Assembly: GCA_023262855.1 (NCBI GenBank)
Contig: JALQYQ010000035.1
Location: 1 to 64,000 of the forward strand
Source: Crocinitomicaceae bacterium
GTDB lineage: Bacteria > Bacteroidota > Bacteroidia > Flavobacteriales_D > Crocinitomicaceae
Length of the DNA stretch: 64,000 bases
Direction: 5' to 3'
Made by a program: the position numbers and the translations under genes. Each line of letters opens with the position of its first letter. Position 1 is the first letter of the stretch. Below the pieces are notes generated by a model. The model saw only the letters and a program-made list of their open reading frames with translations. It did not search any database and was not told the origin of the DNA. This document shows, piece after piece, positions 1 to 64,000 of this stretch.

Positions 1-1
1 A

Positions 2-196
2 GATTCCTCGGTTTTTATTGTATTAGGATCAGTAGTTGTAAAACTGCTTTTAAGCATGGTTTTCGCACTTATTTTTATTTATGGAAATCGAATTGACAAG
101 CTGGGATTTCTAATAAGTTTTTTCCTTCCATATTTTATTTATTCAACCTTTGAAATTTATACGTTATTGTATAACTTGCGCGCTCTTAAAAATTAA
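2..196 (+). CDS. C-terminal end of a small membrane protein upstream of atpB (partial)
   Basis: The second reading frame is open from the window edge to a TAA at 194-196 and encodes about 64 residues, mostly hydrophobic, with two likely membrane segments separated by a short polar turn (GNRIDK). It ends 16 bases before the atpB start on the same strand. In Bacteroidota, small AtpI/AtpZ-like or uncharacterised membrane proteins commonly precede atpB, and this fits that slot. I cannot assign a family from the fragment. The 5' end lies outside the window. Confidence 0.6.
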   Translation, partial: DSSVFIVLGSVVVKLLLSMVFALIFIYGNRIDKLGFLISFFLPYFIYSTFEIYTLLYNLRALKN

Positions 197-212
197 CAAA
201 ATCTTAAAATAG

Positions 213-1352
213 ATGCGCAGAAGTGGCTTTTTTACTAAAAAACTGAATTCATTTTTAATGTTTTCTGCTATTTTTTGTTTTTCTTTTCTTCCTGGCTACA
301 GTAATGAAGTAGAAAATCATTCAGAAAACCATGCAGAAATTGCAGATTCAGCAGCGGTACACGAGGGTGTAAATTCAGATTCTTCACATGCAGAGCACGG
401 CGAAGAGAAATTCAATGCATCAGAATTAATTTTAGAGCATATTGCTGATAGTCATGATTGGCATTTATGGGGACATACTTCAGTTCATTTACCAATAATT
501 TTATACACAGATAAAGGCTTTGAGTGTTTCTCATCAGGTAAATTTAACCATGGACACGATAAGGTAGTTGGTAAGCATTATACATACGCTATTGAGCATG
601 AGCACATTAAAGTTGTAAATGCAGATGGCACTATCAACGAAGAAGCATCAAAAGCTATTGTAGATATTTCAATTACTAAAAACGTGATGTCGATGTTCTT
701 ATCGATGATCATTTTGATGTTAATATTCACATCAGTAGCGTCAGCATACAAGAAAAGAGAAGGTAAAGCACCTAAAGGGTTCCAATCTTTAATCGAGCCG
801 ATTATTTTATTTGTTCGTGATGAGATTGCTAAACCGAACTTAGGTTACAAGTATGCTAGATTCATGCCATTCTTATTAACGATATTCTTCTTCATCTGGG
901 TAAATAACATTATTGGTTTAGTACCATTTTTCCCAGGAGGAGCTAACTTAACAGGAAATATTGCTTTCACAGTAGTAATGGGAGTAATTACATTCATCGT
1001 TACGAATGTGAACGGAAATAAATCATATTGGAAGCATATCTTTTTACCACATGTTCCATGGTGGTTATATCCGATTATGATTCCGGTAGAGATTATCGGG
1101 GTATTATCAAAGCCATTTGCTTTAATTGTCCGTTTGTTTGCAAACATCACAGCGGGTCACATTATCGTATTGAGTTTGATATGCTTAATATTCATTTTCA
1201 AAACAATCATGATTGCACCGGTATCGGTAGGTTTCGTATTGTTTATGGATGTGTTAGAGCTTTTAGTAGCATTTTTACAGGCCTTCATCTTTACAATGTT
1301 AACAGCATTGTTTATCGGAACAGCGGTTGCTGAACCACATGGAGATCATTAA
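213..1352 (+). CDS. atpB: F1Fo ATP synthase subunit a
   Basis: This is the membrane stator subunit that forms the proton half-channels against the c-ring. The 379-residue protein has a hydrophobic, signal-like N-terminus, then a long His/Glu-rich extension (about residues 30-140) usual in Bacteroidota AtpB, then five or more membrane helices. The essential arginine lies in the IVRLFANITAGH segment (about R307), and the conserved C-terminal helix is present. The C-terminus EPHGDH is also usual for the phylum. It is followed after 37 bases by atpE on the same strand. The ATG at 213 gives the signal-like start and is preferred over a later Met at residue 16. Confidence 0.97.
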   Translation: MRRSGFFTKKLNSFLMFSAIFCFSFLPGYSNEVENHSENHAEIADSAAVHEGVNSDSSHAEHGEEKFNASELILEHIADSHDWHLWGHTSVHLPIILYTDKGFECFSSGKFNHGHDKVVGKHYTYAIEHEHIKVVNADGTINEEASKAIVDISITKNVMSMFLSMIILMLIFTSVASAYKKREGKAPKGFQSLIEPIILFVRDEIAKPNLGYKYARFMPFLLTIFFFIWVNNIIGLVPFFPGGANLTGNIAFTVVMGVITFIVTNVNGNKSYWKHIFLPHVPWWLYPIMIPVEIIGVLSKPFALIVRLFANITAGHIIVLSLICLIFIFKTIMIAPVSVGFVLFMDVLELLVAFLQAFIFTMLTALFIGTAVAEPHGDH

Positions 1353-1383
1353 TAGATAGAATTTAATTTTTAACTTAAAATAA

Positions 1384-1599
<216 letters not shown>

Positions 1600-1605
1600 T
1601 CCAAC

Positions 1606-1640
1606 AAAAAGCCTGTTGCGTTTGGCAACGGGCTTTTTTA
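1606..1640 (+). terminator. Intra-operon terminator or attenuator between atpE and atpF
   Basis: The left arm at 1611-1619 (gcctgttgc) pairs with the right arm at 1625-1633 (gcaacgggc) over nine pairs, one of them G-U, with a 5-base loop. Six T follow at 1634-1639. It has the form of an intrinsic terminator but lies inside the atp operon, 43 bases before atpF. Partial termination here would give more atpE than downstream message, matching the high copy number of subunit c. Confidence 0.75.
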
Positions 1641-1682
1641 AGATTCTTGTAATTTAAATTTTAAAAAACATCAAATAAAGAT

Positions 1683-2177
1683 ATGGATATAGTTACTCCA
1701 AGTTTAGGATTGGTATTTTGGACCAGCATTTCTTTCTTATTGTTATTATTCTTGTTAGGCAAGTTCGCTTGGAAACCTATCATGAAAGCATTAGATGAAC
1801 GTGAGCGTTCTATCGAAGAAGCTTTAAGTTCAGCGGAGAAAGCAAAAGAAGAATTAGCGAGATTAAATAACGAAAGCGAGCAATTATTAAAAGAAGCTAG
1901 AGCTGAGCGTGATTTAATTTTGAAAGAAGCTAAACAATTACGTGATAATACAATTGCTGAAGCAAAAGGATTAGCTCAAGTTGAAGCAAACAAGATGATC
2001 GAAAAAGCGAAAGTTGAAATCGATAATCAAAAGAATGCAGCTTTAGCAGAAGTTAAAAATCAAGTTGCTACATTATCAATTGATATCGCAGAAAAAGTAT
2101 TGCGTAAGCAATTAGAAGATAAATCGAAACAAGAAAATTTAGTTGCCGATTTATTAAAAGAAGTGAAGTTAAGCTAA
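1683..2177 (+). CDS. atpF: F1Fo ATP synthase subunit b
   Basis: This is the peripheral stalk subunit that ties subunit a to the F1 head. The 164-residue protein has one N-terminal membrane helix (about residues 8-27) and then a long, highly charged coiled coil rich in Glu, Lys and Ala. This is the standard architecture and length for bacterial subunit b. It lies between the atpE terminator hairpin and atpH in the usual order. The ATG at 1683 begins MDIVTPSLG, a common Bacteroidota b-subunit start. Confidence 0.96.
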   Translation: MDIVTPSLGLVFWTSISFLLLLFLLGKFAWKPIMKALDERERSIEEALSSAEKAKEELARLNNESEQLLKEARAERDLILKEAKQLRDNTIAEAKGLAQVEANKMIEKAKVEIDNQKNAALAEVKNQVATLSIDIAEKVLRKQLEDKSKQENLVADLLKEVKLS

Positions 2178-2205
2178 TTAAAAGCGAAACGAAAAATTAA
2201 AGGAT

Positions 2206-2742
2206 ATGTCAGAAATTAGAGTTGCCACCAGATATGCCAAATCACTAATAGATCTTGCGATTGAACGCAATGAGCTAGAACGTGTAAAGCAAGATATCGA
2301 TTTATTTTTATCTGCTGCTAAATCGAGTTCAGAGTTAGTTGCAGTATTAAAAAATCCTATCGTACCTATTGATAAGAAATTAAAAATAGTGAAAGGTTTA
2401 TTTAGTGCGCAAGTAAGTAATACAACACAATCTTTTTTTGATATCGTAGTGAATAAAGCTAGAGCTGAAGTGCTATATGGTACAGCAGTTGAATTTATTC
2501 ATCAATACAATGAAAAGAAAAATATTCTAAAAGCTAAGATTGTTTCTGCTGTTGCATTAAATGATGCATCGAGAAAAGAAGTAATTAGCATTGTAGAAAA
2601 AGCAACAAGTAAGCAAGTGGTACTTGAAGAGAAAGTAGATGCAAATTTAATTGGAGGTTTCTTATTAACAGTAGGAGATAAACAATTCGATACAAGTATT
2701 GCAAAGAGCTTACAGAATTTAAAAAAGAGTTTTAGTAACTAA
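2206..2742 (+). CDS. atpH: F1Fo ATP synthase subunit delta
   Basis: The delta subunit caps the F1 head and joins it to the b stalk. The 178-residue protein has the N-terminal helical OSCP domain (RVATRYAKSLIDLA near residue 5) and the conserved C-terminal segment ending in the Gly-Gly-Phe motif (LIGGFLLTVGDKQFD, about residues 147-161). Length and position between atpF and atpA are normal. The gap to atpA is 28 bases, with no terminator seen. Confidence 0.96.
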   Translation: MSEIRVATRYAKSLIDLAIERNELERVKQDIDLFLSAAKSSSELVAVLKNPIVPIDKKLKIVKGLFSAQVSNTTQSFFDIVVNKARAEVLYGTAVEFIHQYNEKKNILKAKIVSAVALNDASRKEVISIVEKATSKQVVLEEKVDANLIGGFLLTVGDKQFDTSIAKSLQNLKKSFSN

Positions 2743-2770
2743 TACAAACATTATATAAACACATAATATT

Positions 2771-4345
2771 ATGGTAGAAGTAAGACCAGATGAAGTATCG
2801 GCGATCTTAAGACAGCAATTGTCGGGCTTCAAGTCAGAATCTGAATTAGAAGAAGTTGGTACAGTATTGCAAGTAGGTGATGGTATTGCACGCGTTTACG
2901 GATTGACGAAAGTACAATCAGGTGAGCTTGTGGAATTCGATAACGGTTTGCAAGGTATTGTATTGAACTTAGAAGAAGACAACGTGGGTGTGGTATTGTT
3001 GGGAAGTTCTGATAAGATCAAAGAAGGTGATACTATTAAACGTACAAAGAAAATTGCCTCTATTAAAGTTGGTGATGGAATGTTAGGACGTGTAGTAAAC
3101 ACATTAGGTTTACCTATCGATGGTAAAGGTCCTATTTCAGGTAATTTATATGAGATGCCAATCGAGCGTAAAGCTCCAGGGGTTATCTACCGTCAACCTG
3201 TAAATGAGCCATTACAAACTGGTTTGAAAGCTATCGACGCAATGATTCCAGTAGGTCGTGGACAACGTGAGTTGATCATTGGTGACCGTCAAACAGGTAA
3301 AACAACTGTTGCGATTGATACAATCATTAACCAACGTGAATTCTACGATAGAGGAGAGCCTGTTTTCTGTATCTATGTTGCAATCGGACAAAAAGGTTCA
3401 ACTGTAGCTGGAATCGTTAAGAAATTAGAAGATGCTGGTGCAATGGCATATACAGTAATCGTTGCTGCAAATGCATCAGATCCTGCTACTATGCAGTTCT
3501 ATGCTCCAATGACTGGTGCTGCAATTGGTGAGTTCTTCCGTGATTCTGGACGTCCAGCATTGATTATTTATGATGATTTATCGAAACAAGCGGTAGCTTA
3601 CCGTGAGGTTTCTCTTTTATTACGTCGTCCTCCAGGTCGTGAGGCTTACCCAGGTGACGTATTCTACTTACACTCACGTTTATTGGAAAGAGCTGCGAAA
3701 ATTATCGCTGATGATGCAATTGCTGCTCAAATGAACGATTTACCAGATTCAATTAAGCACTTGGTAAAAGGTTGAGGTTCTTTAACTGCATTACCAATTA
3801 TCGAAACACAGGCGGGTGACGTTTCTGCGTACATTCCAACAAACGTAATTTCGATTACAGACGGACAGATTTTCTTGGAGTCTGATTTATTCAACGCTGG
3901 TATTCGTCCTGCAATCAACGTTGGTATCTCTGTATCACGTGTAGGAGGTAACGCGCAAATTAAATCAATGAAGAAAGTTGCTGGTACCTTGAAATTAGAT
4001 CAAGCACAGTACCGTGAGTTGGAAGCGTTTGCGAAATTTGGATCTGATTTAGATCAAGCAACTAAATCTGTATTGGATAAAGGAGCTCGTAACGTGGAAA
4101 TCTTGAAACAACGTGAAGGAGATCCAATGTCAGTTGAAAAACAAATTGCGATTATCTATGTTGGAACAAAAGGTTTAATGCAAAATGTTCCAGTAAACAA
4201 AGTGAAAGAATTCGAAAAAGAATACTTGAACTATTTAGAGGCAAAACATGCTGATGTATTGGTTGCATTGAAAGCTGGTAAATATACAGATGAGATCACA
4301 GATACATTGACAAAAGTTGCTAAAGAATTAGCTGATAAATACTAA
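2771..4345 (+). pseudogene. atpA: F1Fo ATP synthase subunit alpha, interrupted by an in-frame TGA
   Basis: The frame from ATG 2771 to TAA 4345 encodes a full-length alpha subunit of about 524 codons. The Walker A motif GDRQTGKT lies near residues 171-178 and the C-terminal alpha/beta domain is intact. Codon 335, at 3773-3775, is TGA. The flanking codons read K-G-stop-G-S-L-T-A-L-P, where the family has the invariant GGGSLTALP, so the stop replaces Gly. One base change, GGA to TGA, explains it, and the frame is kept on both sides. Read literally, the product would be a 334-residue fragment without the end of the catalytic-interface domain and the C-terminal bundle. Because alpha is indispensable to the complex and the rest is undamaged, a sequencing or assembly error, or a recent mutation, is more likely than an old pseudogene. 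Confidence 0.9.
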
Positions 4346-4359
4346 ACAATTTTGAATTT

Positions 4360-4388
4360 GGGATTCGTGATTTCTAATTACGAATCCC
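4360..4388. repeat. Inverted repeat between atpA and atpG
   Basis: Perfect 9-base arms gggattcgt (4360-4368) and acgaatccc (4380-4388) flank an 11-base loop. There is no T-tract, so it is not a classical terminator. The reverse complement of its core (aattagaaatcac) recurs just after atpG at about 5363-5375, so the element seems to be a small intergenic repeat bracketing atpG in opposite orientations. Confidence 0.55.
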
Positions 4389-4412
4389 GAATCCTGAATC
4401 TTGAATTATATT

Positions 4413-5288
4413 ATGCCAAGTTTAAAGGAAATACGAAATAGAATCACCTCAGTAGGTTCAACAATGCAAATCACTTCAGCAATGAAGATGGTGTCTGCTG
4501 CAAAGTTGAAAAGAGCGCAAGATGCAATTACACAAATGCGTCCTTACTCTGAAAAACTACAAGAGATTCTTAGCAATTTAAGTGCAACCTTGGATTTATC
4601 TGAAAACGCATTTTCTGACACACGCGAAGTGAAAAACGTATTGATCGTTGGTATTACTTCAAATCGTGGATTGTGTGGTGGTTTTAATAATAATGTTATT
4701 AAACGTGTTACGCAATTGGTGAATGAAGAATACAAAGATGCAAATCCACGTGTTCTTTGTTTAGGAAAGAAAATTCGCGATTCTTACAAACGTTCTGATG
4801 CTTATTTCATCAATGATGCTTTGGAGCCTGTGGAAGATATTTTCAATGCATTGAATTTCGAAAACACAACTGTAATTGCAAACGAATTGATGCGCATGTT
4901 TACAGCGAAAGAGTTCGATAAAGTAGTTGTGGTTTATAACCGTTTCGTTAACGCAGCGACACAAGATGTTCGTACTGAACAATACTTGCCAATTGTTCCA
5001 ACAGTTCAAGAAGATAGTTCATCTGCTGGTGATTATATTTTCGAACCAACGAAGGCTGAAATTGTTGCTGATTTGATTCCTAAATCGTTGAAAATTCAAT
5101 TGTTTAAAGGATTGTTAGATTCGAATGCTGCTGAACACGGAGCTCGTATGACAGCAATGCACAAAGCAACAGATAATGCAAGTGAATTACAAAAAAGCTT
5201 GAAATTGTCTTACAATAAAGCGCGTCAAGCAGCAATTACTAACGAGATCTTAGAAATCGTTGGTGGTGCTGAAGCATTGAATAGTTAA
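4413..5288 (+). CDS. atpG: F1Fo ATP synthase subunit gamma
   Basis: This is the central rotor shaft subunit. From ATG 4413 the product is 291 residues and begins MPSLKEIRNRI, the usual gamma start; an in-frame TTG at 4401 is less likely. The N-terminal helix has the conserved ITSAMKMVSAAKL segment, and the C-terminal helix ends with the conserved KARQAAITNEILEIVGGAEAL region. Length is normal for the family. It is the last gene of the cluster and is followed by a strong terminator. The beta and epsilon genes (atpD, atpC) are not here, as expected for the split Bacteroidota arrangement. Confidence 0.97.
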   Translation: MPSLKEIRNRITSVGSTMQITSAMKMVSAAKLKRAQDAITQMRPYSEKLQEILSNLSATLDLSENAFSDTREVKNVLIVGITSNRGLCGGFNNNVIKRVTQLVNEEYKDANPRVLCLGKKIRDSYKRSDAYFINDALEPVEDIFNALNFENTTVIANELMRMFTAKEFDKVVVVYNRFVNAATQDVRTEQYLPIVPTVQEDSSSAGDYIFEPTKAEIVADLIPKSLKIQLFKGLLDSNAAEHGARMTAMHKATDNASELQKSLKLSYNKARQAAITNEILEIVGGAEALNS

Positions 5289-5310
5289 GAAACAATTTCT
5301 CAAGTCATAA

Positions 5311-5345
5311 AAAAAGCAGTATCGAACTTCGGTACTGCTTTTTTG
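5311..5345 (+). terminator. Terminator of the atp operon
   Basis: The stem gcagtatcgaa (5316-5326) pairs with ttcggtactgc (5329-5339), preceded by an A-run and followed by five T. It closes the plus-strand ATP synthase cluster and, because of the flanking A-run, may also serve the convergent minus-strand hydrolase. Confidence 0.8.
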
Positions 5346-5390
5346 TTTTTTAAAGAATCACGAATTAGAAATCACAAATCACAAATCGTG

Positions 5391-6152
5391 CTAACGTAAG
5401 CAAAATCCCAACACCGTATCAATAAATTCGTCCGGCGCTTCTGCATGCACCCAGTGTCCAGCTCCAAGGATTGTTTTTAGTTCTGAATCTGGAAAAAGTT
5501 CTTCCAATTCGTCAATGTCTTCATCTAAAATATAATTCGATAATTCTCCTCGAATAAACAATGTAGGAAGCATTACTTCGTGTTCTGGAATACGAGACAG
5601 AATATTTTCCATTTCGCGCTCTAAAACGCTTAAATTCATTCTCCAGGCTAATTGACCTTTCTCTTTCCAATACAAATTCTTCAAAAGGAATTGACGCACG
5701 CCTTCTGAGTCAATGTGCAACTTTAAAATAGCTTCAGCCTCACTACGAACTTTGATAGCATCCAAATCAATTGCGTGCATTCCTGCAAGAATATGTTGGT
5801 GGTGCATTGGATAGGACTTAGCGCCAATGTCAACAACTATCAATTTTTCCAATAACGATGCGTTTTGTTGGGCGAAAAGCATTGCTACTTTGCCGCCCAT
5901 TGAATGACCAAGTAAAATAGATTTTTTCAAATCTAAATCATTGTATAACTCTTTCAAGTCGTCGACCATAAGCTGATAGGAAAATTCATCAGACCAAGGA
6001 GAATGTCCATGATTTCTTAAATCCACCAAAATCACACGGTAATATTCGGCCAATTTCTTTGCATGTGTTTGCCAATTATCAGAAAAACCGAACAAACCAT
6101 GTAAAATAACCATTGGTTGTCCTTCTCCTAATTCGCGGTAATGAAGTTTCAT
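5391..6152 (-). CDS. Alpha/beta-fold hydrolase, YbfF-like esterase
   Basis: This is a 253-residue cytoplasmic alpha/beta hydrolase. The oxyanion segment HGLFG lies near residues 18-22. The nucleophile elbow GHSMGG places Ser at about residue 84. The likely catalytic His is in GAGHWVHAE near residue 234, and the conserved DLRNHGHS loop is at about 44-51. The overall pattern matches the YbfF acyl-CoA/ester hydrolase group, but the substrate cannot be told from sequence. It is convergent with atpG and stands alone; the next upstream gene on the strand begins far to the right. Confidence 0.85.
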   Translation of the reverse strand: MKLHYRELGEGQPMVILHGLFGFSDNWQTHAKKLAEYYRVILVDLRNHGHSPWSDEFSYQLMVDDLKELYNDLDLKKSILLGHSMGGKVAMLFAQQNASLLEKLIVVDIGAKSYPMHHQHILAGMHAIDLDAIKVRSEAEAILKLHIDSEGVRQFLLKNLYWKEKGQLAWRMNLSVLEREMENILSRIPEHEVMLPTLFIRGELSNYILDEDIDELEELFPDSELKTILGAGHWVHAEAPDEFIDTVLGFCLR

Positions 6153-6248
6153 ATTTATTCTCTCAATCGATGATTTTCGATGTTAAAATTAAGAAGAAAT
6201 GTCGGTTTGAAGGAATTTTAAATTGGATGTTTCGTAAAGAATTGGATA

Positions 6249-6275
6249 CAAAAAAAGGGACCGAAGTCCCTTTTG
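6249..6275 (-). terminator. Terminator for the 1519-residue secreted protein gene
   Basis: The arms aaaagggac and gtccctttt (6253-6261 and 6266-6274) flank a CGAA loop. The A-run on the plus strand at 6249-6256 gives a T-run on the minus strand, so this reads as an intrinsic terminator about 15 bases after the stop of the minus-strand gene ending at 6291. Confidence 0.8.
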
Positions 6276-6290
6276 AAGAATTGTTGTTAA

Positions 6291-9200
6291 TTAATTTTTA
6301 ATCAATTGCTTTATTTCTGTATTATCCAATAAATCAGAACGCATGATCAATGTGTAAATTCCTTTTGCAAGTTCATTTAAGTTAATGTTATAACTATTTG
6401 AGCCTGCATGAGCGTCATATTCATATTGCGCTATCAATCTTCCTGAATTATCATACATAGAAACAGAAATCGTTCCTTTACGTGCAGTAGTTAAATCAAA
6501 ATTAACGGATGAATTTGCCGGATTAGGGAATAATTCAGACAAAATTGTTTGATCCAAAGATCTGTTCAATGCAATTGTTTGTGAATAGCTGTACTGTCCA
6601 TCAAAATCCGTTTGCTTCAAGCGGTAATAATTAATTCCTTGATAAGGATTATAATCAAATTCTTGATAGTTCAAATGGGTTGTACTATTTCCTGCTCCGT
6701 CAACAATGGCAATTTCTTCAAAATCAATTCCATTTCTTGAACGCTCTAATGTGAAATAATCATTGTTATGCTCACTGACAGTTGTCCAAGTCAACAAATT
6801 ATCTTCTCCAACCATTTCACCCATAAAATTGATAAGTTCAATTGGAAGTGGTGTTGCTGATTGTGCCACTCCGAACACAGAAAAACCTGAAAGGCCATTT
6901 CTATTTACTTGGGTTGAAGTTGATGCTGCACATGTTCCATCAAGAATCCACCCTGGCATTGGTCCAATTGCTGGTTTTTTCATAATGGTCCAACCTGAAT
7001 AGATATTTGTAACATTCGTTGGATAAAGTGACATATTGTAAGTTGATGCAGTATTTGGAGTTGCTGTCAATGTCCAGTAACCATTGTTCATTGCATCCAT
7101 GCTAAAGGTTGTTCCACAATCTGTACCGCCTTGAACTGGTGGTAAGATAGACCAAATGTCAAATCTAGAATCAATATAAGTATTTGTGTTAGATGTGAAT
7201 GCTGTAACTGCACGTTGGAATCCTTTTGTAACATTTCCTACAGGCCAGTTATAAGTTCCCGAAGCTGCAGTGTAACGTCTTAAATTTCCATCAACGAAAC
7301 TTGTTGTAGTTCCAGTTGACACAGAGGCAGGTGTCGAATTGTTAACTTCCACTCTCAGAGCGCCAGTAGTAATCGTACCTTGATTAAAGGTAAGTGTTCC
7401 TGTCGTAGCACGAATGAACATGTTCGTTTGAAGATTAACACCTGAACCAATTGCTCCTGTGTTATTCATGATAACATTGTTCAAATCTAATTGTGTTGAA
7501 CCTTGGTTGTAGTTTTGAACTCCTGATCCATTAAATTCTAATGTACCAGCTAAAACAGGTGGTCCAGCAAGGTACGTATTCGAATAGGTTGAATTTCCGT
7601 TTGCATTGTAGAAGTTTCCTCCAATTGTAACATATTTACCATTTGAATTGAAGATACTCGTATTGTTTGTTGTTGTAAACGTACCAGCAATTTCAATATC
7701 ATTATTCAAAACAACTGTACCAGCAGATTTTGTAACTGTAAGATTTCCAAATTTACTTGTCCCAACAAGGTTACCAGTTACATTTTGAGTTCCTGATCCC
7801 ATGAATAAAATGGTAGATGTAGGATGACAAACAACCGTTCCGTAGTTCGTAAAGTTTCCACAAACTTGTAGTACAGAATTAGCTTGTAATGTAAGTGTTG
7901 CTCCTGGCTGAATTGTAATATCTCGCACCGCTCTTGTTGTAGACGCAGCAACGATTGGTTCATTAGCTACTGCAGCAACGAAGGCATCAATTCCACAAGT
8001 TGGTGAATTACATCCTCCCCAATTGTTCACATTATTCACCTCAGTTGGTGTAGTTGCATCACCGCCAGACCAATATACTTCAGCAGTTCCAGTTGCAGCG
8101 GCATAATTGATAACTGCATTTCCTCCTCCAGTTAAAAATTCAATTCTAAAACCAGAAGTACTATTTGAGAAATTACTTACTGCAATTAGATATTCATCTC
8201 CAGCCACAGCATTGATTGTAGGTTCATATGCTGCAGAATAAGTTGTAGAAGGATTATATCCACCACCACATTGCGGACAAACTGTTCCTGATAGACTTGA
8301 AGGGGCATTTCCTCCGGTACCTACACCAGTTACTCCTAAATAGGAATAGTTACAAGCAATTGGAGGAGCTGTACCTGCAGCAATTTGAGAACAATTGTAA
8401 AAATCCGTTCCTAATACACCGCCCGAACCATTTGCAGTTTGCCATACTCCAAAATCATAATCTGTTGAACTTTCAGAGGCAGAAATGAAATCATTTGGAA
8501 CAATGTTGAAATTTAATGTACCTCCTGTTGAAATTGGAACTCTATACCAAACTACATTTCTTTCTCCTGATGCCAAACAATAAGATGTTGGGATATCACA
8601 AATATTTCCATTTCCGCTATAACCGGGATTTGAGACAGACATTGTAGATTGACAAACTGGATTTGGTTGGCTACAATCTTGACCTTGAATTCCAGGTAAA
8701 ACAGTAACGGTAGGATCAATAGCAGTTATTGTAAAGTTTCCAGTAGCGTTCGATTCACCATCAACACGAATGTAAACGGTTGTTCCTGCTGACCCTGTAA
8801 TTGTCAATTGTGACATATAATTGGTAGAGTTTCCACAATACCCAATATCTGTATTCGCACTTAGGAAAGTTAAACTTGCACATGTACCACTATAAGCTGC
8901 AATTTGTGTATTCGTTAATGTTCCTGCAGTCGTTTTAACAAACAATTGACCAGATGCAGGTATTACAGCACTGAACCATACAGTATTAACGTTACCAGTT
9001 GTCCATGCTGCAGGTACTGCTGGTTCGCCTAAACCTCCTGTACAATTGTTGTCACCAAATATAGATGTTCCAAGTGGAATTGCTGTTGCTCCAGCGCAAA
9101 CATCGTTGGAAGGAGTTCCTCCTAATGAAGTAAGTTGAATGTCATAATTAACAAAAGAAGGCGAAGACCATGTATCAACAATGACATAATAGGTTCCTGC

Positions 9201-10850
9201 TGCTGGAACAGTAAATGAGCCTGTTAAAGTTCCACTAGTTGCTCCACCACCATTCGAAATACAAGTTGTACCCGCAGTTCCAGGACAACCAGCATAGACT
9301 TGATAACCAATGTATGAAGAACTTGCATTTGAAAGAACCAAACTCAAGCAATCAGGGCCAGTTGTAGTAAAGGCATAGACTTTATCTTCACCTGATTCGT
9401 ATAACGTACCACATGATCCAAGACTGGCATTTGAATAATCATTTCCAAAGCAAAGTGTTGATTGACCCGTAGCTGTATAAGGTAAAGTCATGTTTACAGG
9501 GTTAGAACAAGTTGTTCCTGCTGGAATTCCTCCTGTAGGTGTTGAAATAGTTAAGGAGTAAGCGTTACAAGTTGGACTTGGCCATGAATCCACTACTAAG
9601 TAATAGGTTTGACCTGCCACGACAGCTGCACAACCAATCGCTTGATTTCCTGCTGAACTTTGACTGTAGGCAACGCACGTTCCTCCTGTAGTCGGACAAC
9701 CCTGATACAATGTGATACCTACATAAGAACCTGTTGAAGTTAAATTTATTGAGATATTACCACTTGTACTTGGAACAAATGAAATCACATGATCTTCACC
9801 GCCATAATATAAGCTAGAACCGCAAACTGCGCTATTCGTAGAAGTGATATCGTCTCCTTTTCCACAAGTTGTTTGTGCACCAGATGAGTAAGGAAGTGAA
9901 ACTCCCAAAAGGTTACCACTTCCTAAGGTACATGCCGCAGAAGTACTTGTTATACAAATTGTGAAAGAGTTAGAAGCGCTTACACCTTCTCCAGCACCAT
10001 TATGATAGACACGAACATAATAAGTTGTTCCAATAGTAAGACCAGTTAAGCTGACAACTTCAGCGACACCACTTCCTGTGGCATTAACGCATTGCATTGA
10101 AGTTAAAGTGCCAGCACAAGTTCCAGACATAATCTGAACAACCGCATTGAAACCTGCAATTCCTGTTACTGTTACCTGATGAGTCGTACTATTTGCAACA
10201 AACGTATACCAAACATCATCGTCTGCAATTCCAGTACAAGTAGCTTGTGATGAAGCTGTTGCTCCAAAAGTTGTTCCATTAGTCGCGGTACAGATTCCTG
10301 AACCAGCAGGAGCGGGTGTTAATAAAGTTGGAGTTCCACAATTATCATTCGATGGAATTACAGGACAGGCAGTTGTAGTAACATTATAACCTGTGGTCCA
10401 AGAATTTGTACCTCCTGAGTCATTTGTAACAACAACGGTACATGTTATTCCGGCAATTGACGGTCCATTTTTAACATTTGCAATTACAATTGTAAAAGCC
10501 GCGTTTTTACCAACATTTACTCCTGCTGGAGTTGTAAAAGATATGGTTGTCGCGGTTTGAGTAGTAAACGCCGTTATAGCAGTTCCTTTGTAAGAACTAC
10601 CAGCAACTGTTGCTGTCGTCGCGTCAGTACCTGCAGGAAAAGTTATTGTTACCACTTTAGTGGCACTTTGTTTAGAATCATTATGGTTATAAGTAGTTTG
10701 ACTGAACGTGTAATTTGAAAGTGCACATCCTTGAGTACTGGACATAGATAGACTCGTACCAATCAAAGTATAATTAGTTGCATTTGCATTAATACTGGTA
10801 AGAATGCAAAAAGATAATATAGTTAATTTAAAAATATTGATAGCTTTCAT
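6291..10850 (-). CDS. Very large T9SS-secreted protein with PPC-like repeat domains
   Basis: The 1519-residue protein starts with a signal peptide (about residues 1-24). It has a series of Cys-containing beta domains: one begins near residue 165 (SNDNCGTPTLL), and two obvious homologous repeats lie at about 325-437 and 460-577, with GEDHVISF / GEDKVYAF and YYLVVDSW / YYVIVDTW. Another SND-type unit starts near 580. These resemble bacterial pre-peptidase C-terminal type domains. A beta-rich middle is followed by a T9SS type A sorting domain (LFPNPANSSVNFDL to the C-terminus, about the last 80 residues). It should be exported through the inner membrane and across the outer membrane by T9SS, to the surface or medium. 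No catalytic site was recognised, so an adhesin or matrix role is only inference. A small exported protein gene lies 14 bases upstream. Confidence 0.85.
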   Translation of the reverse strand: MKAINIFKLTILSFCILTSINANATNYTLIGTSLSMSSTQGCALSNYTFSQTTYNHNDSKQSATKVVTITFPAGTDATTATVAGSSYKGTAITAFTTQTATTISFTTPAGVNVGKNAAFTIVIANVKNGPSIAGITCTVVVTNDSGGTNSWTTGYNVTTTACPVIPSNDNCGTPTLLTPAPAGSGICTATNGTTFGATASSQATCTGIADDDVWYTFVANSTTHQVTVTGIAGFNAVVQIMSGTCAGTLTSMQCVNATGSGVAEVVSLTGLTIGTTYYVRVYHNGAGEGVSASNSFTICITSTSAACTLGSGNLLGVSLPYSSGAQTTCGKGDDITSTNSAVCGSSLYYGGEDHVISFVPSTSGNISINLTSTGSYVGITLYQGCPTTGGTCVAYSQSSAGNQAIGCAAVVAGQTYYLVVDSWPSPTCNAYSLTISTPTGGIPAGTTCSNPVNMTLPYTATGQSTLCFGNDYSNASLGSCGTLYESGEDKVYAFTTTGPDCLSLVLSNASSSYIGYQVYAGCPGTAGTTCISNGGGATSGTLTGSFTVPAAGTYYVIVDTWSSPSFVNYDIQLTSLGGTPSNDVCAGATAIPLGTSIFGDNNCTGGLGEPAVPAAWTTGNVNTVWFSAVIPASGQLFVKTTAGTLTNTQIAAYSGTCASLTFLSANTDIGYCGNSTNYMSQLTITGSAGTTVYIRVDGESNATGNFTITAIDPTVTVLPGIQGQDCSQPNPVCQSTMSVSNPGYSGNGNICDIPTSYCLASGERNVVWYRVPISTGGTLNFNIVPNDFISASESSTDYDFGVWQTANGSGGVLGTDFYNCSQIAAGTAPPIACNYSYLGVTGVGTGGNAPSSLSGTVCPQCGGGYNPSTTYSAAYEPTINAVAGDEYLIAVSNFSNSTSGFRIEFLTGGGNAVINYAAATGTAEVYWSGGDATTPTEVNNVNNWGGCNSPTCGIDAFVAAVANEPIVAASTTRAVRDITIQPGATLTLQANSVLQVCGNFTNYGTVVCHPTSTILFMGSGTQNVTGNLVGTSKFGNLTVTKSAGTVVLNNDIEIAGTFTTTNNTSIFNSNGKYVTIGGNFYNANGNSTYSNTYLAGPPVLAGTLEFNGSGVQNYNQGSTQLDLNNVIMNNTGAIGSGVNLQTNMFIRATTGTLTFNQGTITTGALRVEVNNSTPASVSTGTTTSFVDGNLRRYTAASGTYNWPVGNVTKGFQRAVTAFTSNTNTYIDSRFDIWSILPPVQGGTDCGTTFSMDAMNNGYWTLTATPNTASTYNMSLYPTNVTNIYSGWTIMKKPAIGPMPGWILDGTCAASTSTQVNRNGLSGFSVFGVAQSATPLPIELINFMGEMVGEDNLLTWTTVSEHNNDYFTLERSRNGIDFEEIAIVDGAGNSTTHLNYQEFDYNPYQGINYYRLKQTDFDGQYSYSQTIALNRSLDQTILSELFPNPANSSVNFDLTTARKGTISVSMYDNSGRLIAQYEYDAHAGSNSYNINLNELAKGIYTLIMRSDLLDNTEIKQLIKN

Positions 10851-10864
10851 ATAAGAAGGATAGG

Positions 10865-11239
10865 TTATTTAATACATTCATTTTGAACCATTGAAATACT
10901 CGCTCCAACTTTCATTAATGGTTGGTAAGCTTTAGTTTTTAGCATGATTGCTTCGAACGCTTGATCTGCGCTTCTATAAATAGTGGCATCAAACTCAAAA
11001 TAAAAGACATGCATTTTCTCACAGTACCCAAGCTGTTTTATTCCAGTTACAGAAGAAAGTTGGGACTGCAATTCACTCAATTGTTTTGGATTGTAATGCT
11101 CAAAACTAATGATGAGTTCATTTGATTTTGGTTCGTCAATGATGGATAAATTGACTTTTCTAGAGTTAAAATCCTCAATGGAAAATGCAAAAAATGAATT
11201 GCATGAGAGGAAAAGACAAATGGTTACAAGAAATTTCAT
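10865..11239 (-). CDS. Small exported protein of unknown function
   Basis: The 124-residue protein has a hydrophobic N-terminal segment of about 18 residues that looks like a signal peptide, then a soluble mixed alpha/beta region with two Cys (about residues 93-122 region and C-terminal NECIK). I do not recognise a family. It ends 14 bases before the start of the 1519-residue T9SS protein on the same strand, so the two are probably cotranscribed, and it may be a partner or a passenger of that protein. The start at 11239 gives the signal peptide directly. Confidence 0.65.
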   Translation of the reverse strand: MKFLVTICLFLSCNSFFAFSIEDFNSRKVNLSIIDEPKSNELIISFEHYNPKQLSELQSQLSSVTGIKQLGYCEKMHVFYFEFDATIYRSADQAFEAIMLKTKAYQPLMKVGASISMVQNECIK

Positions 11240-11623
11240 AGAGTGGTAATATTAGTTAGTGTGAGTGGAATGTTAAATAAACACCCTTAGTGTAAACGAA
11301 TTTTTAAAAAATTATAGATGGAATAAATAAATGATTGTCAACTGATTGACTTTGGTGTGTTTTCATAAAATCTAATTGATTTTTCATTTGAAAACAAGCG
11401 TAGAGTAGTCTGTGGTTCATAGATTTACTAGTTTTACGGGGCTAATGTATAACATTATTAACAATAAATAAAATATTTGTGATGAATGGTTGTTATGTTT
11501 TGTTGAGTTAAAAGAAATTATTAGTTTAAACTGTTAATATCGATAATTGTAAAATAATTTGTACATTGTTAAACCGCTTGGTTCAACTCGATATTGAAAA
11601 CCCTAATAGAAAATGGCATTTTA
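11240..11623. other. Divergent intergenic region, AT-rich
   Basis: These 384 bases separate the minus-strand secreted-protein pair from the plus-strand histidine kinase and must hold both promoters. It is very AT-rich. I see no hairpin with a T-tract, no RNA gene and no copy of the palindrome found near 18.9-19.9 kb. No promoter could be assigned with confidence. Confidence 0.5.
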
Positions 11624-14600
11624 ATGTTACTCCACAATTATGAAATCATATTAATTGCAATTGCTGTAGGAATTGGATTGTTGTTGCTCGGACTACTTTT
11701 TCGTAAGATGAATGAGTTGGTATTGCAAAAAAATGAATTCAAAGCTTTAAACAATAGTTTTCTTCAAATTGTAAATTCAACCAAGGATAGTTTTGTCCTT
11801 TTCGATAGCTCTAACAATTTTTCACATGCCAATTCAGAAGCTGAGTGGTTGCTGCATGATGTGTTGAAATTAGAAAAGTCAAAGTTGACGCTTGATGCGA
11901 TACTAGAAAAATTCACTCAAATCACAAGCTTAGACATATCAAAGGAAATTGCGGGTGGTGACTTTTATGAATTGACAAATTTGGAAGTTTTAATGGATTC
12001 AGGTGAAAAGATTCACTTTTATTGCCGAATCAATCCCGTTCTCTCAAAGGGTAAGAAACAATACACGTATATACTTGCACGAAATATCACAGAAGAAATT
12101 ATTAAACATCGTATTGCAGATGAAAATGGTTTCTTCATTTCTGAAATCATGAGTTATTCGCGTGATGGGTTTTTATCAATTCAAAGCGACTATACGATAC
12201 AATCAATTAATCCGGTTGCAACATCTGCATTAAATTTAAACGGACAATCGGTAATCGGTGAATCACTTTTGACAATTTTTCCTGAAATTGAAAACACGGA
12301 TTTGATTACAAATTGTGAATATGTTTTGCATCAGCAAGAACCACTTGAATTCGAGTACTTTTTTGCTCGTCGTGCGTCTTGGTTCAATGTTAAACTTCTT
12401 CCCAATAAATTCGGACTTTCCTTTTTCTTTTTTGAAAATACAAGCGCCAAAGTAAACACTGCAATTAATGATGCTGAACGTTTGGCATTGGAAGATTTCT
12501 CTAGAAGAGATGTAAGCTTCTATCAAATTATGGCGAAGTCCATAGATAGTGTTCAAATACTTTTCCCTGGGATGTTTTGTGCAATTTATGTGCTAAATGA
12601 AGAAGAAAATGAACTTAAATTTTTCTCTTCTGGTTATTCTACTTTCTTACCAACTGTTCCTAAACCAATTCAAAACGATTACTTTGGATTCAACGATTTA
12701 TTGAATAACAAACTGAAAATTGAACCGACGGATCCACATTTTGACCACTTGAATGGCGTTTTTTCAAATAAACGATTCAATACGATTTTTTCGCAGCCAA
12801 TTTTTGCTGATCACAAACCAATCGGTGTTCTAATATCCTACTTTGATGTGGATTTTAATAATTATCAAAACATCTCAACCCTTCAGGAGAAAACAGGTTT
12901 TTTAATAAGTAAATTGTTCAATTACCGCAAGATATTTAGAGATTTGGAGAAATTATCAATCGTTTCAGAAAATTCTCAAAAAGCTTTTGCTACGATCAAT
13001 ATTGATGAGCGAATTACATGGTCAAATCGTTCATTCAATCATTTGTTTCAAAAACAACGTGATGAGGTTCTTTTCACATTATTCACGGATTTGATAGGCG
13101 AAGAAAACACAAAATACACCGATTATCAAGCCTTAAAAGAAGGTGTGTCCAACTTTGAAAACATTAAAATGCGTTTGTCCTATTTTAGAAAGGATAGCGA
13201 TCCAAAAGAACTTCAGCTTACAACGCGTACAATATTTTCAGGTGATGAGATACAATTATTGATTGAAATCGAAGATATTACAGAACAAGTGAACTACGAA
13301 CAAAAATTAGTTCAAGGTCGCGAATTCTTGAAAAAAATCACTGATACGGTTCCAATTGTATTGTTCCAATGTGAAATTGATGACAATGGACAATTCAATT
13401 TCATGTTCTTAAGTAAAGAAATTGAGCGTTTTGGAGTTGATTTATCGGTTGAGCGAATTTACAAACGACCTGAATTAATTTTCCGATTGATTCATCCTGA
13501 AGATCTACCTCGCGTTATAAATACCATTGAAATTTCTCAAAAAGCACAAATTACGTGGAATGTTGAATTTAGATTGCAAGGAAGTGACCAGCAAACTATG
13601 TGGATAAAAGGTATCGGCGTTCCTGAATTTCAAGCGGATGGAACTGGTGTTTGGTACGGTTATTTTGAAAATATTTCCGACAAAAAAGAAAAAATTAAGG
13701 AAATAGAAGCGATTAATACACGATTTGCTTATGCTTCCAAAGCTGTTAATGAAGCGATTTGGGAATGGGATATCGAAAAAAATACGCTTTTCTGGAGTGA
13801 TGGTTTGTCTTCTATTTTTGGCTATTTAAGAGCAAACTATCCAACACTTGATAATTTATACGAATTTATTCACCCAGACGATTATCAAGATTACGCAATT
13901 CAAGTTCAAAAAAATCTAGACAATAAAGAATTAGAGTTGTTTAGTATGGAGTACCGTTTCAAAAAACCGGATGGTTACTTTGCTAATATTATTGATAAAG
14001 GTTACATCATTCGTGATGATTCAGGAAAACCAGAACGTATTATTGGCTCGATTCGAGATGTTTCAGAATCTCGCCTCTTTGAGAAGAAGAAAAAAGAACT
14101 GATCAATGAAACACAGGAATTCGAAAGAAATCAATTTTCAATGGAATTGCACGATGGTTTGGCTCAACAGCTTGTTGCATTGAACCTATACATCTCTCAT
14201 CTTGAAGAAGATGTTCCAGCTGATAAACGCGAACGCATCGAAATTTGTAAGAAAATTGTATTGGATAGTTTGAATCAAACCCGCTATTTATGTTATAATT
14301 TATCTCCACCAGAGTTGTCGAATGGACTTATCTCTGGCTTAAAAGCTTTATTCGATCGCTTAAATGCCTTGAATGGGATTGATTTCAAATTCAACTACGA
14401 TGAGTCGCTCACAAGTGAATTATTTGAAAGCATTGATATTTATAATGTGTATCGTATTATTCAAGAATTCGTAAATAACTCCTTGAAACACTCTCAGGGA
14501 ACAGAAATAGCGTGTAAAATTGAACATCGTTCGCGTCAAAAAGCCATCAATGTTGTAATAAAAGACAATGGAAAAGGATTTGATACGGCCAATGTAAAAT

Positions 14601-14716
14601 ATGGATTTGGTATACAAAATATCAATAAACGAGCAAACCTAGCAAATGCTAAAATTCAAATGAACAGTGGAATAGGGGAAGGTTGTAGTTTGAGTATCAA
14701 CTTACATTATACCTAA
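11624..14716 (+). CDS. Multi-PAS/GAF sensor histidine kinase, NarX/LytS-like HisKA_3 type
   Basis: From ATG 11624 the protein is 1030 residues; an in-frame TTG at 11594 would add ten. One membrane segment lies near the N-terminus (about residues 6-26). Two PAS-like regions (to about 280), a GAF-like region (about 285-440) and three more PAS-like regions follow; the last two contain the PAS-fold signatures IHPEDL and IHPDDY. The phosphoacceptor is H843 in ELHDGLAQQL, the HisKA_3 pattern, and the ATPase domain has DNGKGF and GFGIQNI motifs. It should autophosphorylate and pass phosphate to NarL-type receivers. The receiver-only regulator ends 5 bases away on the opposite strand, and a full NarL-type regulator lies beyond it; these are the likely partners. 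The signal is unknown. Confidence 0.88.
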   Translation: MLLHNYEIILIAIAVGIGLLLLGLLFRKMNELVLQKNEFKALNNSFLQIVNSTKDSFVLFDSSNNFSHANSEAEWLLHDVLKLEKSKLTLDAILEKFTQITSLDISKEIAGGDFYELTNLEVLMDSGEKIHFYCRINPVLSKGKKQYTYILARNITEEIIKHRIADENGFFISEIMSYSRDGFLSIQSDYTIQSINPVATSALNLNGQSVIGESLLTIFPEIENTDLITNCEYVLHQQEPLEFEYFFARRASWFNVKLLPNKFGLSFFFFENTSAKVNTAINDAERLALEDFSRRDVSFYQIMAKSIDSVQILFPGMFCAIYVLNEEENELKFFSSGYSTFLPTVPKPIQNDYFGFNDLLNNKLKIEPTDPHFDHLNGVFSNKRFNTIFSQPIFADHKPIGVLISYFDVDFNNYQNISTLQEKTGFLISKLFNYRKIFRDLEKLSIVSENSQKAFATINIDERITWSNRSFNHLFQKQRDEVLFTLFTDLIGEENTKYTDYQALKEGVSNFENIKMRLSYFRKDSDPKELQLTTRTIFSGDEIQLLIEIEDITEQVNYEQKLVQGREFLKKITDTVPIVLFQCEIDDNGQFNFMFLSKEIERFGVDLSVERIYKRPELIFRLIHPEDLPRVINTIEISQKAQITWNVEFRLQGSDQQTMWIKGIGVPEFQADGTGVWYGYFENISDKKEKIKEIEAINTRFAYASKAVNEAIWEWDIEKNTLFWSDGLSSIFGYLRANYPTLDNLYEFIHPDDYQDYAIQVQKNLDNKELELFSMEYRFKKPDGYFANIIDKGYIIRDDSGKPERIIGSIRDVSESRLFEKKKKELINETQEFERNQFSMELHDGLAQQLVALNLYISHLEEDVPADKRERIEICKKIVLDSLNQTRYLCYNLSPPELSNGLISGLKALFDRLNALNGIDFKFNYDESLTSELFESIDIYNVYRIIQEFVNNSLKHSQGTEIACKIEHRSRQKAINVVIKDNGKGFDTANVKYGFGIQNINKRANLANAKIQMNSGIGEGCSLSINLHYT

Positions 14717-14720
14717 ACAA

Positions 14721-15119
14721 TTAACTAGTTCTGATTTCCTCGCACAAATAAGTCTTACCTGCTAAAACCTCATTAATCGCCAATTTTAGTTCTGATAAAG
14801 AGGAATTTTTTGTAACATATCCTTTGGCACCGGATTGCATTGCGCGTTGTATGTAAGTAGGTTCGGTATGTATAGTTAAAATAAGAATAGATAATTCAGG
14901 ATGTGTTCTTAATAGTAAGTCAGTTAACTCAAGTCCGTTATGTCGACCTGGTAAATTGATATCCATTAAAACTATGTTTGGTTGTACCGTTTGAATCACA
15001 CTTTCAACTTCATCCGAATTTCTTACCACTTCAATGATATCGAAACCTTCTTCGAGTAGTGTTGAATGCCAGATATCGGCAATTAGTTTAAAATCCTCAA
15101 CTATAACAGCTTTTTTCAT
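14721..15119 (-). CDS. Stand-alone response regulator receiver domain (no output domain)
   Basis: The 132-residue protein is one receiver domain with phosphoacceptor D53 (LMDINLPG), acidic residues E8-D9, switch threonine T82 and conserved K104 (GYVTKN). It stops right after the receiver at CEEIRTS, where its neighbour at 15480 continues into a LuxR-type helix-turn-helix. The TAG stop sits 5 bases from the end of the convergent kinase gene, so no room remains for an output domain. It may be a phosphate sink or a phosphorelay middleman, or a truncated NarL-type regulator. The domain itself is intact. Confidence 0.85.
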   Translation of the reverse strand: MKKAVIVEDFKLIADIWHSTLLEEGFDIIEVVRNSDEVESVIQTVQPNIVLMDINLPGRHNGLELTDLLLRTHPELSILILTIHTEPTYIQRAMQSGAKGYVTKNSSLSELKLAINEVLAGKTYLCEEIRTS

Positions 15120-15479
15120 AATTAGTCGTGGTCAATTGAGCTTTTGTAATGTCAAAAAACTCAATTTGAGTGGTTTTTTAGTTTGATTTCGGGCAAATAT
15201 CTCAATAAACTTTTAAATGAACTACGATTTCTAAATTAAATTTGATAAATGAGTAGAAATGTTAGTAAGCTGGTTGTGATAGGATTATACTAACAACTTA
15301 GTGGAGTTTTATTGATAATATTCAAAAGTGCCAATGATAGAAGGCTTCTTTGAGTATTTTTAACCGAATTCAATTCTGACTTTTTTAGTATAAAAAATGC
15401 GATTTTAAGTTTATAATTTTATTTTTTCCAAATTACCAATTGAATTATTAAATTTGGAATGAATTGAATAGCTACCACT
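15120..15479. other. Divergent intergenic region between two response regulators
   Basis: These 360 AT-rich bases lie between the divergent starts of the receiver-only protein and the full NarL-type regulator. A short inverted pair near 15154-15175 (aaaaaactcaatttgagtggttttt) may form a weak hairpin. I see no small gene and no copy of the palindrome seen at 18.9-19.9 kb. Confidence 0.45.
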
Positions 15480-16121
15480 ATGGAAAATGAAATCAGAGTA
15501 CTGATTGTTGATGATCATAAATTAATCGCTGAAGCCTGGTCTTCGCTTTTGGAACATGTTGACGGAATAAAGGTTATTGGAACAGCTGATAATGCAGATG
15601 ATGCCTTTAATTTTTGTTTAGAACATAAGCCTGAAATTGTATTAATGGACATCAACTTAAAAGGTGGTAGCAATGGTCTTGAAGCAACAGAACGAATTCA
15701 CAATAGCTTGGCTAAAACACGTGTTATTGGACTTTCGTTGCACGACGATATTTCGTTTGTAAAGAAATTTTTGTCGATTGGTGCAAAAGGTTATTTGACA
15801 AAAAACACGAATAAAACAGAATTAGTTGAAGCAATTCTTAAAGTTCATGAAGGTGAATCATACATTGCTGCGGAAATTAAGGATCGCTATTTCACTTCTC
15901 TGTTGGACATCAATAACACCGAATCGAAAAAAGAATTGACATTAAAAGAAATTGAAATTGTCAAATTAATAACTCAAGGATTTACGTCAAAAGAAATCGC
16001 TGAAAAGATTTTTGTTTCGCCTCGTACGGTTGAGACACATCGTCATAATATTTTGAAGAAATTGAATATTCCAAATGCCGCTCAATTAAGCAGCTGGGCA
16101 AAAGAAAAAGGATACATTTAA
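15480..16121 (+). CDS. NarL/FixJ-family response regulator with LuxR helix-turn-helix
   Basis: The 213-residue protein has an N-terminal receiver (about 5-122; D11-D12, phosphoacceptor D57 in LMDINLKG, conserved Lys in GYLTKN) and a C-terminal LuxR-type DNA-binding domain (about 148-213; LTLKEIEIVKLITQG, SKEIAEKIFVSPRTVETHRHNILKKL). It should bind DNA as a phosphorylation-dependent dimer at an inverted repeat. The HisKA_3 kinase at 11624-14716 is the natural partner class. The start ATG 15480 matches the receiver beginning. It is monocistronic, with a terminator 21 bases after the stop. Confidence 0.93.
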   Translation: MENEIRVLIVDDHKLIAEAWSSLLEHVDGIKVIGTADNADDAFNFCLEHKPEIVLMDINLKGGSNGLEATERIHNSLAKTRVIGLSLHDDISFVKKFLSIGAKGYLTKNTNKTELVEAILKVHEGESYIAAEIKDRYFTSLLDINNTESKKELTLKEIEIVKLITQGFTSKEIAEKIFVSPRTVETHRHNILKKLNIPNAAQLSSWAKEKGYI

Positions 16122-16141
16122 TTTGGTAGTATAGAAATTTT

Positions 16142-16169
16142 AAAAGCACGGTTATCGTGCTTTTTTTTT
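16142..16169 (+). terminator. Terminator of the NarL-type regulator gene
   Basis: The arms aaaagcacg (16142-16150) and cgtgctttt (16156-16164) are perfect, with loop gttat, and the T-run continues to 16169. The hairpin starts 21 bases after the TAA of the plus-strand regulator. Confidence 0.85.
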
Positions 16170-16200
16170 GAACTGAATTTTAGCTGTAAAACACTTTGTT

Positions 16201-16262
16201 CTCCGAGCATCGGTCATCGAGCTTGGACTCCACTGAGCTTGACGAAGTGTCGAGATGCCGAC
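16201..16262. repeat. GC-richer intergenic element with imperfect inverted repeat
   Basis: This segment stands out from its AT-rich surroundings. Its ends (tcggtcatcgagc and gtcgagatgccga) are imperfect inverted repeats, and the middle reads cactgagcttgacgaag. Sequences of the form ctgagcttgacgaagtgtcgaga are familiar as dispersed intergenic repeats in many Bacteroidota genomes. Only one copy is in this window, so assignment to such a family is from memory and not tested. Confidence 0.45.
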
Positions 16263-16316
16263 TTACCAACCCCCAGCGCGAAGCGCACCAACTCCTATAT
16301 CCCTATTCTATAAACA

Positions 16317-16349
16317 CAAAAAATCCCGGGGTCTGAAGCCGGGATTTTT
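16317..16349 (-). terminator. Strong bidirectional hairpin, terminator of the protease operon
   Basis: The arms aaaaatcccgg (about 16319-16329) and ccgggattttt (16339-16349) form an 11-base perfect stem. The A-run on the plus strand at its left gives T on the minus strand. It lies 69 bases after the stop of the small exported ORF at 16418, so it is the natural end of the minus-strand protease transcript; it could also act on plus-strand transcription. Confidence 0.75.
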
Positions 16350-16417
16350 AACCATGAAACTACCTCTGAAAGTAAACTGTGTAAATGAAACGATTACATA
16401 GTTTAAAGTTGTTGTTC

Positions 16418-16591
16418 TTATTGATTGCAATCTAGATCAATGGAAGAACCGATATCTTGTTTTTCTATTTTTAATTCTTTTTTAATCTCTTTTGTAATGT
16501 TTGAGATTTCCTTTGTTAGGTACGTGTGATCTGAAAACGATACGAACAATACCAGCACAAAAATCGATTTTCTAAGTGTTGAATAATTCAT
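16418..16591 (-). CDS. Small exported protein of 57 residues downstream of the subtilase
   Basis: An ATG on the minus strand at 16591 opens a frame of 57 codons ending in TAA at 16418. The product has a basic start (MNYSTLRKS), a hydrophobic stretch (IFVLVLFVSF) like a signal peptide or anchor, then a Lys/Glu-rich helix-prone part and a single Cys near the end (DLDCNQ). It begins 8 bases after the stop of the subtilisin-like protease gene on the same strand and is followed by a strong terminator, so it is likely the second cistron. No family is recognised. A role with the protease is possible but only inferred from position. Confidence 0.55.
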   Translation of the reverse strand: MNYSTLRKSIFVLVLFVSFSDHTYLTKEISNITKEIKKELKIEKQDIGSSIDLDCNQ

Positions 16592-16599
16592 GACGTTTC

Positions 16600-18846
16600 T
16601 TATAAGAATGTTACTTTTTTCACTGTATTCATACCTGTTGTTGTAGTCAAGCGAACCATGTATTCACCAGCTTCCAATCCTTCTAATCTGAAGTTGTTCA
16701 CTGTGCTGTTGATTTCGTGTGCTTGTACTTGTTGTCCAGCCATGTTGTACACCGTAATCACTGCTACTTCAACACCATTCCAGTTGATTGTTGCTGCTTC
16801 AGTTGCTGGGTTTGGATACACATTCATGTCAATCGCTGTGTTTTCTGTTACACCCATTACTTGACCACTTGTATTTCCTTGCATTTCAACTGGGTTGATT
16901 GGGTTGTTTACTACTGATCCTGCAGTTGTTACGATTGTATTCAAATCCATTGTGATGTTGAATGATGTGTTACATCCGTGTGCATCTGTTACTGCTACTT
17001 CGTAGAATCCGTTTGTTACGTTGCTTAAATCTTCCATTGCAGCTCCTGTGTTCCAAGCAAAGTTGTACGGTGCTGTTCCACCTGCTACTGTAAGATCGAT
17101 TGTTCCGTAAGAGTTCGTAATGTTTGCACTTCCAACTCCAGTTGCTGTTAACACTTCTGGTTGAGCAACATCGAAGCTAGCGTAAGTGAAACATCCGTAA
17201 GTATCAACGATGCGTACATTGTATGTTCCTGCAACCAAGTTGTAGATGTCTTCTGTTGTTGCAGCGTTGTTCCAGATGTATTCAAAAGCTCCTTGTCCAC
17301 CTGTGATTTCCAATTCGATGCTTCCAGAGTTTTCACCGTTACAGTTAACGTTGTTGATTTGAGCATCGTATGTTACTGCTGTTACTGTGTCAGCAATCAC
17401 TTGGTAAGTTCCGATACATCCTGTTGCGTCTGTTACTGTTGCTGTGTAAGTTAATCCGTCTTGTAAGTTGTCTAATGTTAATGTTGTGTCGTTTGTGTTC
17501 CAAACTACTTGGTAAGGAGCAACACCATTTTGTACTGTTAATGCTACTGATTGAGTAGAAGTTTCACAATTTACAGCAGTTGTTCCTGCTACTTGCATTG
17601 TTGCGAATGTAGAAGCCATTTGAACTGCTGCAGCTGCATCTAAACGTCCTGCTCCTAAACCACCTGCGTATGCTGGGTTGATAGAATCTAAGTTGAATGC
17701 TGTTGTTTTTAAGATGTATTCTACTTGATCAACTGTTAAACAAGGATTTGCAGCTAACATCAAACCAACTGTTCCTGAAACATAAGGTGCAGCGAATGAA
17801 GTTCCGTTTCCTGTTAAGTAGTAACCTGGAGCAACTGTTAAAGCTACATCGTATCCTGGAGCAGCGATATCAACTGTTGCGTTGTGTTGGTGAGTTGTTG
17901 CTGGGTTACCAATTGTGCGTTCGTGGTTGTTTAAAGGACCTACACTTGTTACAGAGATTACGTGGTCGTGTGCTGCTGGGTAAACCAAGTTTGAAGGACC
18001 ACCACATGTTACACCATTTCCAGCTGAAGCAATCAAAACAACGCCATTGTTATATACTTCATCCATGATTTGTTGTGTGTAAGCATTTGCGAAACAACCT
18101 GAAGACCAGCTTAAGTTAATTACACGAGCACCACCGTATGTTGCTGCCAACACTTCGTTGTAGTTCATTGCACGTAATTGCAAAGTGCTGTTGTAACCGA
18201 TAGAACTTTTTCCTAAGTTATTGTTTGTTCTTCCTGCTGCTGTTATTGCAACTGCTGTTCCGTGTGTTGTTGTTGGGTTCATGTTGTTTGGAGTTACGTA
18301 GTTGTATTTTCCAATCAACTCTTCGTGGTTCAATGCGAAATTTTGATCACATACTGCAATTACCACTGAAGAATCACCTGTTGTTACGTTCCAAGCATTT
18401 TGTGCGTTGATTAAGTTTAATGCATAATCGTTAGCAAATGTTGTGTAATAATCATTTGGTGTATTTAATGTTTCGTATACCGGAGCTAATTCTGGATTTG
18501 TAAACACTGTAGATAAACGTGCTACTTCTTGTAATAAAACATTCTCGTCACAGTTACAAGCAATTTCGTACACATTTTTCAGACCTTCTGTACGAGCTGC
18601 TGGCAACGCTTGAGCAATTGAAGTGATGTTTAAGTCAGCAATCATGTTGTTGATTGTTGGGTTGGTAGAAACAACTTGACCGTTTACTGTAGAAATTCCA
18701 GTAGCGTTAAAGTTGTTGATACGTGTCCAAACTTTTCCTTCTTGTGCTTGAGCAGCGATTGCTGTTAAAGTAACAACTGTGAAAAGAACTGCGTTTTTAA
18801 CTGTGTGTAAAAATTTTGCTTTCATGGCGTTTGTGTTTTGTTTCAT
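16600..18846 (-). CDS. T9SS-secreted subtilisin-like (S8) serine protease with SprB-type repeats
   Basis: The 748-residue protein has a signal peptide (to about residue 35, AAQAQ) and a pro-region. An S8 catalytic domain follows with D167 (VIAVCDQ), H195 (THGTAVA), oxyanion N277 (ASAGNG) and nucleophile S350 (GNGTSFAAP). After it come three repeats of about 75 residues of the SprB/Gly-Cys type (PYQVVWN, FEYIWN, YNFAWN, each with D-x-x-GC further on), then a type A sorting domain (VYPNPATEAATI to the C-terminus). It should be exported by Sec, secreted by T9SS and active outside the cell. The start at 18846 is used; Met 8 is an alternative. Two palindromes lie 83 and 115 bases upstream, and a small exported ORF follows. 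Confidence 0.93.
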   Translation of the reverse strand: MKQNTNAMKAKFLHTVKNAVLFTVVTLTAIAAQAQEGKVWTRINNFNATGISTVNGQVVSTNPTINNMIADLNITSIAQALPAARTEGLKNVYEIACNCDENVLLQEVARLSTVFTNPELAPVYETLNTPNDYYTTFANDYALNLINAQNAWNVTTGDSSVVIAVCDQNFALNHEELIGKYNYVTPNNMNPTTTHGTAVAITAAGRTNNNLGKSSIGYNSTLQLRAMNYNEVLAATYGGARVINLSWSSGCFANAYTQQIMDEVYNNGVVLIASAGNGVTCGGPSNLVYPAAHDHVISVTSVGPLNNHERTIGNPATTHQHNATVDIAAPGYDVALTVAPGYYLTGNGTSFAAPYVSGTVGLMLAANPCLTVDQVEYILKTTAFNLDSINPAYAGGLGAGRLDAAAAVQMASTFATMQVAGTTAVNCETSTQSVALTVQNGVAPYQVVWNTNDTTLTLDNLQDGLTYTATVTDATGCIGTYQVIADTVTAVTYDAQINNVNCNGENSGSIELEITGGQGAFEYIWNNAATTEDIYNLVAGTYNVRIVDTYGCFTYASFDVAQPEVLTATGVGSANITNSYGTIDLTVAGGTAPYNFAWNTGAAMEDLSNVTNGFYEVAVTDAHGCNTSFNITMDLNTIVTTAGSVVNNPINPVEMQGNTSGQVMGVTENTAIDMNVYPNPATEAATINWNGVEVAVITVYNMAGQQVQAHEINSTVNNFRLEGLEAGEYMVRLTTTTGMNTVKKVTFL

Positions 18847-18920
18847 GAGTCAAAGGAACATCACAAAAACCGCCTATCCATGGGGATTTCCGTTTTCAAA
18901 ATCAAAATACATGATGCTGT

Positions 18921-18970
18921 CTAGGTAGTGCTACGTAGAAGGTATTAAGGGCCTAAGTAGTTGTACTTAA
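18921..18970. promoter_or_regulatory. Two palindromic operator-like sites upstream of the protease gene
   Basis: The first site is ctaggtag-tg-ctacgtag (18921-18938) and the second is ctaagtag-tt-gtacttaa (18953-18970). Both fit an inverted repeat of 8-base arms, CTAmGTAG-N2-CTACkTAG. Their centres are 32 bases apart (about three helical turns) and 83 and 115 bases upstream of the protease ATG, in the range for activator sites. The same palindrome occurs at 19533-19550 and 19846-19863. Spacing and symmetry suit a dimeric regulator such as a NarL-type protein, but the binding factor is unknown. Confidence 0.6.
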
Positions 18971-18974
18971 ATTA

Positions 18975-19165
18975 GGGATTAGTGACCAATGATTAGTGAC
19001 TAGTGACCAAAGATTAGTGACCAGATAAGAACCAAACTATTCTTTTGTTAGCGATTTATTTTCATTGAACCATTTGGATTTTATTGACTTTTTTAACCCT
19101 GCACAGAAATAGAATAATTTAAACAAAACGTCTAATCACTAGTCATTAGTCATTAGTTTCTAATA
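18975..19165. repeat. Cluster of short direct and inverted repeats
   Basis: At 18975-19024 the unit gattagtgac(c/t)a is repeated four times with small changes. At 19132-19165 the inverted form (ctaatcactagtcattagtcattag) occurs, so the transcript could fold back on itself. A second pair follows: aatagaataatttaaacaaaacg and aatagatttatttaaataaaacc (starting about 19109 and 19164), each followed by ctaa-type repeats. No coding potential was seen. Confidence 0.55.
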
Positions 19166-19337
19166 GAAATAGATTTATTTAAATAAAACCGCTAAGTGAC
19201 TAATTAACATCACTCAAGATAAAGTCAATCGTTAAAAAAAAATCTCTTATCTAATTAAAACTGTGATAACATAGTTTGGTTCATTAAAGAATCATTGTGG
19301 ATGTTGTTAAAGGTGTATCTAACATGGAAAAATAAAT

Positions 19338-19510
19338 GCAAAAAAAAAGTCATGAACGATGTCATGACTTTTTAACCTAAACCTATGTAAACGACTACTA
19401 CTTGCTTTTTTGTGGAACCAGCACCAGAGGTTCTATCCTCGCTTGTTCTAGACAAAGGTGCAGTGGTTTTTGCGAGAACACAAGGAAATCAATTCATTAC
19501 ATATAAAAAC
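19338..19510 (-). ncRNA. Candidate small RNA gene, copy 1 of a tandem pair
   Basis: This segment is nearly identical to 19650-19822, offset by 312 bases. The first 75 or so bases are identical, and by eye there are about eight substitutions and one indel over roughly 165 bases. At its left end is a perfect 12-pair hairpin (19344-19355 with 19362-19373, loop acgatg); read on the minus strand it is followed by nine T, an intrinsic terminator. No conserved ATG-started frame exists, and the indel in the T-run would break any frame shared with copy 2. A palindromic site lies upstream on the minus strand at 19533-19550. A transcript of about 160-190 bases is inferred. Confidence 0.5.
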
Positions 19511-19532
19511 ACGTATATACGCAGGGTGCTAA

Positions 19533-19550
19533 CTAAGTAGTTCTACGTAT
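19533..19550. promoter_or_regulatory. Palindromic site upstream of candidate RNA copy 1
   Basis: ctaagtag-tt-ctacgtat is the same inverted repeat found upstream of the protease. Its centre is about 202 bases from the start of the terminator hairpin of copy 1, nearly the same distance as the site of copy 2. Confidence 0.55.
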
Positions 19551-19649
19551 GAAACATGTAATTGTAAGATAATTAACTAGATATAAAAGTGATTTCGCCT
19601 TAAATCGTATGAAAATGGAAACGACAAATAGGGAATGTAAAAATTAGAC

Positions 19650-19822
19650 GCAAAAAAAAAGTCATGAACGATGTCATGACTTTTTAACCTAAACCTATGT
19701 AAACGACTACTACTTGCTTTTTTTGTGGAACCAGCTCCAGAGGTTTTATCCTCGCTTGTTCGAAACAAAGGTGCAGTGGTTTTTGTGAGAACACAAGGAA
19801 ATCAATCTATTACATAGAAAAA
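19650..19822 (-). ncRNA. Candidate small RNA gene, copy 2 of a tandem pair
   Basis: This is the second copy of the element at 19338-19510. The hairpin arms are 19656-19667 and 19674-19685, with the T-run on the minus strand. The conserved middle includes an imperfect palindrome (aaccagctccagaggtt) that could form an internal stem; copy 1 carries a change there (agcacc). A minus-strand frame of 63 codons crosses this copy but is not shared by copy 1. The palindromic site lies at 19846-19863. It is either an RNA gene or a long untranslated element; transcription is not shown by sequence alone. Confidence 0.5.
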
Positions 19823-19845
19823 CAGGTACATACACAGAGTTGTAT

Positions 19846-19863
19846 CTACGTAGTTCTACTTAG
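19846..19863. promoter_or_regulatory. Palindromic site upstream of candidate RNA copy 2
   Basis: ctacgtag-tt-ctacttag is the most symmetric of the four copies, with one mismatch between the 8-base arms. It sits about 203 bases from the copy 2 hairpin, between that element and the end of the lipoprotein gene at 19943. Confidence 0.6.
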
Positions 19864-19942
19864 TTGAAGTCGATTTTTGAGAATATATGGCAAAAAAATA
19901 GTCCTTTCAAATCGAAAGAGCTAAACAATAAACTAGTTATTA

Positions 19943-20440
19943 TCAGATAACTTCAGATAAAATTCCAATTAAATTTGGAAGTTCGATTTGTGCATCAGAC
20001 ATTGATACTTTTTCTTCCGTTTCCTTTACGGTTGAACTTTCAGTTGTCGTTGTAGAAACATCGTTGATAGCCTCTGAACTCGTTTTACCAACAGTGAATT
20101 GTTTTTCATTCATCGTTGTGATGATTTTTATCATTTGATCCAAAGTAACTTTATCCTTGTCAAAAGAAACTTTCGCTGTTTGTACTTCCCGACCTTCAAC
20201 AAAATCAAATTGAACACGTGACACTCCACCCGTAGCTTTTAATTCTTTACGAATCGAACCACCGCATCCAGCTTCACAAGTCATGCCTTTTATTTCAATT
20301 GTTGCTGTACGATTTGGAATAACTTCAGCTTTCGCATTTTCTTTTTTCCCTTTTTCCGTTTTTAATAAAACAGTAGTTGGTTCTGTGCTACAAGCTCCAA
20401 TTAACAATAGTGTAGAAGCGGCAATGATAATCGTTTTCAT
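19943..20440 (-). CDS. Lipoprotein with heavy-metal-associated (HMA) domain
   Basis: From ATG 20440 the product is 165 residues; a TTG two codons earlier is an alternative. A lipoprotein signal ends in LIGAC (Cys 17). An HMA domain (about residues 46-115) follows, with the metal-binding loop GMTCEAGC (C55 and C59), then a Ser/Thr/Glu-rich tail. HMA domains of this type bind Cu(I) or similar soft metals and are usually cytosolic chaperones or parts of P-type ATPases; here the domain is predicted to be outside the inner membrane, lipid-anchored. It lies 101 bases downstream of the histidine kinase gene on the same strand. No transporter gene is adjacent. Metal identity is not known. Confidence 0.85.
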   Translation of the reverse strand: MKTIIIAASTLLLIGACSTEPTTVLLKTEKGKKENAKAEVIPNRTATIEIKGMTCEAGCGGSIRKELKATGGVSRVQFDFVEGREVQTAKVSFDKDKVTLDQMIKIITTMNEKQFTVGKTSSEAINDVSTTTTESSTVKETEEKVSMSDAQIELPNLIGILSEVI

Positions 20441-20541
20441 ACTCAAATGATTTTGATAAAAACAAAGTTAATCCAAAAGTAAAGATGATATGTTCAAAAA
20501 ATGTTAAATTCTCAAGACGCAAGAAAGATTTTTTTAAATGC

Positions 20542-22095
20542 TTAAAGTGGAATACTAATTCTAAACGTTGTGCCTACATCTTGCTGAGATTCAAGCACAA
20601 AGACTTTACCTTTATGGTATTCAGTTACAATACGTTTTACCAATGACAAACCTAATCCCCATCCTCGTTTTTTGGTTGAAAACCCAGGTTGAAATATCGT
20701 TTTTAATTGTTTCGGATGAATTCCTTTTCCATTGTCTTTAATATCGATATGCACCCACTCAGGAGAACGATGAACTGTAACGATCAATTCACCTTTATTT
20801 TCCATGGCATCAACAGCATTTTTACAGATGTTCTCAATTACCCATTCCATTAGCGGAGGATTATGCATAGCGAGAATTGGTTCTTTTGCTTCAAAATGTA
20901 TGGCAACTTTATTCGATATGCGCGGTCTTAAATAATCCAAGACGGATTTTATTGTTAACGTAATATCTGTTTCTTCCAGTTTTGCTCCCGATCCAATTTT
21001 TGAGAAGCGATCAGTAACTTTTTCTAATCGATCAACATCTTTCTGCATTTCTTTCGGAATCATTGGATCAATATCTTGAGATTCGAGCAATTGTATCCAT
21101 GCCATTAAGGAAGATAGTGGAGTTCCAAGTTGGTGAGCAGTTTCTTTTGCCATTCCCGCCCAAACTTGGTTTTGTTCTGCTTTTCTAAAGGTGCTAAAAA
21201 TGAGATAGCCAATAAAAACAAACAAACCAATGATAAAGAAAATAATGTACGGGAAATATTGTAATTGCTTCAATTCCTCTGAATCGTCAAAATACAAGAT
21301 ATTCTTCGTTCCATTTTTAAAATCGATGACCAATGGTTCGTTTTGTAGCTTCAATTCTGCAATAGTTTTACCAAGATTGACACTATCAACTTTTTCATTA
21401 GGTAAATTACTTCCTAAAACTTTATTTGTTTTGGCGTCCACTAATAAAACTGGAACCATTCCTTGGTTATCAATTAGTTCTTGATTAAACGAATTTATCA
21501 GTGAATCACGTTCCTCTTCCAATCGAAGAATTTCTTTGGAATCGTCATAAACATAGGTCATGAACAAACCTTCATATACTTCAATTGTAAATGAGGGATT
21601 GTTATTTTTCCAATCATTTGATAGTTTGAGCAGTGAATCTTCAAAAAGTTTAGTGATTTCCTTAGATGATAGAGTAGGGTGCTTTTTCCTAAACATACTT
21701 GTGTCAATCGGCAAATTGATATAACCAGATATGTTTTTATCCTGATCTAACAAAATTACAGGAATGTCTTTGTTGTCTTTGATAATTTTAAGTGGAAATG
21801 TAAAATCAGGAATTTGATCCAATGGCGTTTCTTTGGACAATTCTTTTGTAGCATCAATCCACAAGGCCATTTCTTTACGTTCTTTATCACGTAATTGAAT
21901 AAATGTGCGATCAGTCAAACGAACAAGCTCTAATTTTTTCTTGATAGCATCCGCCCATTGTTCTACGCGTTCTCGTTCGCGCTCACCCATTTTCGAAACG
22001 ATATTATTCGAAACAAACAAAGATGCCCCAACCATCACAAGTGCGAACAGCATGAGTGCAATTTTCCATTTTTGTTTATTTGAATATAAGTTCAT
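20542..22095 (-). CDS. Membrane sensor histidine kinase (HisKA type)
   Basis: The 517-residue protein has a membrane helix at about residues 12-29, a roughly 250-residue extracytoplasmic sensor region, a second helix at about 281-300, and a cytoplasmic kinase. The phosphoacceptor is H321 in ETAHQLGTPLSSL, followed by a HATPase domain (N-box ENICKNAVDAM, DNGKGIHP, GWGLGLSLV). This two-helix form is widespread in Bacteroidota. No response regulator is adjacent, so the partner is elsewhere or is one of the regulators at 14.7-16.1 kb. The sensor region has no recognised domain. Confidence 0.9.
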   Translation of the reverse strand: MNLYSNKQKWKIALMLFALVMVGASLFVSNNIVSKMGERERERVEQWADAIKKKLELVRLTDRTFIQLRDKERKEMALWIDATKELSKETPLDQIPDFTFPLKIIKDNKDIPVILLDQDKNISGYINLPIDTSMFRKKHPTLSSKEITKLFEDSLLKLSNDWKNNNPSFTIEVYEGLFMTYVYDDSKEILRLEEERDSLINSFNQELIDNQGMVPVLLVDAKTNKVLGSNLPNEKVDSVNLGKTIAELKLQNEPLVIDFKNGTKNILYFDDSEELKQLQYFPYIIFFIIGLFVFIGYLIFSTFRKAEQNQVWAGMAKETAHQLGTPLSSLMAWIQLLESQDIDPMIPKEMQKDVDRLEKVTDRFSKIGSGAKLEETDITLTIKSVLDYLRPRISNKVAIHFEAKEPILAMHNPPLMEWVIENICKNAVDAMENKGELIVTVHRSPEWVHIDIKDNGKGIHPKQLKTIFQPGFSTKKRGWGLGLSLVKRIVTEYHKGKVFVLESQQDVGTTFRISIPL

Positions 22096-22223
22096 CGAAT
22101 TCGTTTCCTAGTGGTTAAATTTAACGAGAAATTTGGTCTAAGATTGTTTCTTGCATGAAAACATCTTGTATGCTACGATTTATACAGCTTTAAATTCTTA
22201 ATTTTGCTCAAAAAAAAGCGACA

Positions 22224-22538
22224 ATGCGCAACTTAATTAAAAAACCAATTTTCATCTTTTTTGCACTTTCAATTCTAATTGCTGCTCCATTGTTTTTGCT
22301 TCCATTGAATTTATTTGATGGAGAAATAGTTTATCAAAATGGATTGTCAACAGTTGTTGAACCGCGTCCGTTGAGTTTGCATTTTGTTTCAGGAATTGAA
22401 TATTGGGGGGAGCATTTAGACGGGGTTAAAGACTATCATTTGACGCCACGTGGCCGCATGCTCGCAGTTGGTTTTATTATTGGTTTTCCTGCATTGATTG
22501 CGTTTCGAGTTTTTTTGAAAAATAATCAGCCTAAATAA
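22224..22538 (+). CDS. Small membrane protein of unknown function
   Basis: The 104-residue protein has two predicted membrane helices (about residues 8-30 and 77-97) with a polar segment of about 45 residues between them. It is divergent from the histidine kinase gene, with 128 bases between the starts. A TAnnTTTG-like box (taattttg, 22199-22206) lies 18 bases before the ATG. I do not recognise a family; short proteins of this type are common and unnamed in Flavobacteriia. Confidence 0.7.
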   Translation: MRNLIKKPIFIFFALSILIAAPLFLLPLNLFDGEIVYQNGLSTVVEPRPLSLHFVSGIEYWGEHLDGVKDYHLTPRGRMLAVGFIIGFPALIAFRVFLKNNQPK

Positions 22539-22619
22539 TTGAAATGTAGCGAAATAATTTAGTAAATTCGCTGAGAAAACAATCAGTCCGTTCTGGGATT
22601 GATAACGACTGCGAAATTT

Positions 22620-24284
22620 ATGAAACCATTCAAATTAACTGCGATAATTGCAGTATTCTTATCATCTATTTGTTTCAGTCAACACAATAATGAACTATAC
22701 AATAATGGTGCATTAATTCATATTCAAGCAGGTGCAGAGGTACATGTGTTGGGTGATGTCCATATGCGTGGAGCAACTGCAACATTGGAAAACAATGGTT
22801 TGCTAAAAGCAGATGGAGATTTGTACGGTGATAACTTATTTCAACAACGTGGAACTGGAATAACACGCTTGCAAAACAACCTTGTCAATATAGGGCAAAA
22901 TCAAAAAATTTCTGGGTCATTCGCTGTTCGTGGGACAGGTTCAACAAATTTAGGTGTAAACGATGGGTCATTTTACAACCTTGAATTAGGAAATGGAATT
23001 GGTATCGTTTGGTTGGAAACGAATGCAATAGCTGGTTCAACGGCTTACGTGGCTGATGTGAGAGGAAGTGTCAATTTCAATTATGCTGGTTCTTCTAATC
23101 GAATTATCACGCATTCGCCTTTAGCTATCCCAACAAATGGAAGTGGTTATTCTGCTGTATTTGGATTAATGAACTCAACTCCTGGTTTAGGCACACTAGT
23201 TAACAATACTGTAACCTTGAACGGAAACTCGAGTCCTATCGATGCTGGTTATATTCAAGGAAAATTTAGAAGAAGAATTGATCCCGCTGGAGGAGCATAT
23301 GGCTTTGTTGTTGGATTGGAGCCTGCAGGAGCAGGAGCACAGCGTGGAATACAATATACTCAACTTAATTTTGGAGCAAATACATATGATGTTTTAGAGT
23401 CTTATTTTCAAACTGGTTTATCGAATACATTTGCGCCGCAATTGGAATGTGGTGGCTACTTAATAAATTATTGGGGAGGAACAGATCATGGGCAATGGGT
23501 GATGACCAATCCAGCGGCTGGCTCAGGGACTTACAGTATGACAGTTTGGCCACAAGATGATAATTTTCCTGCAAAAACTGTATGGTTAATCACGAAAGAC
23601 AATACGATTCAAGGAACACCAGATCAATGTGGACCATCACCGGTTAATCTAACGCGAGGAGGTTTCAATGGTTTTTCTACTTTTGGTGTTGCAGCAGCAG
23701 ATGCCTTTGTATTACCGACTGAGTTAATACAGCTATGGACTGAATCAATGAGTGATTTTATTCAGGTTAATTGGTTGATTGGATCAGAACACAATGTAAG
23801 TCATTATAACTTGGAAAGAAGTGATGATGGTGTCAATTTTGAATTAATCTCAACTTTGGCAGCTGCAGGTAATTCTGAAACTGAATTGAGTTATCAATAC
23901 GATGATCACAATGTAAACCGTAATCAATTGTATTACTATCGTTATCGTGTTTTTGATTTAGATGGAACTGCTGAATATTCACCGATTGTTCAAGGTAAAT
24001 TGGTTTCTAATTCTCAAAATTTCTCAACAGAATCTGTGTATATCTATCCAAATCCTTCTTCAGATAATTTGAATATCGGAATCGCAAGTTCTAAAGATAG
24101 AGAATTAGTAATTGAAATATATAACTCAATAGGTCAAATTGTTTATAATCAACGAGGCGCAATTGAAAAAGGAAATTTTGTTCTTCCAATTAGTTTGGAT
24201 CAATGGGTAACTGGAATGTATAATGTGAAAATCACAGATGTATCAAGCGAAGAAATCGTTTGGCAAAAATTCATCAAACAATAA
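22620..24284 (+). CDS. T9SS-secreted protein with type A sorting domain
   Basis: From ATG 22620 the protein is 554 residues; an in-frame TTG at 22599 is less likely. A signal peptide ends near residue 20 (ICFSQ). The body is beta-rich without recognised catalytic motifs and contains the segment WLIGSEHNVSHYNLERSDDG, of a kind often found just before Bacteroidota sorting domains. The C-terminal domain starts at VYIYPNPSSDNLNI and ends WQKFIKQ. It is followed after 10 bases by the fibre-like protein gene, which suggests an operon and perhaps joint function at the cell surface. Confidence 0.85.
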   Translation: MKPFKLTAIIAVFLSSICFSQHNNELYNNGALIHIQAGAEVHVLGDVHMRGATATLENNGLLKADGDLYGDNLFQQRGTGITRLQNNLVNIGQNQKISGSFAVRGTGSTNLGVNDGSFYNLELGNGIGIVWLETNAIAGSTAYVADVRGSVNFNYAGSSNRIITHSPLAIPTNGSGYSAVFGLMNSTPGLGTLVNNTVTLNGNSSPIDAGYIQGKFRRRIDPAGGAYGFVVGLEPAGAGAQRGIQYTQLNFGANTYDVLESYFQTGLSNTFAPQLECGGYLINYWGGTDHGQWVMTNPAAGSGTYSMTVWPQDDNFPAKTVWLITKDNTIQGTPDQCGPSPVNLTRGGFNGFSTFGVAAADAFVLPTELIQLWTESMSDFIQVNWLIGSEHNVSHYNLERSDDGVNFELISTLAAAGNSETELSYQYDDHNVNRNQLYYYRYRVFDLDGTAEYSPIVQGKLVSNSQNFSTESVYIYPNPSSDNLNIGIASSKDRELVIEIYNSIGQIVYNQRGAIEKGNFVLPISLDQWVTGMYNVKITDVSSEEIVWQKFIKQ

Positions 24285-24294
24285 TCAGACTGCA

Positions 24295-26871
24295 ATGAAA
24301 AAAATAATTACTACAACAATCTTAACAGCCTTAGCAAGCTCAAATTTATTTGCTCAAAATGTGGGTATTGGAACTAGTACACCTAGTGCTTCTTCAAAAT
24401 TGGAGATTTCTAGTACTAACTCAGGATTATTGATTCCTCGTGTTGCATTGACAGCATTAAATGCTGCAGGACCAATTACGGCACCTGCAACAAGTTTGTT
24501 GGTATACAATACAGCAACAGCTGGAGTTTCACCCAATAATGTTACGCCAGGATACTATTTTTGGACAGGTACAGCTTGGTCTCGATTGTTGAATTCAGCA
24601 AGTGCAGATTGGACACTATTAGGAAATGCTGGTACAGTTGCTGCTACAAATTTCATTGGAACAACTGATGCGGTAGATTTTGTTACACGCACAAATAATA
24701 CTGAAAGAATGCGAGTTTATTCTGGTGGTGGTATTTTGGTAACGAGTCCAAATTTTAATGCGAATGCAATGAGTCCAGCCGTTGATGTTCAAGGCGCTTG
24801 GCTTCGCCTTGGAGATGCGGCAGGAAATCAGACTTTTACTAATGGTATGGGTATTAAATTCCATGATTCTGGGGTGAATCATGCATCAATGCAGTATATT
24901 TCTTCTTCTAATTTTATCAACTTTGGAACTTCTGGCGGAAATGGAAATGCACTAGCATTAGATTTAGCTGCTACTCCTGCTTTAGCAATCGATTTGAGCA
25001 ACAGACGAATAGGAATTGGCACGAATGCACCTGCTGAGGCAATTCATGTTATTGGAAATGTTCGATCAAGCACTTTAGCTGGTGTCGGATCAAGACTTGT
25101 TGCTTCTGATGTGAATGGAACTTTGACAAATATTGCTACTGGTACAAATGGACAAGTTTTAACACTTGTTGCAGGTGTTCCTGCATGGGCAACTTCTGCC
25201 TCTACTGCTTGGAATTTAATAGGAAATGCTGGAACGAATACAGCAACGAATTTTATTGGAACAACAGACAACGTTGATTTTGCAACTAGAACCAATAATA
25301 TAGAAAGAATGCGTATTACAAGTGTAGGTAATGTAGGTATTGGTACAAGTACACCTGCTTATCGCTTAGACTTAGCTACTGGGACTTTTGCATTTGGGAA
25401 TAGCAACGTTAGAACGGAGACAAGAAATGATGCTGGTCTTCAAGGAAACGCGGGTGCTCAATCAGGTTTTTTTGAAACAAGTGCTCCAGTCAATTTTCCG
25501 GCAGGTGCAACAAGCTGGTGGCATTTGATAGATTCTCGTCATAGCAATAATGGGAACAATTACGCAATGCAAATTGCTGGTAGTTTCTTCGATCAAGACC
25601 TATGGTTCAGAAAAACAAATGGTTCAGCAACACAGGCTTGGACAAAGATACTAACCACATCAAATGGTTGGTCAACAACTGGGAATACTGGTACAAATGC
25701 ATCAACCAATTTTATTGGAACAATTGATGCCGTTGATTTTGTAACGAGAACGGGAAATGTCGAGCGTATGAGAGTTATGAACAACGGAAACGTTGGAATT
25801 GGAACCGCTGCTCCGAATTCAAAATTGGAAGTAGTGGGTAAAATTTATTCCACAGGTCCAGCTGCCGAATGTTCAGCCCAAGACAGAACATCAGGAACCC
25901 AATACACTATGTATGGTACAGGAGGACTGATGAAATTATGGAGAGCTGATTATGGAGACGTTATAAATATGACAAATACTGGTTTTGTTGGTATTGGTAA
26001 TGTTACTCCAGGTGTTAGATTGGATGTAAATGGTACAATAAGAGCAATGGATGTTTATGCTTCTGGAGGACAAAATTTGATAATTGGTGATGACACTTAT
26101 TTCAGTGATTTGGATGTGGCAAACAGACTTGGCTTAATAAGCACATCAAATGCAAATATTGGAGAATTAAAATTAGGTAATTCTGCTACGAATCCAGTTC
26201 TTTCGGGTAATCCTGGGTATTTGTACATCGATCAAGAAATACGCTTGCAAAATAACGCGAATGTTCTAAAAAGAGCCACAGCACCAATTATATGGACTGA
26301 TCAATTTGATAGTGGTTTAGGTGGTGTTTACAGCGGAAATAGTGAATCTGAAGAAGGTGGTTTTTGGGCAAATGGAAATTACGCAATGATTTTGAGCCCT
26401 GGTGATAATGACCTTTTAAAAATTGTCGATGAGGATTATTTAGACAACACTGGCTCTGCTTATGATAACAACGCAATGCGTGCAAGAATTGACGGTAATG
26501 GACAATATTTCCAAATTTCAGATGCACGATCAAAAACAAATATTCAACCTATTCAAAATAGTTTAGAGAAATTACTTGCGATTAATGGCTACACTTATGA
26601 ATTCACTTTACTGGATTCAGAAAAAGCAAAAGGACAGAAAGCAATGCTGACAACAGGAGTTTTAGCGCAAGAATTAGAAAAGGTTCTTCCAGAAGCAGTT
26701 AGCAATTATGAAGGAAATTATATGGTGAATTATGCAGCAATGACACCATTGTTAATTGAAGCTATACAAGAACAGCAAACTATGATAGATGCTCAAAAAC
26801 AATTGATTGATGAGCAAATGAAATTATTGCAAGAATTGAAAAAAGAAGTTGAAACTTTGAAACAAAAATAG
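24295..26871 (+). CDS. Fibre-like exported protein with C-terminal S74 chaperone domain
   Basis: From ATG 24295 the protein is 858 residues and has a signal peptide (to about residue 20, LFAQ). It is rich in tail-fibre style repeats (NVGIGTSTP, KLEIS). Three longer repeats of about 45 residues begin near residues 106, 303 and 458, each with the pattern GN(A/T)GT-TNFIGT-DxVDFxTRT-ERMR. The C-terminal part is a peptidase S74 / intramolecular chaperone domain: SDARSK gives the Ser-Lys pair (about S742 and K747), and a coiled coil ends the protein. In phage tailspikes this domain trimerises the fibre and cuts itself off. There is no T9SS domain, and no phage genes are nearby. The T9SS protein immediately upstream is a likely partner. 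Confidence 0.85.
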   Translation: MKKIITTTILTALASSNLFAQNVGIGTSTPSASSKLEISSTNSGLLIPRVALTALNAAGPITAPATSLLVYNTATAGVSPNNVTPGYYFWTGTAWSRLLNSASADWTLLGNAGTVAATNFIGTTDAVDFVTRTNNTERMRVYSGGGILVTSPNFNANAMSPAVDVQGAWLRLGDAAGNQTFTNGMGIKFHDSGVNHASMQYISSSNFINFGTSGGNGNALALDLAATPALAIDLSNRRIGIGTNAPAEAIHVIGNVRSSTLAGVGSRLVASDVNGTLTNIATGTNGQVLTLVAGVPAWATSASTAWNLIGNAGTNTATNFIGTTDNVDFATRTNNIERMRITSVGNVGIGTSTPAYRLDLATGTFAFGNSNVRTETRNDAGLQGNAGAQSGFFETSAPVNFPAGATSWWHLIDSRHSNNGNNYAMQIAGSFFDQDLWFRKTNGSATQAWTKILTTSNGWSTTGNTGTNASTNFIGTIDAVDFVTRTGNVERMRVMNNGNVGIGTAAPNSKLEVVGKIYSTGPAAECSAQDRTSGTQYTMYGTGGLMKLWRADYGDVINMTNTGFVGIGNVTPGVRLDVNGTIRAMDVYASGGQNLIIGDDTYFSDLDVANRLGLISTSNANIGELKLGNSATNPVLSGNPGYLYIDQEIRLQNNANVLKRATAPIIWTDQFDSGLGGVYSGNSESEEGGFWANGNYAMILSPGDNDLLKIVDEDYLDNTGSAYDNNAMRARIDGNGQYFQISDARSKTNIQPIQNSLEKLLAINGYTYEFTLLDSEKAKGQKAMLTTGVLAQELEKVLPEAVSNYEGNYMVNYAAMTPLLIEAIQEQQTMIDAQKQLIDEQMKLLQELKKEVETLKQK

Positions 26872-26886
26872 AATTTGTTTATTCAA

Positions 26887-26922
26887 GAAAAGGGAATGGT
26901 AGGAATACTGTTCCCTTTTTTT
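26887..26922 (+). terminator. Terminator after the fibre-like protein gene
   Basis: The arms aaaagggaa (about 26888-26896) and ttccctttt (26911-26919) flank a 14-base loop, followed by T. It lies 16 bases after the stop. Confidence 0.75.
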
Positions 26923-26928
26923 ATCACA

Positions 26929-26963
26929 AAAAAAACTCCTACTTATTGCTAAATAGGAGTTTA
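26929..26963 (-). terminator. Terminator after glyS
   Basis: The arms aaactccta (26933-26941) and taggagttt (26954-26962) form a 9-base stem. The A-run at 26927-26935 on the plus strand gives T on the minus strand. It lies 20 bases after the glyS stop. Confidence 0.8.
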
Positions 26964-26982
26964 AAATAGTTCTATAATTTGC

Positions 26983-28518
26983 TTATTGAAGCAATGAACG
27001 CATGTTCACTTTCTCGTCAATAATTTTGTACAGTTCTGTAATGTTCACGCGGATTTGCTCCATCGTATCGCGATCTCTAATTGTAACTGTGTTGTCTTCC
27101 ATTGTTTGATGATCAATCATAATACAATAAGGTGTCCCAATCGCATCCTGACGTCTATAGCGTTTACCTGGTGAATCTTTTTCATCATAGGTACAGTTGT
27201 AATCGAATTTCAATAAATTCAATACCTCTTGCGCTTTTTCTGGTAGACCATCTTTTTTCGTCAAAGGCATCACGGCAACTTTAATTGGAGCCAATGCTGG
27301 CGGTAAACTCAAAACTGAACGTTCTGAACCATCTTCTAACTTTTCGTTTTTGTAAGATGCGCTTAATACAGCCAAGAACATACGATCTAATCCTACCGAA
27401 GTCTCAACTACATATGGAACATAGTTTTGATTCAACTCTGGGTCAAAATATTGGAGTTTTTTACCAGAATATTGCTCGTGTTGTTTTAAATCGAAATCTG
27501 TACGCGAATGAATTCCTTCCAATTCCTTGAATCCCATTGGGAAATCAAATTCAATATCTGCAGCTGCATTGGCGTAATGTGCCAATTTGATATGGTCGTG
27601 AAAACGGTATAAATTATCGCCTAAACCTAATTTTTTATGCCAATTTGCACGTGTTTCTTTCCAGTATTCGTACCATTTCATTTCTTCTCCAGGGCGAACA
27701 AAGAACTGCATTTCCATTTGTTCAAACTCACGCATTCTGAATATAAACTGACGCGCAACAATTTCATTTCTAAAGGCCTTTCCAATTTGAGCAATTCCAA
27801 ATGGGATTTTCATACGACCAGATTTCTGAACGTTCAAGAAGTTGACAAAAATTCCTTGAGCTGTTTCTGGACGCAAATAAATCGTCGAAGCATCACCCGC
27901 AACAGAACCTAATTCAGTTGAAAACATCAAGTTGAATTGACGTACTTCAGTCCAGTTTTTAGAACCCGAAATCGGACATGCAATTTCCAAATCAACGATT
28001 AATTGATAAACGCCTTCCAAATCGTTGTTCTCCAAAGTTGTGCGCATTCTATCTTCAATCTCAGTGATTTTTTGAGCATTGCGCAATACATTTGGGTTGG
28101 TAGCACGGAATTGAGCCTCATCGAAACTATCGCCAAATTTTTTGAAGCCTTTTTCAACTTCTTTGTCGATTTTCTGACGAATTTTCTCAATGTGCTCTTC
28201 AATCAAAACATCCGCGCGGTAACGCTTTTTCGAATCTTTATTGTCAATCAATGGATCATTGAACGCATCAACGTGTCCTGAAGCTTTCCAAGTTGTTGGA
28301 TGCATGAAAATCGCTGAATCGATTCCAACAATGTTGTCATGCATTTGCACCATTGATTTCCACCAATAGGATTTAATATTGTTTTTAAGTTCAGAACCCA
28401 ATTGACCATAGTCATAAGTAGCTGCTAAACCGTCATAAATTTCTGAAGATGGGAATACAAAACCGTATTCTTTCGCATGGGAAATTACTTCCTTTAGTTT
28501 GTCCTCTTTTTGTTCCAT
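26983..28518 (-). CDS. glyS: Glycyl-tRNA synthetase, single-chain (alpha2) type
   Basis: This enzyme charges tRNA-Gly with glycine. The 511-residue protein is the eukaryote/archaea-like dimeric class II form, not the alpha/beta tetramer of Proteobacteria; this is the normal form in Bacteroidota. Visible signatures include SSEIYDGLAATYDYGQLG near the N-terminus (about 20-37), the class II motif 2 region (FRNEIVARQFIFRMREFEQME), the motif 3 region (VVETSVGLDRMFLAVL) and a C-terminal anticodon-binding domain. A terminator follows. The gene upstream on the strand, engB, is 87 bases away, so its own promoter is possible. Confidence 0.96.
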   Translation of the reverse strand: MEQKEDKLKEVISHAKEYGFVFPSSEIYDGLAATYDYGQLGSELKNNIKSYWWKSMVQMHDNIVGIDSAIFMHPTTWKASGHVDAFNDPLIDNKDSKKRYRADVLIEEHIEKIRQKIDKEVEKGFKKFGDSFDEAQFRATNPNVLRNAQKITEIEDRMRTTLENNDLEGVYQLIVDLEIACPISGSKNWTEVRQFNLMFSTELGSVAGDASTIYLRPETAQGIFVNFLNVQKSGRMKIPFGIAQIGKAFRNEIVARQFIFRMREFEQMEMQFFVRPGEEMKWYEYWKETRANWHKKLGLGDNLYRFHDHIKLAHYANAAADIEFDFPMGFKELEGIHSRTDFDLKQHEQYSGKKLQYFDPELNQNYVPYVVETSVGLDRMFLAVLSASYKNEKLEDGSERSVLSLPPALAPIKVAVMPLTKKDGLPEKAQEVLNLLKFDYNCTYDEKDSPGKRYRRQDAIGTPYCIMIDHQTMEDNTVTIRDRDTMEQIRVNITELYKIIDEKVNMRSLLQ

Positions 28519-28605
28519 GCCGTAAAGATAATTACAAGTTGTGAATTGTAAGATAATCGGAGCATCTTAAAACAAAGGTTCAGTGAAATTTAAACACGAA
28601 ATGTG

Positions 28606-29205
28606 TTATTTCATGCTATCCATGATTTGTTCAATGTAATTGAGGATTTTCTCCTTACCGAATGATGATTCACTTGAAGTAGTAAAAACGGGTGGGAGGG
28701 CATCCCAATATTTCAGCATTTCCTTTTTGTACTTCGCAAGATTTTTTTGCAAAGCTGTTGAGGAAAGTTTATCAATTTTTGTAAACACCATGGAGAACGG
28801 AATTTGTTTTTCTCCACACCAATTCATGAATTCTAAATCTATTTTCTGTGGCTCTAGTCGGCAATCCAAGAGCACAAAAACATTTAATAATTGTTGCCTT
28901 TTAGTCAAATATTCAGCAATGAATTTTTCCCATTTTTCACGTTGAACTTTTGATGCTTTTGCGTAACCGTAACCCGGTAAATCCACCAAAAACCATTCGT
29001 TATTAATTATGAAATGATTGATTAATTGCGTTTTTCCTGGGCGACCAGATGTTTTAGCCAAGTTTTTATTATTGACCAACATGTTTATCAAAGAAGATTT
29101 TCCAACGTTTGAACGACCTATGAATGCGAATTCTGCACGTTCATCGGTTGGACAAAGTTTGTAATCTGAGTTAGAAATAACGAAGGCTGCTTCTTTAATT
29201 TTCAT
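28606..29205 (-). CDS. engB: Ribosome-biogenesis GTPase EngB/YsxC
   Basis: This essential-type GTPase acts in assembly of the large ribosomal subunit. The 199-residue protein has the G1 loop GRSNVGKS (about 30-37), G3 DLPGYG, G4 (TKID) and a G5-like TSS segment near the C-terminus, all in the EngB order and at normal length. The start ATG 29205 follows the end of the 1337-residue secreted protein gene by 43 bases. The symbols yihA and ysxC are used for the same family. Confidence 0.95.
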   Translation of the reverse strand: MKIKEAAFVISNSDYKLCPTDERAEFAFIGRSNVGKSSLINMLVNNKNLAKTSGRPGKTQLINHFIINNEWFLVDLPGYGYAKASKVQREKWEKFIAEYLTKRQQLLNVFVLLDCRLEPQKIDLEFMNWCGEKQIPFSMVFTKIDKLSSTALQKNLAKYKKEMLKYWDALPPVFTTSSESSFGKEKILNYIEQIMDSMK

Positions 29206-29248
29206 CTGAATTTTTTTGCAAATATACGCAAGAATGGCGACTGAGGAT

Positions 29249-32200
29249 TTACATATTCTCTAGATCAACCGTTCTCATAGCGACAAACGATTTTATAATT
29301 CGTTCACCAATACCAGGAACATCCACATGAATGAGATAAACACCCGATGCAACTGGAATATTCTGGTTGTTGGTTAATGTCCAATCTTGGAAAGTCGATG
29401 GATTATCTTTTTTGTAGGTTTTAATCAGTTTTCCTTGCGAATTATAGATTTTGATGGTACAAATTTCAGGTAGATTGGTAATCTTAACACGGTTATCCAA
29501 TTTGTTGAATTCATATTCCGAATAGGCATTGTAAGGATTTGGAACAACGTTGATTAATTTCAAAGCATCTGCTAGCGCATCTCTGCTTGAAGTTTCAGTA
29601 TGAACAGCCTCCATATTCCATGAATACATCGGTTTTCCATTGTTAGCTCCTGTTGCATTAAAGTTCTTATACTCCTTGTTGACGCGCACTTTTATTGTTG
29701 CATCTGTTGAAAGCAATGTTTTTCCTTCATTCAATAAAGGATTAATCACCCACATTAAACTACCATAAACTTCTCGTTTTGCAGATGCGCTGTTTCCTTC
29801 CACGAGCAACATTTTTTGGTAAAGGTGGTTTCCACTTAAATCTTCCGCAACTTGAGGATTGTATTCAGGAAAATCGTAAGCATTACTGTAATTATTAATT
29901 GTTTTTGCTTTGGTACCAAAAATCCAAATAGAATGTCCTCCACCTAAAATTGGATCTCCTAAAGGTGAAGAAATTCGATCAGTTGGATTCCATATCATAT
30001 CTGCACCATTATCCGCCCCTAAAAATGAATTTTCACCAAAAGCTATATACAAACGTGCACCCGTTTCCAAATCGACAGCATACCCAGGAAACCAACCCAT
30101 TCCAGTTCCAGTTCCATCTTCATGACCATATTTGTTAACACTTGGGCTTTTACGCATCATTCCTGGTTTACAAGCGCCTACATTTAAATCCTCGTCACGA
30201 CCTAATTCAATAACTGGACATCTTGTCCATTTTGATTTATCGTTGGTTAAAACGATGTTTACACTTGGCAAAAATGATAGCATTGCATTTGTTCTCGCCG
30301 CACCAGGACTTGTTAAAGTGTAGTAAGCAATTGGCATGTAATCACATTGATATCCTACTAAACGGTGCGGTGCAATTCCACCATTTAGTAATTTATCAAA
30401 ACTATGTTCATCATCAACCCCAACTTCATCATCATAACAATAGCTTTGAAGATATCCATATTCATTACCTGCTAAGGGTTCTCCAACATTAGTTCCAGAA
30501 CGAATCCAATTGCTTGGAAAAAATGAACTGTTGTCTTTTACGAAGGTTAACCAATTTTTGGAGGAATCAGCAAAGTAAATTGAACTGCTTAATACAACAG
30601 ACTTTTGGTCGTATGTGACAAGGGCACCAGAATATTTATTTTGTTTTATTTGCACAGAAATTCCCCATTGAGGAATGATTTGTTCATTGTCACTAGCAAT
30701 TGTAAGTTCTGATTGAACCGAGTCTAATAATTCGCCACCTTCAGAAGAATAGCGGTAAATGGTCCAACTAGAGGTATCAGCACCATTTGAAACACTGCTT
30801 GTGTAGTCCCTAAATTTACATTCAAAATAACCATCTGCAACATTCAATGGATCAACAACTTTGATTTTGATTGGACCAAAATTTTGCGCGTACGTTACTT
30901 TATCCTGCTTACCATTCAGAATTATTTCCACTAAAGAATTACTTGTTAATTCTAAAGGATTATTTCCATTTCCATATCCGTCTAATCGTGTAATTTCTGG
31001 AGATTGACCATATTCCAAATAATGCAAGGTTCCATTTGATTCAGGCATTGGATTGTGAGGAATGACCTCTATTGGTCGAACTTCACCAACCGCTGCTTTG
31101 CGACTAGCCAAATACTTGCGTTTTTGACCATCGAGTGCAGATGGATCATTCGGATCATAGTTTTTATAGTTATTGTATCCGTATGCGACTGCTAAATAGT
31201 AATATCGTTTAAAGTTGATCAATTGGGTTGTTCCTTGCGCAAATAGATCATTTTTCACACTAAAACTGTGTTTGATTCCGTTGTCGCTTCCATTTACACG
31301 TTCAATTGGAATACTCGCTCCTAAATCATCATCAAATTCGAAATTGATAATTTGTGATACACCATCTTTGATGTCACACTGAGCCACCAAACGTGCTTTT
31401 TCAGCATTTCCAATATCCGATAATGAAACTTGGGCACTTGCGAGTTGGAAAATTTGGTAGCCTTGGAAGCGGTAATATTTATCTGCATTCGGATCACTCG
31501 AAACGATGAATGGATCATATTCAGAGTAGGCTTCTTTGTAATTATTGGAGCTCGGGGAATTGGATAAGGTTAAAATAATTTCATTTTCTAATTCTTGGGC
31601 AGCCAAATCTGGTGCATGAGGACCTTCTAAAACTTTGAAACAATTTTCGAAGAGTGCTTGCGCTTTATCATCTGCACGCTGCAACACTTCTACAGATGCA
31701 TATGGATCGCCGCCGTTTGAACGTGCCCAAACAACACCAACAGTAATGTTATTCACAGCTCCAGGTTTTAATATAAATGGCCCAGCAGATTCTACAAAAC
31801 GGCGATCATTCGGAGGATTATTTGATCCAACTTCTGTCCATGGTTGTTGTGGCAAACCACCAGTTCCCCAACCTAAAGGGTCTGTATCACCGGGAAACAT
31901 GAAATCACATGGCACATCTGGATTGGATTCTGGATCAGAGATATGGCCACTACCTCCATATGAAAATTGTGAGCCATCTTTCCAAAATCCTCTTAAGTAA
32001 TTATAGTAATCAGAAGCATTGATTGGATCTGTTTGATTTGGATTTGCACCATTTGTAGTATTTGAATAGTACAAAAAGCGACGCATTCCAAAACGCTCGT
32101 TATCAATGATTCCGTCACCGTATCCAATTCCATTTAAAGCTTGATTATAACCGATTCCAAATCCGTTGTCAATGCCGTCGTTATCTTGATATGGTCCTTC

Positions 32201-33262
32201 AAAGAAATCAACGCCAACTGCAGGAGGTGAAGTTCCGTAACCCTTGTATCCAGAATTGTCACTATCAACATTGTCACCGTTGTAATAGTAACCTAAACCT
32301 CTATTTACATCACAGCCAACATAATCATCATAGGGGTCACCAAGTGCTCCGTCCGTAAAAAAGCCAAAATACGTATTGTACAAGGTTTGTGTCCCTCGAT
32401 TGATTAATTCATAGTTGTAAAATGTCATGTTGTTGATTTCATCATTGGAAGCAAATGAAAACGCTTGAGCTCTAATTTCCATTCCAATTGCATCAGCGCC
32501 TGTTTCAGTATGAATGTTTCCTTTGTCATTCATAACCCACCAATAATTCAAATCTCCAAAAAGGGAAACACGTCGGTCAGTTTTACATTCTTTTGTGCGA
32601 TAAATGTCGTGCCAAGGAAAGTCTCCTTCTTGCCAATTGTAAATACCATCTTCGTTTCGGTCGTAAAATGGAGCTAAATAATAATCTTGACCCATCGAAA
32701 CATCACCGTGAGCAGGCCATTGTTTTACAATCGCAGGAACTTCATAATTTGGAAATAGTTCAGCTTGTGTATTCGTTCCGTTTTCTTGGTCTTCTATTCC
32801 GGCATCGTACCATGCGGCAAATTCACGAATCATATCTTGTGTTGTCACAAAGTGCTTATCGTATTTTGCACAATTTTCATAGGTCGTTTCGGCAATTACT
32901 TTCGACAAAGGACCTGTCCAATAATCTTGTCCTTCTCGGTAACGAAGCGCTGCTAATTTTAATTGATTGTTCACATCCGTTCCTCCTAACCAAAGCGCAG
33001 CAGTAAAAAGAGCCATGATTCCAGAGTTTTTCGGAACCTCGTATTGCGAATAATTTTGATTTGGTTTTTGCCAAAGGTTTCCTGCTGTATGTACGAGTAT
33101 ACGCACATTGTTTAATTCCATGTAAGTGGAAGTTGTAGGAGGTGTACATTGGGCAGCTTTCGTTGGTTTTTCCTTCACCAACACTTTACCAGCTCCTGCA
33201 TATGGTTGAGCCTGAACTATAAAGGTGCAAATACAGAAAAATACAACAAGTGCTGCTTTCAT
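29249..33262 (-). CDS. Very large secreted protein, probable T9SS cargo
   Basis: The 1337-residue protein has a signal peptide (to about residue 18, IVQAQ). It contains many Asp/Asn/Gly-rich loops that look like calcium sites (DRNEDGIYNWQEGD, DNVDSDNSG, DNDGIDNG), and its last 100 residues (VVPNPYNAYSEYE, a Gly/Lys-rich strand set, VASGVYLIHVDVPG) have the general form of a T9SS-type C-terminal domain, though diverged from the standard YPNP form. I recognise no enzyme family. Similar giant proteins occur widely in Bacteroidota without known function. It lies between an M28 peptidase gene and engB on the same strand. Confidence 0.75.
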   Translation of the reverse strand: MKAALVVFFCICTFIVQAQPYAGAGKVLVKEKPTKAAQCTPPTTSTYMELNNVRILVHTAGNLWQKPNQNYSQYEVPKNSGIMALFTAALWLGGTDVNNQLKLAALRYREGQDYWTGPLSKVIAETTYENCAKYDKHFVTTQDMIREFAAWYDAGIEDQENGTNTQAELFPNYEVPAIVKQWPAHGDVSMGQDYYLAPFYDRNEDGIYNWQEGDFPWHDIYRTKECKTDRRVSLFGDLNYWWVMNDKGNIHTETGADAIGMEIRAQAFSFASNDEINNMTFYNYELINRGTQTLYNTYFGFFTDGALGDPYDDYVGCDVNRGLGYYYNGDNVDSDNSGYKGYGTSPPAVGVDFFEGPYQDNDGIDNGFGIGYNQALNGIGYGDGIIDNERFGMRRFLYYSNTTNGANPNQTDPINASDYYNYLRGFWKDGSQFSYGGSGHISDPESNPDVPCDFMFPGDTDPLGWGTGGLPQQPWTEVGSNNPPNDRRFVESAGPFILKPGAVNNITVGVVWARSNGGDPYASVEVLQRADDKAQALFENCFKVLEGPHAPDLAAQELENEIILTLSNSPSSNNYKEAYSEYDPFIVSSDPNADKYYRFQGYQIFQLASAQVSLSDIGNAEKARLVAQCDIKDGVSQIINFEFDDDLGASIPIERVNGSDNGIKHSFSVKNDLFAQGTTQLINFKRYYYLAVAYGYNNYKNYDPNDPSALDGQKRKYLASRKAAVGEVRPIEVIPHNPMPESNGTLHYLEYGQSPEITRLDGYGNGNNPLELTSNSLVEIILNGKQDKVTYAQNFGPIKIKVVDPLNVADGYFECKFRDYTSSVSNGADTSSWTIYRYSSEGGELLDSVQSELTIASDNEQIIPQWGISVQIKQNKYSGALVTYDQKSVVLSSSIYFADSSKNWLTFVKDNSSFFPSNWIRSGTNVGEPLAGNEYGYLQSYCYDDEVGVDDEHSFDKLLNGGIAPHRLVGYQCDYMPIAYYTLTSPGAARTNAMLSFLPSVNIVLTNDKSKWTRCPVIELGRDEDLNVGACKPGMMRKSPSVNKYGHEDGTGTGMGWFPGYAVDLETGARLYIAFGENSFLGADNGADMIWNPTDRISSPLGDPILGGGHSIWIFGTKAKTINNYSNAYDFPEYNPQVAEDLSGNHLYQKMLLVEGNSASAKREVYGSLMWVINPLLNEGKTLLSTDATIKVRVNKEYKNFNATGANNGKPMYSWNMEAVHTETSSRDALADALKLINVVPNPYNAYSEYEFNKLDNRVKITNLPEICTIKIYNSQGKLIKTYKKDNPSTFQDWTLTNNQNIPVASGVYLIHVDVPGIGERIIKSFVAMRTVDLENM

Positions 33263-33367
33263 AAATTGTAGTTTAAGTGACCAAGATAATGATTATTGTA
33301 AATACAAGTTAGGCGTAATGAGTAAACTGTATTTTTTAAACGGTAAAGTGTATTGATTAAAAAAATA

Positions 33368-34666
33368 TTAACGTTTCAAATGTTTCGTGAATTCCACCAA
33401 AAGTGTTGTTATGTCTTCGTATTCGACAAAACTTAAATTTGCTTGGGTATCGAACACGTCGTGGTAGTTTTTATTGGGTCCCATGGTATAAATGAAAAAT
33501 GCTGGAACGCCCATTTGTGTGAACCAATAATGATCTGAATTGGCAGCTGGACCGCGAGATTTAACCTGTTTCAAAAGGTTTTTCTCTGCATTGATAGCTT
33601 GTAATTGTTTGAATTCGTTTTCGAACAAGGTAGCATTCACAACGGTAATACCATCTTCACCACTACCCATGATATCTAAATTCAAGAGAAATGAAATTTT
33701 GTTTAACTTCACTAAGGGATGTTCAACAAAATGCTTGGATCCTAAAAGACCAGCTTCTTCTCCTGCGAAGGCGATGAATAAAATATTGTAATCAACAGGA
33801 TTTTCTTTAAAGTATTTGGCCATACTTAAGAGCATTGCTGTTCCACTTGCATTATCATTCGCCCCAGGAAAATATGTTTCAGCACCCATTCGTCCCAAAT
33901 GATCGTAGTGTGCCGTATAAACGACTGTTTTCTTTGATTTCTTCTTTGCTGGTAAGTAGGCAAAAACATTTCGTGATGTATAATTTTTAATCAGTTGGAC
34001 ATCGATGGAAATAGTGAAACTACTGGTTTTAGAAAAAATAGAATCTTGAATCTGAATCAAGGGATTTTTTAGCTGTTGATCGGAAACAGACCACGTAAAC
34101 TTTTGATTTGTTATTTCAATAACAGGCATCATTCCCGCTAATTCTTCTTTCAATCCAGCAACTTTTTTTAAGGTGTCGGCTGACAGATTTACAAAGTTTA
34201 ATGCTATCGCATTGTATTCTTTCCCGTTTGAAATTGATTTAATTTCTTCGATCAATTTTTCAACGTTTAAGGCTGTTTCAATCGGAATTAATTTTGGGTG
34301 AAGTTCTAATTTTCCTCCGGCACTTGCAGGATCAACCAAATAATGAACTCCTGGTGTAAGCGTTCGTCCATTGTGCTGAATAGACATTTTATTTGGAAAG
34401 GTATTTACATCCAACTTGAAGGACTGAAAATAGGATTTCTTCAATGGCTTCAATCCAATTTTTTTAAATTCAGCTACGATAAATTCCGCAGCCAATGAAT
34501 CTCCTTTATTCACATAGCCGCGACCATGGAATTCGGGAGAACAAAGCGTTTTTGTGATACGTTGTACTTCTTCAATTTGTGCAAATGTCTGATTACTATA
34601 AACAACCGAGATGAATAGAAGAACGAATAGTCCTTGTTTCATAAGCATTGAAGGCAACTTGAACAT
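33368..34666 (-). CDS. M28-family metallopeptidase (aminopeptidase), exported
   Basis: The 432-residue protein has a signal peptide (to about residue 30, QTFAQ). It has the M28 zinc-site pattern: H253 (TAHYDHLG), bridging D271 (GANDNASGT), catalytic E303 with E304 (AGEEAGLLG), D331 (LNLDIMG) and a late His in NSDHYWF. It likely removes N-terminal residues from peptides in the periplasm or outside. The start ATG is 5 bases after the stop of the acidic protein gene at 34672 on the same strand, so the two are cotranscribed. Substrate range is not known. Confidence 0.92.
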   Translation of the reverse strand: MFKLPSMLMKQGLFVLLFISVVYSNQTFAQIEEVQRITKTLCSPEFHGRGYVNKGDSLAAEFIVAEFKKIGLKPLKKSYFQSFKLDVNTFPNKMSIQHNGRTLTPGVHYLVDPASAGGKLELHPKLIPIETALNVEKLIEEIKSISNGKEYNAIALNFVNLSADTLKKVAGLKEELAGMMPVIEITNQKFTWSVSDQQLKNPLIQIQDSIFSKTSSFTISIDVQLIKNYTSRNVFAYLPAKKKSKKTVVYTAHYDHLGRMGAETYFPGANDNASGTAMLLSMAKYFKENPVDYNILFIAFAGEEAGLLGSKHFVEHPLVKLNKISFLLNLDIMGSGEDGITVVNATLFENEFKQLQAINAEKNLLKQVKSRGPAANSDHYWFTQMGVPAFFIYTMGPNKNYHDVFDTQANLSFVEYEDITTLLVEFTKHLKR

Positions 34667-34671
34667 GAAAA

Positions 34672-35490
34672 TTACTGTTGGTAACGACGTTTTAATTTAG
34701 CAACAAATTCTTCAACTGTTTCGCTTTTTAAATCCCAATTGTGATTATTGGCATAAGCGGATGCGCGAATCAGCATTTCTTCTCGAGAGCTTAAGTTGTC
34801 CAAAACTTTAATTGCATCAGAAAAAGCTTCACTTGATCCATCAAACAATTCATTGATGTATTGCAAGCGTTCATTTAATCCAAAAGCACCAATTAATGTG
34901 CTCAATGCGGTCATACCAAATTGAGGTGCCGAATCACCTGATTCCTTAGAAAATTTGTTGTAAAAATCTAAGTTGCTATTTTCCACAGGAGTAACTATTA
35001 CTTGCTCCATGGTAATATGCTCTTCATGAACTCCATCCTCTGTGCTTTCCGTGCTTGAAACAGATAAATGCTCAAAAGTATTGTCTTCTAAGACTTCTTC
35101 CTTTATTTGCTCAGCTGAATCATCGAATAATGAAAAATCGAATGCTGGTTGTTCTTCAATTTCTTCGATTTCTTCTTCGATAACTTCCTCTTCTACATCC
35201 AATTCGATTTCCAATTCAGGCATTGAATAGATCGGAGTTTCGACTACAGGTTCAGCTACAGGTACTGAAACAATTGATACTTCAACTTCAGGAGTTTGAA
35301 CAATAGGTCGTTCACCAAATATTTTTTCTTCAAAAGCTTTATAGCGCAGAATAATAGCACGTTCATGCAATTCCTGAGTGTTTACCACTAATTCTTCTAG
35401 TTCTTCACGTGTTAATTTTCCATGATTTAATTTTGAGAATGCTTCCTCAATTGCCATTAAACGCGCCTCAATTGTAGATAAATTTGCCAT
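34672..35490 (-). CDS. Acidic conserved protein of unknown function
   Basis: The 272-residue protein has a helical, charged N-terminal part (about 1-60; IEARLMAIEEAF), a long acidic Glu/Val/Pro-rich linker (about 65-170), and a compact C-terminal helical domain (about 185-272) with the segment ALSTLIGAFGLNERLQYINELF. It has no signal peptide, so it is cytoplasmic. The C-terminal domain resembles a conserved Bacteroidota region of unknown role. It is 5 bases from the M28 peptidase gene and divergent from tdk. Confidence 0.75.
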   Translation of the reverse strand: MANLSTIEARLMAIEEAFSKLNHGKLTREELEELVVNTQELHERAIILRYKAFEEKIFGERPIVQTPEVEVSIVSVPVAEPVVETPIYSMPELEIELDVEEEVIEEEIEEIEEQPAFDFSLFDDSAEQIKEEVLEDNTFEHLSVSSTESTEDGVHEEHITMEQVIVTPVENSNLDFYNKFSKESGDSAPQFGMTALSTLIGAFGLNERLQYINELFDGSSEAFSDAIKVLDNLSSREEMLIRASAYANNHNWDLKSETVEEFVAKLKRRYQQ

Positions 35491-35671
35491 ATTCTTTTGA
35501 ATCTCTATTTTTCAACATTTTTGTAAAGTTGCTAACGTTGCTTTGGCTATAAACAACAAAATAACGACTTTTAAAACGTAAAGTTACCGATGAGGTAGCA
35601 ACGCAAAATGATCACGAGAAGAAACTTGTCTTCGATGATTTGTTAATAACCTAAAGCGAGAAGAAAAAACG

Positions 35672-36247
35672 ATGTTTTTAGAGCAATTTCCTGGAGAAGG
35701 CAGACAAAATGGTTGGATTGAAGTAATCTGTGGATCCATGTTTTCTGGAAAAACAGAAGAGTTAATTCGTAGAATGAAACGTGCGCAGTTTGCCAATCAA
35801 AAATTAGTTTTATTTAAACCAATCATCGATGATCGCTACCACACAGAAAATGTTGTGAGTCACCAAGGTTCTAGTTTGAAGGCGATTCCTGTGAATGACT
35901 CCAAAGAAATTCTTGATCTTTGGAAAAATGAAAAAGTAGTTGCCATCGATGAAGCACAATTTTTTGATGAAGGAATCATCGATGTTTGCAACGAATTAGC
36001 AAAGAAAGGAACACGTGTTATTTTGGCTGGTTTGGACATGGATTACAAAGGTGTTCCATTTGGTCCAATGCCAAATTTACTTTCGATTGCAGAATATGTT
36101 ACGAAAGTGCATGCGATTTGCGTTTCTTGTGGTAATTTAGCTCAGTATTCGCATCGTACGGCAAATGAAACAGGTCAAGTGCTTGTTGGAGCAGTTGAAA
36201 AATATCAACCATTGTGTCGTGCGTGCTACAATAAAATTGCGCATTGA
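35672..36247 (+). CDS. tdk: Thymidine kinase
   Basis: This enzyme phosphorylates thymidine to dTMP in the salvage pathway. The 191-residue protein is the small type II (zinc-containing) form: P-loop GSMFSGKT (about 21-28), DEAQFF Walker B segment, lasso region with VEKYQP, and structural zinc cysteines CVSCG and CRACY. Its stop TGA overlaps the TTG start of murF-alr by 4 bases (36244-36247), which indicates translational coupling. Divergent from the acidic protein gene across about 180 bases. Confidence 0.95.
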   Translation: MFLEQFPGEGRQNGWIEVICGSMFSGKTEELIRRMKRAQFANQKLVLFKPIIDDRYHTENVVSHQGSSLKAIPVNDSKEILDLWKNEKVVAIDEAQFFDEGIIDVCNELAKKGTRVILAGLDMDYKGVPFGPMPNLLSIAEYVTKVHAICVSCGNLAQYSHRTANETGQVLVGAVEKYQPLCRACYNKIAH

Positions 36248-38550
36248 GATTAGGAATTGGATATAAAGAGTTCGTTAAACAGATTGAAGGAACAGCTGAT
36301 ACAAGCAGTTCTGCGTTTGTTATTGATCAAATTGTATACGATACACGTAAACTAGTCAGCGCAGACAACAGTGCATTTTTTGCATTGGAAGGTGAGTTCA
36401 GAGATGGACATGATTTCATTGAAAATGCCTACAAAAAAGGTATTCGCCTATTTGTTGTATCAAAGAAAATTGACCAAACACATTTTCCAAAAGCACATTT
36501 TATTTACGTTGACAATACACTTTTCGCAATTCAACGTTTAGCTGCTGCACATCGCTCTAAATTCTCATTTCCAATTGTTGCAATTACTGGAAGTGCAGGA
36601 AAAACAACTGTAAAAGAATGGTTGTATCATTTGTTAAGTCCGAGTCTGCGTGTTGTAAGAAGTCCGAAAAGTTATAATTCTCAATTGGGTGTTGCTTTGT
36701 CCTTGTTAGAATTGCATGCAGATTGTGATTTAGCATTGATTGAAGTCGGTATTTCGAAACCTGGAGAAATGCAGCGATTGAAGGAAATTGTAAATCCAAC
36801 AATCGGGGTTTTAACCTCTTTTGGACGTGCCCACGAGGAAAATTTTAAGTCGACCGAGGAGCATTTACACGAAAAGCTTGTGTTGTTCACTGAAACACAG
36901 AAAACATTTTTTCCGAATTCAATTTCCTTGGATGCAAGCCAACTAAAAGCTATTCATGGTGTTGCAATAAAACCTGAAGCCTTTAAAAAAGAGCTTGCTT
37001 TGGTTCCGTTTCAAGATCAAGTTGGACAAACAAATGCGCTTATTGCAATTGCTCTGGCAAAGCTGTTCTTGGAAGATGTCAAAACGCTAAAATCGAGTAT
37101 TCCGACCTTACCACAACTAGCTTTGAGAATGGAAACATTCGAAGGAACCAACGGAAACATGGTGATTAATGATACCTATAACTTGGATTTGGATGCTTTG
37201 AACCATTCTTTGGAGTACCAAATGCGCGTAGCTGGTGATCGTAAACGCGTTGTAATTATTGGTTTGGATGAAGACAATTATTTCCGTAAAAAAGAAGTGG
37301 AACAAGTTGTCAAAGGTTTTGCACCAGATCAAGTAGTGATTATCAAGAATAGCGATACAATCAAGCAACGGTTTGAGAATTCTGTCATTCTTATTAAAGG
37401 GACACGAAGGGCTGATATGCAACGTTTCGCACGTCAATTCCGATTGAAAAACCATAAAACTTTTGTGGAAATTGATTTAAGTGCGGTGCGACATAACATG
37501 ACTGTTTTCAAACAGCAATTGGCGCCCAAAACCAAATTGTTGGCAATGGTTAAAGCGCAATCTTATGGTTCTGGTGTTGAGAAAATGGCGGCTTTCCTTG
37601 AACAACAAGGAGTCAATTATCTTGGAGTCGCATATGCTGATGAAGGTGTTGAATTGCGCAAACAAGGAATAAAATTGCCCATTTTAGTAATGAACGCTGA
37701 AGAAGATGGCTTTGAAGATTGTATCAATTACAACTTAGAACCTGCGATTTATTCATTTCAGCAATTGGATCAATTTGTTAAAGAGTTGATTTTTCAAGGT
37801 CAGATAGATTATCCTGTCCATTTGAAAATTGATACAGGAATGAAGCGATTAGGCTTCGAATTGTTTGATATTCCGCGTGTTTGCGAAATTATCAAATCAC
37901 AACCTGAAATAAAAATCAAAACAGTTTACTCGCATTTGTCGGATGCAGATAATCGTCGTGATAAGCGATTTACGCACCATCAAATCCAAAAATTCAATCA
38001 GGCAACACATCTGTTGAATCAACAATTGAATTATCATTTCGATCGCCATATTCAAAATTCAGAAGGTATTGCCAATTTTCCTGAAGCACAGTTTGAAATG
38101 GTTCGTTTAGGAATAGGGATGTATGGACTCAGCTCAAACCCGATGATTCAACTAAAATTGCAACCCGTCTTGAAATGGTTCAGCTCTGTTTCTCAAGTGA
38201 AAACCTTGTCAAAAGGAGAAAGTGTTGGTTATAATCGCACATTCATTGCTGAAAAAGAGATGAAGATTGCAGTTGTTCCTGTTGGCTATGCAGATGGGTT
38301 CAGACGATCACTTGGTAATGGAAAGGGTGGAGTAGTGCTACATGGAACATTTTGTCCAACGGTTGGGCGCGTTTGCATGGATATGATCATGGTCGATGTG
38401 ACGAAATTACACGTAAAAGAAGGCGATAAAGTTGAAATTATTGGTTCAAAACAAACAATTCAAAAATTCGCTGATGCCATGGATACAATTCCGTATGAGG
38501 TCATGACGAACATTTCGAAACGTGTGCACCGTGTTTATTTAGAAGATTGA
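36244..38550 (+). CDS. alr: Bifunctional MurF-like ligase / alanine racemase fusion
   Basis: The 768-residue protein has an N-terminal MurF-type ligase part (P-loop GSAGKTT, about 116-122; GRAHEENF; NDTYNLD) and a C-terminal fold-III alanine racemase (PLP lysine about K437 in VKAQSYGSG; catalytic Tyr about Y663 in VGYNRTF). The racemase supplies D-Ala and the ligase part would add D-Ala-D-Ala to the UDP-MurNAc tripeptide. Such fusions are common in Bacteroidota, often besides a separate murF, so the ligase half may be partly relaxed. No ATG exists near the N-terminus; the start is TTG at 36244, overlapping the tdk stop as ttga. Confidence 0.93.
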   Translation: MRLGIGYKEFVKQIEGTADTSSSAFVIDQIVYDTRKLVSADNSAFFALEGEFRDGHDFIENAYKKGIRLFVVSKKIDQTHFPKAHFIYVDNTLFAIQRLAAAHRSKFSFPIVAITGSAGKTTVKEWLYHLLSPSLRVVRSPKSYNSQLGVALSLLELHADCDLALIEVGISKPGEMQRLKEIVNPTIGVLTSFGRAHEENFKSTEEHLHEKLVLFTETQKTFFPNSISLDASQLKAIHGVAIKPEAFKKELALVPFQDQVGQTNALIAIALAKLFLEDVKTLKSSIPTLPQLALRMETFEGTNGNMVINDTYNLDLDALNHSLEYQMRVAGDRKRVVIIGLDEDNYFRKKEVEQVVKGFAPDQVVIIKNSDTIKQRFENSVILIKGTRRADMQRFARQFRLKNHKTFVEIDLSAVRHNMTVFKQQLAPKTKLLAMVKAQSYGSGVEKMAAFLEQQGVNYLGVAYADEGVELRKQGIKLPILVMNAEEDGFEDCINYNLEPAIYSFQQLDQFVKELIFQGQIDYPVHLKIDTGMKRLGFELFDIPRVCEIIKSQPEIKIKTVYSHLSDADNRRDKRFTHHQIQKFNQATHLLNQQLNYHFDRHIQNSEGIANFPEAQFEMVRLGIGMYGLSSNPMIQLKLQPVLKWFSSVSQVKTLSKGESVGYNRTFIAEKEMKIAVVPVGYADGFRRSLGNGKGGVVLHGTFCPTVGRVCMDMIMVDVTKLHVKEGDKVEIIGSKQTIQKFADAMDTIPYEVMTNISKRVHRVYLED

Positions 38551-38713
38551 TGTTGTTTTGATTGTAGGGTCGTAGATTTATCGCGACCAAGTGGCAAAAC
38601 ATTTATATTTAATGGAGCTTTTATTAATGATTGTAGCGAGATTTGATAATTGCGAATTTAAATATTTAAATTTTGCAAAGCAAAGGATTCCATTTATCAA
38701 ATAGTCGAAATAC

Positions 38714-39280
38714 CTACGACAACAAACGAATGCATTCTTCTCTCTGTGCCCAAATTTCGTCAAAAGTCAAGTTTAATTCTGGTTTTCGTGCAACCCATCT
38801 TCTCAAATAATCTTGATGAATTTTTTCTTTCCAATCGCCTGTTTGATGCGGTTCAATGCGCTGTTCACGAATCAATTTAGGCTCAATTAAAGCCAAACGG
38901 TTGTTTTTTGATGTGAAATCATATCGATCATGCGTACTTAATCGAAAAAAGCAATGCATTTCTGGTAAATTATTGTACGGTTTATCCTTAAAAAAATCCG
39001 TTAATTCAACATGGGTTTCTGGACTCATCAAGAATATTCCTGCAATCAGTTCTATTTCTTCAAGATTATTTTCTTCGCACAATCGCGCCAAAATTCCATG
39101 TTTTGAAGAACATGTGCCGCGATTTTCTGTTAAAACTAACTCCAATTTGTCGCGATCTGAAATTCGTCCGTAAGGTAAATTTTCGATGAAATCACAAGCC
39201 GCAGAAAACATCGTTATTCCGCGTTCACGAAATTGTTGTGAGAACTGTCCTTCTTCAAGCTGAAAATCAGGTAGTGCCAT
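38714..39280 (-). CDS. Transglutaminase-like conserved protein
   Basis: The 188-residue protein has no signal peptide. It contains the segment NRGTCSSKHGIL (Cys near residue 56) and a later PEMHCFFRL (His near residue 107), in the order and spacing seen in transglutaminase-like cysteine enzymes, with D in the following THDRYDF as a possible third residue. A peptidase- or amidase-like role is inference only. It is followed on its 5' side, after 4 bases, by the LEA-type lipoprotein gene, so the two are probably cotranscribed with the dipeptidase gene upstream. Confidence 0.7.
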   Translation of the reverse strand: MALPDFQLEEGQFSQQFRERGITMFSAACDFIENLPYGRISDRDKLELVLTENRGTCSSKHGILARLCEENNLEEIELIAGIFLMSPETHVELTDFFKDKPYNNLPEMHCFFRLSTHDRYDFTSKNNRLALIEPKLIREQRIEPHQTGDWKEKIHQDYLRRWVARKPELNLTFDEIWAQREECIRLLS

Positions 39281-39284
39281 TGTT

Positions 39285-39746
39285 TTATTTTCCGAGATTT
39301 AAGTCTTTTCCTGAAATTGTCTTGGTTTCATCAACTTCAACCTTTTTTGAAAGAAAGAAAATGCCTCCTTTTACTTTGCCTTTGATGCGAACTTTTACTT
39401 GGTCTTTTTTCGCGTAACGCAATGCTGTGAACATTGCTCCATCTTCTAATGTTGCCAAAAGAGAAAGCGAAAGCGAACTCTCTTGTTTCGCTTTCATTTT
39501 CACTTTTTTATTTAATTTGACTGTTCCCATTAATTGATCCTCGAGGTAAACTTCAACCGTGGAAGGTTTAATTTTCAAGGCATACCAATTGGGATTGTAT
39601 ACTTTTATTCCGGCCGATAAAGAAATTTCTTGACCGTCCATTTTTTCCATTTTCACACCTTCTGAGCCACGAAATTCAGGTTCTTGAAATGTTGCACATC
39701 CCGTTAAAAGAACAAATGCTATTAGAATAAACAAGAATTTTTTCAT
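39285..39746 (-). CDS. Lipoprotein with LEA14-like (water-stress) domain
   Basis: The 153-residue protein has a lipoprotein signal (LLTGC, Cys 17). The rest is a beta-sandwich of the LEA type 2 / LEA14-like kind: alternating strands, the typical VYNPNWYALKIKPSTVEVYLED segment (about 49-70), and a basic strand near the end. Such domains in bacterial lipoproteins are of unknown function, possibly binding or stabilising envelope components. Its start lies 17 bases from the stop of the M20 dipeptidase gene on the same strand. Confidence 0.8.
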   Translation of the reverse strand: MKKFLFILIAFVLLTGCATFQEPEFRGSEGVKMEKMDGQEISLSAGIKVYNPNWYALKIKPSTVEVYLEDQLMGTVKLNKKVKMKAKQESSLSLSLLATLEDGAMFTALRYAKKDQVKVRIKGKVKGGIFFLSKKVEVDETKTISGKDLNLGK

Positions 39747-39763
39747 GACTTTTAGGTTTTATA

Positions 39764-41152
39764 TTACTTTGATAATTCCGTAAAATGCTTGTAGAAATGA
39801 GGAATAGTTTCGATTCCTTTGTAGAAATTAAACAAACCATAATGCTCATTTGGTGAGTGAATTGCATCGCTGTCTAAACCAAAGCCCATTAAAATTGTTT
39901 TTAATCCCAACACTTTTTCAAACATTGCAACAATTGGAATACTTCCACCGCTTCGAACTGGAATTGGTTTCTTACCGAATGTAGCTTCGTATGCCATTGA
40001 TGCAGCCTTATAACCGATAGAATCGATTGGCGTTACAGCTGCTTCACCACCGTGATGCGGTTTTACTGTTACTTTTACACTTGCAGGTGCAATTGATTCA
40101 AAATGATTTTTAAATAATTCAGTGATTTCATGAGGATCTTGATCTGGTACCAAGCGCATTGAAATTTTCGCATATGCTTTTGAGGCGATAACTGTTTTTG
40201 CCCCTTCACCTGTGTATCCACCCCAAATTCCATTCACATCCAGTGTTGGTCGAATCGAACCTCTTTCCATAGTTGAATATCCAGCTTCACCCATTACATC
40301 AGCAATGTCCAACGCTTTGCAGTATTTTTCATGAGAAAACGGAGCTTTTGCCATTTCAGCTCGCTCTTCATCTGAAAGTTCAACAACTTTGTCATAGAAT
40401 CCCGGAATTGTAATGTGATTATTTTCATCGTGTAAGGAAGCAATCATTTTTGCTAAAGTATTGATTGGATTTGCAACACAACCACCATACAAACCAGAAT
40501 GTAAATCCCTGTTTGGTCCAGTAACTTCCACTTCAACATAGCTCAATCCTCTCAATCCAGTTGTAATTGAAGGAACATCGTTTGCTAACATTCCGGTATC
40601 AGAAACAAGAATAATATCGGCTTTCAATTTTTCCACATTTTGAGTAACGAAGATTCCTAAGTTTTCACTTCCAACTTCTTCTTCACCTTCAATCATGAAT
40701 TTCACATTACATGGCAATTCATTTGCTTTTAACATAGCTTCAACTGCTTTCACATGCATGAACATTTGACCTTTATCGTCACAAGCACCACGTGCAAAAA
40801 TCGCTCCTTCTGGATGAATTTCTGTCGCTTTGATTACTGGTTCAAATGCTGGACTTGTCCAAAGTTCGATTGGATCAGCAGGTTGTACATCGTAATGACC
40901 ATAAACCAATACAGTTGGCAAAGACGCATCTATCATCTTTTCACCGTAAACGATTGGATATCCTGCCGTTTCGCAAACTTCAACCTTCTCAATACCAATA
41001 CGTGTTAAATCTTCAGCAATTTTGTGGGCGGTTGCATGAACATCTTTCGCATAAGTTGGGTCAGCTGAAATTGATGGAATTTTAAGTAAATCAATTAGTT
41101 CGTTTAAAAAACGTTCTTTGTTTTCGGTGATAAAGTTTTGTGTTGAATTCAT
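39764..41152 (-). CDS. M20-family metallo-dipeptidase
   Basis: The 462-residue cytoplasmic protein has the M20 pattern: H86 and D88 (YGHYDVQ), bridging acid in GACDDKGQ (about D125), catalytic and ligand acids in EGEEEVGS (about 155-162), and the dimerisation-lid HSGLYGG segment. It belongs to the dipeptidase group related to carnosinase and CPG2, rather than to succinyl-diaminopimelate enzymes. It probably degrades dipeptides taken up or produced in the cell. It is the first of three closely spaced minus-strand genes (with the lipoprotein and transglutaminase-like genes). Confidence 0.92.
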   Translation of the reverse strand: MNSTQNFITENKERFLNELIDLLKIPSISADPTYAKDVHATAHKIAEDLTRIGIEKVEVCETAGYPIVYGEKMIDASLPTVLVYGHYDVQPADPIELWTSPAFEPVIKATEIHPEGAIFARGACDDKGQMFMHVKAVEAMLKANELPCNVKFMIEGEEEVGSENLGIFVTQNVEKLKADIILVSDTGMLANDVPSITTGLRGLSYVEVEVTGPNRDLHSGLYGGCVANPINTLAKMIASLHDENNHITIPGFYDKVVELSDEERAEMAKAPFSHEKYCKALDIADVMGEAGYSTMERGSIRPTLDVNGIWGGYTGEGAKTVIASKAYAKISMRLVPDQDPHEITELFKNHFESIAPASVKVTVKPHHGGEAAVTPIDSIGYKAASMAYEATFGKKPIPVRSGGSIPIVAMFEKVLGLKTILMGFGLDSDAIHSPNEHYGLFNFYKGIETIPHFYKHFTELSK

Positions 41153-41279
41153 CTTTGATTTCTATTGAATGATACTGGTCAAAATTCGGAATAATTCCCG
41201 AAAAAATTGGTGGACTTAACTTTTTTCTTCAAATTCGTGCAACCAAAAATCAAAAACGACTGTCTTAGGACTACATAAA

Positions 41280-41287
41280 TACTTTTG
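41280..41287 (+). promoter_or_regulatory. TAnnTTTG box very close to a start codon
   Basis: tacttttg fits the Bacteroidota -7 consensus and lies 4 bases before the ATG at 41292. If real, the transcript would be leaderless or nearly so. No clear -33 element is seen, so this is weak. Confidence 0.3.
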
Positions 41288-41291
41288 TATA

Positions 41292-43538
41292 ATGATGAAA
41301 TCAATATTATTTACGATTATTGCTTTGACTTTAGGCTTTTCGTCAACTGCTCAAATTACGGTCTCCAATACTCAAACACCGAACCAATTAGTTCAAAATG
41401 TATTATTGGGATTTGGGGTAACAGCGACTAATATTACCATCAATGGTAGTGCAGCTAATTCAAATAATTTATTTGGAAATGTTACGTATTTCACATCTGG
41501 AAATTCAACCTTTCCAATTCAATCGGGAGTTTTGCTAACTACTGGAAATGGTGTTGGTGCAATAGGGCCAAATTCATCAGGTAGTTTCACGAATAACTCA
41601 CCAGCTACACCTTCTGTTTCAACCGATCCAGCATTAAATTACATTGCGAATAGCGGTGTAACAAATGGTGTTGTTTTAGAATTTGATTTCATTCCTTCAG
41701 GAGATACAATTTCATTTAATTATTTGTTCGGATCGGATGAATATCCAGAATATTCACCCTCAACATTTAATGATGCGTTTGGATTCATTTTATGGGGTCC
41801 TGGAATCAGTGGTCCATACACAATGGCAGGCTATCCAGCTGGAGGAGCAAATTTAGCCGTTGTTCCTGGTACATCAACTCCGGTAACAATTAATAATGTT
41901 GGTCCTGGTGCCGCACAAAATCCAACGTATTATCAAAATAATTTAGGTGGTGCTGCATACGGAACGGCTATTCAATACGATGGTACAACAACATTATTAT
42001 CAGCTAATGCAGATGTTCAATGTGGACAAACGTATCACATCAAGTTGTGTATTTCAAATGTTGGTGACCAAGCCTTTGATTCTGGTGTATTCTTACAAGC
42101 AAACTCATTTAGTTCAGAAGCTGTTGAGATTGCAGTAGCAACTGTTTCTGGAGATACAAGTGTATTTGAAGGATGTACCGATGCAAGTTTAATGTTCATT
42201 CGTCCTCAAACACAGTTGGGAGATACAATGATCATCAACTATCAAATTTCAGGAACTGCAACAATGGGTGCTGACTACAATAATTTAGCAAATCCAATTA
42301 CATTCTTACCAGGAGAAGACACAATCGTGTTAACTATCAATCCAACATTTGATGGAATTCCAGATAATAATGAATATGTGACAATTACTGCAATGACAAT
42401 TTCGCAATGTGGTGACACGATAATATCATCTGGAACACTTTATATTGTTGATGATGTCGTTGTTAATATAACTGAAAGTGATCCTACCGTCTATTGTGTA
42501 ACAGATTCTGTATTGGTAACCGCAACTGCAACAGGTTTGTTTGGACCGTTTACATATGATTGGGCGGATGGACAAGTTGGAGATACGGCCTATTATCCTA
42601 CTGTACAAGGAACAATGACTGGATCAATCGATTATTATGTAACAGCCACTAACTCCTGTGGATATACTGGTGTTGATACTGTGACTGTTACACTGAATCA
42701 AACGCTTGCGGTAGATACAATGATGACAGGACCAGCAACATGTGAACCTGTAGGTTGGGTTTCAGGGATGATAACAGGTCAAACTGGTGTTCCATCATAC
42801 CAATGGACAGGACCAGGGCCAAATAGTCCAAATTCAATTGATGCTTCAGTTTGGCAAAATTTATCATCTGGTTGGTATTATTTCAATGTGTTTGATAATG
42901 TTTGTGAAGTACATGATAGTGTTTTTGTTGATATTTTGAATCCTCCAATGGCTCAATTTACAGCAACTCCAAGTTCTGGATGTTCACCGTTAACGGTCAA
43001 TTTGATTAATACAAGTCAAAATGCGTTGAATTACATCTGGGATTTTGGAAATGGTCAAAATGCGAACGTAACAACAACAGCAAATCAGGTTCAAATTTAT
43101 AATTCATCTGCTGTTGTTCGTTTGATTGCTGCTCAAGGAAATTGTGCTGATACTGCTTATCAAACTATCACAGTAAATATCTGTGGTTGTATGGATCCAA
43201 ATGCTACAAATTACAATCCTTTGGCAAATTTTGATGATGGTTCTTGTATGTATCCAACTCCAATTGTCGAGGCTCCAAACGTTTTCACTCCAAATGGTGA
43301 TAACGCAAATGATTTATTCTATTTGACAACAGAAAACTCGACTTCTATTGAGCTAACGATCCTAAACCGTTGGGGCAATGTAATGTATAATAAAGAAGGT
43401 GTTAATCCTGCTTGGGACGGTAAATCTCAAGGCGGCGCTTTAGCGGAAGAAGGAGTATACTTCTATAAATACATTGTGAAAGGATTCAATGACCAAGTAG
43501 TTGAAGGTCATGGATTCTTACATCTGGTAAGACACTAA
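41292..43538 (+). CDS. T9SS type B (gliding-motility CTD) protein with choice-of-anchor L domain
   Basis: The 748-residue protein has a signal peptide (to about residue 20, SSTAQ). The N-terminal 250 residues match the choice-of-anchor L type domain (VLLTTGNG, LEFDFIPSGDTISFNYLFGSDEYPEY, NDAFGFILWG). Calx-beta-like and PKD-like beta domains follow (PKD near residues 553-620, SGCSPLTVNLINTS, WDFGNGQ). The C-terminus is a gliding-motility-associated type B sorting domain (APNVFTPNGDNANDLF, NRWGNVMYN, GVYFYKY). It should be secreted by T9SS and attach by the type B route. A role as surface adhesin is inference. Confidence 0.9.
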   Translation: MMKSILFTIIALTLGFSSTAQITVSNTQTPNQLVQNVLLGFGVTATNITINGSAANSNNLFGNVTYFTSGNSTFPIQSGVLLTTGNGVGAIGPNSSGSFTNNSPATPSVSTDPALNYIANSGVTNGVVLEFDFIPSGDTISFNYLFGSDEYPEYSPSTFNDAFGFILWGPGISGPYTMAGYPAGGANLAVVPGTSTPVTINNVGPGAAQNPTYYQNNLGGAAYGTAIQYDGTTTLLSANADVQCGQTYHIKLCISNVGDQAFDSGVFLQANSFSSEAVEIAVATVSGDTSVFEGCTDASLMFIRPQTQLGDTMIINYQISGTATMGADYNNLANPITFLPGEDTIVLTINPTFDGIPDNNEYVTITAMTISQCGDTIISSGTLYIVDDVVVNITESDPTVYCVTDSVLVTATATGLFGPFTYDWADGQVGDTAYYPTVQGTMTGSIDYYVTATNSCGYTGVDTVTVTLNQTLAVDTMMTGPATCEPVGWVSGMITGQTGVPSYQWTGPGPNSPNSIDASVWQNLSSGWYYFNVFDNVCEVHDSVFVDILNPPMAQFTATPSSGCSPLTVNLINTSQNALNYIWDFGNGQNANVTTTANQVQIYNSSAVVRLIAAQGNCADTAYQTITVNICGCMDPNATNYNPLANFDDGSCMYPTPIVEAPNVFTPNGDNANDLFYLTTENSTSIELTILNRWGNVMYNKEGVNPAWDGKSQGGALAEEGVYFYKYIVKGFNDQVVEGHGFLHLVRH

Positions 43539-43556
43539 TTTTAGAAAACAGAATAT

Positions 43557-43589
43557 AAAAAAAGGCGACTATTTCAGTCGCCTTTTTTG
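43557..43589. terminator. Bidirectional terminator between the type B protein gene and hflX
   Basis: The arms ggcgact (43564-43570) and agtcgcc (43576-43582), with A-runs and T-runs on both sides, form a perfect symmetric hairpin. It serves the plus-strand gene ending at 43538 and the minus-strand hflX ending at 43614. Confidence 0.85.
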
Positions 43590-43613
43590 TTATCAACTAG
43601 TTTGGTTGAAGCG

Positions 43614-44813
43614 TTAATATAAGAAGTTATTATATGGATAACGCACCTTAAAAATACGTTTCACTTCTTCGTAAATGGTCATTTTTAATTCTTCAATATT
43701 TTCTTTGTCCGTTGCAGAAATGAAAACACAGTTCTTGTTGTTTAGTTTGGCCATCCATGTCTTTTTCAATTCTTCCAAGGTCAATTGGTCCTCTGTTGGA
43801 GGATTCGGGTCGTTCTCATCGCGTTTCGCTGGAACGTATGCATCTATTTTATTGAAAACAAGAATCGTTGGTTTCTCCGTTTTATCCAACTCATTCAAGG
43901 TTTCGTTTACAATGTTGTATTGATCCTCAAAGGTTTCATGCGAAATATCTACAACATGCACCAATAAGTCTGCTTCACGAACCTCGTCTAAGGTTGATTT
44001 AAACGATTCTACAAGCTGATGAGGTAATTTGCGTATGAATCCAACTGTATCTGTTAATAAGAACGGTAAATTCTCAATAACGACTTTACGGACTGTAGTG
44101 TCCAAAGTGGCGAATAGCTTGTTTTCAGCAAAAACTTCAGACTTCGATAATAAATTCATCAACGTACTTTTTCCAACATTGGTGTAACCCACTAATGCAA
44201 CACGTACAAGTTGACCGCGATTACTTCGTTGAACCGCCATTTGTTTATCTATTTCCTTCAATTTTTCCTTCATCAAGGAAATGCGTTGTTGAATCACGCG
44301 TCGATCTGATTCTATTTGTGATTCACCTGGTCCTCTCAAACCAATACCACCTTTTTGACGTTCCAAGTGTGTCCACATGCGTGTCAATCGCGGAAGCATG
44401 TATTGTAATTGTGCAAGTTCAACCTGTGTCTTCGCATGAGACGTTCGCGCTCTACTTGCGAAAATATCTAGAATTAAAATGTTTCGATCGAGAATTTTAC
44501 ATTCTAATTCGCGCTCAATATTGCGCAATTGGGAAGGAGAAAGCTCATCATCAAAAATGACAAGCTCAACACCTTCTGCTTTTATATAATCTTTAATTTC
44601 TTGAAGTTTCCCTGTACCAACAAAGGTTCGAGGATTCGCCATTGGCAGCTTTTGAAGAAATTTCTTTTTAGTAATTGCTCCTGCTGTTTCAGCAAGGAAT
44701 TCTAATTCTTCCAAATATTCTATTGCCGTTTCCTCTTTTATTTCTGAAGTAATTACACCAACTAATACGCATAATTCCTCAACAGCATCAACGGTAACGT
44801 GTCCTTCTTGCAT
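43614..44813 (-). CDS. hflX: GTPase HflX
   Basis: HflX is a ribosome-associated GTPase that splits stalled or heat-damaged ribosomes. The 399-residue protein has the N-terminal HflX domain with the FVGTGKL segment (about 64-70), the glycine-rich GGIGLRGPGES signature (about 155-165), a helical linker, and a GTPase domain (G1 GYTNVGKS about 209-216, DTVGFIRKLP as G3, NKID as G4). Length and order are normal. The cytochrome c lipoprotein gene ends 2 bases from its start on the same strand, which suggests one transcript. Confidence 0.95.
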   Translation of the reverse strand: MQEGHVTVDAVEELCVLVGVITSEIKEETAIEYLEELEFLAETAGAITKKKFLQKLPMANPRTFVGTGKLQEIKDYIKAEGVELVIFDDELSPSQLRNIERELECKILDRNILILDIFASRARTSHAKTQVELAQLQYMLPRLTRMWTHLERQKGGIGLRGPGESQIESDRRVIQQRISLMKEKLKEIDKQMAVQRSNRGQLVRVALVGYTNVGKSTLMNLLSKSEVFAENKLFATLDTTVRKVVIENLPFLLTDTVGFIRKLPHQLVESFKSTLDEVREADLLVHVVDISHETFEDQYNIVNETLNELDKTEKPTILVFNKIDAYVPAKRDENDPNPPTEDQLTLEELKKTWMAKLNNKNCVFISATDKENIEELKMTIYEEVKRIFKVRYPYNNFLY

Positions 44814-44815
44814 AA

Positions 44816-45166
44816 TTATTTCCTCATTCCTTTTACGTATTCAGCAACAGCTGATACATTTTCTTTTGTCTCCAATGCACTTTTCATTGGAGGCATTCCG
44901 TTTTTCCCTTCATTGATTCGCTGAAGAACCTCGTTATCAGATAATGTTGAAACCGTCAAATCTTTTGCACCAGAAGCACCCAATTTTCCATCTTCTCCAT
45001 GACAAACTGCACAATTTTCTACATACAGTTCCTTGCCACTTGGAGGCAACTTGGCTTCCGTAGCATTTGATTTTGTTCCAGAATTACAGGAAAAAATTAA
45101 TAGACAAGAAGTTGATCCAACAAGAGTTAGAACCAAGCTCCGCCAAGCGCTGTTCTGAAAGGCCAT
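44816..45166 (-). CDS. Monohaem cytochrome c lipoprotein
   Basis: From ATG 45166 the product is 116 residues; an earlier ATG at 45208 would extend it by 14 without improving the signal. A hydrophobic segment ends in a lipobox-like FSC, then comes a class I cytochrome c domain with haem motif CAVCH and a candidate axial Met in NGMPPMKS. It is an electron carrier outside the inner membrane. The start region overlaps the preceding gene by 40 bases, and hflX begins 2 bases after its stop. Confidence 0.85.
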   Translation of the reverse strand: MAFQNSAWRSLVLTLVGSTSCLLIFSCNSGTKSNATEAKLPPSGKELYVENCAVCHGEDGKLGASGAKDLTVSTLSDNEVLQRINEGKNGMPPMKSALETKENVSAVAEYVKGMRK

Positions 45167-45579
45167 GGAATAAATGCAATAATTAATAACAAGCCGATTA
45201 CATACCAAGTAACAATCTTTTTGTGTTTATCAGCATTTTCAGTTGCTTTCTCTGCTTTCTTGCGACCAATCGTTATAACAACTATCGCTAAAAGCATTCC
45301 AATGAAATGTTCTAAACCGAAGAAACGGTGCATACCATTTGCATCTGACATCCATTCACCTTCAAAAGAAACTTTGTGTCTTGAATTGATAAAATACAAT
45401 CCCAATCCAATCAATAATTGCGTGTGAAGTGTAATCATCGCAAATAGATTTAGCATTTTATCTTTCTTCTCGTACGTTCCTTTTGATCTTGAAACAAGCG
45501 CATTAACAATTGCAGCAACTAATAAAATCAATGCAATCCAACGTAGCCCTGAATGGGCGTGTAATAAACCATTATACAT
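45127..45579 (-). CDS. Small four-helix membrane protein, cytochrome b-like
   Basis: The 150-residue protein has four predicted membrane helices. Conserved-looking histidines lie at the membrane edges (LLHAHSGLRW near residue 7-9, TLHTQLL near 52, MHRFFGLEHFIGM near 83-91), as in small haem b membrane proteins, so haem binding is possible but unproven. Similar proteins in Flavobacteriia are sometimes called cytochrome B. Its end overlaps the start of the cytochrome c lipoprotein gene by 40 bases in another frame, which supports joint expression of an electron-transfer pair. Confidence 0.7.
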   Translation of the reverse strand: MYNGLLHAHSGLRWIALILLVAAIVNALVSRSKGTYEKKDKMLNLFAMITLHTQLLIGLGLYFINSRHKVSFEGEWMSDANGMHRFFGLEHFIGMLLAIVVITIGRKKAEKATENADKHKKIVTWYVIGLLLIIAFIPWPFRTALGGAWF

Positions 45580-45682
45580 AATCTCTCAAATTTTTACCAA
45601 AAATAACTAAAAAAGAAACAAAAGACGGTTTTCATTAATCCATCCGTTTTAATTAATTTCACGTTTTTAATTCAATTTTCGA

Positions 45683-48600
45683 ATGAAGATAAGTTTATTT
45701 CTATTTTGCATCTTTTTCGGTTATGCCTTTGGACAATTAACACCTCAAAATGGTACGATTGACTCTAAAGCTACGTATTACGCCTTGAAAAATGCAACAA
45801 TTGTGGTGTCGCCAACCAAGACAATACACAATGGAACCTTGTTGATTAAAAATGACGAAATTGTTGATGCAGGATTACTCGTTTCAATTCCAGATGGGGC
45901 AATTGAAATTGACTGTAATGGTAAAACAATTTTACCAGGTTTTATTGAGTTGAACGCCTCAGTAGGTTTGCCAAATCCAGTACAGCCAAGTTTTTCTTTC
46001 AGACCACAATTGGAAAGTGCAAAGCCAGGAGCTTATTATTGGAATGACGCTGTTCATCCGGAAATTGAAGCGAATTCACTTTATTCAATCGATGCTAAAG
46101 CAAACAATGAGTTAAAAAAGTTTGGATTTTGTTCGGCCATTACTCACGTGAATGATGGAATTTTCCAAGGTTCTGGAGCATTGGTTGGACTTGGTAATGA
46201 AGCCGTTCACAACCAAATATTAACGGCAAAAGCTGCTCAATTTTTATCCTTCAATAAAGGTGTGTCCCATCAAACGTATCCATCTTCGCAAATGGGTTCT
46301 ATTGCACTTATTCGTCAAGTGTATTGCGACGCAAAATGGTATGAAACGTCTGATAAATCAACTTTAAATCTGTCACTTGATGCTTTAAATCAATCCAAGA
46401 ATTTGCCATCATTTTTCTACACAGAAGACAAATGGGAAATCTTTCGAGCTGCGAAAATTGCCAAAGAGTTTGGGTTGAACTATGCATTTTTCGGTTCTGG
46501 GAATGAATACATGGCACTCGATGAATTGAAAAAACTCGGTTCAACAATAATTTTACCATTGAATTTCCCTGCTGCTTATGATGTGAAAGATCCTTATGTC
46601 AACCGTGAAATACCTTTGAGTGATTTAAAACACTGGGAATTGGCGCCGTCGAATCCTTACTTTTTACAAGAAAATGGTATTCCATTTTGTTTTACAATGA
46701 CAGGACTGAAAAACGGTGATGAATTTTGGAAAAACATCCGAAAAGCAATGGAACGTGGATTAACAGCTGAAAAAGCACTTGAAGCATTGACTGTAAATCC
46801 GGCTAAACTTGCTTATGCGGAACAATTTCTAGGAACATTGGAAAAAGGGAAAAAAGCCTGTTTTACGGTTTACACTGAAAATCCGTTTGAAAAGGAGGCT
46901 GTTTTACTCGAATCATGGGTTCTTGGACAACAAGAAGTTCATCAAGCAATTTCATCTCATGATATTGCAGGTCGTTACAATATTGTGATTGATGGGAAAC
47001 AATATCCAATCGAAATTTCTCCAGAAGGACTCGGTTGGACAGGTAAAATTCAAGTCGTTAAGTCTGCAAATGATCCAAAGAATCCATCTAAAAAGGATAC
47101 GCTGAATCCGAAAATGTTTGTTCAACTTGTTGGGGAAGATGTAACCTTACAATTTAACATGAGTGATGAAAATTTCAATGGTAGTATTAATCTCCATGGA
47201 AAAGTTAGAACCAAGTTTGGAGTTTTTGAAGGGGATGGAACGATTCCTTCAGGTAAATGGATTCAATGGTCAGCAATTCGCAATGATAAATTAGATGCGA
47301 AAAAAGAAGCAACGAATGTATCCCTAGACACTAGTTATTCATCACATATTTGGTCGCCTAACATGGCTTATGGTTTTACCAAGGAGCCAACAACTGAAAC
47401 GATCGTATTTAGAAATGCCACAGTTTGGACCAATGAGTCACAAGGAATTTTGCACGACGCTACTGTAATTGTCAGCAATGGAAAAATTAGCTTTGTTGGA
47501 ACAGGTAACTTTATGATTCCTGCTGGAGCAAAAGTAATCGATGCGAAAGGTAAACACTTAACATCGGGCATTATCGATGAACATTCACATATTGCTATTT
47601 CCAAAGGTGTAAACGAAGGAGGTCAAGCCATTTCCGCAGAGGTGAGTATTGCCGATGTTGTGAATCCAGATGATATCAATATTTACAGGCAATTATCTGG
47701 TGGTGTAACTGCTGCTCAATTGTTGCATGGATCAGCAAATCCAATTGGTGGTCAATCAGCATTGATCAAATTAAAATGGGGTTATGAACCTGAAGCATTT
47801 TTAATTCCAAATGCACCTAAATTTATAAAGTGTGCGCTTGGGGAAAATGTGAAACAAGCCAATTGGGGAGATTTTAATACTGTCCGCTTTCCTCAAACAA
47901 GAATGGGAGTTGAACAAGTATTTTATGACGGATTTTTACGTGCAAAAGCATACGAAGAGGAATGGAAATTATACAATTCAGGAAAGAGTAGTTTAACTAC
48001 CGCACCACGTAAAGACCTTGAATTGGAAGTATTGTTGGAGATTTTGCATGGACAACGATTTATAACATGTCATTCGTATGTTCAATCTGAGATCAATATG
48101 TTGATGCACATGGCAGATTCCATGGGTTTCAAAATCAATACATTTACCCACATTCTTGAGGGCTACAAAGTAGCTGACAAGATGAAAGAACATGGAGTAG
48201 GAGCTTCAACATTTTCTGATTGGTGGGCTTATAAGTTTGAAGTGAATGATGCGATTCCATACAATGCGAAATTAATGGCCGATCAAGGGTTAATCGTTGC
48301 AATCAACTCTGATGATGCAGAAATGGGTCGTCGTCTGAATCAAGAAGCTGCAAAATCAGTGAAATATGGTGGAATGAGCGAAGAAGAAGCTTGGAAAATG
48401 GTCACTTTGAATCCTGCAAAATTATTGCATTTGGATGATCGCATGGGAAGTTTAAAAGTGGGTAAAGATGCAGATATTGTTTTGTGGACAGCAAATCCAT
48501 TGAGTATTGAAGCAAAAGTTGAAATGACACTGGTTGATGGAGAGGTATTATTTGATAGTGTTAGGGATTATCAGATGCGTTTGGAAAACCAACGTGAAAA

Positions 48601-48736
48601 GTCACGACTTGTAAGTAAAATGCTTGCTTCAAACGAAAAGGGTGAAACTACGAAACCATTCTTTAAACGTAAAAGACGCCACTTCCACTGCGATACAATT
48701 GGAGAAGAAGGATCAGAAGGAGAAAATAGCCATTAA
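45683..48736 (+). CDS. Two-part amidohydrolase-family protein, exported
   Basis: The 1017-residue protein has a signal peptide (to about residue 18) and two amidohydrolase-like halves. The N-terminal half keeps the fold signature (DCNGKTILPGFIEL, then NPAKL and LGTLEKGKKA) but lacks the metal-binding HxH. The C-terminal half has it: H634-x-H636 in GIIDEHSHIAI, then further ligand candidates in THILEG, HSYVQSE and NSDDAEMG, and ends with the NPAKLLHLDDRMGSLKVGKDADIVLW consensus. Only the second half should be catalytic, on a cyclic amide or similar bond; substrate unknown. The related protein gene follows after 8 bases. Confidence 0.88.
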   Translation: MKISLFLFCIFFGYAFGQLTPQNGTIDSKATYYALKNATIVVSPTKTIHNGTLLIKNDEIVDAGLLVSIPDGAIEIDCNGKTILPGFIELNASVGLPNPVQPSFSFRPQLESAKPGAYYWNDAVHPEIEANSLYSIDAKANNELKKFGFCSAITHVNDGIFQGSGALVGLGNEAVHNQILTAKAAQFLSFNKGVSHQTYPSSQMGSIALIRQVYCDAKWYETSDKSTLNLSLDALNQSKNLPSFFYTEDKWEIFRAAKIAKEFGLNYAFFGSGNEYMALDELKKLGSTIILPLNFPAAYDVKDPYVNREIPLSDLKHWELAPSNPYFLQENGIPFCFTMTGLKNGDEFWKNIRKAMERGLTAEKALEALTVNPAKLAYAEQFLGTLEKGKKACFTVYTENPFEKEAVLLESWVLGQQEVHQAISSHDIAGRYNIVIDGKQYPIEISPEGLGWTGKIQVVKSANDPKNPSKKDTLNPKMFVQLVGEDVTLQFNMSDENFNGSINLHGKVRTKFGVFEGDGTIPSGKWIQWSAIRNDKLDAKKEATNVSLDTSYSSHIWSPNMAYGFTKEPTTETIVFRNATVWTNESQGILHDATVIVSNGKISFVGTGNFMIPAGAKVIDAKGKHLTSGIIDEHSHIAISKGVNEGGQAISAEVSIADVVNPDDINIYRQLSGGVTAAQLLHGSANPIGGQSALIKLKWGYEPEAFLIPNAPKFIKCALGENVKQANWGDFNTVRFPQTRMGVEQVFYDGFLRAKAYEEEWKLYNSGKSSLTTAPRKDLELEVLLEILHGQRFITCHSYVQSEINMLMHMADSMGFKINTFTHILEGYKVADKMKEHGVGASTFSDWWAYKFEVNDAIPYNAKLMADQGLIVAINSDDAEMGRRLNQEAAKSVKYGGMSEEEAWKMVTLNPAKLLHLDDRMGSLKVGKDADIVLWTANPLSIEAKVEMTLVDGEVLFDSVRDYQMRLENQREKSRLVSKMLASNEKGETTKPFFKRKRRHFHCDTIGEEGSEGENSH

Positions 48737-48744
48737 TTGAGAAC

Positions 48745-50019
48745 ATGATGAAATTGAAATTAATAGTCCTTTTTAGTGTTTTGACAACCTTGAGTTTTAG
48801 TCAAAATCCTAAATCTATTTTATTACTAAATGGATATTTGCACATTGGAAATGGGGATGTCATTGAAAGTGCATTAGTTGGAATACGTGATAACAAAATT
48901 GATGTTGTATTGAATTCTTTGGCAACGAGTTATAAGAAAGAAGAATGGGATACAATAATCGATTTGGAAGGGAAACATATTTATCCCGGATTTATTGCAC
49001 CGAATTCAACGTTAGGTTTAACCGAAATAGATGCTGTTCGTGCGACAAGAGACTTCAATGAGGTTGGTGCTTTTAATCCACATGTGCGCACACAAATAGC
49101 CTACAATGTTGAATCAAAAGTAATCAGCACTGTACGCACCAATGGCGTTTTGTTTGCTCAGGCGACTCCTCGTGGAGGTGAAATTTCAGGAACATCTTCT
49201 GTCATGGCGATGGATGGATGGAATTGGGAAGATGCTACCATATTAGCAGATGATGGCATTCATGTAAATTGGCCTTCTAGTGCGGTGAATTACTCTGAAC
49301 CAGGAAAGGATTTAACAAAGAATGATGGGTACGTAGCGGCCAAAAAAGTAATTTATGACTTCTTTGAGTTGTCTAAAGTATACGCAAAAGGAGAAAACGA
49401 TAAGATCGATATTCGTTTGGAAGCTATGATTGACTGTTTTAAAGGAAATAAACGTGTTTATTTGCATGCAGATGATTTACAGCAATTAAACGACATCATT
49501 GACTTTGCAAAACACTTTGAATTGAATTTCCCAGTGATTGTTGGTGGTTATGATAGTTATTTAATTACGCGTTTGTTGAAGGATGCAAAAATTCCTGTGA
49601 TGTTGGGTAGAACACATAGCTTACCTAGAAATGAAGAAGATCCAGTTGATTTACCTTATCGCATTCCGGCGTTATTGCAAGAAGGAGGCGTTTTGTTTTG
49701 TTTGCAGAATGAAGGAGATATGGAAGCAATGAATGCTAGAAATCTTCCTTTTCAAGCTGGCACAGCTATGGCTTATGGCTTGACAGAGGAACAAGCGATT
49801 CAGTCAATATCATTGAATGCATGTAAAATAATGGGAATTGATAACGAATATGGAACCCTTGAAGTCGGGAAATCGGCAACCTTGTTTGTATCTGAAGGGA
49901 ATGCTATGGATATGCGCACAAATCAAGTTACCTTAGCTTTAATTCGCGGGCAATTTATGTCGCTGGATAATTCACAAAAAGAATTGTATTCTAAATACCA
50001 GAAAAAATACAAAAAATAG
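48745..50019 (+). CDS. Amidohydrolase-like protein lacking the HxH metal motif
   Basis: The 424-residue protein has a signal peptide (to about residue 20, LSFSQ) and the amidohydrolase frame: GKHIYPGFIAPNSTLGL at the position of the metal motif, and SLNACKIMGIDNEYGTLEVGKSATLFV at the end. Where active enzymes have HxH it has PNS, so it is probably catalytically dead or uses another chemistry. It resembles the N-terminal half of the 1017-residue neighbour more than the C-terminal half. The 8-base gap suggests cotranscription and perhaps a complex. Confidence 0.85.
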   Translation: MMKLKLIVLFSVLTTLSFSQNPKSILLLNGYLHIGNGDVIESALVGIRDNKIDVVLNSLATSYKKEEWDTIIDLEGKHIYPGFIAPNSTLGLTEIDAVRATRDFNEVGAFNPHVRTQIAYNVESKVISTVRTNGVLFAQATPRGGEISGTSSVMAMDGWNWEDATILADDGIHVNWPSSAVNYSEPGKDLTKNDGYVAAKKVIYDFFELSKVYAKGENDKIDIRLEAMIDCFKGNKRVYLHADDLQQLNDIIDFAKHFELNFPVIVGGYDSYLITRLLKDAKIPVMLGRTHSLPRNEEDPVDLPYRIPALLQEGGVLFCLQNEGDMEAMNARNLPFQAGTAMAYGLTEEQAIQSISLNACKIMGIDNEYGTLEVGKSATLFVSEGNAMDMRTNQVTLALIRGQFMSLDNSQKELYSKYQKKYKK

Positions 50020-50033
50020 GAAAACACAAGAAT

Positions 50034-50073
50034 AAAAAAAGCCATTCAGCTAAAAGTTGAATGGCTTTTTTGT
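50034..50073. terminator. Bidirectional terminator after the amidohydrolase pair
   Basis: The arms gccattca (50041-50048) and tgaatggc (50058-50065), with A-runs before and T-runs after, sit between the plus-strand stop at 50019 and the minus-strand stop at 50086. Confidence 0.85.
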
Positions 50074-50085
50074 GTTAAAGAATCT

Positions 50086-51819
50086 TTAATTTATAGAGAG
50101 TTTTTTCGTCCACTTTTGATTGCCACTCAGTAGTTGAAGAATGAAATAACCACTTGGAACGTCATTGATTTCAAGGTTCATTTTTGAACCACTTGACCAA
50201 GTCCATTCTTTGACAATTCTACCTGTTAGATCCACCAATTGCACTGTTTCAATTGCACTGTCATCACTTAACTCTACAGTTATGAACTCATCTGCTGGAT
50301 TCGGATAAATATTCCATGATATGAATGAATTTTCAGTAATTCCAAGATTGACATTAAATGGATTTGAAACATGAACACAACCAAAAGAATCAACAATTTC
50401 AACCTTATAAACTCCAGTCATCATGGCATTTATAGTATCGTTTGTTTGTCCACTGATTGCAAAATCATTCAATAACCATTGGATCGTGTAGCCATTTGGA
50501 ACATTTCCTGCAATCAAAACGCCGTTTGCGCCTAATGAAATTGTTGGCACAATGGATGGATTACAATAGACAGCTGTCATTGTATCAGAAAATGCAACAC
50601 AACCTGTTGAATTGATTGCAATAACATGATAAATTCCACTTTGTGTAACAAGATAAGATGTAGATGTTGCATTTGTAATTGGACTTCCATTGAAATACCA
50701 TTGATAAGCATAACCTAAATCAGGTGTAGAAAGTGTATGACTAGGTGTGTCGTAAGCAATTGTTGGATCGTTCGGATAGCCATAAACATGGATTGTATCT
50801 TGAGAAATAACTATTGGATTTGGATAAATAATTTGATGATTCACAGTATAATTTACGGTTGATGTACCCGCAGTACAGCCACCACAACCATTTAAACTTA
50901 AGGTTGTACTACCCATTAAATCATCCGCACCAAGAATTACTTCACCAAAACTGTCATCTGCATCATAAACTGTAATCGTATAAGTGTTAGCTGCATTCAA
51001 AACAAGACTTGTTGTCCAACTAACAGGTGGGTTTTGATCTCCAATAATGGTTGATTGATAGATTGGATTTCCATTTTCCTTAATAATGAAATAGGCATCC
51101 GCATTGTCATAAGATGGAAAGCCACCACCGTAATTACTCATTGCTGAAATTCCAACACCTGTTAATGTATATACGTCAATTGTATCTAAATTGTCCCAAG
51201 CTTTGTATTGGACAACATAATCACCAGGAGTTGTATAAACTTGTGGAACTGGATTTTCCAGTGTGGAAATATTTCCATTACCAAAATCCCACCAGTAAGC
51301 TAACTCACCTGGATTATTATTCGTGAAATCAACCGTAATTGGTGAACATCCAGAAGCGCCAACCATTGAGAAACCGTTATTGGAAACACTCACATTATTT
51401 GGTAAGATTTCCATGTAGATTTGGAATGTAAATGGATAACCACTAATAACAGTTAAATCAGCCAATACTGTAACATCAATCGTATAACTTCCTGCAAGAA
51501 GCGGTGTTCCTGAGATGTTGACACAACCTAATTGAGAAACTTGGGGATTGTAATCACAGTTCGTTGCAAAATTATTGCATTGCCATGATAGTCCAACTGG
51601 TAATGAAACCGAGTAAATGTGAAAATTGGTAAAATCATAACCCATAGTATCCAAAGGCATGAAAAAAGTAATATCGGTGCTATAGGCTTGTCCTACATAA
51701 CCTGTAGGAAGAGTGTCTGGATAAATACCCGTTTGTGTTTGTGTTGAGTCGATCGTACAAATTTGACTTTGGCCATAGAACGAAATCAATACAAGTAGTG
51801 TAGTTAATATTTTAAGCAT
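50086..51819 (-). CDS. T9SS-secreted protein with PKD domain
   Basis: The 577-residue protein has a signal peptide (to about residue 18, YGQSQ). An N-terminal cadherin/Ig-like region is followed by a PKD domain (about residues 155-225; SGCSPITVDFTNN, WWDFGNG, PGDYVVQYKAWD), a Cys-rich middle and two Ig-like repeats (YQWYFNG, IQWLLND). The C-terminal type A sorting domain starts at WNIYPNPADEFITV and ends KKLSIN. Catalytic motifs are absent; a binding or structural role at the surface is inference. Confidence 0.88.
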   Translation of the reverse strand: MLKILTTLLVLISFYGQSQICTIDSTQTQTGIYPDTLPTGYVGQAYSTDITFFMPLDTMGYDFTNFHIYSVSLPVGLSWQCNNFATNCDYNPQVSQLGCVNISGTPLLAGSYTIDVTVLADLTVISGYPFTFQIYMEILPNNVSVSNNGFSMVGASGCSPITVDFTNNNPGELAYWWDFGNGNISTLENPVPQVYTTPGDYVVQYKAWDNLDTIDVYTLTGVGISAMSNYGGGFPSYDNADAYFIIKENGNPIYQSTIIGDQNPPVSWTTSLVLNAANTYTITVYDADDSFGEVILGADDLMGSTTLSLNGCGGCTAGTSTVNYTVNHQIIYPNPIVISQDTIHVYGYPNDPTIAYDTPSHTLSTPDLGYAYQWYFNGSPITNATSTSYLVTQSGIYHVIAINSTGCVAFSDTMTAVYCNPSIVPTISLGANGVLIAGNVPNGYTIQWLLNDFAISGQTNDTINAMMTGVYKVEIVDSFGCVHVSNPFNVNLGITENSFISWNIYPNPADEFITVELSDDSAIETVQLVDLTGRIVKEWTWSSGSKMNLEINDVPSGYFILQLLSGNQKWTKKLSIN

Positions 51820-51936
51820 AGTCTTTAGTTTTACGGACTAAATGTACAATTTTATTCAATAACTTTTTATGAAAAGGACTCAGCGTTGATAATTGAGAAT
51901 AAGTTGGAAAAAACGAAAGTTTTCAATGAATTTTTC

Positions 51937-51944
51937 TAATTTTG
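51937..51944 (+). promoter_or_regulatory. Candidate promoter of the superoxide dismutase gene
   Basis: taattttg fits the Bacteroidota TAnnTTTG consensus and lies 41 bases before the ATG. A TTG at 51904-51906 is too far upstream to be a typical -33 element, so only the -7 box is proposed. Confidence 0.4.
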
Positions 51945-51985
51945 AATCATTCAAAATAACAAGTATAAATTTAAAAATTACAAAT

Positions 51986-52585
51986 ATGGCTTTCGAATTA
52001 CCAAATTTACCGTATGCGTACGATGCTTTAGAGCCGCATATTGATGCACGAACAATGGAAATCCACCATTCAAAACACCACCAAGCATATATTACAAATT
52101 TAAATGCTGCAATCGCTGGTACAGAATTAGAAGGACAATCAATCGAAGAGATTTTAAAAGTATGTAAAGACAAACCAGCTGTTCGTAATAACGGTGGAGG
52201 ATTTTGGAATCACAATTTATTCTGGGAAGTGATGGCACCAAATGCAGGTGGCGAGCCAACAGGTGAATTAGCTGAAGCAATCAACAGTGCGTTTGGATCT
52301 TTTACAGCGTTTAAAGAGGAATTTGCAAAAGCTGGAGCAACACGTTTCGGTTCAGGATGGGCATGGTTATGCGTTGAAGGAGGAAAATTAGTAGTATGTT
52401 CTACTCCAAATCAAGATAATCCATTAATGGGAGAAGGGTGTAACGGAACGCCAATTTTGGCAATGGACGTTTGGGAACATGCTTATTACTTGCATTATCA
52501 AAATCGTCGTCCTGATTATATTAATGCATTTTTCAATGTTATTAATTGGGATGTTGTGGCTGCGAAATACGCTGCTGCGAAATAA
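51986..52585 (+). CDS. sodA: Iron/manganese superoxide dismutase
   Basis: The enzyme converts superoxide to hydrogen peroxide and oxygen in the cytoplasm. From ATG 51986 the protein is 199 residues, beginning [19 protein letters not shown], as the family does; the upstream in-frame extension is not used. Metal ligands are H27, H76, D161 and H165 ([11 protein letters not shown]). The [11 protein letters not shown] segment has Gly where typical iron enzymes have AAQ, which favours the manganese or cambialistic type, but metal use cannot be settled from sequence. Monocistronic: its own promoter-like box and terminator. Confidence 0.93.
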
Positions 52586-52608
52586 GAAATCTAATTTTTT
52601 ATGATAGA

Positions 52609-52637
52609 AGCCTAGAAGAAATTCTAGGCTTTTTTAT
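52609..52637 (+). terminator. Terminator of the superoxide dismutase gene
   Basis: The arms agcctagaa (52609-52617) and ttctaggct (52622-52630) are followed by six T. The stop of the minus-strand NifU-like gene lies just beyond at 52648. Confidence 0.85.
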
Positions 52638-52647
52638 GATTAGAATA

Positions 52648-52893
52648 TTAATCTACTGCTTCAATTGATACGATTTCAGGAGCCATAATTTTAACAGCTT
52701 CTTCTAGACCTGCCTTTAATGTCATTACGCTCATCGAGCAATCACTGCAAGCGCCAAGTAGACGAACACGCGCAATGGCATCATCCGTAATTTCTACTAA
52801 TTCCATATCGCCACCATCAGCGTGCAAAAAGGGACGCAATTGTTCTATTGCCTCGTTTACTTTCCCACTAATCTCTTCTTTATTCAATTCCAT
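52648..52893 (-). CDS. NifU-type iron-sulfur scaffold domain protein
   Basis: The 81-residue protein is the C-terminal NifU domain alone: HADGGDMELV segment (about 23-32) and the CSDCSMS motif with the two cluster-binding cysteines (about 47-50), with normal spacing. It is a scaffold or carrier for Fe-S clusters in the cytoplasm. It follows the Mrp gene by 3 bases on the same strand, so the two almost surely share one message and cooperate in cluster delivery. Confidence 0.93.
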   Translation of the reverse strand: MELNKEEISGKVNEAIEQLRPFLHADGGDMELVEITDDAIARVRLLGACSDCSMSVMTLKAGLEEAVKIMAPEIVSIEAVD

Positions 52894-52896
52894 GAG

Positions 52897-53979
52897 TTAT
52901 ACCTTAGCCGATTTACGTTCTTTAACTGCTTGAACGTTCGCAACAAAAGTACGAACTAATTCGTCAAATGCATTTGCTGTTGGTGTATTTTCTTGAAATA
53001 CAGCAGGTCTACCTGCATCGCCAGCCTCACGTACACTTTGAACCAATGGAATATGACCTAAAAATGGTACGTTCATTCCTTCTGCCAAATTTTTTGCGCC
53101 ATCACGCCCAAAAATGTAGTACTTGTTTTCAGGTAATTCAGCTGGAGTGAACCAAGCCATATTTTCCACTATTCCAACTACAGGTACATTTACTGTATCC
53201 ATTTGGAACATGTAAACTCCACGTCTAGCATCAGCCAAAGCAACTTCTTGAGGGGTAGAAACGATTATTGCACCATCCAATGGAACAGTTTGCACCAATG
53301 ATAAATGAATATCCCCAGTACCCGGAGGTAAATCAATGAGTAAGAAATCCAATTCTCCCCAATATGCATCGGTAAACATCTGTGTCATGGCTTTGGCAGC
53401 CATTGGACCACGCCATACTACTGCATTGTCTTGTTCTGTAAAGAAACCAATTGACAGCAATTTTATGCCATATGAAATCACTGGATTAATCATTGGTGTT
53501 CCTTCTACATCAATCATCGTAGGACGTTCATTCACAACATCGAACATTGTTGGCATAGATGGACCGTAAATATCAGCATCCACGATTCCAACACGATATC
53601 CCGCTTTCGCCAATCCACCCGCTAAATTTGCTGTAACAGTTGATTTTCCAACTCCACCTTTTCCAGAAGAAATAGCAATGATGTGTTTTACATCTGGTAA
53701 AATTTTGCGACGAACTTTACTTGCTTCTGTAGGAATCGGCTTCACTTGACAATTGATTGTTATTTCCTGACCGAAAACGCGTTTCAAATTAAACTCAACA
53801 GCTTCTTGCATACGTTTTCTTGCATGCATCGCTGGGTTTGAAACATGCACCACCAAACTGATTTCATTACTTGAAAGATGCAATTCTTCAACAAGGTTCA
53901 ATGAAACAATGTCTTTTTTTAAATCTGGTTCTTGAATATTACCAAGTACCTCCAAACAATTTTCACGATTCAATTCCAT
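52897..53979 (-). CDS. apbC: Mrp/ApbC-type iron-sulfur carrier ATPase
   Basis: The 360-residue protein has an N-terminal MIP18/DUF59-type domain (about 1-85), then a deviant Walker A P-loop SGKGGVGKST (about 105-114), GIVDADIYGPSMP and DLPPGTGD motifs of the Mrp/NBP35 family. It binds and transfers Fe-S clusters. The C-terminal CxxC motif of the enterobacterial protein is absent; the corresponding region reads NMAWFTPAELPENKYYIFG. Cluster cysteines may be supplied by the adjacent NifU protein or other subunits. The NifU gene follows after 3 bases. The symbol mrp is also used. Confidence 0.93.
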   Translation of the reverse strand: MELNRENCLEVLGNIQEPDLKKDIVSLNLVEELHLSSNEISLVVHVSNPAMHARKRMQEAVEFNLKRVFGQEITINCQVKPIPTEASKVRRKILPDVKHIIAISSGKGGVGKSTVTANLAGGLAKAGYRVGIVDADIYGPSMPTMFDVVNERPTMIDVEGTPMINPVISYGIKLLSIGFFTEQDNAVVWRGPMAAKAMTQMFTDAYWGELDFLLIDLPPGTGDIHLSLVQTVPLDGAIIVSTPQEVALADARRGVYMFQMDTVNVPVVGIVENMAWFTPAELPENKYYIFGRDGAKNLAEGMNVPFLGHIPLVQSVREAGDAGRPAVFQENTPTANAFDELVRTFVANVQAVKERKSAKV

Positions 53980-53992
53980 GTTACAAAATTAA

Positions 53993-54026
53993 GCAAAAAA
54001 AAAGGTTGTCACGCTTGGACAACCTT
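53993..54026 (-). terminator. Terminator of the lipoprotein gene at 54046-54654
   Basis: The arms aaggttgtc (54002-54010) and gacaacctt (54018-54026) form a 9-base stem. The A-run at 53994-54003 on the plus strand reads as T on the minus strand. It lies 19 bases after the stop codon and just before the Mrp start. Confidence 0.8.
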
Positions 54027-54045
54027 AATCTTATTTTTGATTTTT

Positions 54046-54654
54046 TTATTTAATTGGTTTAAACGATTTTATCGATTTTGCCATTAATTCAATGATGTTT
54101 TTTGCTTCATAACCTTCATCACGACTTCTTAACTCATAGGTAATTCCATCAATTATCTTTTGCCCATAAACATGATAGGATTTATGCTCAACACCCACTT
54201 TCGGGGACGCTTTTTTCGATCCTTTAACAATCAATTTACGTTCATAAACAATCAAATCTTTCTCGTCAACTAAGTAGTTGATATCGAATACTTCTTGTTC
54301 CTTAAGTTCTTTTTTCTTGTATTCTACCATGTCGGTATAATCACCATAATCTTCAATGTGTAAATTGAAATTTGAGCCAACATTAATATCCCAAATAAAA
54401 TCACCGTCTGTGTGGATAATTTCCGGTTTTGTTGATGCACCAATATTTGCAGTTTCATCAGGCAACATGATCATGGCGGGAATTCCATTTTCTTTCAGAT
54501 TAATACCTTTAAATTCGTAATAATCATCATCCAATGTCACACCTTCTTCTTTCACTGGTTGGTTGTCGCCACCGCAAGAAGTAAACAAAGCGCCCATCAA
54601 CAAAATGCTAAACAGCCCGTAAGAAAGAAATTGGTTTAAAGATCTTTTTTTCAT
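54046..54654 (-). CDS. Lipoprotein of unknown function
   Basis: The 202-residue protein has a lipoprotein signal ending in LFTSC (Cys 27). The remainder is a soluble alpha/beta domain rich in Asp, Glu and Lys, with no recognised motif. It is a single gene with its own terminator. On the 5' side a TAnnTTTG-like box (tatatttg on the minus strand) lies at 54696-54703, about 42 bases before the start. It is divergent from the MerR regulator gene, which may control it; that is inferred from position only. Confidence 0.75.
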   Translation of the reverse strand: MKKRSLNQFLSYGLFSILLMGALFTSCGGDNQPVKEEGVTLDDDYYEFKGINLKENGIPAMIMLPDETANIGASTKPEIIHTDGDFIWDINVGSNFNLHIEDYGDYTDMVEYKKKELKEQEVFDINYLVDEKDLIVYERKLIVKGSKKASPKVGVEHKSYHVYGQKIIDGITYELRSRDEGYEAKNIIELMAKSIKSFKPIK

Positions 54655-54695
54655 GAACTAATTCTTTGTGAAAGAGTTATTTTCTTTCAGATGTA

Positions 54696-54703
54696 CAAAT
54701 ATA
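54696..54703 (-). promoter_or_regulatory. Promoter-like box for the lipoprotein gene
   Basis: tatatttg read on the minus strand fits TAnnTTTG, 42 bases upstream of the start at 54654. The -33 element is not clear. Confidence 0.4.
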
Positions 54704-54740
54704 TAAGTTTTTTACTACTCTGTTTAAAACAATTTGACTG

Positions 54741-54748
54741 TATCTTTG
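54741..54748 (+). promoter_or_regulatory. Promoter-like box for the MerR-family gene
   Basis: tatctttg fits TAnnTTTG and lies 62 bases before the ATG at 54810. With the box at 54696-54703 it makes a divergent promoter pair 38 bases apart. Confidence 0.4.
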
Positions 54749-54809
54749 TTTTAGTTTTGTTAGGCATCCCATAGCATATATCTGCTTGGGTTTTGAGCAT
54801 TCAAAAGAA

Positions 54810-55682
54810 ATGGCAGAATATAAAATAAAAGATTTAGAAACCTTAACAGGAATTAAAGCCCATACAATTCGTATTTGGGAAAAACGTTATGGTTTGATTT
54901 CTCCTGAGCGAACAGAAACATTGATTCGCACCTATTCCGATGAAGAACTTACGATGTTATTAAACATTGCTATGCTAAATAAGCATGGAGTTAAGATTTC
55001 AAAAATCGCCCAAATGAAACCAGAGCAAATTTCTTCCCAAGTTTGGGATTTAATGGGTGAAAAATCAACTGACAGTAGTACTGAAAAATTTATTTTAGCC
55101 CTATTGAACCTTGATGAAAATTTGTTCAAGGATACACTTCAATTGTTGATTGATGAAAAAGGTCTTGAAACTACGTTCAAGGAAAATTTGATACCTTTTT
55201 TAGATCGTATTGGTGTGATGTGGATGGTTGGAACAATTAATCCTGCTCAAGAACATTTTATCTCTAATCTTATTCGTCAAAAAATTATTTCTGCAATTGA
55301 TAAATTAGAAGTTCCACAAGGGAAAGAACATCCTGTGATGTTGTTTTTACCAGAACACGAATGGCACGAAATCAGCTTATTGTTTTATCATTATGCAATT
55401 AGACGCAGTGGTTTATACACAATTTACCTAGGTCAAAGTTTGCCTTATGATGCACTTCTAGAATGTATCGAACGCTTCAAACCACGAGCTTTGGTGACAT
55501 CATGGCTTACATCTGTTGATTCAAATTACATGCTGAATTTCTTTAAACAATTGTATAAAGATTCAAACGGAATTCCCGTTCATGCAGGTGGATATCAAAT
55601 AAATACGAATAGAGAGCAAATTCGTCAATTTATTTGTGAGGTCAAGTCTGTTGAAGAAATGGTTGAAAATTTAAATCAATAA
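54810..55682 (+). CDS. MerR-family regulator with CarH/LitR-like B12-binding sensor
   Basis: From ATG 54810 the protein is 290 residues; an in-frame TTG at 54786 is less likely. Domains: MerR helix-turn-helix (about 4-70; YKIKDLETLTGIKAHTIRIWEKRYGL), a helical cap domain (about 90-165) and a cobalamin-binding Rossmann domain (about 174-290). The cap has W138, then exactly nine residues, then E148-H149, the Wx9EH motif of CarH-type photoreceptors. The B12 site reads E184-W-H186-E-I-S189, then 41 residues, S231-x-L233, then 26 residues, GG (260-261), matching ExHxxG-x41-SxL-x24-28-GG except that the last Gly is Ser. CarH relatives bind adenosylcobalamin, repress in the dark and release DNA in light. 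No carotenoid gene is adjacent. Ends 12 bases inside the convergent neighbour. Confidence 0.9.
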   Translation: MAEYKIKDLETLTGIKAHTIRIWEKRYGLISPERTETLIRTYSDEELTMLLNIAMLNKHGVKISKIAQMKPEQISSQVWDLMGEKSTDSSTEKFILALLNLDENLFKDTLQLLIDEKGLETTFKENLIPFLDRIGVMWMVGTINPAQEHFISNLIRQKIISAIDKLEVPQGKEHPVMLFLPEHEWHEISLLFYHYAIRRSGLYTIYLGQSLPYDALLECIERFKPRALVTSWLTSVDSNYMLNFFKQLYKDSNGIPVHAGGYQINTNREQIRQFICEVKSVEEMVENLNQ

Positions 55683-56087
55683 AATTCCTTTAACGCCAGG
55701 TCCAAGTTCAGGAATCGCCTTCATTTTATCTTTAGAGATTGTTTCAGGTAAGAAAACGAATTTTTTATCATACATATCATCGTTTACCCAGAAGCTCACC
55801 CAATATTCGTTGGCCAAACCAAAAACGTCTTCCATGATTGGTTCAATCTTTCCTGATTCATTTGGTAATAATAATTCAATACAGCGTCTTAAAGTTGATG
55901 TTTTGATGCGTTCTCCTGTTGCAACGTTTTCGCCGTATCCTGTACTTGTGATAATAATTCCTTCCATAATATCATCACGAAGATTAAGCAAATAGACATT
56001 GTAAATATCTGCATTATCTTCTCCTTTTTCTAGTACAACCGCTACACCTACATTTTCTACTTTTGGCCCTAATAATCCTTCTTTCAT
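55671..56087 (-). CDS. Conserved protein of unknown function
   Basis: The 138-residue cytoplasmic protein is a compact alpha/beta domain with the segments VGVAVVLEKG, IYNVYLLNLRDD and ATGERIKTSTLRR. It is a type of short protein found widely in Flavobacteriia without assigned function. Its stop lies 12 bases inside the end of the MerR gene (convergent overlap 55671-55682). The serine hydrolase gene ends 5 bases upstream of its start, so the minus-strand genes through 59038 form one tight cluster. Confidence 0.7.
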   Translation of the reverse strand: MKEGLLGPKVENVGVAVVLEKGEDNADIYNVYLLNLRDDIMEGIIITSTGYGENVATGERIKTSTLRRCIELLLPNESGKIEPIMEDVFGLANEYWVSFWVNDDMYDKKFVFLPETISKDKMKAIPELGPGVKGILLI

Positions 56088-56092
56088 ATTTG

Positions 56093-57355
56093 TTATTCCG
56101 TTTGAGCTGCTATTTCTCTCCCCAGTCGAAGAATGGTGAAAAAGTCTGATGGATGTCCAACTTTCGCGTTGTTAGCCTTGCAATATGCTTTATCACCTTT
56201 TTTATCTTCTGGGATGACAAAGTTATCGTTTCGTTTCATTCCAAGGCGCACGATGACTAAATTTTCTGAAGGAATTGAAATAATATATTGACCTTTTATG
56301 CCGCGACAATAGTAAATAGGGGTTTTATCTCCTTGATATGTCCAAATGTGTAAGCCATAACGCATGTTGGAAATTCCTTCTTCGGTACTTATTTTTGGTG
56401 TTTTGACCATCTCCTTCATAAACCAAAGAGGAACAACTTGTTTATCCTTCCATTTTCCATTATGAAGGATTAATTTACCCAAACGGCCAAAGTCGCGAGC
56501 AGTAGCATAAATACAGCAAAACGATTTTTCATCTCCATTTTCTTTATCCAAACTCCAATACGCTTCATGTTCTGTTCCAATCTGCTTCCAAATTTTTTCT
56601 TGGGTGTATTCTGAAACTGTTTTACCAGTTGCCTTTTCGATAATAAAACCTAATAATTGGGAATTGCCACTTTGATAATTGAATTTTTTACCTGGTTCTT
56701 CAATTGCTTTTTGACGTGTTACAAGTCCATATAAATCTGTTCCATAATACGATTCAGCATTTTCAGACAGAGGATTGGCACCACTTTCTTCCCAATCTAA
56801 GCCAGAAGACATCATTAATAAGTGTCGAATGGTAATTTTCTCTTTACCGTTTGACGTATAAGCTGGTAAATAATTCCCAACAGGTTCATCCAAGCTTTTA
56901 ATTTTTCCTTCTTCAATGGCGATACCTATGAGCAAAGCAACAACAGTTTTTGCTGCAGAAAAGGAATTTGAAACGGTTGAAGCCGATTGTTCATCAAAGT
57001 ACTTTTCATAGAGCAAAGAATCATTCTTAAAGACTAAAAATGCTTTTGTATCAAGTTTGTTTAAAAATTGCTGATCCTTCGAAGCCATTTTATACAAATT
57101 GAACGGTTTCGCTTTTTTCCATTCTTGAGTTGTATCAGCTTTTTCGATGGTGCTATATGGAAAAATGGTTAAATCATAAATGCTCGGACCAATTCTTCCT
57201 TCGAAATAAGTGTGACGAATACCTTTATAGATATAAAAACGACCAGAAAGTACTATAAACAAATTCACTAGGATCAATAATCCGAGAATGAAGAAAAAGA
57301 AAAAACGAAGGGCTTTTTTTATTTTTCGGGCGATATTATTCGGTTTTTTCGACAT
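56093..57355 (-). CDS. Serine hydrolase of the beta-lactamase / penicillin-binding fold
   Basis: The 420-residue protein has one N-terminal membrane helix (about 17-38) and an extracytoplasmic domain of the class C beta-lactamase-like family. The SxxK motif is S133-A-A-K136; the YxS/N motif is Y227-Q-S229; a later GxxG segment (RGIKGQYI) fits the third motif. Members are esterases, peptidases or carboxypeptidases acting on envelope or peptide substrates; a beta-lactam function is not implied. The gene overlaps the end of lipB by 20 bases in another frame. Confidence 0.88.
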   Translation of the reverse strand: MSKKPNNIARKIKKALRFFFFFILGLLILVNLFIVLSGRFYIYKGIRHTYFEGRIGPSIYDLTIFPYSTIEKADTTQEWKKAKPFNLYKMASKDQQFLNKLDTKAFLVFKNDSLLYEKYFDEQSASTVSNSFSAAKTVVALLIGIAIEEGKIKSLDEPVGNYLPAYTSNGKEKITIRHLLMMSSGLDWEESGANPLSENAESYYGTDLYGLVTRQKAIEEPGKKFNYQSGNSQLLGFIIEKATGKTVSEYTQEKIWKQIGTEHEAYWSLDKENGDEKSFCCIYATARDFGRLGKLILHNGKWKDKQVVPLWFMKEMVKTPKISTEEGISNMRYGLHIWTYQGDKTPIYYCRGIKGQYIISIPSENLVIVRLGMKRNDNFVIPEDKKGDKAYCKANNAKVGHPSDFFTILRLGREIAAQTE

Positions 57356-58043
57356 ACGCGTAGTGGAATTGATCAGCTAACTTTTGTTTCAAGATAGTTG
57401 AAACTTCAGCCATAGAAAGCGCATATCCCAACTCTTGTTGCATGGAAGTTACGGCTTTGTCATCAATTCCACAAGGAATAATGTGAGAAAAATAGGATAA
57501 ATCTGAATTTACGTTAAATCCTATACCATGCATTGTTACCCAACGTGAACTTTTTACGCCCATCGCACAGATTTTTCGTGCCCGAGGAGTATCACCTTCA
57601 ATCCAAACACCAGTTAGACCGTCGACGCGTCCTCCAATAATTCCGAAATGTGCTAAAGTTAAAATGACAGCTTCCTCCAAATATCGCATGTATTTGTGGA
57701 TATCGGTAAAGAAATAGTCCAAATCAAAGATTGGATAAGCTACCAATTGGCCAGGACCATGATAGGTAATATCGCCACCGCGATTGATCTTGTAATACGT
57801 AGCATCGTTTTCAGCTAGTTCAGTTTCGTTCAGTAATAAATTACTTTCACTTCCACTTTTACCTAAGGTATAAACGTGAGGATGCTCGCAAAAGAGAAGG
57901 TGATTTTCCGTTTTTAAATCTTCTTCGCCATTACGAATCCTAATTTTTTTTTGAATTGCTTCATTGAATAATACTTCCTGTAAATCCCAAGCTTCTTTAT
58001 AATCAATAAGACCAAGATCACGAAAGTGTACTTCAGGAAGCAT
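57336..58043 (-). CDS. lipB: Octanoyltransferase LipB
   Basis: LipB moves the octanoyl group from acyl carrier protein to lipoyl domains, the first step of lipoate synthesis. The 235-residue protein has the RGGDITYHGPGQLVAYPIFDL signature (about 88-108), catalytic K164 (AMGVKSS) and C191 (HIIPCGI), in the family order. Length is normal. It starts 2 bases after the isomerase gene's stop and overlaps the hydrolase gene, so it is in the middle of a packed cluster. No lipA is in the window. Confidence 0.96.
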   Translation of the reverse strand: MLPEVHFRDLGLIDYKEAWDLQEVLFNEAIQKKIRIRNGEEDLKTENHLLFCEHPHVYTLGKSGSESNLLLNETELAENDATYYKINRGGDITYHGPGQLVAYPIFDLDYFFTDIHKYMRYLEEAVILTLAHFGIIGGRVDGLTGVWIEGDTPRARKICAMGVKSSRWVTMHGIGFNVNSDLSYFSHIIPCGIDDKAVTSMQQELGYALSMAEVSTILKQKLADQFHYAYVEKTE

Positions 58044-58045
58044 TA

Positions 58046-59038
58046 TTAGAATTTAGAAAGTTCGTCTTTTAGGAAATCTATTACCTTGATATCCATGATG
58101 TCAGCTTTGTTTAAATCGCACAAATAATAAGAAGCCCAATCTACAAGATGAATAAAATAGAAGGATTTTTCAATTTGTGTGTTTCCGATTGCTTCAATTT
58201 CCATGATTCCTGCAGCCTTTTTCGAAATGATTTCTTTCGTGATATCATAACGCTTTTGATTGCGCGGATTCATATCGTTTGTATGCAACATCAAAACTTT
58301 AAAACGATCGTCACCACCGCCCCAACCAACTAATTCATTGTGGTTCATTTCAGGAATGGTATGATGCCATGATAAATATTTTGAATTTTCGTTGAATTGT
58401 TGACGTGCACGTATTGCAACAGCTTCGTATTGCGGACTTGCATAGATAACACCAACCTTTCCAAACAAGAAATTAGCTACTTCTTTACCTAGAGTATGAA
58501 TAGATGCTGATTCATTGATTAGTAAATCATATGAATTACGAATTTCAGCTAAATTTGATGCTCCTATTATTCCCAATTGCACAAAAATATTGATCAATTG
58601 AACAATTGAAAAAGCAGTTGCCGAACGTGGCGGATTACCACCAGGTACAATCACAACATCATAATTGTTTTCCAAACAAAATGAATGCATTTCTCCACCA
58701 GAAGTAATGCCAATAATATGTGCGCCTCTTTCTTTTGCTTCCTTCACACCTGCTAATGTCTCCTCGGTGTTTCCTGAGTAAGATGAACCAATAACTAACG
58801 AATGTTCGTTCACAAAATTTGGTAAATCATAATCTTGTAATAACAACACTGGAATTTTCGCTTCTTTTTGTACCCATTGAGAGACAATTTTTCCTCCAAT
58901 TCCTGAGCCTCCCATTCCACAAATCACAATATTATGAATGTCAGCTTTTGGTTGTTTGAAACTGTGTGCCTCAGCGATTGCAAGAGCATCTAACATGTTC
59001 TGAGGAAATGCGGTGATAAGTTTTTCCATAATTTTCAT
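58046..59038 (-). CDS. Bifunctional phosphoglucose/phosphomannose isomerase
   Basis: The 330-residue SIS-fold enzyme interconverts glucose 6-phosphate and fructose 6-phosphate, and mannose 6-phosphate and fructose 6-phosphate. Visible motifs are ICGMGGSGIGG (about 38-49), SSYSGNTEETL in the sugar-phosphate loop, and NPPRSATAF, the hallmark of the PGI/PMI group of archaea and some bacteria. Length is normal for the family. Start is ATG 59038 (Met 4 is an alternative). It leads the minus-strand cluster that continues through lipB to 55671. Confidence 0.92.
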   Translation of the reverse strand: MKIMEKLITAFPQNMLDALAIAEAHSFKQPKADIHNIVICGMGGSGIGGKIVSQWVQKEAKIPVLLLQDYDLPNFVNEHSLVIGSSYSGNTEETLAGVKEAKERGAHIIGITSGGEMHSFCLENNYDVVIVPGGNPPRSATAFSIVQLINIFVQLGIIGASNLAEIRNSYDLLINESASIHTLGKEVANFLFGKVGVIYASPQYEAVAIRARQQFNENSKYLSWHHTIPEMNHNELVGWGGGDDRFKVLMLHTNDMNPRNQKRYDITKEIISKKAAGIMEIEAIGNTQIEKSFYFIHLVDWASYYLCDLNKADIMDIKVIDFLKDELSKF

Positions 59039-59180
59039 CTAATCGTTTGTAAAGATAATGATTGGCATTAGAAATTCAATAAATTATTCCACTCTCTACG
59101 AATTTCCCAAAAAGTTATAAATTTCATTGGAGAAATAGGGAGTATTGTTTCTGTTAATCGTAATTTTACCAAAAAAACGC

Positions 59181-59696
59181 ATGAAATCAAGAAGAGCAGC
59201 TGAAACCTTATCTATTACTACAAAAGTTGTACTACCAAATGACACAAACACACTTGGAAATCTATTTGGTGGACAGTTGTTGGCATGGATGGATGTGATT
59301 GCGAGCGTTTCTGCTCATCGCCACTCAAAGCGAGTTGTGGTAACGGCTTCTGTAAACAATGTAGCCTTTCAAAAACCGATCAATCATGGTTCAATCGTAA
59401 CATTGGAAGCGAAAGTTTCACGTGCGTTTAGTTCATCGATGGAGGTGTTTGTTGATGTTTTCGTTGAAGATCATGTTACTGGAAAACGCGAAAAATGTAA
59501 TGAAGCTATTTACACGTTTGTTGCTGTTGACCAAAACGGTGGGCCTATTCAAGTCCCAGAATTGATTCCAGAAACAGAGGAAGAAAAAGCACGTTTCGAA
59601 GGAGCCTTGCGCAGAAAACAATTGAGTTTGATTTTGGCAGGAAAAATGAAACCAAGTGAAGCGTCTGAATTGAAAAAATTGTTCTTGGAAGAATAA
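59181..59696 (+). CDS. Acyl-CoA thioesterase, hotdog fold (YciA/BACH type)
   Basis: From ATG 59181 the protein is 171 residues; the in-frame upstream start at 59145 is less likely. It has the hotdog helix with N27 and D38 (NLFGGQLLAWMDVIAS) and the following strand VTASVNNVAFQKP, typical of acyl-CoA thioesterases that release free acid from fatty acyl-CoA in the cytoplasm. A charged C-terminal tail extends past the fold. Convergent with the glycosyltransferase gene, whose stop is adjacent (59697). Confidence 0.9.
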   Translation: MKSRRAAETLSITTKVVLPNDTNTLGNLFGGQLLAWMDVIASVSAHRHSKRVVVTASVNNVAFQKPINHGSIVTLEAKVSRAFSSSMEVFVDVFVEDHVTGKREKCNEAIYTFVAVDQNGGPIQVPELIPETEEEKARFEGALRRKQLSLILAGKMKPSEASELKKLFLEE

Positions 59697-60680
59697 TTAC
59701 GAGCGTCGATTTACATCCTTTGCAATTGCAGAAGTATCTTGTAAATGCATACAATCAAAGTGCTTTTTAGGACATTCTTTATAGCCAATTTTAGAGCATG
59801 GTCGGCACTTTAAACCTTTCACTTCGTGGATGGAGAAATTTTCATTTGATTTTGGAAAGTAAGGATACATACCCAATTCAGGGACGGTATTCCCCCAAAC
59901 ACTAACGGTTGGTATTGAAAAGCAAGAGGCAATATGCATCATTCCAGTATCATTTGTTAAAAGAACACTTGCTTGTTTCACAATGCTCGCCGATTGGGAT
60001 AAGGTAAAGTTTCCGCAAGCTGAAAAAATTGGAAGTTCTGGATTCGTAGCGACAAGTTCTTGTGCCAAATTTTTATCAGTTGGTCCACCGACTAATACTA
60101 TCGGTTTTTGAATTTTACCAATAATCTCATTCAGCTTGTTGAATGGCATTCGTTTCGTTGCAAATTGCGCTCCGATTGCAATTGCAACATAAGATTTTGG
60201 TGCAAGTCCAAATGATTGGGTGGCATTAATTTCATCTTTCGAATCAATAAAATAGTCGCATGGTAAATGGTCATTTTTAACACCAAGCGGTTTAACAGTT
60301 TCGAAATAGCGCTCAACGATGTGAATGTTCGGCATCGCGTTCCTTTTAAAATTGACTAAGAGCCATTTTTCAATGTTCAGTTTTGGAAAAGAGTAGGATT
60401 TACAACTCAGCTTTCGTTTTAAAGCCAATGTTCGAACATTCTTGTGCAAATCGATTATGCAATCATATTTTTCAGCTTTTAAATCTGAAATAACTTCATT
60501 GATTGATTTTTCAATGGTAAATAGTTTATCAATGTTCGGGTTGTTCTCCAAAATCCCTTTAAACGGTTTTTTAGTAATGAAATGAACTTCACAATTCAAT
60601 TGATTTTTTAGTGCACGAACAACCGGTGTCGTTAAAACGATATCACCTATTGAACTAAAACGAACCAATAAAACTTTCAT
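59697..60680 (-). CDS. Glycosyltransferase family 9 (heptosyltransferase-like)
   Basis: The 327-residue protein begins with VRFSSIGDIVLTTPVVRAL and has the C-terminal GT-B features VWGNTVPELGMYP and a Cys-rich end (CRPCS, KECPKK, FDCMHL), as in GT9 enzymes. These transfer heptose or related sugars from nucleotide sugar to the inner core of lipopolysaccharide; the exact acceptor is not known. It ends 1 base after the thioesterase gene on the opposite strand and lies before the membrane glycosyltransferase gene on the same strand. Confidence 0.92.
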   Translation of the reverse strand: MKVLLVRFSSIGDIVLTTPVVRALKNQLNCEVHFITKKPFKGILENNPNIDKLFTIEKSINEVISDLKAEKYDCIIDLHKNVRTLALKRKLSCKSYSFPKLNIEKWLLVNFKRNAMPNIHIVERYFETVKPLGVKNDHLPCDYFIDSKDEINATQSFGLAPKSYVAIAIGAQFATKRMPFNKLNEIIGKIQKPIVLVGGPTDKNLAQELVATNPELPIFSACGNFTLSQSASIVKQASVLLTNDTGMMHIASCFSIPTVSVWGNTVPELGMYPYFPKSNENFSIHEVKGLKCRPCSKIGYKECPKKHFDCMHLQDTSAIAKDVNRRS

Positions 60681-60716
60681 TACGATAACACTATCTTCTA
60701 TTTCTAACTCTAATTT

Positions 60717-62198
60717 CTACCTTCCAGTCCTATTCGTTTTCCAAACCTCAATGTACTCATTTGCATTTCTTGGATTCAAGTCACGCAATAGCTTGTCAAC
60801 TAAACTAGGATAACATTTTGTCTCCAAAGTCATATTAGGATAAATCGATTTGTACTGTTTAATGCGTTTGGATAAGTCTTTTTCGTCGAAGAAGAATATA
60901 TAATCAAAATTACTAATCGGATTAACAAGTAAATGCTGACTTGAATCCGTTCTTTCAACAAAAGAACAATACCAACTCTTTGCATAGAATTTTGGCATCA
61001 TTGAAGTTCGTTGCCCAGCAGATCCTTCGAGTAAAATTGCTTCATTGTCTAAATGTTTATCATACAAATGATACATTGCTTCTACACGCGACTTTTTGGA
61101 ATACATCGTAGTTGCGAAAAACAAAAATGGAATATTCAAAATCCAAAAAGCGATGATTGATAGTTTCCAAATTTTATCACGTCGTTTGCTTTCTTTAAAA
61201 AGTTGATACCCCATAACCCCAAGAATAATAAAGAAAGGAAGTACCGATAATACGAAACGTTCTTGGCGATTTGGATAAAACGTGTGGAAAAGGATAAATG
61301 CAATTGTTGGTATAAAAAGCAGAGCATATTTTTTATAACTTTTGAAAAATCCAGCTATTACAATTAAGCCTAATGGAACGAATAAAGAACCCGTAAGTAC
61401 TAGGAAATACATGAAGTAATTATGGTTTGGTAAATAGGTCGTTCCTTCTTTCATGTTATATGTCACATATCCAATGAATTCTGCGAATGGATAACCCCAA
61501 ATGAAATAATCTACCATTCCTTGAGTTAGTCCAAAAATGATTAAAACACCTGCCGAAAAAAGTAAGAATGGATTGAATTGTCGTTTAAAAAAGAAGTAGC
61601 CGGCTATTCCCAATGCAAACACTCCAATTTGGTATCTGAAGGAAACTGCCATTCCAATGAACAATCCAGACAATAAGAAATTGAGTAATTTTTCATTTTT
61701 GATCAACAACCAAACTCCATATACTAAGAAAGGTAGCGCTGCCACTTCTACTAAATTTCGAACTGAAATGAAAGGCATGATCCATAACAACGCTAAAATC
61801 CAACCAACTTTCGTTGCTGTTTCTTTGTTGGATAATTTTTCAGTGATTTTGATTCCGTAAATAACCACAATCATTGAAGCTAAGGCATGAAGCAATCGAT
61901 TGATAAGCATTAAAATTTTTGGATCAACAACCCCAATAAATTTCATGAATGCGAAATACAAATAGTTTAAACCAACGTAGGTGAAACTGTGTCCTTCAGG
62001 TGTTCCCAAGCTTCCTTTCGTCCAAGGCAACCAATGGTTGTAATCATAACCGTCAACCCAAGAGGCAGATGCTTCAATGATGAGGTAGTGATCATCGTGC
62101 ATACCATAACCTTGTGAGAAAATTGTCGCGATTAAGCGCACAAAAAGCGCGACAAATAGGATAAGTTTATACGATTGAAAACGATCTGTTTGCATCAT
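60717..62198 (-). CDS. Polytopic membrane glycosyltransferase (GT-C/GT39-like)
   Basis: The 493-residue protein has about ten or more membrane helices. The N-terminal loop holds GYGMHDDHYLI, an acidic pair typical of GT-C enzymes that use lipid-linked sugars, and the segment NRQERFVLSVLPFFIIL is reminiscent of Alg9-type mannosyltransferases. It probably adds sugar to an envelope polymer or protein on the periplasmic face; donor and acceptor unknown. It starts 1 base after the end of the sulfatase-family gene, so both are in one operon, with the GT9 gene downstream. Confidence 0.8.
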   Translation of the reverse strand: MMQTDRFQSYKLILFVALFVRLIATIFSQGYGMHDDHYLIIEASASWVDGYDYNHWLPWTKGSLGTPEGHSFTYVGLNYLYFAFMKFIGVVDPKILMLINRLLHALASMIVVIYGIKITEKLSNKETATKVGWILALLWIMPFISVRNLVEVAALPFLVYGVWLLIKNEKLLNFLLSGLFIGMAVSFRYQIGVFALGIAGYFFFKRQFNPFLLFSAGVLIIFGLTQGMVDYFIWGYPFAEFIGYVTYNMKEGTTYLPNHNYFMYFLVLTGSLFVPLGLIVIAGFFKSYKKYALLFIPTIAFILFHTFYPNRQERFVLSVLPFFIILGVMGYQLFKESKRRDKIWKLSIIAFWILNIPFLFFATTMYSKKSRVEAMYHLYDKHLDNEAILLEGSAGQRTSMMPKFYAKSWYCSFVERTDSSQHLLVNPISNFDYIFFFDEKDLSKRIKQYKSIYPNMTLETKCYPSLVDKLLRDLNPRNANEYIEVWKTNRTGR

Positions 62199-62199
62199 A

Positions 62200-64000
62200 T
62201 TAGAGGTTCTTATATTCTTTATAAATCAGAGACATAAACGAGTGACAACGTTTCTCCTCTTGTTTTAGTGCTTTTTTGCTAAATGTTTGATCTGGATAAT
62301 TCTTGCCATCCATGTGATAACTGAAATTTCCTTTGTCTGTAATCCACCCAAATCCTCTATTGATAGTGTGCAAAGCGAATTGAGGACAATTTGGGTTCAG
62401 CAAATCTTTTGACCAAGTATATCGTTTGTAATCACCTCCCATTTGGTAAAGAAGGGTTCGAACAATATCAGCTTGCGAACCTAAGGTTTCGATGGTTTCT
62501 CCGCGGTATTCTTTTTTCAAAGGTTCACCAAAAATTAACAATGGAACATGGAAATAGGCGCCTAGATTTGGGTCCGTTACAGCAGGTGAAGCGTGTCCGT
62601 GGTCGGCAACCATTACGAATATGGTGTTTTTGTACCATTTCTGTTTTTTACATTTCGCCATGAAATCATCCAAACATTTGTCTGCATAAAACAACGAATT
62701 CATGAAATCTGCTTCTGGACCTTTCCATTTTTGAGTTCCTCTGTCAGGATAATCATAAGGAGAGTGAGTACTTCCTGTGAAAGCGCAATGCATGAACGGA
62801 CCTTTTGTTTTATTGATTTTTTGAATCAGCAAGTCGTATAAATCTTCATCGTAATAATTCAATTTTCCGCGTTGTAAATTACTGGGGAAATCATTTTCGT
62901 CTTCAACAACGTCAAATCCATGATCCGTAAAAAAGCTTCCGATATTACCGTATTTTAAATCTCCACTGAAAATATAATGTGAGGTATATCCCCATTTTTT
63001 TAAATCTTGATTGAACGAGGGAATTTTACGGTGTTTGTCAGGTTGCATCGAGATAGAAATCTCAGGCAATGCTGGGTAACCACTGAAAATACTTGAATTT
63101 CCAATTTCTGATGTTCCTCCAGTTGCGTAAATGTTTGTAAACAAAAGTCCTTTTCTTGCTAATCGATCAAAATAGGGTGTAGCTCCTGGTTGACCTGAGA
63201 TTGAACTAATAGCATTCGCTGTCCAACTTTCCATGATGATGAACACAATGTTTGGTCGATCTGTTGTGAAAATCTTGCGTTCATGTTCCAATGGATATGT
63301 GTAGAAATCGTCCAGAGCTTGTTTTGCTTCTTTTTCTGCTATTACTGGGAAAGAAGCACCAATTTCACTTCGGTTGTACTGCAAAAAACTCTTTGCGAAA
63401 AAGTAAACTGAATTTACGGAAAGGTCATTGGGAACATATCCTTTGGTGTAATAAGCAGAATCGTAATTGATTGGAATTGGTTGTAAACCACCTCGTCCAA
63501 TAATGATAAATCCAACAACCGAAATAGCCAAGGTAACGATTGCAATAGGAAGGCGAACGATCCATGAAAAAGATTGGTATATTTCGCTGAATTTGAACAT
63601 CCATCGCATGAGTTTATAACTCAAAAAGACTTCAATCGAAGCATAAACGATGAACCAAATTGTCATGCCGTAATCAGCAGTTCGGACGACTTCATCAGGA
63701 TTTAATAAATGTGTAAATACGCGCGTTGTCAGTTTTGTATTCCATTCTGGATAAGCATTGATTTCGCCTCCGTGAATCATGGCACACAACAAAAATTCAA
63801 TAAAAACAACCCAATAAAAAGAGCGTTTGAACCATTTGTTCGGATAAACAAAATAGAAAACTAGAAATACGATTGGTAACAGACTAAGAAGTGCACCCGT
63901 TGCCAAATCAAGTCTTAAGGAATAGACGAAAGCCAACAACCATTCACCAAAGCCAATGTCAGAGAATTTACTCCAATTATGAATTGAAAACAGAATCCGT
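62200..64000 (-). CDS. LtaS/sulfatase-family membrane enzyme (partial at 5' end)
   Basis: The frame stays open to the window edge: codons upstream of residue 1 at 63939 continue through 63999 without a stop (reading WSKFSDIGFGEWLLAF), so the true start is outside. At least 599 residues are visible: several N-terminal membrane helices, then a sulfatase-fold catalytic domain with NIVFIIMESW (metal-binding Glu), a candidate nucleophile Thr in ATGGTSEIGNSS, and the metal site VADHGHASP. The family includes lipoteichoic acid synthases and phosphoglycerol or phosphoethanolamine transferases; in Gram-negative bacteria they modify envelope glycans or lipids. Joined to two glycosyltransferase genes. 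Confidence 0.88.
   Translation of the reverse strand, partial: RILFSIHNWSKFSDIGFGEWLLAFVYSLRLDLATGALLSLLPIVFLVFYFVYPNKWFKRSFYWVVFIEFLLCAMIHGGEINAYPEWNTKLTTRVFTHLLNPDEVVRTADYGMTIWFIVYASIEVFLSYKLMRWMFKFSEIYQSFSWIVRLPIAIVTLAISVVGFIIIGRGGLQPIPINYDSAYYTKGYVPNDLSVNSVYFFAKSFLQYNRSEIGASFPVIAEKEAKQALDDFYTYPLEHERKIFTTDRPNIVFIIMESWTANAISSISGQPGATPYFDRLARKGLLFTNIYATGGTSEIGNSSIFSGYPALPEISISMQPDKHRKIPSFNQDLKKWGYTSHYIFSGDLKYGNIGSFFTDHGFDVVEDENDFPSNLQRGKLNYYDEDLYDLLIQKINKTKGPFMHCAFTGSTHSPYDYPDRGTQKWKGPEADFMNSLFYADKCLDDFMAKCKKQKWYKNTIFVMVADHGHASPAVTDPNLGAYFHVPLLIFGEPLKKEYRGETIETLGSQADIVRTLLYQMGGDYKRYTWSKDLLNPNCPQFALHTINRGFGWITDKGNFSYHMDGKNYPDQTFSKKALKQEEKRCHSFMSLIYKEYKNL

Follow-up and report, generated by a model that had tools for sequence, protein, structure and literature searches.

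A TGA codon within a composite atpA reading frame of a Crocinitomicaceae draft genome: a probable assembly artefact rather than new decoding

A TGA at a conserved glycine codon of atpA

The window analysed here comprises the first 64,000 nucleotides of C35, a contig in a draft genome assigned to a Crocinitomicaceae bacterium (bin G000, 73 contigs), and it raises the question of whether a TGA codon inside the gene for the ATP synthase alpha subunit, atpA, is decoded, is a genuine nonsense mutation, or is an error of sequence or assembly. As a preliminary description had stated, the TGA is in frame: it occupies window positions 3773–3775, corresponding to codon 335 of the atpA frame 2771–4345, and is the sole internal stop of that frame. 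Residues 1–334, which precede it, match TIGR00962 above the cut-off. The claim that the site is that of an invariant glycine was likewise borne out, with a glycine codon (GGN) in 46/46 aligned rows from relatives covering the codon, representing 43 distinct places; this count preceded, and so omits, 80 named loci, all of which are included in the binned and patch comparisons below and three of which are in the protein comparison. Beyond 3257, the T at 3773 is the sole change among 645 sites that are invariant in other same-genus atpA genes. These genus-invariant sites were defined from the 19 other full-length same-genus copies, a set that omits the incomplete copies of G018, G019, G020, G021 and G023, the second piece from G013, and G007 (distant match only). 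The perfect frame on both sides of the stop does not prove that a single gene is present, because assemblies can cross species at strongly conserved genes.

UGA as a stop codon in the draft genome

The glycine found in every aligned row would suit decoding of UGA 335 as an amino acid, either by programmed readthrough or by glycine recoding of the type known from Gracilibacteria and Absconditabacteria, as would a TGA found in frame at atpA codon 19 in G028 (locus L043, G028:C274, reverse strand 2946–2948), a genome of another genus in the same family, at a site where the window atpA has glycine. Against this, RF2 (prfB, TIGR00020), the loss of which would be expected under code 25, is present with 473.1 bits versus a cut-off of 370; RF1 is present too, above its cut-off. 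TGA is also a common terminator, ending 34 of the 243 stop-bounded frames of at least 250 codons in 474,001 bases (TAA 192, TAG 17), these long frames being candidate genes. A selenocysteine site would be expected to involve SelA, and a selenocysteine or readthrough site to be kept as UGA in relatives; SelA gave 0 matches in the bin's own genome, and the codon is TGA in 0/46 of the relative rows. No UCA tRNA was found in a partial search covering 21 tRNAs (150 of 302 candidates scored) and 20 of 24 pattern places.

Surveys of in-frame stops point in the same direction. The first returned 58 candidates (TAA 38, TGA 17, TAG 3), most of which looked like shadow frames, and a refined version returned 22 (TAA 19, TGA 2, TAG 1), many of them with a Met shortly past the stop, as expected for neighbouring genes sharing a frame. 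This refined survey used coding potential and covered 533,187 of 3,276,542 bases; of its 2 in-frame TGA candidates, the one in atpA is strong and the other (L170:19251) has a weak upstream coding score (0.21). Under code 25, UGA would be expected in frame at many glycine sites across the genome. Given the presence of RF2, the frequency of TGA as a terminator, the absence of SelA matches and the lone strong in-frame TGA in the 533 kb surveyed, we rejected global recoding of UGA. The preliminary description had also held that TGA is a genuine stop and that the code is not globally changed, which agrees with the 34 of 243 frames; one of its examples, however, was atpE, which lies in the foreign stub described below, and the TGA stop of that gene is therefore uninformative about the bin's organism.

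A scan for stops in other atpA genes, in 60 genomes and then in 399 genomes of the order (372 matched), identified internal stops in at least three genomes among the matches listed: the present bin, G028, and G060 (L214, G060:C12), a genome listed as 100% complete that has an in-frame TAG at codon 267. A TAA in G056 belonged to a match at 27% identity, taken for a paralogue, and was set aside. No recoded site recurs in common among the matches listed. That two of the three stops are TGA codons at glycine sites is the one point in favour of a common mechanism; all three lie at different sites, so that sporadic errors fit better. Readthrough of UGA in an essential ATP-synthase subunit would be striking if true, and nothing here supports it; the preliminary description likewise ranked it last. 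We regard decoding of UGA 335 as an amino acid as extremely improbable, and we give next to no credence to the form of it in which glycine would be inserted at the codon, or the codon passed over, at a low frequency, with regulated readthrough setting the supply of alpha subunit.

Two lineages within one atpA frame

The atpA in the window is a composite of at least two lineages. The parts of the locus are as follows, with G002 denoting the same-genus genome used for comparison (atp locus L024/L097).

2771–4345, + strand: composite atpA frame, 525 codons including the final stop, with one internal stop
1–3256, + strand: foreign stub at the start of C35, Sphingobacteriales-like by nucleotide and protein identity
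within 1–3256, + strand: AtpI-like gene in the foreign stub, end only, named by position
213–1352, + strand: atpB, in the foreign stub
1390–1599, + strand: atpE, in the foreign stub
1683–2177, + strand: atpF, in the foreign stub
2206–2742, + strand: atpH, in the foreign stub
2771 to about 3256, + strand: first approximately 162 codons of atpA, in the foreign stub
3257–3273, + strand: junction interval between the foreign stub and same-genus sequence, set by mismatch positions
3257–3746, + strand: same-genus segment of atpA, 96.5% to G002, 0 of 302 genus-invariant sites changed
3747–3916, + strand: divergent patch holding the TGA, 85.3% to G002 and 86.5% to the best same-genus copy (flanks 96.5% and 96.9%)
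3917–4345, + strand: same-genus 3′ segment of atpA, 96.9% to G002 (over 3917–4342), 0 of 239 genus-invariant sites changed
4413–5288, + strand: atpG of same-genus type, 99% protein identity to G002, TIGR01146 above cut-off

Comparison of window positions 1–6000, in bins, with the fetched atp loci (loci of the bin itself being omitted except that of C48) reveals a sharp change of nearest relative inside atpA. Over 1–3200, locus L087 is 82–99% identical to the window by bin at the nucleotide level, versus 81% or less, or no alignment, for the same-genus loci. The nearest sequences up to about 3256 are L087 (uncultured bacterium, Loc090519-6m bin) and L088 (Sphingobacteriales WC_5), with DNA identity to L087 reaching 99% in atpE and 92% in atpF. 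Past 3385, L087 falls to 67–90% and G002 rises from 75% to 91–98%, with one bin at 86%; from about 3257 onwards the window is approximately 97% identical to G002 outside 3747–3916. The proteins follow the same division: those of the stub are 87–99% identical to L087 versus 33–90% to G002, G016, G025 and G006 (AtpB, 88% to L087 and 50% to G002), and AtpG is 99% identical to G002 over 280 residues and 55% to L087. Before 3257, atpA is changed at 26 of 288 genus-invariant sites, compared with at most 6 of 294 in other same-genus copies. The last mismatch to G002 before the switch is at 3256 and L087 first departs from the window thereafter at 3274; the two nearest relatives and the sharp boundary at 3257–3273 are those expected of a chimeric contig. 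The description of atpA as otherwise intact thus stands with respect to the reading frame, which is open, but not with respect to the gene, which is a mosaic. Farther along the window, the minus strand of 6291–10850 encodes a 1519-residue secreted-looking repeat protein, the C-terminal end of which we take to resemble a putative type IX secretion sorting domain.

The half of the operon that the genus would be expected to contribute is found on another contig of the same bin. C48 carries an AtpI-like frame (named by position), atpB, atpE, atpF, atpH and 204 codons of an atpA that runs off the contig end at a position equal to window 3384, so that, as in a chimeric assembly, the native half ends elsewhere near the same site. 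In all four same-genus genomes examined (G002, G016, G025 and G006), the genes of C48 lead within one atp operon into those of C35, i.e. the 3′ part of atpA, atpG and then a hydrolase-like gene (which in G002 lies on the neighbouring stretch, L212); the native parts are therefore contiguous in 4/4 relatives, again as expected if the contig is chimeric. The C48 sequence departs from the G002 type from about the equivalent of 3221–3270 on, with 30 mismatches over the 164 bases that correspond to window 3221–3384 versus 9 over the preceding 450, and its last 20 bases are identical to window 3365–3384, as at a graph fork. Since C48 holds a genus-type 5′ half and the operon is contiguous in relatives, the simplest reading is that the window starts with a misjoined stub from another organism, spanning the first 3.26 kb, and that the rest of C35, beyond about 3257, belongs with C48.

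The same comparison bears on the proposal that the gene is a natural recombinant, in which the cell acquired a Sphingobacteriales-type operon start that became joined within atpA to the cell's own 3′ half, C48 being derived from a contaminating same-genus strain. The frame is open across the junction, conserved stretches promote recombination too, and the contamination estimate for the bin, 2.89%, could accommodate such a strain. However, C48 AtpB, AtpF and AtpH are 98–99% identical to G002, as is C35 AtpG (98.6%), and proteins of the two contigs that are equally distant from G002 both fit one organism. The two sides are, moreover, contiguous in relatives, the junction lies just 3.26 kb from the start of C35, and the end of C48 falls close to it. 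We consider natural recombination at the junction very unlikely.

A further proposal, already advanced in the preliminary description, is a nonsense mutation accompanied by another copy of atpA. A second intact atpA was sought in the bin's own genome with PF00006, which gave 6 matches, and with the atpA protein, and was rejected; apart from the window's own gene, the only close atpA in the bin is the fragment on C48. A second atpA is thus present as proposed, but it comprises the 5′ part only and, rather than a spare copy, appears to be the 5′ half of the same-genus gene, displaced to another contig. If the mutation were real in the sampled population, the alpha subunit would end at 334 residues and the cells would live without this ATP synthase or use another. 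A single substitution explains the codon and is the only change at a genus-invariant site past 3257; yet no other stop occurs in the atpA frame, codon 335 lies inside a gene that looks misassembled, and the sole second atpA is the apparent displaced half. A genuine nonsense mutation is, in our view, very unlikely.

Elsewhere in the bin, contigs C64 (L008, 8124–8382) and C42 (L009, 1–259) share 91 identical bases in what we take to be an atpD-like gene, then diverge, with 82% identity over 259 bases; this is likely to be a second place where the assembly forked within a conserved gene of the ATP synthase. Six atpA pieces from related draft genomes (L044–L049) end at a contig edge, five of them at codons 154–224, near the position of the window junction, and the pieces in L023, L031 and L039 break off at codons 495, 370 and 382, respectively.

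The sequence around the stop and comparison with known systems

The TGA amounts to one anomalous base in a stretch that agrees poorly with its flanks. Between 3747 and 3905, 24 of 159 bases differ from G002, versus 32 of 931 in the rest of 3256–4345 (Fisher p = 1.2e-7), and the segment score was reached in 0 of 2000 codon shuffles, which are the fairer control because the segment was delimited from the data. Only 1 of 104 genus-invariant sites is changed within 3747–3916, namely the TGA base; retention of these sites favours a functional gene as the source and is compatible with natural recombination. A search for the source of 3747–3905 in the fetched loci and 395 genomes of the phylum (312 matched) gave best matches of 90–91%, over part of the segment only. 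The patch probably reflects either a further change of assembly path or a consensus of mixed sequences. At window 3546–3556, a group of closely spaced bases in G002 (L024) departs from the window, whereas G003 and G016 mostly agree with it there, and the G002 atpA may have a patch of its own there.

Taking these results together, we consider it highly probable that the TGA is a metagenome assembly artefact rather than new decoding. Sequence or assembly error, one of the options of the preliminary description, is hence the favoured one, the contig having the appearance of a join between organisms inside atpA. An assembler would have crossed at a strongly conserved stretch of atpA, at about 3240–3385, joining the Sphingobacteriales-like 5′ half of the operon to the 3′ half of the bin's genus and stranding the native 5′ half at the end of C48; the stop would be an erroneous or mixed base inside the tangle at 3747–3916. 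Four things are observed: atpA is a mosaic, its native 5′ half lies on another contig, four relatives have the operon in one piece, and a divergent patch surrounds the TGA. We infer the metagenome origin, that the joins were made during assembly and did not arise in living cells, and that the TGA is a wrong or mixed base. Some observations sit less comfortably with this account: the TGA may be a simple base error unrelated to the mosaic, the patch could have been made by natural recombination between related species, and the AtpI-like protein of C48 is 83% identical to that of G002 despite the 98–99% of its AtpB, AtpF and AtpH. As biology, the TGA in atpA carries little weight.

UGA encodes glycine in Gracilibacteria and Absconditabacteria, according to PMC4032931 and PMC8629427, the latter also describing two Gracilibacteria-labelled species that lack a UCA tRNA, have RF2, and in which UGA is taken as a stop. 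The present case resembles these systems in the occurrence of UGA at a conserved glycine. In contrast to them, it consists of one strong instance in 533 kb, in a genome with RF2 and with TGA as an ordinary stop, and the partial tRNA search yielded no UCA tRNA. Among the matches listed for UGA, glycine and readthrough in the literature (titles and the starts of abstracts), none appeared to be a bacterial atpA case.

A closer parallel is provided by chimeric metagenome contigs. PMC7111523 and PMC8172020 report cross-organism joins and local assembly errors in metagenome-assembled genomes, the former calling cross-organism chimeras rare and the latter noting that k-mer graphs may contain paths matching no real genome. 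Chimeras of this kind are usually proven by read coverage and pairing, unlike here, where the argument is made from sequence comparison. The likeness to the systems outlined in those papers lies in the sharp change of relatives at a conserved stretch of one contig, and in the displaced half at the end of another, here C48.
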